Assembly (NCBI GenBank): GCA_030649205.1
Contig: JAUSGE010000021.1
Coordinates: forward strand, 1-39,078
Direction of reading: 5' to 3'
Source: a bacterium
GTDB taxonomy: Bacteria; Patescibacteriota; Patescibacteriia; Patescibacteriales; GWC2-42-12
Length of the DNA stretch: 39,078 nt
Each line of letters opens with the position of its first letter. Positions within the stretch are counted from its first letter, which is position 1. The notes under the pieces are model-generated. The model had not been told where the DNA came from and searched no databases. It saw only the letters and a program-made list of their open reading frames with translations. The position numbers and the translations under genes are program-made. This document shows, in pieces, positions 1 to 39,078 of this stretch.

Positions 1-7
1 TGGAGCA

Positions 8-3000
8 TTGGATAACAAGCATTGGTTTATGGAAAATAATGCGGGTGTATTGAGTTTTGGCACAACTACTGACGCTTTGGCAGTTTCAGGGACTAGGGCT
101 CTGACAATTTTAAATAACGGCAACGTCGGCATCGGGACGACCACGCCATCTGCCAACTTAACCGTGGCTGGTAGCTTCTATTTGCTCGGCGGTTCAGGCG
201 ACGCTAACGGGATAAATGGATTGGACATTGGCGACGCTATGTTTATTCAACAGTATTTGGCAGGCACAAGGCAATTATCCCAAAGCCAATATGCTAACGC
301 AGATATAAACGGCGATGGCCGGGTTAATAGACTTGATGCGGAATTAATCAGTAAAATACTCAGTAAAATACCCAGTGAAACCATAACTTTAGATGACGCG
401 CAATATGGTCTGGGCAAACTTAAGGCCAATCAAGCGGTTAATTATAACTATAACGGCAATGTGGGCTTGAGCGTGGCCGATCCGCAAGCTAGATTGGATT
501 TTGGGCAATTACCAGCTTCCACCGAAGGGATAAGAATTAAAATTGGCGCTTCTACTCCTTTTTCTCCCTTGGCCATTATTGACGCCAGCGGCAATGATGT
601 ATTCAGAGTTAAGGAAGACGGCAGTGTTATAGCTACCAGCAGCGTTTATGCCGGCAATTTAAAAATTCAGTCCAGCATCCAAAATAGCATCGCTCAATTT
701 ATAAACACTGATAAGGGCAGAGGCTGGGGAATGTTTGTTAACGCCGGCGGCTCGGATGCGGATCAAAAATATTATGTTGCCTTGTTCAGGGATGGAAACA
801 ACAATGACAGGTTTAAAATATTAGCTAATGGCGATGTTATTGTTAATAAACTAGCATTAGCCGGCGGCGGCAACCGCTGTGTTTATGTTACTGACACGGG
901 AGTTTTATCGGCCAAATCTTCGGATTGCGGCACGGCCAGCGGTTCTAGCCAATGGACCACTGCGGGCAGTGATATTTATTACGATAGCGGCAATGTTGGC
1001 ATCGGCACGACTGACCCGGCGAGAAAATTTCACCTAGCCGGCTTGAGCTATAGTGCGGCTTTAAACGATAGTAACGCCCTGATTACCTCAACTGACGATC
1101 CGGCGGCTGACCTTGGCGGGTCGCTGGGTTTGGGCGGCAAATATAAAACCGCCGATGATCCAATCGCCTTCGCCACGATTTACGGCCGCAAAGAAAACGC
1201 CACGGCCGGCGATGTAAGCGGCTATTTGGCGTTCGCGCTAAGAGATAATTCAGCCGCGCCATATAATTTTGAGCGCTTGAGAATTACCAGTTCCGGCAAT
1301 GTGGGCATTGGCACGACCAATCCGCAAGGCGATTTGGTAGTGGCCGGCGGCGGCGCTTCTTATTTTCAGGGCGGAGTCAATATGGGCGCTGTTTGGAACG
1401 GCAGCAGTTTTAATTTTAAGCAACTGGCCGATGACAGCCAAAATATTATTTATGGGGCGGCTAATAGCGGCTCAAATTTCGGCAATTTACTAAAATTGGA
1501 AAGATGCTCTAACGGCGCAAATCCGAGTTGCACCAGCCAATTTACAGTCAGTAATAACGGCCATTTGTCAATTGGCGCGTCCGCACCTTTGTCTAATTTC
1601 GGCTTATATATGTATCTTGGTGATTTGAAGAATAATCAATCAGGTAATGCTACCATCGTAAAAATTGGCGCGCAAATTAGCGCCGACTCTGATTATGCTA
1701 GTTTAGAAGGCATGTCTTTATCGCCTTCTTTTTATAATATTGACAGTCATCTTGGAGTAAATGTTTATGGTTTGCGCATTATCAGCAGTAATGGTCAAGG
1801 TGCAGTGGCCAACGCTTATGCCATTTATACCGACGCGCCTTCTATCGGCGCTAATAACTGGGCGATCTATTCGGCCTCGGGCAATAATTATTTTGGCGGC
1901 AGTGTTACATTGGACAGTTTAAAAGGCACTGGTGGCAGCCGCTGTGTTTACGTTACTGACACGGGAGTCTTGTCGGCTAAGGACGCTGATTGCGGATCAG
2001 GCGGCGGCGCGGAGGTTGATGGCATTATCGGCAATGAAGTAACCGATGCGGCTAACGCGACTTTAACCCGAAGCGGCGCGGGCACGGCCGCTGATCCTTA
2101 TAAGCTGGCGCTTAATTTAGGCAATGCTAACAACTGGACCAGTACGCAAACATTTTCCAATGCCAATAGCGTAATCATCTCCGGCACCGGCACCGGCTTG
2201 TCTTTTACCCAGACCGGTAATGCGGCCGCTTTCATTGATTCCAATAAAGGCGTTCAATTAAGAATTGACACTGATGATGCTACGGACAATGTTAATGACT
2301 CGGCTAATTTTATAATTGTGAACGGCGCTAATAATTTAGTTTGGTCAATGGACGAAAGCGGCATTTTACAAACAGGCAGTATCCCCTGGGGGAGAATCAC
2401 CGACTTTGCCGGCGATGCCAATGCGAGCGACGACATCACCAGTTTAAGTGTTACGGCGCCTTTATCTGTTTCAGGCACGGGCAATTCCCGAACCGTGGCC
2501 ATCTCCGGCACCGGCTGTACCAATGGCCAGGTATTAAAATGGAACGGCTCAAGCTGGGCTTGCGCTGACGATACTGACACCAACACGATCTATGGTGTTT
2601 TAACTAATCAAGGCTTAAGATTATCCGGCATCAATTTTGGTTTGACTAATGCCTGCGGCAACAATCAGCTGCTAAAATGGAACGGCTCAAGCTGGGCTTG
2701 CGCCGACGATAATACCGGCGCCGCGAGCGGAGTAAGGACAAAAAGAATATTTGTAACCTCAACTTCTTATACCGGCAGTTTGGGCGGTTTAGCCGGAGCC
2801 GATGCCAAATGCCAAGCCCGCGCCACGGTCGGAGGATTAACCGGAACCTGGAAAGCATTAATGTCTGATAACACCACTAATGCTAAAGATCGGTTGGGCA
2901 CGGCCTGGGATTTGCTGGCTGACATTCTGGGCATGCCGTTAATCAGCCGCGCTTCTATCTGGGATACTACGAGCGGATATAATGTTTTGAATTTTTATTT

Positions 3001-3226
3001 TTATACAACCGAATTAGGAACCAAAAGCGGTGCCAGCTTCGGAGTTTGGACCGGCACTGATTCATCGGGCAATAAAACTACATTTAATTGCCAGAATTGG
3101 AGCAGTAATTATTATTTGAATTATAGCACCACGGGCAGAATCGGCGATTTAGATTACAAATGGATTAATAATCAGAGCAACGCTGTTTGCAACGCAAATT
3201 ATTATTTATATTGTTTTGAACAATAA
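8..3226 (+). CDS. Large repeat-containing surface/secreted protein, 5'-truncated by the window edge; internal dockerin-like Ca-binding pair and C-terminal DUF1554-like (lectin-like) domain
   Basis: ORF open from window start. Recurrent 'NVGIGTT(T/D/N)P' motifs; 'GDANGINGLDIGDAMFIQQYL...NADINGDGRVNRLDAELISKIL' resembles duplicated type I dockerin loops; C-terminus 'KRIFVTSTSYTGSLGGLAGADAKCQARATVGGLTGTWKALMSD...' resembles DUF1554. The listed start (TTG at 8) is probably not the true start. Confidence 0.8.
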   Translation: MDNKHWFMENNAGVLSFGTTTDALAVSGTRALTILNNGNVGIGTTTPSANLTVAGSFYLLGGSGDANGINGLDIGDAMFIQQYLAGTRQLSQSQYANADINGDGRVNRLDAELISKILSKIPSETITLDDAQYGLGKLKANQAVNYNYNGNVGLSVADPQARLDFGQLPASTEGIRIKIGASTPFSPLAIIDASGNDVFRVKEDGSVIATSSVYAGNLKIQSSIQNSIAQFINTDKGRGWGMFVNAGGSDADQKYYVALFRDGNNNDRFKILANGDVIVNKLALAGGGNRCVYVTDTGVLSAKSSDCGTASGSSQWTTAGSDIYYDSGNVGIGTTDPARKFHLAGLSYSAALNDSNALITSTDDPAADLGGSLGLGGKYKTADDPIAFATIYGRKENATAGDVSGYLAFALRDNSAAPYNFERLRITSSGNVGIGTTNPQGDLVVAGGGASYFQGGVNMGAVWNGSSFNFKQLADDSQNIIYGAANSGSNFGNLLKLERCSNGANPSCTSQFTVSNNGHLSIGASAPLSNFGLYMYLGDLKNNQSGNATIVKIGAQISADSDYASLEGMSLSPSFYNIDSHLGVNVYGLRIISSNGQGAVANAYAIYTDAPSIGANNWAIYSASGNNYFGGSVTLDSLKGTGGSRCVYVTDTGVLSAKDADCGSGGGAEVDGIIGNEVTDAANATLTRSGAGTAADPYKLALNLGNANNWTSTQTFSNANSVIISGTGTGLSFTQTGNAAAFIDSNKGVQLRIDTDDATDNVNDSANFIIVNGANNLVWSMDESGILQTGSIPWGRITDFAGDANASDDITSLSVTAPLSVSGTGNSRTVAISGTGCTNGQVLKWNGSSWACADDTDTNTIYGVLTNQGLRLSGINFGLTNACGNNQLLKWNGSSWACADDNTGAASGVRTKRIFVTSTSYTGSLGGLAGADAKCQARATVGGLTGTWKALMSDNTTNAKDRLGTAWDLLADILGMPLISRASIWDTTSGYNVLNFYFYTTELGTKSGASFGVWTGTDSSGNKTTFNCQNWSSNYYLNYSTTGRIGDLDYKWINNQSNAVCNANYYLYCFEQ

Positions 3227-3237
3227 TTTTTTTAATT

Positions 3238-4236
3238 ATGATCACGAATAAACCAACGGTTTTTTCCGGCATCCAGCCGTCAGGCATTCTGCATGTCGGC
3301 AATTATTTGGGCGCCCTGACCCAATGGGTGGATCTGCAGGATCAATCCGACTGTATTTTTTGCGTGGTGGATTACCATGCCATTACGGTCAGGCAGGAAC
3401 CGGCCAAACTGGGCCGGCAAATTTTGGATACGGTAAAAATTTATCTGGCCTCTGGCATCAATCCGGCCAAGTCTGTGATTTTTCAGCAGTCGGACATTTC
3501 GGCTCACACTGAATTGGCCTGGATTTTAAATTGTATCGCTCGGATTGCTGACTTAAACAAAATGACGCAATTTAAAGAAAAGGGCGCGAGCAAGGAATCG
3601 GTTAGCGTCGGCCTGTACGACTATCCGGTGTTAATGGCCGCTGATATTTTGCTCTACCAGACCGATATCGTGCCGGTGGGCGAGGATCAGGTTCAGCACG
3701 TTGAGCTGGCCCGGACTTTGGCGCAGAGGTTTAACCGCGATTATGGGCAGGTTTTTAAAATTCCGCAAGCGGTAATTAAAAAACAAGGCGCGCGCATTAT
3801 GGGTTTGGACGACCCGGCAAAAAAAATGAGCAAGAGCGCCAGCTCGCCGAACAATTATATTGCCCTGACCGACGCGCCGGAAGCCGCGGCTAAAAAGATT
3901 ATGCGGGCGGTTACGGATTCAGGCTCGGAAATAATATATGAGCCGAAAAAAAAGCCGGCTATCTCTAATCTGCTTGTAACGTTTTCCCTGCTGAATGGTA
4001 TTAATATACATGAGCTGGAGACGCGCTATCGTAACAAGGGTTACGGCGAATTTAAAAAAGATTTAGCCCAAGAGGTTAAGGCCTTTTTAATTGAATTTCA
4101 GCTAAAATACAATAGTTTTTCCGATGACGAGGTGAAGCGGATTTTACAAGACGGCGCGGCTAAAATCTTGCCCGTAGCTGAACAGACTTTAAAAAAAGTT
4201 AAAAATAAGTTAGGAATTTTAATTTTGTCATCTTGA
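3238..4236 (+). CDS. trpS: Tryptophanyl-tRNA synthetase
   Basis: N-terminal 'TVFSGIQPSGILHVGNYLGAL' (HIGH-like) and 'KKMSKSASSPNNYI' (KMSKS) class I aaRS motifs. Confidence 0.96.
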   Translation: MITNKPTVFSGIQPSGILHVGNYLGALTQWVDLQDQSDCIFCVVDYHAITVRQEPAKLGRQILDTVKIYLASGINPAKSVIFQQSDISAHTELAWILNCIARIADLNKMTQFKEKGASKESVSVGLYDYPVLMAADILLYQTDIVPVGEDQVQHVELARTLAQRFNRDYGQVFKIPQAVIKKQGARIMGLDDPAKKMSKSASSPNNYIALTDAPEAAAKKIMRAVTDSGSEIIYEPKKKPAISNLLVTFSLLNGINIHELETRYRNKGYGEFKKDLAQEVKAFLIEFQLKYNSFSDDEVKRILQDGAAKILPVAEQTLKKVKNKLGILILSS

Positions 4237-4336
4237 GCGGAGCGAAAGATCTATAATAGGCTGGTTAAGAAAAAAGACATTTTATTTTCTTCCGATATAT
4301 TAAAGATCTTTCGGCCTGCGGCCTCAAGATGACAAA
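4224..4336. repeat. Dispersed inverted-repeat element, TGTCATCTTGAG family (~113 bp)
   Basis: TTTGTCATCTTGAG (4224-4237) inverted to CTCAAGATGACAAA (4323-4336); inner AAAGATCT / AGATCTTT also inverted. Confidence 0.85.
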
Positions 4337-4358
4337 TCCATAATTTATATAATGATTT

Positions 4359-5600
4359 ATGCAAAATCAATTTACCGGGGTTATCAATCAATTGAACAAG
4401 ACCTGTAAAATCATTAAGATTGAGCATGATGAATTGGAGATTCTAAGCCGGCCGGACCGGATTATAGAAGTGTCTCTGCCGGTGCTGATGGACAACGGCC
4501 GGATCAAAGTTTTTACCGGCTACCGCGTGCAATATAATAATATCCGCGGGCCGTACAAAGGCGGCATCCGTTTTCATCCGGATGTTAATCTGGATGAAGT
4601 CAAATCTTTGGCTTTTTGGATGACTATTAAATGCGCCGTGGCCGATATACCTTACGGCGGCGGCAAAGGCGGCGTGGCCGTGGATGTGAAAGAATTAAGC
4701 CAGGGCGAGCTGGAACGGCTGACCCGCGCCTATACCCGCGGCTTCGCGGATTTTATCGGGCCGTACCGCGACGTGCCGGCGCCGGATGTCTATACCACGC
4801 CGCAAATCATGGCTTGGCTGATGGACGAGTACAGCCACATCAAAGGCGAAAACACGCCGGCCGTGGTAACCGGCAAGCCGGTGGAAATCGGCGGCTCGCT
4901 CGGGCGCGACACGGCTACCAGTTTGGGCGGATTTTTTGTGTTTGAACAGGTGCTGTCCAAAATGTCCGGCATGGGCGGAAAAGATCAGTTAAGCATCGCG
5001 GTGCAGGGCTTCGGCAACGTGGGCATGAATTTCGCCCTGATCGCTTATCACGCCGGCTATAAAATCACGGCTGTGTCCGACTCGCGCGGCGGCATTTATG
5101 ATCCTGAAGGGCTGAATATTGAAGAGGTGCTGTCGCATAAGCAGACTGCGGGTTCAGTGGTTAATTTTAACGGTTTGGAAAATATCACAAACGAACAGCT
5201 CTTGGAATTGCCGGTTGATATCGTCGTGCCGGCGGCTTTGGAAAACGTGATCAACGAAGCCAACGCGGATAAAATCAAAGCTAAAATTATTCTGGAAATG
5301 GGCAATGGGCCAACCACGCCCGAAGCTGAAGCCGCGCTGTTAAAAAAAGGCGCGCTGATTGTGCCGGATGTTTTAGCCAATTCCGGCGGCGTGATCGTTT
5401 CCTACTTTGAATGGGTGCAGAACCTGCGGCATTATTACTGGGAGCAGGACAAGGTGGAAGCCAATCTGGAAAAGCAGGTTGTCAGAGCTTTTGAAAAAGT
5501 CTGGCAGGCCAAAGAAGGCAACGGCTGCGATATGCGCGTCGCGGCTTATACCGTGGCCGTGGAAAGGCTGGTTAAGGCCTTGAGTGTTCGAGGAATCTAA
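4359..5600 (+). CDS. gdhA: Glu/Leu/Phe/Val dehydrogenase (glutamate dehydrogenase family)
   Basis: 'YRVQYNNIRGPYKGGIRFHPDVNLDEVKSLAFWMTIKCAVADIPYGGGKGGV' and 'VQGFGNVGMNFA' Rossmann motif. Confidence 0.95.
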   Translation: MQNQFTGVINQLNKTCKIIKIEHDELEILSRPDRIIEVSLPVLMDNGRIKVFTGYRVQYNNIRGPYKGGIRFHPDVNLDEVKSLAFWMTIKCAVADIPYGGGKGGVAVDVKELSQGELERLTRAYTRGFADFIGPYRDVPAPDVYTTPQIMAWLMDEYSHIKGENTPAVVTGKPVEIGGSLGRDTATSLGGFFVFEQVLSKMSGMGGKDQLSIAVQGFGNVGMNFALIAYHAGYKITAVSDSRGGIYDPEGLNIEEVLSHKQTAGSVVNFNGLENITNEQLLELPVDIVVPAALENVINEANADKIKAKIILEMGNGPTTPEAEAALLKKGALIVPDVLANSGGVIVSYFEWVQNLRHYYWEQDKVEANLEKQVVRAFEKVWQAKEGNGCDMRVAAYTVAVERLVKALSVRGI

Positions 5601-5605
5601 TCTTA

Positions 5606-5640
5606 TTGTCATTCCGGCCTTGAGCCGGAATCCAGAATTC
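5606..5640. repeat. TGTCATTCCGGCC-type dispersed repeat
   Basis: TTGTCATTCCGGCcttgaGCCGGAATCCAGAATTC: internal hairpin ATTCCGGC/GCCGGAAT; related sequence at 14540-14573 and 34390-34420. Confidence 0.75.
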
Positions 5641-5685
5641 GCAGGACTGAACTTGAAATATAGTCTATTGAGTCGCTCCGCCAGC

Positions 5686-5869
5686 GGCGATTTTTAAATT
5701 GTATTTAACGCTCGCCAGAGAAAAATTTAGGAATTTACGGCAATAATTTCTAACAAAATTTTCAACTCGCCTATGCGGCTTATACAGGAAAATTTTGTAA
5801 ATAAATTTTGCCATAAATTTTAGCCTAAATTTTTCCATGCTTGCTTATAAATGCAATTTAAAAATCGCC
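5686..5869. repeat. Long imperfect intergenic palindrome (~184 bp)
   Basis: GGCGATTTTTAAATTGTATTTA (from 5686) inverted to TAAATGCAATTTAAAAATCGCC (ending 5869), one mismatch; centre ACAAAATTTTC / GAAAATTTTGT. Confidence 0.8.
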
Positions 5870-5904
5870 TGCCCATATAAATAATAAAATATTTGAGCAA
5901 AGAA

Positions 5905-5934
5905 AAAGGCCGGGAATTAATTTTCCCGGCCTTT
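5905..5934 (-). terminator. Rho-independent terminator, probably for the phosphomutase on the minus strand
   Basis: AAAGGCCGGGAA ttaatt TTCCCGGCCTTT; T-rich on the minus strand after the stem (CCTTTTTCTTT). Confidence 0.75.
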
Positions 5935-5968
5935 AGCAGATGAGAGAAAAAACCATTAATTACTGAAT

Positions 5969-7390
5969 TTACTTTAAACTTTCCACATTAACTCCGTAGC
6001 CCCAATCAATTTCGCTGTATTCATGAAGCAAATTATTGATGTAAGTTTTCAGCTCATTATATTTGTCTGGCGTTGATGCTTCAAATTTAATGGTTAAATA
6101 CGGGCCATTTTGCGAATAGCGGACTACAAACATGGAGTCCGCCATATCCAGCCTGACGCCGTCTCCGGCGCGTTCATCATCAATCACCTCGGCCTGCGGA
6201 TAATCAGCTCTTAGTTTAATAGCGACTTTTTTCATCAGGCCGACCTTGATTTCGTCGGCGCAGCCAATTTTTATTTCCGGGCTGGAAATATATTGGGGCA
6301 GGCCGGAAACCGCCCGAGCCAAAGTTTGGCCGGTGCTTGATAAATAATGGAGCAGGCTTAATGTGGTATATAAACCATCGTCATGGTTAAAAAAGTCGGC
6401 AGAGAAAAAGAAATGGCCGGACAGTTCTCCGATGAAGGCGGCTTTAACTTCTTGATTTTTCTTTTTTAAAAATGAATGGCCGGTACGCCACATGAACGGT
6501 TCACCGCCATATTGTTTTATTGTGTCCGGCACGACTTTTGAGCATAAAGTATTAAACATAATTTTGGCGCCCGGGTGGCCGTTTAAAACATCAATCGCAA
6601 ACAGCGCCAAAAGAACATCGTTCCAAACAATGCCGCCATTATTATCCACTATGCCGATGCGATCGCCGTCAGCGTCATAAGAAAAACCAATATCGGCTTT
6701 TTCCGACAGTACTTTTTCGCTTAATCTTTCTGCCACCGTGGTTTCGGTCGGATCAGGAGTGCCCATCGGAAAAGACGGATCAAGCCGGCAGTTGCTTTCT
6801 ATGACTTCACAGCCGGCTTGGCGTAAAAGTTCGGGCGCGATCACGCCGGCCGTGGCGCAACTCGCTTCCACCACCACCCTAAATTTTTTGTTAAGCGGTA
6901 GACGCTTTAGAATATCAGCAAAATAATTTGGCCTAATATTCTGTTCCATGTTTAATCCTAGCTTTTCTCCCTGTTCATAATCTTCTTGTTCTACCATGCG
7001 GCGCAATTCTTGAATTCCGTCTGATACTAAAGTTTCCGAATAATCAATGGCGAATTTGACGCCGTTGTATTCAGCCGGGTTATGAGAGGCGGTGATGTAA
7101 GCGCCTCCGGAAATATTTAAATAATATTGCGCCCAATAAAATGTGCCGACTAAATTTAAGCCGATATCAACCGTATCAACGCCGGCCCAGTTAAGGCCGC
7201 GAGTTATAGCTTGGCTGTATGCTAAACTGGCAGCGCGCGAGTCATAGCCGATAAGAGCCTTGGTTATGCCGTGACGCTTTAGATAAGTTCCATGGGCCTT
7301 GCCTAAATGCTCCATTATTTCCGGATTTAAATCTTTATTTACTACTCCGCGTAAATCATAACCACGGAAAATGTGAGGATTGATTTGCAT
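5969..7390 (-). CDS. Phosphomannomutase/phosphoglucomutase
   Basis: 'FRGYDLRGVVNKDLNPE', 'GGAYITASHNPAEYNGVKF', 'FSYDADGDRIGIVD', 'GELSGHFFF' hexose phosphomutase motifs. Confidence 0.94.
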   Translation of the reverse strand: MQINPHIFRGYDLRGVVNKDLNPEIMEHLGKAHGTYLKRHGITKALIGYDSRAASLAYSQAITRGLNWAGVDTVDIGLNLVGTFYWAQYYLNISGGAYITASHNPAEYNGVKFAIDYSETLVSDGIQELRRMVEQEDYEQGEKLGLNMEQNIRPNYFADILKRLPLNKKFRVVVEASCATAGVIAPELLRQAGCEVIESNCRLDPSFPMGTPDPTETTVAERLSEKVLSEKADIGFSYDADGDRIGIVDNNGGIVWNDVLLALFAIDVLNGHPGAKIMFNTLCSKVVPDTIKQYGGEPFMWRTGHSFLKKKNQEVKAAFIGELSGHFFFSADFFNHDDGLYTTLSLLHYLSSTGQTLARAVSGLPQYISSPEIKIGCADEIKVGLMKKVAIKLRADYPQAEVIDDERAGDGVRLDMADSMFVVRYSQNGPYLTIKFEASTPDKYNELKTYINNLLHEYSEIDWGYGVNVESLK

Positions 7391-7404
7391 AAAATTTATT
7401 AATT

Positions 7405-7456
7405 TTTTCCGCCTGGCTTTAGCCGGAGTTAAAGGCCGACTAAAGTCGGGCAGAAA
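7405..7456. repeat. Inverted pair of the CCGGCTNAAGCCGGGCAGAAA repeat family
   Basis: TTTTCCGCCTGGCTTTAGCCGGAGTTA followed by GGCCGACTAAAGTCGGGCAGAAA, an inverted version of the same unit. Confidence 0.75.
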
Positions 7457-8576
7457 TAAAAATACCGCCCAACCCCCAGAGCATGGCCAGAAGGGAAACC
7501 GGCCAGCCGATGATGGGCAGGGCGAAAATTAAATATGAGACGATTATGCCCAGGATCATGGCCAGAGTCAAGGAGTCTTTTTGCTTGGGCAGGAAGTTAT
7601 TTAACAGGCTGCGGCCGATTAAAATGCCGACCAAAATTTTGCTCAAATATAAAGCGATTAGCCAGAGCATCAAGAGAATTAGGGACAGGGGAATGCCGAT
7701 AATCGTGATGAGCAGGATGATGGCGATAATGGGCGTGAGCAATAAGGCTAAAATTCCCCAGCCTAAACTGGCGCCGACGCGGTTTAACATTAAGTCGGTA
7801 ATTTTTAAAATCTGTTCGCGCCAGAAACTGATTAAGACCAGACCGATCACCAGGGCGGAAAAAATTCCGATTAACTTGCCCCACCACCAGGCTAAATCAG
7901 TAAAATCAGATTTGGCCGAGGCTATTTTTGGCAGGTTGCGCGTGGTCTGGCCTTTGATAACCGCGCCGCTGGCAATTTGCGCCTCCTGGTTGGCCGTGTA
8001 GATAACATCGCCGTTGATTTTGGCCGTATTGGCGATAATCAGCGGGTTGGCTTTTTGGTTAGTTTGGTTGCTGAATTTAAGGCGCACATTTTTTCCAATT
8101 TGTCCGGCGATAGCGGCTTGGCCCAGCTGGCCGTATAAATCCCGGCCGATACTGCCTTGCAGATTAAAATTATTGCCATAAGCCGTTAAATCCCAGCCAA
8201 TAGTGGAGCTGGCCGAGGTGGTAAAAGAGTTGCCAAAGATCATGGCGTTGCGCGCCACTTGGCCGCTTAAATTAATGGCGTTGCCGGCTAAGCGCAAACT
8301 GCCGCCGACTTGGCCGCTGACATTAATGGACTGTCCGCCGCAGATTATGTCCCCATCTACCTGGCCGTTGATGTTTATGGCTTGGCCGGCGCAGATAATG
8401 TCGCCGGTAACTCTGCCGTCAATGGTTAAATTGGCTCCGGCCGCGTAAAGGTTGCCTTCAATAACTTGGTCTTTAGACACATAGATTGAGTCGCCGTTTT
8501 TTACGCTGTAGGCCGACGCGGCCAAGGGCAGAAACAGAACCGCTAGACAGGCCAGCAAAAGGGTTGTTTTTTTCAT
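7440..8576 (-). CDS. Signal peptide + bactofilin-like (polymer-forming) beta-helix domain + C-terminal multi-TM protein
   Basis: N-terminal 'MKKTTLLLACLAVLFLPLAASAYS'; repeating 'GDIICAGQAININGQVDGDIICGGQSINVSGQVGGSLRLAG'; hydrophobic C-terminal half. Confidence 0.85.
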   Translation of the reverse strand: MKKTTLLLACLAVLFLPLAASAYSVKNGDSIYVSKDQVIEGNLYAAGANLTIDGRVTGDIICAGQAININGQVDGDIICGGQSINVSGQVGGSLRLAGNAINLSGQVARNAMIFGNSFTTSASSTIGWDLTAYGNNFNLQGSIGRDLYGQLGQAAIAGQIGKNVRLKFSNQTNQKANPLIIANTAKINGDVIYTANQEAQIASGAVIKGQTTRNLPKIASAKSDFTDLAWWWGKLIGIFSALVIGLVLISFWREQILKITDLMLNRVGASLGWGILALLLTPIIAIILLITIIGIPLSLILLMLWLIALYLSKILVGILIGRSLLNNFLPKQKDSLTLAMILGIIVSYLIFALPIIGWPVSLLAMLWGLGGIFISARL

Positions 8577-8644
8577 AGATTTATGGTAGTTATTAACTAC
8601 ATAATATTCGGGCTAATTTACTATTTATACTTTTTTTATTTATT

Positions 8645-8796
8645 TCTACCTGGCTTTAGCCAGAGTTACTTAACGCCGGCTGAAGCCGGGTAGAAATAAT
8701 GCTTAACGCCAGTTGAAGCCGGGCAGAAAGAGAAAATAACGCCAGTTGAAGCCGGGCAGAAAGAGAAAATAACGCCAGTTGAAGCCGGGCAGAAAA
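8645..8796. repeat. One inverted unit plus a four-unit tandem array (33-bp period) of the TAACGCC(G/A)G(C/T)TGAAGCCGGG(C/T)AGAAA repeat
   Basis: Inverted unit TTTCTACCTGGCTTTAGCCAGAGTTA at ~8644-8668; direct units start at 8671, 8704, 8737 and 8770, each 33 bp apart. Confidence 0.9.
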
Positions 8797-8825
8797 GAAT
8801 ATTAATAATATCATAGCATTTTTTT

Positions 8826-10424
8826 ATGGAAAGTCCAGTCAGAAAAAAATCCATCGCCGAACTGCTAAAGAAAAAAATCAAGTCTCGCGCCGAGCTGATG
8901 GCGGTAAAGAGAATGCTGGCTAAGAAATACGGCCAGCCGCTTTTGTCAAATTCGGAAATTTTAAAAGCCGGCGTGGATAATTTATTATTGCGCCAGATTT
9001 TGCGCAAGCGGTCGGTGCGCACCCTGTCCGGCATCGCGCCGGTAGCGGTTTTGACCAAGCCTTACCCCTGTCCGGGCCAGTGCGCTTATTGTCCGACCGA
9101 GAAAGACGTGCCGCAGAGTTATTTATCCAACGAGCCGGCCGTGATGCGCGCTATCCGCTGTAATTATGATCCATATAAGCAGGTGCAGTCGCGCCTGCGC
9201 GCTTTGGAAGCCAATGGGCATGAGCCGACTAAGGTAGAATTGATCGTGATTGGAGGAACCTGGTCGGTATTACCGGAGGAATATAAGTATTGGTATATAA
9301 CTCAATGTTTTAGGGCGGCGAATGAATATGGGAAAATAAATTATAAATCCAAAATTCTAAATTCTAAACAAATCCAAAATTCTAAATTTAAAATTATAAA
9401 CTTGAAAAATAAATTGCTGAAAGAGCAGAAAAGGAATGAAAGCGCGAAGTACAAGCTTATTGGCATCACCCTGGAGACTCGGCCTGACTATATTAATGAA
9501 CAAGAATTGTGGCAGATGCGCGAATTGGGAGCGACGCGAGTGGAGCTGGGGGTGCAGGCGATTGATGATAAAGTTTTAGCAAAAAATAAGCGCGGGCATG
9601 GCGTTTTAGAAATCGCGCGCGCCACGGAAATGCTGAAAAATTTCGGTTTTAAAGTGACTTACCATATTATGCCCGGTTTGCCCGGCGCCACAGCCAAAAA
9701 AGATTTGGCTATGTTTAAAAAATTGTTTGCTGACCAGCGGTTTCAGCCGGACCAGTTAAAATTTTATCCCACGGTAGTAACGCGCGGCAGTCTCTTGTAC
9801 CGCTGGTGGCGCGCCGGCAAATATAAGCCATATTCAGATAAAGTTTTGCAGAATTTAATTGTAGCCTGCAAAAAAGTCGTGCCGCCGTATGTGCGCATTA
9901 TCAGGCTGATCCGCGACATTCCGGGCGAGTCAATTATGGCCGGCAACCGAATCACGAATTTGCGGCAGGTGATGAAAGCGCGCGGCGTAGTTTGTAATTG
10001 TATTCGTTGCCGTGAAGTTAAGGAACTACGAATTATGAATTATGAATTACGGATTTTAAAATATAAAGCATCCAGAGGTGAAGAATATTTTTTAAGTTAT
10101 GAATCTAAAGACACTCGGTGTCCCAATGGACACCGAGTGTCCACGGGCGGAAGAGTGCTTTACGGGTTTTGCCGGTTGAGGCTGTTTTCTGGTGGCGCCA
10201 TGATTCGCGAACTGCACGTGTACGGCGAATTAGTTTCTGTGGGAGGCAATAAAAAAATTCAGCACGCGGGTTTGGGAAAAAGGTTAATGCTTGAGGCGGA
10301 AAAAATTGCCAAAAATAACGGTTTTAAAACCATGGCAATTATCTCCGGCGTGGGAGTGCGCGGCTATTACCGGAAATTAGGCTATAGACTAAAAGATAGT
10401 TATATGATAAAAAGTTTGGTATAA
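8826..10424 (+). CDS. Elp3-like radical SAM + GNAT protein (tRNA uridine-34 acetyltransferase family)
   Basis: 'PYPCPGQCAYCPTEKDVPQSYLSNEPAVMRA' (CX3CX2C radical SAM), 'GVVCNCIRCREV', C-terminal GNAT 'HAGLGKRLMLEAEKIAKNNGFKTMAIISGVGVRGYYRKLGY'. Confidence 0.95.
   Translation: MESPVRKKSIAELLKKKIKSRAELMAVKRMLAKKYGQPLLSNSEILKAGVDNLLLRQILRKRSVRTLSGIAPVAVLTKPYPCPGQCAYCPTEKDVPQSYLSNEPAVMRAIRCNYDPYKQVQSRLRALEANGHEPTKVELIVIGGTWSVLPEEYKYWYITQCFRAANEYGKINYKSKILNSKQIQNSKFKIINLKNKLLKEQKRNESAKYKLIGITLETRPDYINEQELWQMRELGATRVELGVQAIDDKVLAKNKRGHGVLEIARATEMLKNFGFKVTYHIMPGLPGATAKKDLAMFKKLFADQRFQPDQLKFYPTVVTRGSLLYRWWRAGKYKPYSDKVLQNLIVACKKVVPPYVRIIRLIRDIPGESIMAGNRITNLRQVMKARGVVCNCIRCREVKELRIMNYELRILKYKASRGEEYFLSYESKDTRCPNGHRVSTGGRVLYGFCRLRLFSGGAMIRELHVYGELVSVGGNKKIQHAGLGKRLMLEAEKIAKNNGFKTMAIISGVGVRGYYRKLGYRLKDSYMIKSLV
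9345..9388 (+). repeat. In-frame 19-bp direct repeat inside the elp3-like gene
   Basis: AAATCCAAAATTCTAAATT at 9345-9363 and again at 9370-9388; related A/T-rich string near 29976-30006. Confidence 0.8.
10110..10141. repeat. Double-hairpin palindrome of the GGACACTCGGTGTCC family, inside the elp3-like gene
   Basis: GACACTCGGTGTCC caat GGACACCGAGTGTC: 14-bp perfect arms, each arm itself hairpin-forming (GGACAC-tcg-GTGTCC). Confidence 0.9.
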
Positions 10425-10480
10425 TATGAGTAACAAGGAGTTTGATTTTTCAAAAAATACAATTTCAGGAGGATGGAGTT

Positions 10481-11431
10481 ATGAATAGCCTAAGCCTTTT
10501 GTCGGGGACTTCAAACCTTGGTTTATCACAGGCAATCGCCAAAGATTTAGGAAAAAATTTGGTGAATGCCCAAATCGGCACTTTTAGCGATGGAGAAATT
10601 CAAGTTGAGATTCTTGAAAGTGTCCGCGAAATGGATGTTTTTGTAATACAGTCAACCTGTTTTCCGGGCGCCCATAACATGATGGAGCTTCTTATAATGC
10701 TTGATGCCTTGAAGAGAGCTTCGGCCAAAAGAATCACTGCGGTTATCCCTTATTTTGGCTTTGCTCGACAAGATAGAAAAGCGGCCCCCAGGGCGCCGAT
10801 TACGGCAAAATTAGCAGCGGATATAATTACTGCGGCCGGACCCGATCGCGTTTTAACAATAGATCTGCACGCTGGGCAAATTCAGGGGTTTTTTAACATG
10901 CCGGTGGACCATCTGTACTCCAGCAATGTTATACTTGATTATCTTCTAAAACAATATAATCAAAACAATGTAGTTGTTTCACCTGATGCCGGCGGAGTTC
11001 TACGGGTTAGATACTATGGCAAAAAATTGGACGCGAGCATAGCCCTCATGAATAAAAAGCGTGAAGCAAAAAATAAATCAGAAGTAATGGAAGTCGTTGG
11101 TGAGGTGAGCGGCATGACCGCTCTATTGGTTGATGATATGATTGATACCGGCGGTACAATTGTAAACGCGGCTAATGCTATTTTAAATAAAGGGGCAATA
11201 GAAGTAGTCGCGGCTTGCACGCATCCGGTTCTATCAGGGGAGGCGGTAAAAAAACTTGCCGATTCACGGATAAAGGAAATAATCGTTACAGATACTATTC
11301 CTTTAACTGATGAAGCCAAGGCTTGTCCGAAAATTACCGTTTTGTCGGTCAGCAAAATGCTTGCCGAGGCAGTGCGCCGGATTCATAACGGCAATTCGGT
11401 GAGTTCAATGTTTGATTATGAGGCAAAGTAA
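10481..11431 (+). CDS. prs: Ribose-phosphate pyrophosphokinase (PRPP synthetase)
   Basis: 'FSDGEIQVEILESVREMDVFVIQST', 'YFGFARQDRKAAPRAPITAKLAADII', 'LLVDDMIDTGGTIVNAA'. ATG at 10481 follows AGGAGG, preferred over the ORF-track start at 10442. Confidence 0.96.
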   Translation: MNSLSLLSGTSNLGLSQAIAKDLGKNLVNAQIGTFSDGEIQVEILESVREMDVFVIQSTCFPGAHNMMELLIMLDALKRASAKRITAVIPYFGFARQDRKAAPRAPITAKLAADIITAAGPDRVLTIDLHAGQIQGFFNMPVDHLYSSNVILDYLLKQYNQNNVVVSPDAGGVLRVRYYGKKLDASIALMNKKREAKNKSEVMEVVGEVSGMTALLVDDMIDTGGTIVNAANAILNKGAIEVVAACTHPVLSGEAVKKLADSRIKEIIVTDTIPLTDEAKACPKITVLSVSKMLAEAVRRIHNGNSVSSMFDYEAK

Positions 11432-11440
11432 TGCCGACTC

Positions 11441-11475
11441 GGGGCGCCCTCTGCGGAAGGCGCCCCAATTTTTTT
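11441..11475 (+). terminator. Rho-independent terminator downstream of prs
   Basis: GGGGCGCC ctctgcggaa GGCGCCCC followed by aaTTTTTTT. Confidence 0.85.
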
Positions 11476-11508
11476 GACAAAACCCCTGCTTTGGCATACG
11501 ATAATATC

Positions 11509-12111
11509 ATGAAAAAAGCGGTTATTTTTGATTTTGACGGCGTGATTCATGATACCTTACAGCTGGCCTATAAGATCAACCTAAAAATTTATAAAAACAT
11601 TTCTCTGGAAGAATACAAAGATTTTTTTAACGGCAATGTCTACGAGCATAAAAAAGTTACCGTAGCGGCCACGGAGAAATTTTTCGCGGCACAAAATAGA
11701 GAATTTAAAAAATTGGTAATTAAAGAGCATATAAAAGAAGGCCTGGAAAAACTGAAAAAAGATTATAAGCTGTTTATTGTCAGCTCAAATATGGGAAAAA
11801 CCCTGGACAATTATTTTAAGAATAATAAGCTAACGCATATTTTTACGGAAATTTTGGGCCGGGATTTTCATGAATCAAAGGTGGAAAAATTCAGGCACTT
11901 GATGAAAAAATATTGCCTGGCTAAAAAAGACTGCCTGTTCGTAACCGATACCTTGGGCGACATTCTGGAAGCGAATAAAATCAAGCTAAAAACCATTGCG
12001 GTTGATTATGGGTTTCATGGCCGGGAGCGGCTTAGAAGAGGCAAGCCCTTGAAAATCATTTCTGATTTTAAGGAGCTTTTGCCGGCGGTTAAAGATTATT
12101 TTAAAAAATAA
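11509..12111 (+). CDS. HAD-superfamily hydrolase (phosphoglycolate-phosphatase-like)
   Basis: 'MKKAVIFDFDGVIHDTL' motif I, 'FIVSSNMG' motif II, 'CLFVTDTLGDILEANK' motif IV. ATG at 11509 preferred because the upstream extension spans the prs terminator. Confidence 0.9.
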   Translation: MKKAVIFDFDGVIHDTLQLAYKINLKIYKNISLEEYKDFFNGNVYEHKKVTVAATEKFFAAQNREFKKLVIKEHIKEGLEKLKKDYKLFIVSSNMGKTLDNYFKNNKLTHIFTEILGRDFHESKVEKFRHLMKKYCLAKKDCLFVTDTLGDILEANKIKLKTIAVDYGFHGRERLRRGKPLKIISDFKELLPAVKDYFKK

Positions 12112-12121
12112 CGCTAACTGC

Positions 12122-12263
12122 CATTGCGAGGAGCCAGTTTCTGCCTTGTCATTCTGAACGGAGCACATTCGCTTCGCTCAGTATAAACTCCGCGCAGTGA
12201 AGAATCTATTATAGATCTTTCGCTGCGCTCAAGATGACAAATTAGTTTCAGCTCCTCGCAATG
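12122..12263. repeat. Composite nested inverted-repeat element between the HAD gene and glyA
   Basis: Outer arms CATTGCGAGGAGC (12122-12134) / GCTCCTCGCAATG (12251-12263); inner TTGTCATTCTGAAC...GCGCTCAAGATGACAA of the TGTCATCTTGAG family. Confidence 0.85.
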
Positions 12264-12277
12264 ACAATAAGAATTAT

Positions 12278-13525
12278 ATGTTTGATTACAAAAATTTAAG
12301 CGCGCAAGACGGCGAGGTGATGGCCGAGGTGAAAAAGGAGATGGAGCGGCAGAGCCAGGAAATGGAGCTGATCGCTTCGGAAAATTACGTGTCCAAGGCC
12401 GTGCTGGAAGCCATGGCCACGGTGCTGACCAATAAATATTCGGAAGGCACGCCGGGCCACCGCTATTACGGCGGCAATCAGGTGATAGATGAAGTGGAAA
12501 CCATCGCGGTTGAGCGCGCCAAAAAATTATTCGGCGCCGAACACGTCAATGTTCAGCCCTTGTCCGGCTCGCCGGCCAACGCGGCCGTGTACATGGCTTT
12601 TATTAAGCCCGGGGATAAAGTTTTGGGATTGCGTCTGGATCATGGCGGGCACCTGTCGCACGGCCATCCGGTAAATTTTTCCGGCATGCTGTATAATTTT
12701 TCTCAATATGAAGTGGATAGCGAGACCGGTAAGATAAATATGGATAAAGTAAGAGAGCTGGCGTTAAAAGAAAAACCCAAAATGATCGTGGCCGGCTACA
12801 GCGCTTACGCGCGCGAAGTGGAGTGGCAGAAATTTAAAGACATCGCCGATGAAGTCGGTGCTTTTACTTTCGCCGACATCGCGCACACGGCCGGATTAAT
12901 CGCGGCCGGGGAAATGGCCAATCCGGTGCCGCTGTTTGACGTGGTTTCCACTACGACTCATAAAACTTTGCGCGGCCCCAGAGGCGCCATGATTATGTGC
13001 AAAGAGCAATTCGCCAAGCAGGTGGACCGCGCGGTTTTTCCCGGCATGCAGGGCGGGCCGCATGATCACATTACCGCGGCCAAGGCCGTGGCTTTCGGCG
13101 AAGCTCTGCTCCCTGAATTTAAAGACTACGCCAAGCAGGTGATTTTAAACGCCAAAACCATGGCCGAAGAATTTATGAAACTAGGCTTTAGGATAATTTC
13201 TAACGGCACGGACAATCATTTAATGGTCGTAGACATGACCGGCAAGGGGCTGTCGGGTAAAGAAGTGGAAATAATTTTAGACAAATGCGGGATTTCCGTG
13301 TCCCGCTCCACCATTCCGAATGACCCAAATCCGCCCCTGAATCCGTCCGGCGTGCGTTTCGGCACTCCGGCCATCACCACCCGCGGCATGAAACAGGAAG
13401 AAATTAAAAAAATAGTAACCTGGATCAACGCGGCGATTGAGCAGAGAGAAGAGCCGGAGATGCTGGAAAATATTAAAAAAGAAGTCAGAGAGATGTGCTT
13501 AAGTTTCCCGATTCCTTCAATCTGA
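12278..13525 (+). CDS. glyA: Serine hydroxymethyltransferase
   Basis: 'QSQEMELIASENYVSKAVLEAM', 'NKYSEGTPGHRYYGGNQVIDEVE', 'DVVSTTTHKTLRGPRGAMI'. Confidence 0.98.
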   Translation: MFDYKNLSAQDGEVMAEVKKEMERQSQEMELIASENYVSKAVLEAMATVLTNKYSEGTPGHRYYGGNQVIDEVETIAVERAKKLFGAEHVNVQPLSGSPANAAVYMAFIKPGDKVLGLRLDHGGHLSHGHPVNFSGMLYNFSQYEVDSETGKINMDKVRELALKEKPKMIVAGYSAYAREVEWQKFKDIADEVGAFTFADIAHTAGLIAAGEMANPVPLFDVVSTTTHKTLRGPRGAMIMCKEQFAKQVDRAVFPGMQGGPHDHITAAKAVAFGEALLPEFKDYAKQVILNAKTMAEEFMKLGFRIISNGTDNHLMVVDMTGKGLSGKEVEIILDKCGISVSRSTIPNDPNPPLNPSGVRFGTPAITTRGMKQEEIKKIVTWINAAIEQREEPEMLENIKKEVREMCLSFPIPSI

Positions 13526-14391
13526 TGTCTAAAATTATTGATGGCCAAGCTTTGGCCGAGAAAATTAAAGATAAAATAACCAAAGAGATTATCGGCGGTC
13601 GCCATGGCGCGGAAATTATCAACTGTCCCAGGCCCAACCTGGCGATTATTTTAATCGGCCAGCGGCCGGATTCGGAATTGTATGTCAGCCTGAAAGAGCG
13701 CGAAGCCAAAAAAGTCGGCGCGGACACGCACTTGTACAAATGCGCGGAAAATACCAGTGAGCGGGAGATTTTAGAAATGATAAAATGCTTAAATGAAGAT
13801 GAGCTGATTGACGGCATATTAGTGCAATTGCCTTTACCCGTTGGAATTGATACTGACACGATTATAATGGCGGTTGATCCGGCAAAAGACGTGGACGGTT
13901 TTCAGCCGGATAATTTGGAAAAATTATTGAGGGGTTGTGATAACGCCGAAGTAATGCCGCCGGTTTTTGCGGCGATACTGGAGATGCTCAAAAGCATTAA
14001 TTATAAAATAAAAAATAAACAGGTTTGCGTAATTTCCAATTCGGATATTTTCGGTAAAAGTTTGGCGCATGTGTTAACTTGCCGCGGCGCTAAAGTTTTG
14101 GTGGTTAAGGCTGATGATGAAAATCTGATTAAACATGCCAGACAGGCTGACGTTTTAATCACGGCCGTTGGCCAGCCGAAGTTTATAAAAAAGGACATGA
14201 TAAAGCCGGACGCGGTGATTATTGATATTGGCATTGCCAGGCAAGACGGCAAAACCGTGGGCGACGTGGATTTTGAAGATATTGAAGATAAAGTTAGCTA
14301 CATCACGCCGGTGCCGGGCGGGGTCGGCCCCTTAACTATCGCCATGGCGCTAAAAAATACGCTGGAGATTTTCAGGAAAAGGCATTGTTGA
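13525..14391 (+). CDS. folD: Bifunctional methylenetetrahydrofolate dehydrogenase/cyclohydrolase
   Basis: 'DGILVQLPLPVGIDTDTIIMAVDPAKDVDGF', 'VSYITPVPGGVGPLTIAMALKNT'. ATG at 13525 overlaps the glyA stop (TGATG). Confidence 0.95.
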   Translation: MSKIIDGQALAEKIKDKITKEIIGGRHGAEIINCPRPNLAIILIGQRPDSELYVSLKEREAKKVGADTHLYKCAENTSEREILEMIKCLNEDELIDGILVQLPLPVGIDTDTIIMAVDPAKDVDGFQPDNLEKLLRGCDNAEVMPPVFAAILEMLKSINYKIKNKQVCVISNSDIFGKSLAHVLTCRGAKVLVVKADDENLIKHARQADVLITAVGQPKFIKKDMIKPDAVIIDIGIARQDGKTVGDVDFEDIEDKVSYITPVPGGVGPLTIAMALKNTLEIFRKRHC

Positions 14392-14458
14392 CTAAAATCA
14401 GGCGTTAGCTTAAGATGTAAAAATCCAAGGAGTAAATTCCTGGTTTTATTTTTTTATA

Positions 14459-14573
14459 TGTCATTGCGGGCTTGACCTCGTCATCGCTACGCGAGATCTG
14501 GCGAAGCCACGACAATCCATAAACTTGTTTAGTGCGATGAATTCTGGATTCCCGCCTGCGCGGGAATGACAGA
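14459..14573. repeat. Mosaic dispersed repeat: left TGTCATTGCGGGCTTGAC, right GGATTCCCGCCTGCGCGGGAATGACA
   Basis: TGTCATT...AATGACA termini; right end contains hairpin CCCGCctGCGGG and matches 34390-34420. Confidence 0.75.
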
Positions 14574-14707
14574 ATCAAATGGGTCTTTAAAAACTTATTC
14601 TGAAAAGGGAGGAGGTGAAAAAGGCAGTTTAGGTTTAAATTCTGTTTGGCCGTAAAACTATCCCGGTACTTTTACCGGAAAAATTCAAGTGAAAGGAGTT
14701 CGGAATT

Positions 14708-15433
14708 ATGTCTATTATTAATGGAAATAAAACTGTTATCGTGGCAGCGGATGTGGAAGGTGTGGGAAAATACCAAAATCTTTTAACCGCAACAAAAGAT
14801 GTCAAGGGAATTGGCGCTTTCAAGCTCGGTATCCTATTGGGTCTTGAGGGAATAAGGATAGCCACCATTGAGTTAAGGCAGAAATTTGGGGCTGATTTTC
14901 CGGTTATCTACGACCATCAAAAGGCAGGCAATGACATACCGGAAATGGGCGGTCCGTTTGCCAGAAAATTGAAGAATGCCGGAGTGAATGCGGCGATAAT
15001 TTTTCCCTTCGCCGGGCCTACAACCCAGAGAGAATGGACCAAAGCTTTGCAGGGAGAGGGACTGGCTGTTCTGACCGGAGGCATAATGACGCATCCTACT
15101 TTTCTGGAGAGCGAGGGCGGATATATTTCTGATGAAGCGCCCGAAAAAATCATTAAACTCGCTATTGAATTGGGAGTGACAGATTTCATCGCCCCAGGAA
15201 ACAAGGTGCCATGGGTAGAAAAAATTAGAGCTTGGGGAGAAGAAGCATTGGGCGCGGACGGTTTTACGATCAACGCACCCGGCTTTATCAAGCAGGGAGG
15301 AGTATTGTCCGATTGCGCCAAAGTCGCTGGCAAACGCTGGAACGCCATCATTGGTACAGCCATCTATGGCAAGTCAACCGTAGAAGAAATGCGCCAGGCG
15401 GCCGTTGATCTTACTGCGAATATGGCAGTTTAG
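14708..15433 (+). CDS. pyrF: Orotidine-5'-phosphate decarboxylase family protein
   Basis: 'VIVAADVEGVGKY', 'FKLG', 'PVIYDHQKAGNDIPEMG', 'DFIAPGNK', 'GFIKQGGVLSDCAKVAGKRWNAIIGTAIYG': OMPDC-like layout; neighbours are pyrimidine genes. Confidence 0.82.
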   Translation: MSIINGNKTVIVAADVEGVGKYQNLLTATKDVKGIGAFKLGILLGLEGIRIATIELRQKFGADFPVIYDHQKAGNDIPEMGGPFARKLKNAGVNAAIIFPFAGPTTQREWTKALQGEGLAVLTGGIMTHPTFLESEGGYISDEAPEKIIKLAIELGVTDFIAPGNKVPWVEKIRAWGEEALGADGFTINAPGFIKQGGVLSDCAKVAGKRWNAIIGTAIYGKSTVEEMRQAAVDLTANMAV

Positions 15434-15452
15434 CTAACTCCCAAAAATAACG

Positions 15453-15474
15453 GGGGCAATGTCTAAATTGCCCC
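15453..15474 (+). terminator. Stem-loop after pyrF (weak terminator candidate)
   Basis: GGGGCAAT gtctaa ATTGCCCC; no immediate strong T-tract. Confidence 0.45.
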
Positions 15475-15511
15475 TGCTCCTACAAAATGATTTTTAAGAG
15501 GAGAAAGTAAA

Positions 15512-16183
15512 ATGCTGTTTGAAATAAAAAAAATACTTTCGTTGAGGATCTATGAATTAGGCGGAATTCTATTTGATGTGAATGGTTTTAAATTTAATCT
15601 GCATGCTGAACACCCGGAAGCTCCATTAAGCCCCAATTATGTTGACCTTCGCGGCATATTCCGAAACTGCGGAATGAGGAAAATGATCGCCGGGTTGATG
15701 ATGCCTCAAGTCATGGAAATGAGGCCAGACCGTTTGGTTGATTTGCCAGAATCAGCTACCCCTCTAATTGCCACTCTATCTGATATGACAGGGATTGAGA
15801 TGATCTCATTAAGATCGGAAGCACTGAAAGGCGAAGCCAAGAGCCATGGGGCGAAAAAAATAATCAATGGTGATTTTACAGAGGGACAGACCTGTCTCTT
15901 GATAGACGACGTGGTATCAAGCTTCGCTTTTACAAAATTTAAAGCCATTCCTATTCTGCGCTCCCTCGGCCTTAAACTTCTGCCAACGGTTTGCGTAGTT
16001 ATTGATCGCGAGGAAGGAGGCAAAGAAAAGCTGGCCAAAGAAGGTTTTGAATTGAAAAGCTTGCTCGGCTTGCATTCAGATATTACTGAATATTGTATCA
16101 ATGCCAGCTTGATACCTGAGAAGATTCATCGGATGTCAGTTAAATTTGCCAAAGCGGCGAAAAAATATTCGCTTGAGAGCTAA
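15512..16183 (+). CDS. pyrE: Orotate phosphoribosyltransferase-like protein
   Basis: 'TCLLIDDVVSSFAFTKFKAIPILRSLGLKLLPTVCVVIDREEGGKEKLAKEGFELKSLLGL': PRTase DDVV segment and OPRT-like C-terminus; lies between pyrF and pyrKD. Confidence 0.78.
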   Translation: MLFEIKKILSLRIYELGGILFDVNGFKFNLHAEHPEAPLSPNYVDLRGIFRNCGMRKMIAGLMMPQVMEMRPDRLVDLPESATPLIATLSDMTGIEMISLRSEALKGEAKSHGAKKIINGDFTEGQTCLLIDDVVSSFAFTKFKAIPILRSLGLKLLPTVCVVIDREEGGKEKLAKEGFELKSLLGLHSDITEYCINASLIPEKIHRMSVKFAKAAKKYSLES

Positions 16184-16235
16184 TTAAACTGGCACAGAAG
16201 AGAGTAAAGACTGTTTTTATAAACTTTTTTCCATC

Positions 16236-16270
16236 AGGGGGGATGCTTACGAGCGCCCCCTATTATTTTT
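16236..16270 (+). terminator. Rho-independent terminator downstream of pyrE
   Basis: AGGGGG gatgcttacgagcg CCCCCT then attaTTTTTT. Confidence 0.7.
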
Positions 16271-16325
16271 TAAAAATTTGACACGCGTAATATATCAAAG
16301 TAAGATGAGTTTAAGAAAAAAATTT

Positions 16326-16391
16326 TCTGGATTGCTCCTCGGCGCCGACCTCGGCGCCGAAAAGGAAAACGGGGAGCCTGCGCGGGAATGA
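16326..16391. repeat. Interrupted CCTGCGCGGGAATGACA-type repeat with a palindromic GC-rich insert
   Basis: TCTGGATT ... CCTGCGCGGGAATGACA (canonical TCTGGATTCCCGCCTGCGCGGGAATGACA) split by GCTCC-TCGGCGCCGA-cc-TCGGCGCCGA-aaaggaaaacg-GGGAG. Confidence 0.6.
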
Positions 16392-16435
16392 CAAAAAATG
16401 GTGGTAATGACAAAAATATATTAAAGGAGGGAAAA

Positions 16436-18307
16436 ATGTTTGACCATTCCGATCATTTACAACATGCCAGGAATTTTAAGGCAACCGTAACCCATTGCTA
16501 CAAAGATGGACAAGCCGGAGTTGTTTATCTGGAGTTTAGCTGTCCCGAGGGATTAGTGATAAAACCGGGACAGTTTATTATGCTGAAGCCGTTGATTTTA
16601 GGCGATTCGTTTTTTCGCGCCTTTTCTATCGCCGAGAGTATGGTGGAAGATTACCGGAGCTTTGGCATTTGGTTTAACATCAGAGGGCGCAATACCGAGG
16701 CTTTTGCCAAGCTGGAAATGGGGGACCGGATTGACGTACGCGGTCCTTTGGGCAAACCTATGCCCATAGACCCGGCCGATGAAAGTTATGTTTTTGTGGG
16801 CGGGGGCATAGGTATTTCCTGCTGTATGCTGCCGGCAAAAGAATTAGCCAGGAATGGAAAATCAGTAACCATTTTATTTGGCAATAAGAAAGGCTGGCCG
16901 CATGCCATTGACACTCTGCCAACTTCTTCCGGTTATTGCTGGATGGCGGTGGTGGAAGAAAATCTGGAGCAAGCCGGCTGTGCGGTAAAAATTATTACTG
17001 AAGACGGCCAAGGCGAGCACCATAAAGGCCTGGTTACTGACTTATTAGCTGAAAGATTATTAATTGACCAGGGTAAGTCTATAGTGGTGGCCTGCGGACC
17101 GGAGCTGATGTTAGAAAAAGTCGCTGACCTGGCCAAGGCCAGCGGCAACAAGTGCTATGTCTTTTTGGAAAGAAAGCTGGCTTGCGGGGTCGGCTCCTGC
17201 AAAGGCTGTCCGGTATTTTGCTTTGACGAGTCTGGCAATGAGATTGTTAAACATGTCTGCCTGGATAATCCTTTCAACGCCAGAGAAGTTAATTGGGGTA
17301 AGCTAATTCCCAAATACATTCCGGCGCCGATTGTGCCATATGCGCCATATAGAAAATCGCTTGCCGTTAATCCCATGGATACGGTTCTAATTGGCCAACA
17401 GGGCAGAGAACTGTATCTTAAATATCCCATTACCAACGGAGCCGGTTGTTTGAGTCTGCCGGCTATCAGGCAGAGCTTGGTTGACACTCGGAGGATCGGC
17501 ATGTATGAATCCAAGGGTGCTGAATTGCGACCCAGACTTGGCAATCCTGGCCCCAGAGTCGCGGAAACTTTTCATGGCATGCTTAACTCCATCGGCAGGG
17601 AAAGCGACGGGATTGATAATTTCATAAAGGAAGAATTGCCGCGATGGCTGGAACTTGGTAAGCCGGTTTCAGTAAATATTTCCGCTGACTTTGTTGGGGT
17701 GTATGGGTTGATCGCGGCTAAACTGGGGCTAACTTCGGTTGCGGCTATTACCTTGAATGTGAGCTGCCTGAATGTGGTAAAGCCGGGTGGCATTATGTTT
17801 GGCAAATCACCCGATGATGTCAGGGAAATCACGGCTTTGGCCAGAGAATCAGCGCCGGATAAATTTATAATTGTTAAATTACCGGCCGAAGCGGATAGAT
17901 TAATTGAAGTGGTCTTGGCCGCGAAACAGGCCGGCGCTGACGCTATGGCCTTGCCTAATACAATCAAGGGTATGGATGTTGACATCTGGACCAGGCGGCC
18001 GGCGCTGGCCAAAGTTACCGGCGGCTGGTCCAGCCCAGCGGTCTTACCGAAAACTTTGGCCGCGGTCTACGAACTGTATAGCGCCAAAATCGGTTTGCCC
18101 ATCATCGCCATGGGCGGCATATACCGCTGGCAAGACGCGGCCAAATTGATTTTAGCCGGCGCTAATGTAGTCGCTCCGGCTTCGCGGATATTTTCTAATC
18201 ATAATATCTTTAACGAAATATTCACTGGTTTATCCGGCTGGATGCGGCGGCACGGTGCCAGAAATATTCAGGATATGGTAGGAAAAATGGAGGTGCAAGA
18301 ATTATAA
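16436..18307 (+). CDS. pyrKD: Fused dihydroorotate dehydrogenase electron-transfer subunit (PyrK-like) + catalytic subunit (PyrD-like)
   Basis: N-terminal FAD/NAD module 'FRAFSIAES', 'VFVGGGIGISCCMLPAKEL', [2Fe-2S] 'LACGVGSCKGCPVFC'; C-terminal TIM barrel 'TNGAGCLSL...NVSCLNVVKPGGIMFG...FIIVKLPAE...MGGIYRWQDAAKLILAGANVV'. Start at 16436 with AAAGGAGGG RBS. Confidence 0.9.
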   Translation: MFDHSDHLQHARNFKATVTHCYKDGQAGVVYLEFSCPEGLVIKPGQFIMLKPLILGDSFFRAFSIAESMVEDYRSFGIWFNIRGRNTEAFAKLEMGDRIDVRGPLGKPMPIDPADESYVFVGGGIGISCCMLPAKELARNGKSVTILFGNKKGWPHAIDTLPTSSGYCWMAVVEENLEQAGCAVKIITEDGQGEHHKGLVTDLLAERLLIDQGKSIVVACGPELMLEKVADLAKASGNKCYVFLERKLACGVGSCKGCPVFCFDESGNEIVKHVCLDNPFNAREVNWGKLIPKYIPAPIVPYAPYRKSLAVNPMDTVLIGQQGRELYLKYPITNGAGCLSLPAIRQSLVDTRRIGMYESKGAELRPRLGNPGPRVAETFHGMLNSIGRESDGIDNFIKEELPRWLELGKPVSVNISADFVGVYGLIAAKLGLTSVAAITLNVSCLNVVKPGGIMFGKSPDDVREITALARESAPDKFIIVKLPAEADRLIEVVLAAKQAGADAMALPNTIKGMDVDIWTRRPALAKVTGGWSSPAVLPKTLAAVYELYSAKIGLPIIAMGGIYRWQDAAKLILAGANVVAPASRIFSNHNIFNEIFTGLSGWMRRHGARNIQDMVGKMEVQEL

Positions 18308-18327
18308 AAATTTGAAATAAAAAAATC

Positions 18328-18366
18328 AGGCCGGAACTTCTCAGGAGAGAATTTTCCGGCCTTTTA
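18328..18366. terminator. Rho-independent terminator between convergent pyrKD and pyrC
   Basis: AGGCCGGAA cttctcaggagagaatt TTCCGGCCT then TTTaattt; A-run on the 5' side makes it plausibly bidirectional. Confidence 0.75.
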
Positions 18367-18381
18367 ATTTATTTTTGAATG

Positions 18382-18400
18382 GTGGACACTCGGTGTCCAC
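18382..18400. repeat. Single hairpin unit of the GGACACTCGGTGTCC family (TCG-loop orientation)
   Basis: GTGGACAC tcg GTGTCCAC: perfect 8-bp stem. Confidence 0.9.
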
Positions 18401-18404
18401 GGAG

Positions 18405-19463
18405 TTAGTATTCTTTCATTTGCCAATTAAGCTGGCGCCCTGCCCATAACGGCACAATGCCATTATACTCTGCCGGTACAATACAAGGTTCACGCACGAG
18501 AACAATCTCATCGTCAGCCGGAGGCAAACTATAAATTCTTTCAGCGTTATAGCTGAAAAAATTATTCAACGCAGTTTCTCTAATGGGCAATCCGACGTTT
18601 TCCAAGCCCTGAATAATCAGCGGTATGCCGATATGTCCGGGAGCAAAAATGCCAACAGGGGGATCGGACATGGTTTCCTTTCGTTCTTTTAGGTGCGGCG
18701 CACAATCAGGCGTGAAGATAAGATTATCGTTATCTTCAGCGCTGACCGCGGTCATCAGCGCCAGACAATCCTCAAAATCTTTTAAAACCGGCCGGCAAGA
18801 ATAATGAGGATTAAATGAGCCTTGATCGCGCATATCCGCCCTGGTACAGCCCATATGATGCGCGGTAATGCCGCCAAACACATTGAGCGGCGCCTGCTGA
18901 ACAAACTGGAGCATGGGCCGACCGCTGATATGCTCAACGCCGATGGTCAGCCCGGGGAAATAATCAATCACGTCAGACAAATAGGGAATAGACAATTCTT
19001 CCCTAAGCGGCAGAGGAATATCTTTGCCGGTTAAAGGATTATATGGCAATTCCCAATGACCGGTAAAAATCATTCGCAATTCCAGGGCTCTTTCCAGTAC
19101 ATCGTACTTTTCCCGCAATTTTTCCAGCCTGACGCCGAACTGCGAGTTAGTAGTAGTGCCGAAAGGCTGGTACTTCAAAACGTCGGCGCCGGCCTCATGG
19201 CACTCTTCCAACAGATCCGGCATCATGTCCTCAGTAAGCATAACTGACAAAAGAAATTTGAAGCTAATATTGTTAGCTTCAATTTCCTCGCGTCGCCTTC
19301 TAACTTGCTCCGGCGACTTGATTGGTATTAATAAATTACCGATATCCAATACCCAGCCGTAGATATTGGAAAACATGACAACTAACTTCAGTAGATCGTC
19401 TTGGCGCAAATGAATATGCATGCCCTTTGGCCGGCGCAACCGCAACAAATTTATAAGACCCAT
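18405..19463 (-). CDS. pyrC: Dihydroorotase (class II-like)
   Basis: 'GMHIHLRQDDLL' (HxH), 'VLKYQPFGTTTNSQFGV' (carboxylated Lys region), 'FTGHWEL', 'VEHISG', 'FTPDCAPH'. Confidence 0.9.
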   Translation of the reverse strand: MGLINLLRLRRPKGMHIHLRQDDLLKLVVMFSNIYGWVLDIGNLLIPIKSPEQVRRRREEIEANNISFKFLLSVMLTEDMMPDLLEECHEAGADVLKYQPFGTTTNSQFGVRLEKLREKYDVLERALELRMIFTGHWELPYNPLTGKDIPLPLREELSIPYLSDVIDYFPGLTIGVEHISGRPMLQFVQQAPLNVFGGITAHHMGCTRADMRDQGSFNPHYSCRPVLKDFEDCLALMTAVSAEDNDNLIFTPDCAPHLKERKETMSDPPVGIFAPGHIGIPLIIQGLENVGLPIRETALNNFFSYNAERIYSLPPADDEIVLVREPCIVPAEYNGIVPLWAGRQLNWQMKEY

Positions 19464-19579
19464 GTTCAGCCTCCTTATGATAAAATGTTAAAAAATAAAA
19501 GGAGCAAACTTCCCCCTCTTTGACGGTAAAATTTTTGTCTGTTAATCTTAAGGTAGATTATTTTAATTTTTTTGTCAAA

Positions 19580-20233
19580 ATGCGCAAGTTTCAGTTTCAA
19601 AGCGGCGAATATTATCATATTTACAACCGCGGGGTTGAAGCGCGGGATATTTTTGCCGACAACTATGACTATTTGAGATTTTTAAGAAGCATGCGGGAGT
19701 TTAACAGATTAGAAGCTATTGGCAGCATATATGAGCTAGACAATCTGCGAAAAAAAGAAAGGACACTCGGTGTCCATATGGACACCGAGTGTCCACCGGC
19801 CGTTGATTTCATAAGTTATTGCTTGAATCCAAATCATTATCATTTTTTGTTAGGCCAAACAGCCGAAGGAGGGATAGAAAAATTCATGCATAAATTAAGC
19901 ATGGGGTATGCAAAGTATTTCAATGAAAAATATTCCCGTTCCGGCTCGCTGTTTCAAGGCGCTTATAAAGCTATTCATGCTGATAATTACGGCTATCTGT
20001 TAAAATTGTTAGTATACGTAAACTGCAACCATGAAATCCATAATTTAGGCAAAACGGAAAATTGGCCGTGGGCCAGCTATTTGGACAGCGTCGGCATGAG
20101 AAGCGGCAACTTGTGCAATTTAGACATTGTCAGGGAGGAATTCGGAGAGTCGGAAAATTTTAAATCGTTTTGCCAAGAAATTATACCGGACATAAAAGAG
20201 AATAAAGTTTTAAAGAAATACTTACTTGAGTAA
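19580..20233 (+). mobile_element. REP-associated tyrosine transposase (RAYT, IS200-like Y1/HUH transposase)
   Basis: 'RKFQFQSGEYYHIYNRGVEARDIF', HUH motif 'YCLNPNHYHFLLGQ', 'YAKYFNEKYSRSGSLFQGAYKAI'. ATG at 19580 is in frame with the track ORF (19520). Confidence 0.92.
19761..19794. repeat. Perfect 34-bp double-hairpin palindrome inside the RAYT ORF
   Basis: GGACACTCGGTGTCCAT|ATGGACACCGAGTGTCC, 17+17 bp perfect; encodes ERTLGVHMDTEC in frame. Confidence 0.95.
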
Positions 20234-20235
20234 AT

Positions 20236-20252
20236 TGGACACCGAGTGTCCA
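20236..20252. repeat. Single hairpin unit of the GGACAC family (CGA-loop orientation) just after the RAYT stop
   Basis: TGGACAC cga GTGTCCA: perfect 7-bp stem starting 3 bp after the TAA, opposite orientation to the copy at 18382. Confidence 0.93.
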
Positions 20253-20259
20253 CCGCTTT

Positions 20260-22314
20260 ATGAGCAAAAAACAACAACTTCTGGAGCTCCTAAAAATACA
20301 TTACGGCTTTAATTCGTTTCGGCCGGGCCAGGAAAAAGTGCTTGATAATATCCTGGCTGGCCAGTCAACCGTGGTGATCATGCCAACCGGCGGCGGCAAG
20401 TCTTTATGCTACCAATTGCCGGCCTTAGTTTTAGACGGCGTTACTCTAGTCATATCCCCCCTCATCGCTTTAATGAAAGATCAGGTGGACGGGCTTTTGA
20501 GAAACAGTATTCCGGCGACGTTTATAAATTCCTCTATCAGCCAAGCGGAAACCGCTAACCGGTTGGACGCTGTGAAAGCTGGAAATTATAAATTGCTCTA
20601 CGTCGCGCCGGAAAGATTCTATAGCGCGGAATTTATGGCGGCTTTGCGCGAGATAAAGGTCAGCCTGTTCGCCATTGACGAAGCGCATTGCATTAGCCAG
20701 TGGGGGCATGATTTTCGGCCCAGCTACATCAAGCTGAAAAGCGCGATTGACATGCTGGGCAATCCGACTGTTGTTGCCTTAACCGCCACGGCCACGCTGG
20801 AAGTCAGAGATGATATCATTAAGCAATTAGGCCTGGTTAATCCGAATTTGGTGATTACCGGTTTTGCCCGGCCCAATCTGCAGTTTGGCGTGATCAACAC
20901 GCAGGACTCGCGCAAGCCGCAGTTCGTTTTAGACGCGATTGCCAGCGTGCCGGACGGCTCGGGCATAATTTACGTGGGTACGCGTTCGCGCGCCGACGAG
21001 GTGATGCAGGCATTATTGGCGCATAATATTTCCGCGGCCAGCTACCACGCCGGCATGTTGCCGGAAGACCGGAAATGGGTGCAGGAAAATTTCATGGCCG
21101 GCAAGGCCAAAGTTATCGTGGCCACTAACGCCTTTGGCCTGGGTATTGATAAGCGCGACATAAGATTTGTCATCCACTACGACATGCCGGGAACGATTGA
21201 AGCCTATTATCAGGAAGCGGGCCGGGCCGGCCGCGACGGCCAGCAGAGTTTTTGTCTCCTGCTGTACAGCCCGCGCGATCGGTATCTGCAGGAATTTTTT
21301 ATCAAAGGCGATAATCCGCCGCCGAAAATGGTTTTGGAAATTTACGAAGTTTTGAAAGATTTTGAATCTGACACGGTGTTAATTACTTACGCCGAAATCG
21401 CGGAACGGCTGTCGGATAAATTGCCGGACATGGCCGTGGGCACGGCCATAAAAATTTTGGAGCGCGAAGGCTATGTGACGCGGTCGCATGAGCGGGTGGG
21501 GCAGGCATACTTGAAATATCCAATATCCAATATCCAATATCCAATGCTGAAAAGCAAGGGTCAGCGGGAAACTTTAGAACGCTTATTAAATAAATATGGC
21601 AAAGAGCTGGAAAATGGGATGTATGCTAATTTGGACGAGGTGGCGGAGATTTTACAAGTGAAAAAGGACGCGCTGTTACGGCTAATAAAAAAATTGGTTG
21701 AGCTTAATTTGGCCGAATATGTGCCGCCGTTTCGCGGCACGGAGTTAAAAATTTTAAAGCGCGTGGACGGCGGTGAAGTTAAGCTGGACTTCGCGGCGCT
21801 GAAATATAAATTGAAGCATGCTTACAAAAAACTGGACTTAATGGAAAATTATATTTATCATAATACCTGTCGGCAGAAGTATATTTTGGATTATTTCGGC
21901 GAGCTGGAAGCGGGTAAATGCGCCAAGTGCGATAACTGTTTAGTCAGTAAAATGGACGCGGTGGAAAAAGTTCAGGTTAAAGAAAGGCATGAGAAAAAAG
22001 TAAGTAATCTGCCCACCAAACTGACCCAGCTGGAAACTTACGATTTATGGAATAAAGGCATGAGCCTGGAAAAAATCGCGGAGGCGCGGGAGCTGGCGGT
22101 CGGGACAGTAATCGGGCACCTATGTTTTTTGGTGGAAAAAGGTCTGGGGGTAAATATTGATAAGCTGGTCAGTCTGGATAAGCAGAAAAAGATCATGGCC
22201 GCGGCGCAGGCTGTGGGCGCGGACAAACTCACTCCCATCCGCGAAGCTCTGGGCGAAGAGTATAGCTGGGATGAGATAAAATTGGCGCTGGCCAAAATGA
22301 AAAGCCAAAAATAA
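20260..22314 (+). CDS. recQ: ATP-dependent DNA helicase RecQ
   Basis: '[19 protein letters not shown]', '[21 protein letters not shown]', '[12 protein letters not shown]', '[36 protein letters not shown]', RQC Cys residues 'GKCAKCDNC', C-terminal HTH-like domain. Confidence 0.97.
21516..21543 (+). repeat. In-frame heptanucleotide tandem repeat (ATATCCA x4) in recQ
   Basis: ATATCCAATATCCAATATCCAATATCCA, four identical 7-bp units, encoding part of [11 protein letters not shown]. Confidence 0.9.
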
Positions 22315-22331
22315 AATCAGCGGATAAAAAT

Positions 22332-22354
22332 CCGGCCCCTTGTTCAGCGGCCGG
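22332..22354 (+). terminator. Stem-loop after recQ (possible terminator)
   Basis: CCGGCC ccttgttcagc GGCCGG; weak T-tract. Confidence 0.35.
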
Positions 22355-22424
22355 ATAACAGCTTCAGTCGGTTGGTATCTTTTTACTTGGCATGCTTTGG
22401 CTGGCCTCCTTGATTAATCATCGC

Positions 22425-22796
22425 TCAAACCGCGCTGTGCAGTCCGGCGATATTGCCTTCGCTGTCGCTTATCAGGGCGATCCAGCCCGGCTGGCCGATA
22501 TTAATTTTCGGCTTAATGATCTTGCCGCCGGCTTTTTCCACCCGTGCCAGCACTTGGTCTAACTTGCCTTGGCAATTGAAATAAACGCGCGCGCCGTTGG
22601 TTGACGGCTTAAAATTTTGATCCGGCGGCATGATATTGCCGCCCACTCCCTCCATACTATCCATGGCGAAAAAACCAAGCTGCTGCCCCATAAAATCTTC
22701 CACCTTGACTTCTTCTCCCAGAATTTCCGAATAGAATTTTACGGCCCGGTCAAAATTGTTAGTGGGAATTTCAAACCAGGTAATGACGTTTTTCAT
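22425..22796 (-). CDS. VOC/glyoxalase-fold protein
   Basis: 'VITWFEIPTNNFDRAVKFYSEILGEEV', 'VYFNCQGKLDQVLARVEKAGGKIIKPK', 'GWIALISDSEGNIAGLHS'. Confidence 0.88.
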   Translation of the reverse strand: MKNVITWFEIPTNNFDRAVKFYSEILGEEVKVEDFMGQQLGFFAMDSMEGVGGNIMPPDQNFKPSTNGARVYFNCQGKLDQVLARVEKAGGKIIKPKINIGQPGWIALISDSEGNIAGLHSAV

Positions 22797-23037
22797 AAAT
22801 TTATAATTAATTTTTAGCTATTCCATTCTATCGCCGCCAAATGAAGAAAAAATTAATATTGTTAACGCCGGCCGGCGGTTTGACTTTTAGGTAAAAATAA
22901 GTTAATTTTTAAGCAAATACAGCCGACCCCGAATAAGGAGGTTGGTTTTATTTTGGATGGAACATTGACAATTAAATTTACTGATTTTCAGTAATGGCAG
23001 TATAAGTTAAACAAAATTCAAGAGAGGAGAGTAAAGC

Positions 23038-23721
23038 ATGCCAGACAACAATGAAAAAGTAAGATTAGGATTAGTTGCTTCAGGCAGCGGTACGGACGCT
23101 AACGCTATCATGAGCGCCTGTAATTCCGGTAACATTACTAACGCGGAATCAATCGTGTTAATCAGTACTAAACCCGGGGTAGGCTGTTTGGAAAAAGCGC
23201 GGCGCAATCAGGTGGAGGCCGTGGTGGTCGACAAAAAAGCGCTGGGTTCAGACCGTTTTAGGAATGAATTAGATAGACTGTTCGGTATCTACGATCTGGA
23301 ATTAATCTTTTTAGTGGGCTGTGTTGTGGTGTTTCAGCCTTTCGTGGGGTTTCCTATGTATAATATCCATCCGGCTGATCCAAAAAAGCATGGCGGCAAA
23401 AAAATGTACGGCCTTAAAGTTCATGAGCATGTTCTTCTGTCCATTAAGGATCAAATTGAACGCGGCATGAAAAGCATCAGCACGGATAGATTTTTTACTT
23501 ATCCTACGGTTCATGAAGTCATAGCTGATCCGGATCAAGGCCAGCCTTTAATCCAGGCCATGGTGCAAATTCCGCCGGTGCTGATTCATGATTTAATGTC
23601 GGATCATTACGCCCTGTCGCAACTGGCCGAACGGTTGCAGAAGCATGTTTTGCCCTATGAGTGGCTGCTTCTGCCGTGCGCCGTGGAAATGGCGGCCAGA
23701 AGGATTTTAGAGCAAAGATAA
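23038..23721 (+). CDS. purN: Phosphoribosylglycinamide formyltransferase-like protein
   Basis: 'RLGLVASGSGTDANAIMSAC', 'MYNIHPADPKKHGG' (NIHP active-site segment), 'EVIADPDQGQPLIQAMVQI'; directly upstream of purL/purM. Confidence 0.85.
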   Translation: MPDNNEKVRLGLVASGSGTDANAIMSACNSGNITNAESIVLISTKPGVGCLEKARRNQVEAVVVDKKALGSDRFRNELDRLFGIYDLELIFLVGCVVVFQPFVGFPMYNIHPADPKKHGGKKMYGLKVHEHVLLSIKDQIERGMKSISTDRFFTYPTVHEVIADPDQGQPLIQAMVQIPPVLIHDLMSDHYALSQLAERLQKHVLPYEWLLLPCAVEMAARRILEQR

Positions 23722-23741
23722 AAATTTTAAAGGAGGAAAAG

Positions 23742-26700
23742 ATGAGTAAAATTTTGCATTTTTGCAGACCGGAAGCGCCGGACAGAGAAACGCATTTTAT
23801 GATTAAGCTCAATCGCCAGCTTTCCGATGCCCAGCTTAATAGGCTGAAATGGTTTCTGGCCGATGACGAGATTTCTGAAAAACCGTTTTTGTATGACGGT
23901 AATGGTAATCAAGTGGTGGAAATCGGGCCTCCGCCTGAATATGCCACCGCCAATTCAACCAACCTGACGCAGATTTTCCATAACATGGGCATTCCGCAAG
24001 TTGTCAGGGCGGAGGAATTTAAACGACTCTTAATGCCGGAAGATCAGGTTCGGCAGTATGTTAGAGATACAAAGAAATACTGGACTGAAAGCTGGTACAA
24101 AAGACCGCTTAAATATTTTAGTCGCGGACCGAAGCCAGATCCAGTCGTCTATCTTCCTCTTTCTGAAAAAGATGTACAACCGCTAATAGCCTTCAACAAT
24201 AAACACCAATTGGGTTTTGATGATTGGATGCTTAATTGGACTTATGAGATGTATAAGGAAGAAGGAGTTGATCCTTCAGATGTTTCCCTATTTCATCTCG
24301 CCCAGTTGTTAAGTTCGCATTCTCGCCATTGGGAATTCAGCGGCAAATATTTCATTGATGGCGTAGCAATGCCGTATTCACCCTTTGAACTCATCAAGAT
24401 GCCACTTAAGAAAAACCTGGGAAACAGCAGAATCGGATTTTACGACAATTCCAGCGCCATTGACGGGTATACGGTTGAATATTTGATGCCGGAACGGCCA
24501 GGAGAATATTCTTCTTTCGTGATAGTGGAAGTTAAGATCAACCCCACCGGCACGGCTGAATCTCATAATGCCCCTACAGGAGAAGAAGCCTTCAATGGAG
24601 CGGGAACCGGTGATATCGGCATGGAGAGGGACTCGCAGGGTACTGGAAGAGGCGGATCAGTTTTTTTCCATTCTGGCGGTTATTGCTGGCCGCATTTATT
24701 TTTGCGTGATTATCCTCTTTCATGGGAAGAAAGACCAAAAAAACTACGCAACGCGCATCCCAAAGATATGGTAATTGAGTCTTTCAGAGGTTATATTATC
24801 TCGGCTAACGAAAACGGTTATCCCTGCCTTGGCGGTTTTACCCGTTCTCTGGAAATGGTTATGCCGGACGGACGCCGTGAAGCCTGTTTCAAACCGGTTT
24901 TATATACTAAGGGTAATGGCGGAATTTTTGAAGAGAATATAAAAAGAATACCGCCAGAAATCGGCGATGAACAGCTTCGTATCGGCGGCCCGATTTATCC
25001 CACCGGAGTTGGCGGAGGACATTTTTCCAGCCAGGGAGGCGGAGCACTAAAAAAAGCGATTGCTCAAAAAGCGGTACAACGAGTAGACCCGGAAATGGCT
25101 CAAAAAAATATTAGAGTCACAACGGCTCTGGCGGAAATGAGAAGTAAAAATCCCGTTAAAGGAATTCATGACCAAGGAGCCGGAGGTTTAGGAGCTTGTT
25201 CGGCCGAGGCGGCCGATCCTGAAGGTATTGAAGCGGATCTAGATCAGGTTAGCCGGGGTGTTGAAAACATTCCCGAGTGGGTGGCTTTCAGCGCCGAGTT
25301 TCAGGAATCAAACCTCTTAACCGTTTCTTCTGACCTGGTTGAAAAAGTTAAGCAAATATGCGAGCGGGAAAGATGCCCGATGGATAGATTCGCTAAATAT
25401 ACCGGCACCGGCCGCATGGTGGTGAAAAGTTCCAAAACCGGACAAATTTTGGTTGACCACAACTTGAAAAAAGTTCTGGGGAAATTGCCGCAAAGGGAAT
25501 ATCACTACACTACTCGCGAAGAAAAACTTTTGCCCTTGGATTTACCGTCGATGACAATCGCTGAAGCAACTAAATTAATATTTAGCAATGTAGCGGTCGG
25601 CTCAAAGGGTTTTCTGACTAACATGATGGATCGGAGCGTCAAAGGCAGAACTATTTCCCAGCAATGTCAAGGTCCGATGCAGATACCAATTGGCGACGCG
25701 GCTATATTCGCCTTGTCACATAATTCAAACTGCGGCATGACTTCAGCGCTCGGAGAACAACCGCTTAAGATGATGATTGATTCGGCAGCCGGCGCACGAA
25801 TGAGTTACGCCGAAATGCTGACCAATATGGCGGGGGTAGGCTTGAGCGGTTGGGCTGATGTCAAATGTTCGGTGAATTGGATGTGGGCAATTAATTTTCT
25901 GGGCGAGGGAGCGGCTCTTTACCGTGCGGTTGAAGCGATTTCGGTTCTTAGCAATGAACTCGGAACATATTGTGAAAATCAAGGCATGGCTCAGCCTGAC
26001 GGCGGGAAAGACAGTCTTTTTTTGCTGAAGAAGCTGAAAAATGAAATTATCAAATCTTTCCGTCACGGTATTATCGGCGGCTATTGCACGGTTCCTGATC
26101 TGTCGCTTTTCGTCACGCCGGATATTAAGCGTCCGGGCCAATCCAAATTGATGTATATCAACCCATCGCCAGGAAGATACCGGTTAGGCGGTTCAGCGTT
26201 AGCTTACTGTAATAAACAGCTGGGCAATGAGTCGCCTGATATTGATGATCCATATCTCTTTTATCGCAGTCTGGAATCTATTCAGCGGCTGGTGAAAAAT
26301 AAGCTGATTTTGTCTCTGCATGACCGAAGCGACGGAGGATTGATCACAACCGCCAGCGAGATGATAATGGCTCGCAACTGCGGTTTTGATATTACCCTGC
26401 CTGATCGCGACGGCGATTGCGAAGACCCGCTCCAGATGCTTATGGCCGAAGAGGCGGGTTGGATTTGCGAGTACTTGCCGAGTGAAGAGAATAAAATTCG
26501 CGCTTGGCTGGATCATAAAAAAGTTACATATCACGTATTGGGCCGGACCACCGCGGAAAAGTACGCGCGAATTCAGCACCAGGGCAAGGCGGTGTTTGAG
26601 GAAAAAACCCCGACTTTGCGCGGCTGGTGGGAAGCTACCAGCCATCAGATGGAAAGGCAATTCCGCAATCCAGAATGCGCTGACCAGCGATATGAGCGTT

Positions 26701-27593
26701 CGCTTGACCGTGATATTCCGGCTTATCGGCTGACGTATGTACCAAAGCCAACTACGCCGGAAATTATGATCAAGACTAACAAGATTAAAGCGGCGATTCT
26801 GCGGGAAGAAGGCAGTAATGGCGATCGGGAAATGGCCGAGATGGCGTTCATGGGCGGAATGGAACCGGTTGACGTGCATATGACGGATTTAGTTAATGGC
26901 ATTGCTACCTTGGATCCATTTCAAGTGCTTTTGCCGGTCGGCGGTTTTGCTAATCGCGACGCTGGCAGACACGGCAAAGGCTGGGCCGCGACCATCCGGT
27001 TTAATGAACTGGCGGCCGCGACAACGAACAGGTTTAAGAGCAGAAAGAACACCTGCTCTTACAACCCGTGTAATGCCATGCAGGCCTTTCTGTATTTGGG
27101 CTGGGCGCCGTTTCCGGATGAACCGGAAAAAAATTGGCCCAGAATGGAAAAAAATATCTCCGGCGAATTTGAGCATAACTGGATTAACGTAGTTTTTCCC
27201 AAATCAAAGTCCGTCGCTTTTCAGGGAATGGAAGGGGCTTTTTTGGGAATCTGGTCGGCTCATGGCGGCGGACGAATTTATTCCAATGATCCGAATTTTT
27301 ACCAAAGGGTAATTGACGAAAAACTGGTTGTGATGTTTTACGCTGACGATTTAGGAAATCCGACTGAACTTTATCCATGGGATCCTAACGGTTCGCCGCG
27401 AGGAATTGCGGGAATTTGTTCCCGAGATGGGCGGCATACTTATACTATGCCCCACGTGGAAAGAGTTATGCGCGCTCAAACCGGAGCTTGGCTGCCGGAA
27501 GAAATGCAAGAAAATTTGACTGTGTCATATTATCTTCAAGTCTTCCAGAATTTGCGGGAGTTCGCGGAACAGCACCAAAATAATGATGAATAA
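23742..27593 (+). CDS. purL: Phosphoribosylformylglycinamidine synthase, long single-chain form (synthetase + C-terminal glutaminase-like domain)
   Basis: 'ESHNAPTGEEAFNGAGTGDIGMERDSQGTGRGG', 'HDQGAGGLGACSAEAADPEG', 'LSLHDRSDGGLITTASEM', C-terminal 'LLPVGGFANRDAGRHGKGWAATIRFN', 'MPHVERVMR'. ATG at 23742 after AAAGGAGG. Confidence 0.93.
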   Translation: MSKILHFCRPEAPDRETHFMIKLNRQLSDAQLNRLKWFLADDEISEKPFLYDGNGNQVVEIGPPPEYATANSTNLTQIFHNMGIPQVVRAEEFKRLLMPEDQVRQYVRDTKKYWTESWYKRPLKYFSRGPKPDPVVYLPLSEKDVQPLIAFNNKHQLGFDDWMLNWTYEMYKEEGVDPSDVSLFHLAQLLSSHSRHWEFSGKYFIDGVAMPYSPFELIKMPLKKNLGNSRIGFYDNSSAIDGYTVEYLMPERPGEYSSFVIVEVKINPTGTAESHNAPTGEEAFNGAGTGDIGMERDSQGTGRGGSVFFHSGGYCWPHLFLRDYPLSWEERPKKLRNAHPKDMVIESFRGYIISANENGYPCLGGFTRSLEMVMPDGRREACFKPVLYTKGNGGIFEENIKRIPPEIGDEQLRIGGPIYPTGVGGGHFSSQGGGALKKAIAQKAVQRVDPEMAQKNIRVTTALAEMRSKNPVKGIHDQGAGGLGACSAEAADPEGIEADLDQVSRGVENIPEWVAFSAEFQESNLLTVSSDLVEKVKQICERERCPMDRFAKYTGTGRMVVKSSKTGQILVDHNLKKVLGKLPQREYHYTTREEKLLPLDLPSMTIAEATKLIFSNVAVGSKGFLTNMMDRSVKGRTISQQCQGPMQIPIGDAAIFALSHNSNCGMTSALGEQPLKMMIDSAAGARMSYAEMLTNMAGVGLSGWADVKCSVNWMWAINFLGEGAALYRAVEAISVLSNELGTYCENQGMAQPDGGKDSLFLLKKLKNEIIKSFRHGIIGGYCTVPDLSLFVTPDIKRPGQSKLMYINPSPGRYRLGGSALAYCNKQLGNESPDIDDPYLFYRSLESIQRLVKNKLILSLHDRSDGGLITTASEMIMARNCGFDITLPDRDGDCEDPLQMLMAEEAGWICEYLPSEENKIRAWLDHKKVTYHVLGRTTAEKYARIQHQGKAVFEEKTPTLRGWWEATSHQMERQFRNPECADQRYERSLDRDIPAYRLTYVPKPTTPEIMIKTNKIKAAILREEGSNGDREMAEMAFMGGMEPVDVHMTDLVNGIATLDPFQVLLPVGGFANRDAGRHGKGWAATIRFNELAAATTNRFKSRKNTCSYNPCNAMQAFLYLGWAPFPDEPEKNWPRMEKNISGEFEHNWINVVFPKSKSVAFQGMEGAFLGIWSAHGGGRIYSNDPNFYQRVIDEKLVVMFYADDLGNPTELYPWDPNGSPRGIAGICSRDGRHTYTMPHVERVMRAQTGAWLPEEMQENLTVSYYLQVFQNLREFAEQHQNNDE

Positions 27594-27604
27594 CACTTAA
27601 CCCT

Positions 27605-27626
27605 CCGGCGGCGCTTCAGCCGCCGG
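27605..27626 (+). other. GC-rich stem-loop in the purL-purM spacer
   Basis: CCGGCGGC gcttca GCCGCCGG, ~8 nt upstream of the purM RBS (AGAGGAGG). Confidence 0.6.
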
Positions 27627-27649
27627 GGAAATGAAGAGGAGGAAACTCA

Positions 27650-28774
27650 ATGGTAGAAAAAAGCGAATATGCCGAAGTAGTTGATTATTCTGAGGCGGAA
27701 ATTTTAAGGCGGGCGATGCAGGAAATGGGAAAACGCACGCTTACTTTTCCCAATAAACGCGGAGTGTACATTGACCAAGATACGGTCGGGGCGCATGGGG
27801 CGCTTTATGAATATCGCGGTTCACTTGCCCATACTTGGTGCGCAACCATGGAAGGTTTAGGAACTAAAAATTGGCTCGCCGAGTGGATGCGTAAATATGC
27901 CGGTACCGGAAGAAGCTATTACAAGGGAATCGGAATAGATACAATGCTGGCGGCCGGTAATGATCTAATTGCGCAAGGACCTATGCCGGTTGTCTATCTG
28001 GATGAAGTCGCGGCCCACAGTTATAACTGGGGAATGGATGAATTACGGCGCGGGGATTTAGTGGAAAGTTTTTATAGGGGCTGTGAAATGTGCGGCGCGG
28101 CTTTACCGGCAGGAGAATCTTCGTCTCTTAAATATTTGGTAAATGCCGAGGCTCCGGTTGAGAGCGCCCCGACTTTAAGCGGTGTTATGATTGGCATAAT
28201 AGCGCCCAGGGAGCGGAAAATTACGGGGAGAAAACTTCAGTTGGGCGATCATATCATTGCGGTAAAATCCTCCGGTATTCACATGAACGGACTTTCCCTA
28301 GTCATTAAGCGCGGCTTGGAATTGCCGGATAAATTTCTTACCAGACTTCCAAACGGGAATACGCTTGGTGATGAAGCGCTTATTCCGGCAACTTGTTATG
28401 TCAACCTGGTTGAAGCCCTGCAGGAGAATGAGGTTGACATACATGCTCTTTTGCCAGGTACGGGTAGCGGTGTAGCAAAAGTCGCTTTTGACAAAAGGCC
28501 GCATACTTACCGCATCCATAGTTGGTTTAAGCAAATCCCGCCTCTATTCTTGTTTATGAAAGAATTGGGAGTGACCTTGGAGGACTGTCTGACGACTTTT
28601 AACTGGGGGGCGGGTTACTATGTCTACGTGCCACCCGAAGAAGCCGAGCGTACCATTGCAATCGGTAAAAAAGCTGGCTATGAGATGATGGATGTTGGCA
28701 TAGTAGAGGAAGGCGATCGGGAAGTGATCTTTGGACCGGCGAATAATCTGGTCCTGCCTCCCCCGGGAAAATAG
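27650..28774 (+). CDS. purM: Phosphoribosylformylglycinamidine cyclo-ligase (AIR synthetase) family protein
   Basis: 'YYKGIGIDTMLAAGNDLIAQGPMPVVYLDEVAAHSYNW', 'IIAVKSSGIHMNGLSLVIKRGLELP', 'FNWGAGYYVYVPPEEAE'. Confidence 0.88.
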   Translation: MVEKSEYAEVVDYSEAEILRRAMQEMGKRTLTFPNKRGVYIDQDTVGAHGALYEYRGSLAHTWCATMEGLGTKNWLAEWMRKYAGTGRSYYKGIGIDTMLAAGNDLIAQGPMPVVYLDEVAAHSYNWGMDELRRGDLVESFYRGCEMCGAALPAGESSSLKYLVNAEAPVESAPTLSGVMIGIIAPRERKITGRKLQLGDHIIAVKSSGIHMNGLSLVIKRGLELPDKFLTRLPNGNTLGDEALIPATCYVNLVEALQENEVDIHALLPGTGSGVAKVAFDKRPHTYRIHSWFKQIPPLFLFMKELGVTLEDCLTTFNWGAGYYVYVPPEEAERTIAIGKKAGYEMMDVGIVEEGDREVIFGPANNLVLPPPGK

Positions 28775-28814
28775 AACTTTAAACAAACAACCCCCTTATT
28801 TTAAGGGATTTAAC

Positions 28815-28850
28815 AAAGGGCGACCAACAAATTGGCCGCCCTTTTCTTTT
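28815..28850 (+). terminator. Rho-independent terminator downstream of purM
   Basis: AAAGGGCGaCCAA caaa TTGGcCGCCCTTTT then cTTTTT. Confidence 0.8.
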
Positions 28851-28921
28851 TGGGCGGAAAATGGTAAAAAAATGGTAGTGAATTAACCCCCTTAATCCCC
28901 CTTTGTAAGGGGGACAAATAC

Positions 28922-29656
28922 ATGGACCAAAAAACGAAAAAAAAATTGTTGGAATTAGTGAAGCGCAACTACGAAGAAATCGCGGCTGATTTTGACGCGA
29001 GCAGAAAAAAAGAATTATGGCCGGAGCTCTTAAAGCTGGCCGGTATGGTGAAAGACGGCGACCGGGTGCTGGACGCGGGCTGCGGGAACGGCAGACTGGC
29101 TGGAGCTCTGGCTGATAAAAAAATAAATTATTTGGGAGTGGATAGCAGTCAGAAGCTGATAAAGTTTGCGAGAGAAAATTATGTTCGTGAGATTGCTTCG
29201 TCGCCGATTACGGCTCCTCGCAATGACAAAAGATTTTTAGTCGCTGATATTTTGAAATTAAACAAACTGCCGGAAAAAGATTTTGATTATATTTTTTGCG
29301 CGGCGGTTTTGCATCATCTGCCGGGTGAAGATTTAAGGCTTAAGGCGCTGGAGCAGATGAAAAATAAATTAAAACCTGATGGAAAAATTATTATTACGGT
29401 TTGGAATTTATGGAGCCAGCGAAAATTTAGAAAATTGATTTTTAAATACGGGTTTTTGAAGTTAGTTGGAAAAAACAAAATGGACTTTGGCGATATTTTG
29501 TTTGACTGGAAAAACAGTAATGGCGGGCAAGCTAGCCGACGTTATTATCACGCTTTTGCTAATGGGGAATTGAAAAAATTGGCCGCTCAAGCCGGTTTAA
29601 AAATAAATAAATTATATAAAGACGAGTATAATTATTATGTCATTGCGAGCTTCTGA
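28922..29656 (+). CDS. Class I SAM-dependent methyltransferase
   Basis: 'VKDGDRVLDAGCGNGRLAGALADKKINYLGVDSSQKLIKFAREN', 'DYIFCAAVLHHLPG', 'LKPDGKIIITVWN'. Confidence 0.9.
   Translation: MDQKTKKKLLELVKRNYEEIAADFDASRKKELWPELLKLAGMVKDGDRVLDAGCGNGRLAGALADKKINYLGVDSSQKLIKFARENYVREIASSPITAPRNDKRFLVADILKLNKLPEKDFDYIFCAAVLHHLPGEDLRLKALEQMKNKLKPDGKIIITVWNLWSQRKFRKLIFKYGFLKLVGKNKMDFGDILFDWKNSNGGQASRRYYHAFANGELKKLAAQAGLKINKLYKDEYNYYVIASF
29189..29232. repeat. In-frame fragment of the GTGAGATTGCTTCGTCGC...CTCCTCGCAATGACA repeat inside the methyltransferase gene
   Basis: TCGTGAGATTGCTTCGTCGCCGATTACGGCTCCTCGCAATGACA, closely matching 29706-29748; encodes VREIASSPITAPRND. Confidence 0.85.
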
Positions 29657-29749
29657 AAGAAGCGAAGCAATCTCACGAAGAATAATCTTTAGGCAAAACT
29701 TACCATTTGTGAGATTGCTTCGTCGCGATTACGCTCCTCGCAATGACAG
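29639..29749. repeat. TGTCATTGCGAG inverted-repeat element (~110 bp)
   Basis: TGTCATTGCGAG ... CTCGCAATGACA termini with inner GAAGCAATCTCAC / GTGAGATTGCTTC. Confidence 0.9.
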
Positions 29750-29829
29750 TCTGATCTTGATTTATTAGGATTGTTGTGTTATTTTATAATAGAACTCCGC
29801 GGACAGGAGTTTTTTATATCATAGTTCCC

Positions 29830-29901
29830 GCCCCTGTGGTGAAATGGATATCACGCTTGGCTTCGGACCAAGCGTTCCGGGTTCAAATCCTGGCGGGGGC
29901 A
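29830..29901 (+). tRNA. tRNA-Arg (anticodon TCG)
   Basis: Acceptor GCCCCTG/CGGGGGC; anticodon arm GCTTGG cTTCGgA CCAAGC; T arm CCGGG TTCAAAT CCTGG; 3' CCA not encoded. Confidence 0.92.
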
Positions 29902-29942
29902 CAAGGAAATTTTTGATTTACGATTATTGATTGGCGATTTAA

Positions 29943-29969
29943 TAACGCCGGCTAAAGCCGGGCAGAAAT
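29943..29969. repeat. Single copy of the TAACGCCGGCTAAAGCCGGGCAGAAA repeat between tRNA genes
   Basis: TAACGCCGGCTAAAGCCGGGCAGAAAT, same unit as the 8645-8796 array. Confidence 0.85.
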
Positions 29970-30018
29970 AAATAAATTTAAAATCTAAAATCCAAAATCA
30001 CAAATCGGAAATATTTTT

Positions 30019-30095
30019 GGTGGCGTAGCTCAGCTGGTTAGAGCGTAGCACTCATAACGCTAAGGTCGGTGGTTCAAGCCCACCCGCCACCACCA
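30019..30095 (+). tRNA. tRNA with CAT anticodon (Met or Ile2)
   Basis: Acceptor GGTGGCG/CGCCACC, anticodon loop CTCATAA, T arm GGTGG TTCAAGC CCACC, encoded CCA. Confidence 0.92.
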
Positions 30096-30099
30096 TCAA

Positions 30100-30175
30100 G
30101 CGCTGTTAGCTCAGCTGGTAGAGCAGATCCCTCTTAAGGATAAGGTCACAGGTTCGAATCCTGTACAGCGCACCA
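30100..30175 (+). tRNA. tRNA-Lys (anticodon CTT)
   Basis: Acceptor GCGCTGT/ACAGCGC, anticodon loop CTCTTAA, T arm ACAGG TTCGAAT CCTGT, encoded CCA. Confidence 0.93.
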
Positions 30176-30203
30176 ATAACAGAACTCATCCTAAAGGCCA
30201 CCT

Positions 30204-30683
30204 ATGAAAAAAGTCTCAACAATATTTCTGCGGATAGTGATTGTGCTTATCGGCGTCGTGGCGCTGGCCATCATGATCCGGTTTCCCTTGACCGAGGGCC
30301 GAGCCGCGAACTTAGACCTGTTCAGTATTTACGCCGATCCGTTTATCATCTATGGGTACTTAGCCTCTATCCCATTTTTTGTTGCCCTGTATCAAGCGTT
30401 TAAATTGCTCGGCTACATCGGGCAAAATAAAGTATTCTCGCTAAACTCCGTAAAGGCTTTACGGACGATAAAATATTGCGCGATCGTTCTCGGTATCTTA
30501 ATTGTGATGGCAGGACTATACCTTAGGATATTTCATGCCGAAGGTGACGATCCGGCGGGCTTTGTTGCTGTGGGCATTGTGACTACTTTTATTTCTATCG
30601 TCATCGCCACCGCGGCCGCTGTGTTTGAAAAACTTTTGCGAAGCGCGGTCGACCTAAAAGCGGAAAACGATTTAACCGTTTAA
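30204..30683 (+). CDS. DUF2975-like four-TM membrane protein
   Basis: ~159 aa, four hydrophobic segments, central 'NKVFSLNSVKALRTIKYCAIVLG' typical of DUF2975; followed by an XRE-like remnant. Confidence 0.75.
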   Translation: MKKVSTIFLRIVIVLIGVVALAIMIRFPLTEGRAANLDLFSIYADPFIIYGYLASIPFFVALYQAFKLLGYIGQNKVFSLNSVKALRTIKYCAIVLGILIVMAGLYLRIFHAEGDDPAGFVAVGIVTTFISIVIATAAAVFEKLLRSAVDLKAENDLTV

Positions 30684-30692
30684 AATAAATCT

Positions 30693-30806
30693 ATGGCAAT
30701 TATCATCAACCTGGACGTGATGCTGGCAAAAAGAAAAATGAGCGTCACCGAGCTCACGGAAAAGGTCGGCATAACCGATATCATGCAATATGACCAGGGG
30801 CATTAA
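30693..30806 (+). pseudogene. Truncated small XRE-like (Cro/C1, YozG-type) HTH regulator
   Basis: Translation MAIIINLDVMLAKRKMSVTELTEKVGITDIMQYDQGH*; first ~28 aa match the usual DUF2975-partner regulator, then the frame diverges and stops. Confidence 0.6.
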
Positions 30807-30848
30807 AATAGTTTTATCCAGATTAAGCTTGTCGGCCAATAAATCAAC

Positions 30849-30947
30849 TTACTTCATCATCCAATCAATTTGGCCCAAATCATAAACTCGCCCCTTTTCA
30901 TAATAGGGACGAACTAATTCTAATATTTTTTCGTAAATTTTTTCCAT
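30849..30947 (-). pseudogene. Short truncated ORF, possible N-terminus of an HD-domain-like protein
   Basis: Translation MEKIYEKILELVRPYYEKGRVYDLGQIDWMMK*; resembles an N-terminal fragment only. Confidence 0.35.
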
Positions 30948-30948
30948 G

Positions 30949-31036
30949 CGGAGAGGGGGAGATTCGAACTCCCGTGGAGCTTGCGCCCCAACCGCATTTC
31001 GAGTGCGGCCCGTTACGACCACTTCGGTACCTCTCC
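30949..31036 (-). tRNA. tRNA-Ser (anticodon CGA)
   Basis: Reverse complement GGAGAGGTACCGAAGTGGTCGTAACGGGCCGCACTCGAAATGCGGTTGGGGCGCAAGCTCCACGGGAGTTCGAATCTCCCCCTCTCC; long variable arm; CCA not encoded. Confidence 0.93.
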
Positions 31037-32017
31037 AATAAATTTGATATAGCGATTATAATGTTTTGGGTTATTTGTTCCAATTTCCTTAAAATATCTT
31101 ACTATCTCTTGCTGGCGCCTTAGAAAAACCGATTTTTGCGTTTTTCGATTGGTCGGCGAGAAACCCAAGCTTCTTAAAAAATCAATTATATCTAAAATCA
31201 AATTATCAGCATAACTGGTTATCGTCAACCCTAAGTGTTTATATGTTTTTTTGTTTATCCTATGAGTATCTAAATACACACAGCCGTCCGTATCAAATAA
31301 ACCGCGGATAAAAGCCTTCCGGTACAGGCTATTATTTTTTATCCAATCAGGCGCGGTAAGCTTATTTTCTATCTTATTACCGATCGGCATGCCATTTTTA
31401 TTTAAAAATTTTACCAGATTTCTTGACGAAGCCACTACAATAACTACATTTTCTTGCTTTCTAATTTTAAAAGATGGCTTAATATTGAACAGCTCTTGAA
31501 TTAATTTCTTTGTGTGCAACGCGTGTTCTTTGTCTGTTTCGGAGCTAGTCGTTACGCTGGCTTGATAATTGGATAAATGGCCATCACCGAACATAATACC
31601 GAAAAATTCCGCCAACTTTTCCGATTTACTGGATTTTTTAATGGGCTTGATATTATTAAACAACGTACCATTTTTTTTATGAATGGCGATTGAAGTCAGC
31701 CCGCCCCTTCTTCTGCCCTCCGCGGTTCCTATATTCCCATACTTACTAAACCGGGCTAAACCACCTTTCCTGCTGGCTTCCTTTATGTGCCAGAAGTCGG
31801 GGATAATTTGAGGTAAAAAATCATTTACTTTAAAATCTAATATTTTTACAAATTTATTAAATTTCTCTAGCGGTATTGTCGTTGCGCCTCTTTGCCAATC
31901 ATTTAGAGTCCTGCGGTTAATTTTTGTTTTATCTGAAAACTTTTTTATACCGCCGTAACGTTCAATTACGGCAGTAAATAATTTTTTCCTTTCGTTTTTG
32001 GAGATTTTAACTCGCAT
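31013..32017 (-). CDS. LAGLIDADG homing endonuclease-like protein with N-terminal HTH
   Basis: Two LAGLIDADG-like helices 'LAEFFGIMFGDGHLS' and 'AFIRGLFDTDGCVYLD'; N-terminal 'IKKFSDKTKINRRTLNDWQRGATTIPLEKFNKFVKIL' HTH-like. Confidence 0.9.
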   Translation of the reverse strand: MRVKISKNERKKLFTAVIERYGGIKKFSDKTKINRRTLNDWQRGATTIPLEKFNKFVKILDFKVNDFLPQIIPDFWHIKEASRKGGLARFSKYGNIGTAEGRRRGGLTSIAIHKKNGTLFNNIKPIKKSSKSEKLAEFFGIMFGDGHLSNYQASVTTSSETDKEHALHTKKLIQELFNIKPSFKIRKQENVVIVVASSRNLVKFLNKNGMPIGNKIENKLTAPDWIKNNSLYRKAFIRGLFDTDGCVYLDTHRINKKTYKHLGLTITSYADNLILDIIDFLRSLGFSPTNRKTQKSVFLRRQQEIVRYFKEIGTNNPKHYNRYIKFIGEVPKWS

Positions 32018-32078
32018 ATTGTAATTATAATATACGAGTAGTTATTAGTCAACCGTTCTGCTATTCCGCCATACTTCA

Positions 32079-32417
32079 TTACCTTAGCAGAAGCGAGCCG
32101 CCGATGGCAAACAGTAAGAGGACAAACAGACTAGCGCCGGTATAAATCAGCATTTTCACGGCTTCGGCTTTTTTTCCGTCCAAATAAAGCATAATCGGCC
32201 GGCCTAATACTAATAAACCGGTAATTAAGGCGGAGAGGACGAAAAGCATTAGCACAATAACGCCGGTCAGCGCGTTGTCTTCTTTGCCGAACATTCTTTC
32301 GGCGTTTTGCATGAAGGTTACTACCAGAGAAACATAGGCTAAAACGCCCAGCGAATTTAAAACGCTTCGCCAAATTAATTTTTTGCCGTCCTCGGTTTTT
32401 GATTGAAAAAATTTCAT
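32079..32417 (-). CDS. Small membrane protein (DUF5671/DUF2975-like topology; function unknown)
   Basis: 112 aa, three hydrophobic helices; no enzymatic motif recognised. Confidence 0.6.
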   Translation of the reverse strand: MKFFQSKTEDGKKLIWRSVLNSLGVLAYVSLVVTFMQNAERMFGKEDNALTGVIVLMLFVLSALITGLLVLGRPIMLYLDGKKAEAVKMLIYTGASLFVLLLFAIGGSLLLR

Positions 32418-32426
32418 ATTTTTAAT

Positions 32427-33920
32427 TTACTTATTAACGCTTTCTAATTTTATCAGACTCATCATGGCGAGCAAAAGCCAAAACATAACCGCCAAATCGT
32501 TTTTAAAATAAGGGACGTCGACTAGGCCATGAACCACAATCACAACCATCGCACCAATGAATCCAATTATTAAAAATTTTTCATTCGTGAGATTACTTCG
32601 GTCGCTGGCGCTCCCTCGCAATGACAGAGCGCTTATTCCCATCCAAAAGTATTTTAAAATCACCCAAACAAATAATAACATTCCCGCCAGCCCCAGCTCT
32701 GACCAAAAATTTAACACGATATTATGCGGATATAAATAAATTTCTAAAGGCTGCCAAAACTTTTTTTTATATTCATTGTTAAACAGCACTATTTTTCTGC
32801 GGAAGTCAGGATCATTGTCCTTATTAAAAAATAGTCCGGGCTGATGATAAGGCGCGACTGCTTGCTGAAAATTGGCCAAGCCGGCGCCGGTGATAATCCG
32901 GCCGTCTTTTAGCATATTCCAAGCATCGGTCCAGCCGGCTTTTCTGATTTGGCCTGATAAATTAGTCAAAGTTAAATTTCTTACGGCTGAATTTCTAGCC
33001 GGCTGATAAGCCGCTATAACCACCGCCGCGACCAAAGCAACAGCCACCGCCGCCCATCTGATTTTTTTTCCAGCCAGCAGTCCGAACACTATTAACCCGG
33101 CCGCCACGCCCATCAAGGCACCCTTGGATTTTGCGAAGTAAATGGACAAAACAGATAGAATAATAGTTAAGCTGACAAATATCGCCTTCAGCTTGTCATT
33201 GCGAGCGACCGAAGGGAGCGAAGCAATCTCACATACTCGGAATCTAACCAGAGATTGCCACGTCGCCAAGAGTACTTGGCTCCTCGCAATGACAGAAGTC
33301 AGCCACCCAATCATCACCAGCACAATCGGTCCCAAATACAGCCCGATCGCGTTCGGGTAGCCGAAGAAAGAAACAACCCGCCGCGTTTCGATCGCGGCCC
33401 AAACAGGGTTATCAATCAGCGCGCCTGTGAACTTTTGATAAATTGCCAAGGCGCTGACGGCCAAGGCGCTAATTGCCAGCGACCAGAGAATTTTTTCTCT
33501 ACCCTTAGCGCCGTGCATTACGTTTAGTGCCACAATAAAAAACAGCGCCGGCTCAAAAAAATAAGCCTTCCAGATACCGAAGGAGCTGGCGCTAAAACCG
33601 GCCACGCCAGCCGCGACTAATGCGACTAACAGCATTAACACGATTTCCCAGTCAAAGGGATAACGAATAACGGCTCGTAACCCGTAACTCGTAACTCGCA
33701 ACTTCACTCTTTCAAAAATAATTTTATAATTTTTAAAAAACCAAACTAAAAACACTGTCCAAATCATTACCTCCAATAAAGTCGCGGGCAAACCTAAAAT
33801 ATCAAACCTGATTAAATAAGCCGGCAAGGCCGCGATTAAAAACATCACCGCCCAATCAAGGCGGCGCCAGGCTAATAAAAAAAATAAAATTGCGAATAGC
33901 AAAATTAAATAAATCATCAT
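32427..33920 (-). CDS. O-antigen ligase/polymerase (Wzy/WaaL-like) multi-TM protein
   Basis: Many TM helices, 'SFFGYPNAIGLYLGPIVLVMIGWL', 'GRIITGAGLANFQQ', 'EIYLYPHNIVLNFWSELGLAGMLLF'. Start set at the 'MMIYLI' region. Confidence 0.85.
   Translation of the reverse strand: MMIYLILLFAILFFLLAWRRLDWAVMFLIAALPAYLIRFDILGLPATLLEVMIWTVFLVWFFKNYKIIFERVKLRVTSYGLRAVIRYPFDWEIVLMLLVALVAAGVAGFSASSFGIWKAYFFEPALFFIVALNVMHGAKGREKILWSLAISALAVSALAIYQKFTGALIDNPVWAAIETRRVVSFFGYPNAIGLYLGPIVLVMIGWLTSVIARSQVLLATWQSLVRFRVCEIASLPSVARNDKLKAIFVSLTIILSVLSIYFAKSKGALMGVAAGLIVFGLLAGKKIRWAAVAVALVAAVVIAAYQPARNSAVRNLTLTNLSGQIRKAGWTDAWNMLKDGRIITGAGLANFQQAVAPYHQPGLFFNKDNDPDFRRKIVLFNNEYKKKFWQPLEIYLYPHNIVLNFWSELGLAGMLLFVWVILKYFWMGISALSLRGSASDRSNLTNEKFLIIGFIGAMVVIVVHGLVDVPYFKNDLAVMFWLLLAMMSLIKLESVNK
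32585..32631. repeat. Partial TGTCATTGCGAG repeat inside the O-antigen-ligase-like gene (in frame)
   Basis: TCGTGAGATTACTTCGGTCGCTGGCGCTCCCTCGCAATGACAG; encodes 'LSLRGSASDRSNLTNE' on the minus strand. Confidence 0.8.
33193..33294. repeat. Full-length TGTCATTGCGAG inverted-repeat element read through in frame inside the O-antigen-ligase-like gene
   Basis: TTGTCATTGCGAGCGACCGAAGGGAGCGAAGCAATCTCAC ... AGAGATTGCCACGTCGCC...CTCCTCGCAATGACAG; encodes 'SQVLLATWQSLVRFRVCEIASLPSVARNDK'. Confidence 0.9.
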
Positions 33921-34387
33921 TTTAAAAGTTTCCTTTTTATTATCGCGTAATCTAAAAAACCATATTTTGTCCAAGCGTTTCTGCCCAATTTATTGGCGCA
34001 AACAACTTTTAAATCTATATATTTTATATTTTTTTCTTTAAACCAATTATAAAAAATATTTAAAATTTCTCCGGCTATGCCCTGCCGCCTGAATTTTTTG
34101 TCTATGTACATATCGCGAATATGCCCAAATTCTTTATCGCGGGAAATCGGTTCTTTTTTCGCGATATGAGCGCTACCGAAGCCTACTAATTTATCTTTGC
34201 TTTCTACCACTAATAATTTTTTCTTGCTTGAGTAAATATATTTTTTGTACAAACTAATGTAATATTTTTTGGCATTTTTGTTCACTCTAAAATCATTATC
34301 AAAAGCTTCGTGGTATTTACTCAATGCCAGGCGCATTTTAACCACTCCCAATAAATCTTTAATTTTTGCCGGCCTGATATTGATCAT
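33917..34387 (-). CDS. GNAT family N-acetyltransferase
   Basis: 'MINIRPAKIKDLLGVVKMRLA', 'GHIRDMYIDKKFRRQGIAGEILNIFYNWFKEKNIKYIDLKVVCANKLGRNAWTKYGF'. Start moved to 34387 because the upstream extension is repeat-encoded. Confidence 0.88.
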   Translation of the reverse strand: MINIRPAKIKDLLGVVKMRLALSKYHEAFDNDFRVNKNAKKYYISLYKKYIYSSKKKLLVVESKDKLVGFGSAHIAKKEPISRDKEFGHIRDMYIDKKFRRQGIAGEILNIFYNWFKEKNIKYIDLKVVCANKLGRNAWTKYGFLDYAIIKRKLLK

Positions 34388-34389
34388 AT

Positions 34390-34420
34390 TTTCTGGATTC
34401 CCGCCTGCGCGGGAATGACA
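34390..34420. repeat. TTCTGGATTCCCGCCTGCGCGGGAATGACA dispersed repeat
   Basis: Hairpin CCCGC ctg(c) GCGGG; translated as 'CHSRAGGNPE' on the minus strand. Confidence 0.85.
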
Positions 34421-34437
34421 AAGGGCAGCCTTAACCT

Positions 34438-35403
34438 TCACGCAATAAACAAATACAGCCCCAGGCAGACCATGACCGTGCCGATCAGCTTTTGCAAAAA
34501 CACGCCGCCGCCCAATTGCTCGTTCAGCATTTTAGGAAATTTGGCGGAAATAAGCAAGATAATGACAAACAAAAACAGATATTGCGCGCCTTGCAGAGCA
34601 TTGACGATCGCCACGCTGCCCAGGCTGATGGCATAGTTAATCATAATAAACGCGCCAGCGGCCAACAGTCTGACTGCTAAAAAGAATAATAAGTTTTTTG
34701 GCGTCTTGGCTCCTTTTTGCTGTTCCACAATCAGCCGCCGCCAGTCCGGCACAAAGAGCATTAAGAGAACGCCGATGAACGACCCCAGCCGCGACCAGAC
34801 AAAACTGCCGATGAACGGCTGATAAGTATAAATATATTTCATCAGCACGTAGTAGCTGGCGAAAAACACGGCCGCCACCACTGAATTAACGATTAAGCGG
34901 CTGGTGGGCTGGGCGCTGGATGGCACTTCGCCGAAAATATCGCCCGCCACTTCACGAACGCGAGTTATGAATTTTTGATATAAATAAACTTTAGTCTGTT
35001 TGATTGAGATTAAAACTCCGCCGCAAATTAAAACGATAAAAGCCAGAAGCTGCGTCTTTGATAAAGTCTCGCCCAAAAAAACAAAGGAAAAAATAAAACT
35101 GAAAATCGGCACCAAAGCGCCGACAATCGGCACCACGCGCGACGCCTCGCTTTGATGCAAGGCTTTATACCAAAACACCAGGGTCACCAAAAATAAAAAA
35201 CCGGCCAATAAATCCAAAGTCAATTCGCGCAAATTAGGCGTCCACGGCCAAAAAAGCAATAATCCGGCGTTAAAGACGCTCCAAACGCCCACATAAAAAG
35301 CGTAGGCGATGGATGAGTGAATTTTTTTGGACAATAAAAATTTGTCCGCCACATAGACGCCGGCGTTGATGAAATATGCTCCGATAGTGATGAATAGCCA
35401 CAT
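34438..35403 (-). CDS. EamA/DMT-family transporter
   Basis: ~10 hydrophobic helices, 'WYKALHQSEASRVVPIVGALVPIFSFIFSFVFLGETLSKTQLLAFIVLICGGVLIS'. Start at 35403 just after the upstream gene's stop. Confidence 0.85.
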   Translation of the reverse strand: MWLFITIGAYFINAGVYVADKFLLSKKIHSSIAYAFYVGVWSVFNAGLLLFWPWTPNLRELTLDLLAGFLFLVTLVFWYKALHQSEASRVVPIVGALVPIFSFIFSFVFLGETLSKTQLLAFIVLICGGVLISIKQTKVYLYQKFITRVREVAGDIFGEVPSSAQPTSRLIVNSVVAAVFFASYYVLMKYIYTYQPFIGSFVWSRLGSFIGVLLMLFVPDWRRLIVEQQKGAKTPKNLLFFLAVRLLAAGAFIMINYAISLGSVAIVNALQGAQYLFLFVIILLISAKFPKMLNEQLGGGVFLQKLIGTVMVCLGLYLFIA

Positions 35404-35408
35404 AAATG

Positions 35409-36512
35409 CTACAGCTCCAATAGCACCGCCGCGATCCAGGGGAAAGCCACGGTCACGTCGCTTTGGATAATCTGATAATAGCTTTTGGTTGACAGTTTGT
35501 CCCAAGTAATTTTTTCTTTGCCGCCGGCGCCGGAATAGGAGCCATACGACATGGGCGAGGAGCCGATTTCAATGAAGCCGGCCCAATCCCTGACTTGACC
35601 GTGAAGTTTTAAATCGTGCTTCAAGGACGGTACCGCGCAAATTGGAAAGTCCGCGGAAATGCCGCCGCCTAATTGCAAAAAAGCGATGGGCGCGTCCGCA
35701 GCCGTTTTCATGTACCAGTCGTACAGCAGGTGAAAATATTCCAAACCGGTTTTCATGACATTTTGATTAATGGTAAGCTCGCCCTTTTTTTTGTGCGGCC
35801 CGCCGTAGCAGTAGCTGGAAAAAATATTGCCCATGGTGGAATCTTCAAAACCGGGAATAACTATAGGTACGGCGTTTTCATAAGCCGCCAGCGCCCAGCA
35901 GTCGGCCGGATTGGCCTGCCGGTCGGCGGAAATTAATTTTTCGGAAAAAAGCCGCCGGAAATATTCATGCGGAAAATACCGTTCGCCTTTTTTCTCGGCC
36001 GCCTGCCACATTTTTAACAGTTGCGGCTCCATAATGCGCACGCTTTCGTCTTCGGGCAGAAATGTATCCGTAATCCGGCGCAGTCCCGCGTCGCGCAATT
36101 CCGCTTCCTGCTCCGGCGTCAGCTCGGTGTAGCGCGGGATAAAGGCGTAATGAGAATGCGCCACATAGCGGTAATATGACTCTTCATGATTAGCGGCCGT
36201 GGCCGAAATCAAATGAACTTTATTTTTTCTAATCAATTCAGCCAGCATGACTCCGACCTGAAACGAGCTTAAAGCCCCGGCCAAAGTAACTACCAGCTTG
36301 CCGCCATTGGCTAGATGGTTTTTCAGCCACAAGGCCGCCTGCAGGGTGGAGCCGCCGTTGCAATGATTAAGCGTTCGTTCGGCAAACTCGGACACCGGCG
36401 CGCGGCTGGCTTTTACGCCGGCGCTTAAGGCTCCGGCCGACGATTTATCGCTTTCCGCGATTATTAATTTTTTTAATCCGGGCGAAAGTTTGCTTAGTTT
36501 GTTATTTTTCAT
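35409..36512 (-). CDS. Deoxyhypusine-synthase-family protein
   Basis: 'GGKLVVTLAGALSSFQVGVMLAELIRKNKVHLISATAANHEES', 'AFLQLGGGISADFP', 'GSYSGAGGKEKITWDKLSTKSYYQIIQSDVTVAFPWIAAVLLEL' aligning by eye to the DHS catalytic-lysine segment (W-G-K in canonical DHS). Confidence 0.85.
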   Translation of the reverse strand: MKNNKLSKLSPGLKKLIIAESDKSSAGALSAGVKASRAPVSEFAERTLNHCNGGSTLQAALWLKNHLANGGKLVVTLAGALSSFQVGVMLAELIRKNKVHLISATAANHEESYYRYVAHSHYAFIPRYTELTPEQEAELRDAGLRRITDTFLPEDESVRIMEPQLLKMWQAAEKKGERYFPHEYFRRLFSEKLISADRQANPADCWALAAYENAVPIVIPGFEDSTMGNIFSSYCYGGPHKKKGELTINQNVMKTGLEYFHLLYDWYMKTAADAPIAFLQLGGGISADFPICAVPSLKHDLKLHGQVRDWAGFIEIGSSPMSYGSYSGAGGKEKITWDKLSTKSYYQIIQSDVTVAFPWIAAVLLEL

Positions 36513-36609
36513 AATATTTAGCTTATTTTTAAAGTTAATTTACGGTATTATTTTTTTATTTTACCAATAATGCTATAATAAAGCAAACATCTAGCGATTA
36601 TATAAAAAC

Positions 36610-38271
36610 ATGAAAAAGCTACCCTTGGAAAATTTAACCACCACTTTGGATCAAAAAGAGCGCCAAACCACGAAATATATCAGCCAGCAAAAATATAACG
36701 CGCAGAAGCGCATGCTCTCGGCCCTGAAAAAAACATCCGAAGCCTTAGCGCTGGCCACGGACGCTAAATTAATCCTGGAAAAGATCGCTACCGCCCTGGG
36801 AAAATCGTTAGGCGCCAAGTATGTTAATTTTTGGGAATTTACGCCGGATAAAAAAGGCTTATTTATCACCGCGGCTTACGGCATGCAGAGGCAATATCTG
36901 GTACAATCCAAAAAGCACCCGATTACCTTGGGCACGGCCTGGGTGGGCCGAGCTGTGGCCACTAAAAAAGTTTGGGCCACCTCGGACGTTCAGACTGATC
37001 CTAAATTGCCGTCGTCTTGGCTGCCGGCGGTAAAAAAACAGGCTTACCACGGAGTGCTGTGCCTGCCTTTGATGAAAAAGGGGGAGGCGTTGGGAGGGAT
37101 GTGCATTTATTATAAGCAAATCCATGAGTTTGATTATTTTGAAATGGCGCTGGCTACGATTACGGCCAACCAAGCGGCCACGGCCATGGCTAATGCCAAA
37201 CTCTTCTCCGAATTATTGGCCGAAAAAAATAAAACCATCGCGACTATTCAAAGCTTAAAAGACGGCTTGATTATCTATGATCTTGGCGGCAAAGTTATGT
37301 TTTTTAACCATCGGGCGGAAGAATATTTGTGGTTGAGAGCCAAGGATGTGATAGGAAAAAATTTCGCGGAGAAAGATACGGAACAAAACGTCTACTTGAA
37401 AAATTTTTACAATATTTCCAAAATAGTACAGACCGAATACTCATCCAAAGAGTTCACCACCGACGGGCCGCAAAAGCTGGTTTTGGAAATTACGCAAGTA
37501 CCGATTAACGATCAATACCAAAAGATCGGCGTCATGCAAATTTTAAGAGATATCACCAAGGAAAAAGATTTGGAGATAATGAAATCAGGTTTCGTGGCCA
37601 CGGCTTCGCATCAATTGAGAACGCCGCTGTCCGGCACCAAGTGGGCTTTGGATTTATTAGCCAGGGGCGATGCCGGCGAGTTGAACGAAGAGCAAAAAAG
37701 CATTGTTAATAAACTGCTGACGAGCAACCAGGCGTTAATTAATCTAGTCAATGATTTATTGGATATTTCCCGGATTGACGAGGGCAAATTCGGTTATGAA
37801 TTTGTCGCGAGCGATCTAATCAAGCTAGCCCAACAGCTTTATGAACAGACAAAAAACGACGCGGCCAGAAAAAATTTAAATTATATTTTTATGCCTCCGG
37901 ATTTTAAGCTCCCGCCGCTTAAGCTGGATCCGGCCAAACTGGCCATTGCCATTAGGAACCTTCTGGATAATGCCATCAAATACACCCCGGATAAAGGCAA
38001 AGTAACAATATATTTCCGCCTGGAAGAAAAAACCGCGGCTTTGCTGGTGCAAGACACCGGCATCGGCATACCGGAAAAAGACCGGAAATTCATCTCCGTT
38101 AAATTTTTTCGCGCGCCTAACGCCATTAAATTTCAAACCGAAGGCTCGGGCCTCGGCTTATATATCGCCAAGAGCATTATTGAAAAACATAATGCCGCGC
38201 TTGATTTTGAAACCGAGGAAAAAATCGGCTCTACCTTTATTATCCGTTTTGTTTTGCCGGAAAAAAAATAA
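36610..38271 (+). CDS. Soluble sensor histidine kinase (GAF + PAS + HisKA + HATPase_c)
   Basis: GAF-like N-terminus, PAS-like 'IATIQSLKDGLIIYDLGGKVMFFNHRAEEYL', H-box 'FVATASHQLRTPLSGTKWALDLL', N/G boxes 'NLLDNAIKYTPDKGKV', 'DTGIGIPEKDR', 'GSGLGLYIAKSI'. Confidence 0.95.
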   Translation: MKKLPLENLTTTLDQKERQTTKYISQQKYNAQKRMLSALKKTSEALALATDAKLILEKIATALGKSLGAKYVNFWEFTPDKKGLFITAAYGMQRQYLVQSKKHPITLGTAWVGRAVATKKVWATSDVQTDPKLPSSWLPAVKKQAYHGVLCLPLMKKGEALGGMCIYYKQIHEFDYFEMALATITANQAATAMANAKLFSELLAEKNKTIATIQSLKDGLIIYDLGGKVMFFNHRAEEYLWLRAKDVIGKNFAEKDTEQNVYLKNFYNISKIVQTEYSSKEFTTDGPQKLVLEITQVPINDQYQKIGVMQILRDITKEKDLEIMKSGFVATASHQLRTPLSGTKWALDLLARGDAGELNEEQKSIVNKLLTSNQALINLVNDLLDISRIDEGKFGYEFVASDLIKLAQQLYEQTKNDAARKNLNYIFMPPDFKLPPLKLDPAKLAIAIRNLLDNAIKYTPDKGKVTIYFRLEEKTAALLVQDTGIGIPEKDRKFISVKFFRAPNAIKFQTEGSGLGLYIAKSIIEKHNAALDFETEEKIGSTFIIRFVLPEKK

Positions 38272-38313
38272 AACTCAATTGAATGAGCTTTATTTTTTTT
38301 ATTTTTTTATATT

Positions 38314-38856
38314 TTATTTCTCTTTGTCAAAGACAGTGTTTTGCGCCGGACCGTAGACTCCCTCTTTTTCCAAAATTTTCTTTCTCATGAAAGCGGTTAA
38401 ATAGCCCATGGCCAAGCCCAGCATTAAGAGCCCCCAAAAAGGAAGCATGGCCTGAAAGGCCGTGGCATTACCGCCGAATTTGCCGAACAGATAAGCGAAG
38501 TAGCCGGCAAAAGCGAAGAAGTAGGCCGGCGCCAGTTCAAACCAATCCGTCAGCTCCAGCAGAACGATAATCAAGGCCGTGAAAAAAACCGTTACCGGCA
38601 GGCCCAGAGTGGCTCCGACCACGCCGGAGATCGGCCCCACGGCTTGCAGCACCAGGTAGCCGGCCAGCACGCCGCCCGACAGCCCGATTACCTCTTTATG
38701 CAAGCGCGAAGGCTTGGCGCCGGCAATAAAGTATAATGGCCAGCTGATAAAAGGCGCCCATAGAGCGCTGAATTTAAAGTAGCTGGCGATAATAACATAG
38801 AGCGCGGCTGACACGGCGATCATTAAGGCAACCGGAAGAAATTTTTTAATTGTCAT
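38314..38856 (-). CDS. Membrane protein of unknown function
   Basis: 180 aa, about five hydrophobic helices; no motif recognised. Confidence 0.7.
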   Translation of the reverse strand: MTIKKFLPVALMIAVSAALYVIIASYFKFSALWAPFISWPLYFIAGAKPSRLHKEVIGLSGGVLAGYLVLQAVGPISGVVGATLGLPVTVFFTALIIVLLELTDWFELAPAYFFAFAGYFAYLFGKFGGNATAFQAMLPFWGLLMLGLAMGYLTAFMRKKILEKEGVYGPAQNTVFDKEK

Positions 38857-38981
38857 AATGTTGAAAAAATAATTTTATTTGTTTTCTTTCGACCTTTGCT
38901 TATTATTATAGCATATTTTATAAAAAAGAACATAAACGCTGCACTCGTCCATGTTACAGTTGACACTATGGAGTGCAAAAT

Positions 38982-39078
38982 ATGAAAAAATATAAAAGGA
39001 GAATGTGGGAGCTGGATATTGGAATAAAAACATCTAAAAAATATGCTAATATTGATAGATTTAAGCTGTTAATAAATA
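38982..39078 (+). CDS. 3'-truncated ORF at the window edge
   Basis: ATG at 38982, open to the window end: MKKYKRRMWELDIGIKTSKKYANIDRFKLLIN... Confidence 0.35.
   Translation, partial: MKKYKRRMWELDIGIKTSKKYANIDRFKLLIN

Follow-up and report, generated by a model that had tools for sequence, protein, structure and literature searches.

Matched hairpins at fixed positions within and beside a Y1/HUH transposase gene of Patescibacteria

In Patescibacteria, bacteria with tiny genomes, genes for a Y1/HUH transposase carry what appears to be their own cognate hairpin in as many as four fixed positions: ahead of the start codon, in a linker just ahead of the HUH motif (slot 1), in a region about 75 residues past that motif (slot 2), and after the stop codon. 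The reading that we favour, with a probability of about 0.55, is a variant of the REPtron whose cognate hairpin is housed in fixed linkers encoded by the gene and changes together with the flanking copies. The anatomy of the gene is well supported. As to mechanism, the best fit is an enzyme that maintains its recognition site as a tag in its own gene, every biochemical step of this being one that we infer.

The window, by which we mean the whole 39,078-nucleotide stretch analysed, holds a perfect palindrome of 34 bp (17-bp arms, gap 0) in frame within the transposase ORF, where it encodes the peptide RTLGVHMDTECP. The repeat unit of this palindrome family is GGACACTCGGTGTCC, and two further 15-nt units lie at 18384-18398 and 20237-20251, with arms that extend to 18382-18400 and 20236-20252, respectively. 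The features that concern us are as follows.

19580..20233, + strand: RAYT-like Y1/HUH transposase gene, 217 aa, with HUH residues H86/H88 and candidate nucleophile Y146
19761..19794, no strand assigned: slot 1, an in-frame double hairpin whose perfect palindrome occupies the linker that leads into the HUH strand; DNA fold -19 kcal/mol, z -7.4
20236..20252, - strand: 3' flanking single hairpin unit of the slot 1 family, 2 bp past the stop codon (TAA); DNA fold -5.8 kcal/mol, z -3.5
18382..18400, + strand: dispersed single copy; its two neighbours, a pyrKD-like gene and pyrC, are convergent
10109..10142, no strand assigned: dispersed double copy, in frame within elp3 (8826-10424; ELP3 NCBIfam TIGR01211, E 6.6e-160)

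A preliminary description of this DNA had the sequence and coordinates of the palindrome and of both single units right, the gap to the stop codon being 2 bp. It had also treated the 18382 copy, with pyrC in between, as a partial upstream flank of the transposase; this is indeed a real unit beyond pyrC, but it lies between two convergent genes, need not belong to the transposase unit and probably does not. The window gene itself has a flanking hairpin at its 3' side only.

The hairpin unit of the window is a real repeat family, beyond chance. Eleven matches with at most three mismatches occur in the window against 0.29 expected, a number reached by none of 100 shuffles, and the genome-wide search that had been proposed returned 116 matches (58 + 58, at most two mismatches) in the 1.2-Mb genome, compared with 1 (0 + 1) for a reversed-pattern control. 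The stretches around the genome matches listed contain 56 elements, most of them head-to-head doubles, with 106 units in all. The earlier suggestion of a REP/BIME-like family tied to a RAYT-like transposase is borne out. The protein has a match to Pfam Y1_Tnp (PF01797) at 28.3 bits against a cut-off of 23, and an AlphaFold2 model (pLDDT 90, 38 sequences as input) whose closest PDB fold is 4er8, a RAYT with its REP hairpin bound (E 5e-5). The ORF spans 19520-20233 with a likely start at 19580, and H86, H88 and Y146 are invariant across the family alignment (A2). In the model slot 1 forms the loop 64-74, between the helix 50-63 and the strand 75-83, in agreement with the proposal that the in-frame segment occupies a tolerated loop just before the HUH motif; slot 2 corresponds to a loop region past the helix bearing the invariant tyrosine 146. 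A PDB search by sequence profile gave no match for the transposase, NCBIfam and PHROGs contained no named family for it, and no relatives were found in viral contigs. At the sequence level the gene is present in a single copy in its genome; a candidate second, degenerate RAYT copy at C19:3259-3393 was rejected, the match being essentially the palindrome plus chance flanks.

The preliminary description regarded a palindrome inside the transposase gene as an unusual, one-off insertion, a view that did not survive comparison with homologues. A protein search of 60 relatives yielded more family members, nearly all with a near-perfect in-ORF palindrome of differing sequence, and a scan of public genomes added 78 loci, every named record of which was patescibacterial (Falkow-, Moran-, Giovannoni-, Zambryski-, Nomura-, Yanofsky-, Campbell- and Niyogibacteria among others). 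In the resulting sample of 91 non-redundant homologue genes from Patescibacteria the best inverted repeat was scored per 100-nt window, the windows being set relative to the HUH motif and the threshold at 8 or above. An in-ORF hairpin was present in 77 of the 91 genes, at slot 1 in 71% and at slot 2 in 36%, and hairpins lay directly 5' of the start in 76% and directly 3' of the stop in 79%, whereas the corresponding rates were 1.1-4.4% in four control windows within these ORFs and 2.4-4.6% in dinucleotide shuffles. Slot 1 centres fall mostly 14-23 residues N-terminal of the HUH motif; those of slot 2 lie, in many genes, exactly +74.5 residues from it. Between NRG and HUH there are, in the median, 68 residues in genes lacking a slot 1 hairpin, 70 where that hairpin is single and 75 where it is double; the hairpins substitute for linker sequence more than they extend it. 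A function of the slot-encoded loop at the peptide level was considered and rejected, as the slot 1 hairpin centre falls in varying codon phases and the peptides are unrelated. DNA structure, and not protein function, appears to dictate the amino-acid sequence of these loops.

A quick tree, rooted on distant sequences, places all 91 genes in a single, fully supported clade, within which slot occupancy is patchy, parsimony requiring at least 23 changes for slot 1 and at least 15 for slot 2. In the outgroup homologues, which are plasmid-borne, the slot 1 loop is short, and only one of seven (L218, score 10) contains an in-ORF inverted repeat scoring at least 9. The preliminary description had looked to the orthologues to tell a recent insert from an ancient segment, and both parts of the answer matter: most homologues do carry a segment at the same place in unrelated DNA, yet that segment is still a palindrome and matches the hairpins flanking its own gene. 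The slot is thus an old, maintained site and not a recent accident. Two loci deserve separate mention. In L204 (G040:C41:6284-6517) the ORF of a different Y1 transposase has a 34-nt perfect palindrome in open frame, maybe in an upstream extension, and the family member L053 / L057 (G055:C5) lacks the entire segment that runs from slot 1 to the end of the HUH motif, yet its frame is kept, possibly through a deletion occurring at the slot.

Hairpins at different positions of the same gene share a median run of 19.5-21 nt, and 71-84% share 12 nt or more, whereas hairpins of different genes share a median of 5 nt, with 3-6% sharing 12 or more. In L065, L067, L118, L134, L115 and L121 the hairpins of all four positions match. 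Paralogues within a genome mostly differ in their hairpins (median shared 5.5 between genes versus 16.5 within), indicating that the hairpin belongs to the gene and not to the genome. Turnover is fast, protein pairs at 45-55% identity sharing a median of 4 nt. Enzymes that act on single-strand hairpins are strand-specific; the scorable pairs of 5' and 3' hairpins comprise 24 inverted, 15 direct and 3 symmetric ones. A GTAG guide is not enriched at the feet of the hairpins (11 of 215, against about 15 expected), and identity as a GTAG-type REP was ruled out, as the tetranucleotide shows no enrichment 5' of the palindromes.

Outside the transposase genes, 17 in-ORF palindromes joined into one query gave matches in each of the 14 genomes searched, most of them belonging to the type of that genome or of its genus. 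The relatives hold from about 1 to about 10 dispersed elements per genome; that of the window is the richest, with 56. Within 10 kb of the transposase gene its own units occur at 0.20 per 10 kb, compared with 0.027 for units of other species. Only 9 of 50 testable loci have another own copy inside a distance of about 10 kb, so that many hairpins seem private to their transposase gene. In the window genome about 20 of the 56 elements are in frame within other genes, which include pheT (twice), dnaX, recO, a PGI-like gene, dus, a UvrD/PD-DExK protein gene and elp3; such in-frame palindromes in housekeeping genes are found at 10109-10142 of the window and on contigs C1, C17, C24, C32, C34, C36, C37, C40 and C41 of G000.

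It could be argued that the slots reflect neutral, selfish insertion, in which palindromes land anywhere, in-frame copies survive in tolerant loops, and the transposase is just one target, as with the Rickettsia palindromic elements. The in-frame elements in other genes fit this view, as does the finding that PheT orthologues have neither of the palindrome copies, and REPs within genes have been published (PMC3733652). The density of own units near other genes, however, predicts about 0.013 per transposase ORF where 77 of 91 genes were found to have one; moreover, positions as constant as that of slot 2, and paralogues that keep differing hairpins, are not what indiscriminate landing would produce, and we consider this explanation unlikely. 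The preliminary description had raised a different possibility, autoregulation through a hairpin in the transposase mRNA. In the form considered here, the hairpins fold in that mRNA and the transposase protein or a nuclease acts on them to limit the enzyme's own synthesis. Consistent with this, the 5' hairpins lie directly upstream of the start codon, the in-ORF hairpins are within the transcript, and mRNAs of IS200-type transposases are repressed by structure, according to work cited in PMC3733652. The same element is, however, dispersed as DNA, also within unrelated genes.

Among 19 slot 2 hairpins at one fixed position 97.4% of cells are paired and 7 of 10 pairs have changed on both sides. 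The changes comprise 37 two-sided and 0 one-sided events, against a shuffled mean of 10.6 two-sided, a comparison whose significance is overstated because the 19 sequences are related; sliding the partner abolishes the pairing. These stems show zero G-U intermediates, and in all in-ORF stems together 1058 of 1074 pairs are Watson-Crick and 1 is G-U, although the inverted-repeat score treats G-U as a mismatch and is thus biased against detecting it. RNA hairpins tolerate G-U pairs. The near-absence of such pairs therefore favours one of three things: identity at the level of DNA, rewriting driven by the enzyme, or correction through template switching. The slot 2 covariation points to DNA rather than RNA. 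The autoregulation idea is weakened accordingly, and we regard it as quite improbable. It may also be that replication-fork template switching passively perfects an existing palindrome, generating covariation with neither selection nor an enzyme; perfect arms, two-sided changes, the lack of intermediates and mixed orientation are all as such correction would leave them. It would not account for the sharing of sequence among separate positions of one gene, for the 85% occupancy of in-ORF slots, or for the rarity of hairpins among the non-slot Y1 genes that these genomes also contain (1 of 13), and it is very improbable.

Under the REPtron variant that we prefer, the hairpin would be the enzyme's single-strand DNA recognition site, and exchange between copies, either by template switching or because the enzyme cuts and rejoins them, would rewrite all positions jointly as specificity drifts. 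Because the internal copies occupy loops tolerant of many peptides, the recognition site would be kept physically inseparable from the gene that needs it. In support of this reading, the hairpins are fixed in position, in frame, self-complementary, matched within a gene and mismatched between genes, their stems covary with no G-U intermediates, and the element is dispersed in several genomes; counting against it are the mixed orientation, the lack of GTAG, the patchily empty slots and the small fraction of loci with a nearby copy. A bolder proposal, which we offer tentatively, is that in this transposase lineage the recognition site within the coding sequence serves as a private identity tag, the enzyme recognizing, copying and repairing its own hairpin. 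If so, recombination or transfer could not part the specificity of the enzyme from its target sequence, and each gene could found a new repeat family wherever it lands. The system bears on the open question of how REP families and their RAYTs remain matched as each of them evolves. Dozens of diverged lineages have an apparent target at a constant position within the gene, so a single gene reveals a candidate enzyme together with its target, and such pairs could be swapped in vitro. The in-frame palindromes of housekeeping genes, known from Rickettsia, become tied to a candidate enzyme.

RAYT genes flanked by REPs with which they co-evolve have been published (PMC2817692), as have REPtrons and REPs within genes of several species, including Rickettsia conorii (PMC3733652), and the determinants of REP recognition (PMC8266576). 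Similar to the REPtrons (RAYT / TnpA-REP) of these three studies, the system described here combines a Y1/HUH enzyme and catalytic tyrosine with palindromes at both gene ends that co-evolve with the gene and a nearest fold that is itself a RAYT (4er8); dispersed cognate copies may be a further common trait, at 56 elements in the window genome but about 1 to about 10 in each relative. It differs in that hairpins are located inside the ORF at fixed slots, in having YxNxNxxIH in place of the RAYT motif NP(L/V)(R/K)xG beside the tyrosine (motif as given in PMC2817692), in lacking the GTAG guide, in its additional linker before the HUH strand, and in flanking copies that are not always inverted. 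With the Rickettsia palindromic elements and intragenic REPs (PMC3733652) it shares short in-frame palindromes within housekeeping and otherwise unrelated protein genes, missing from orthologues such as those of PheT; here, however, the same genome encodes a candidate enzyme, whose gene is consistently occupied at conserved positions. IS200/IS605 elements likewise have a Y1/HUH transposase and hairpins at both gene ends, in contrast with the mixed hairpin orientation and extra in-ORF copies seen here, where no guide or cleavage site was identified. In-gene REPs and RAYT-REP co-evolution are thus already known, whereas we did not find the fixed internal slots described: the main texts of open-licence papers yielded no description of fixed-position hairpins within RAYT ORFs or of REPs in Patescibacteria, which is not proof of novelty.

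Other repeats were seen alongside this family. A second in-frame family, encoding peptides of the type TPLIPLYKGDK...NPPFKRGAGGL, interrupts two of the proteins that also carry the palindrome, L169 (pheT) and L147 (UvrD-like), and pheT orthologues are without it. The window also contains tandem 33-nt GC-rich hairpin repeats (TAACGCCAGTTGAAGCCGGGCAGAAA) at 8669-8812 and 29941-29985, which form a separate family, and, at 14542-14571 and 34391-34420, two identical 30-nt stretches of TTCTGGATTCCCGCCTGCGCGGGAATGACA, which represent a further dispersed hairpin family. Adjoining pyrC, one ORF of 639 aa (16388-18307) fuses a PyrK-like FAD/Fe-S electron-transfer part to dihydroorotate dehydrogenase (PyrD).
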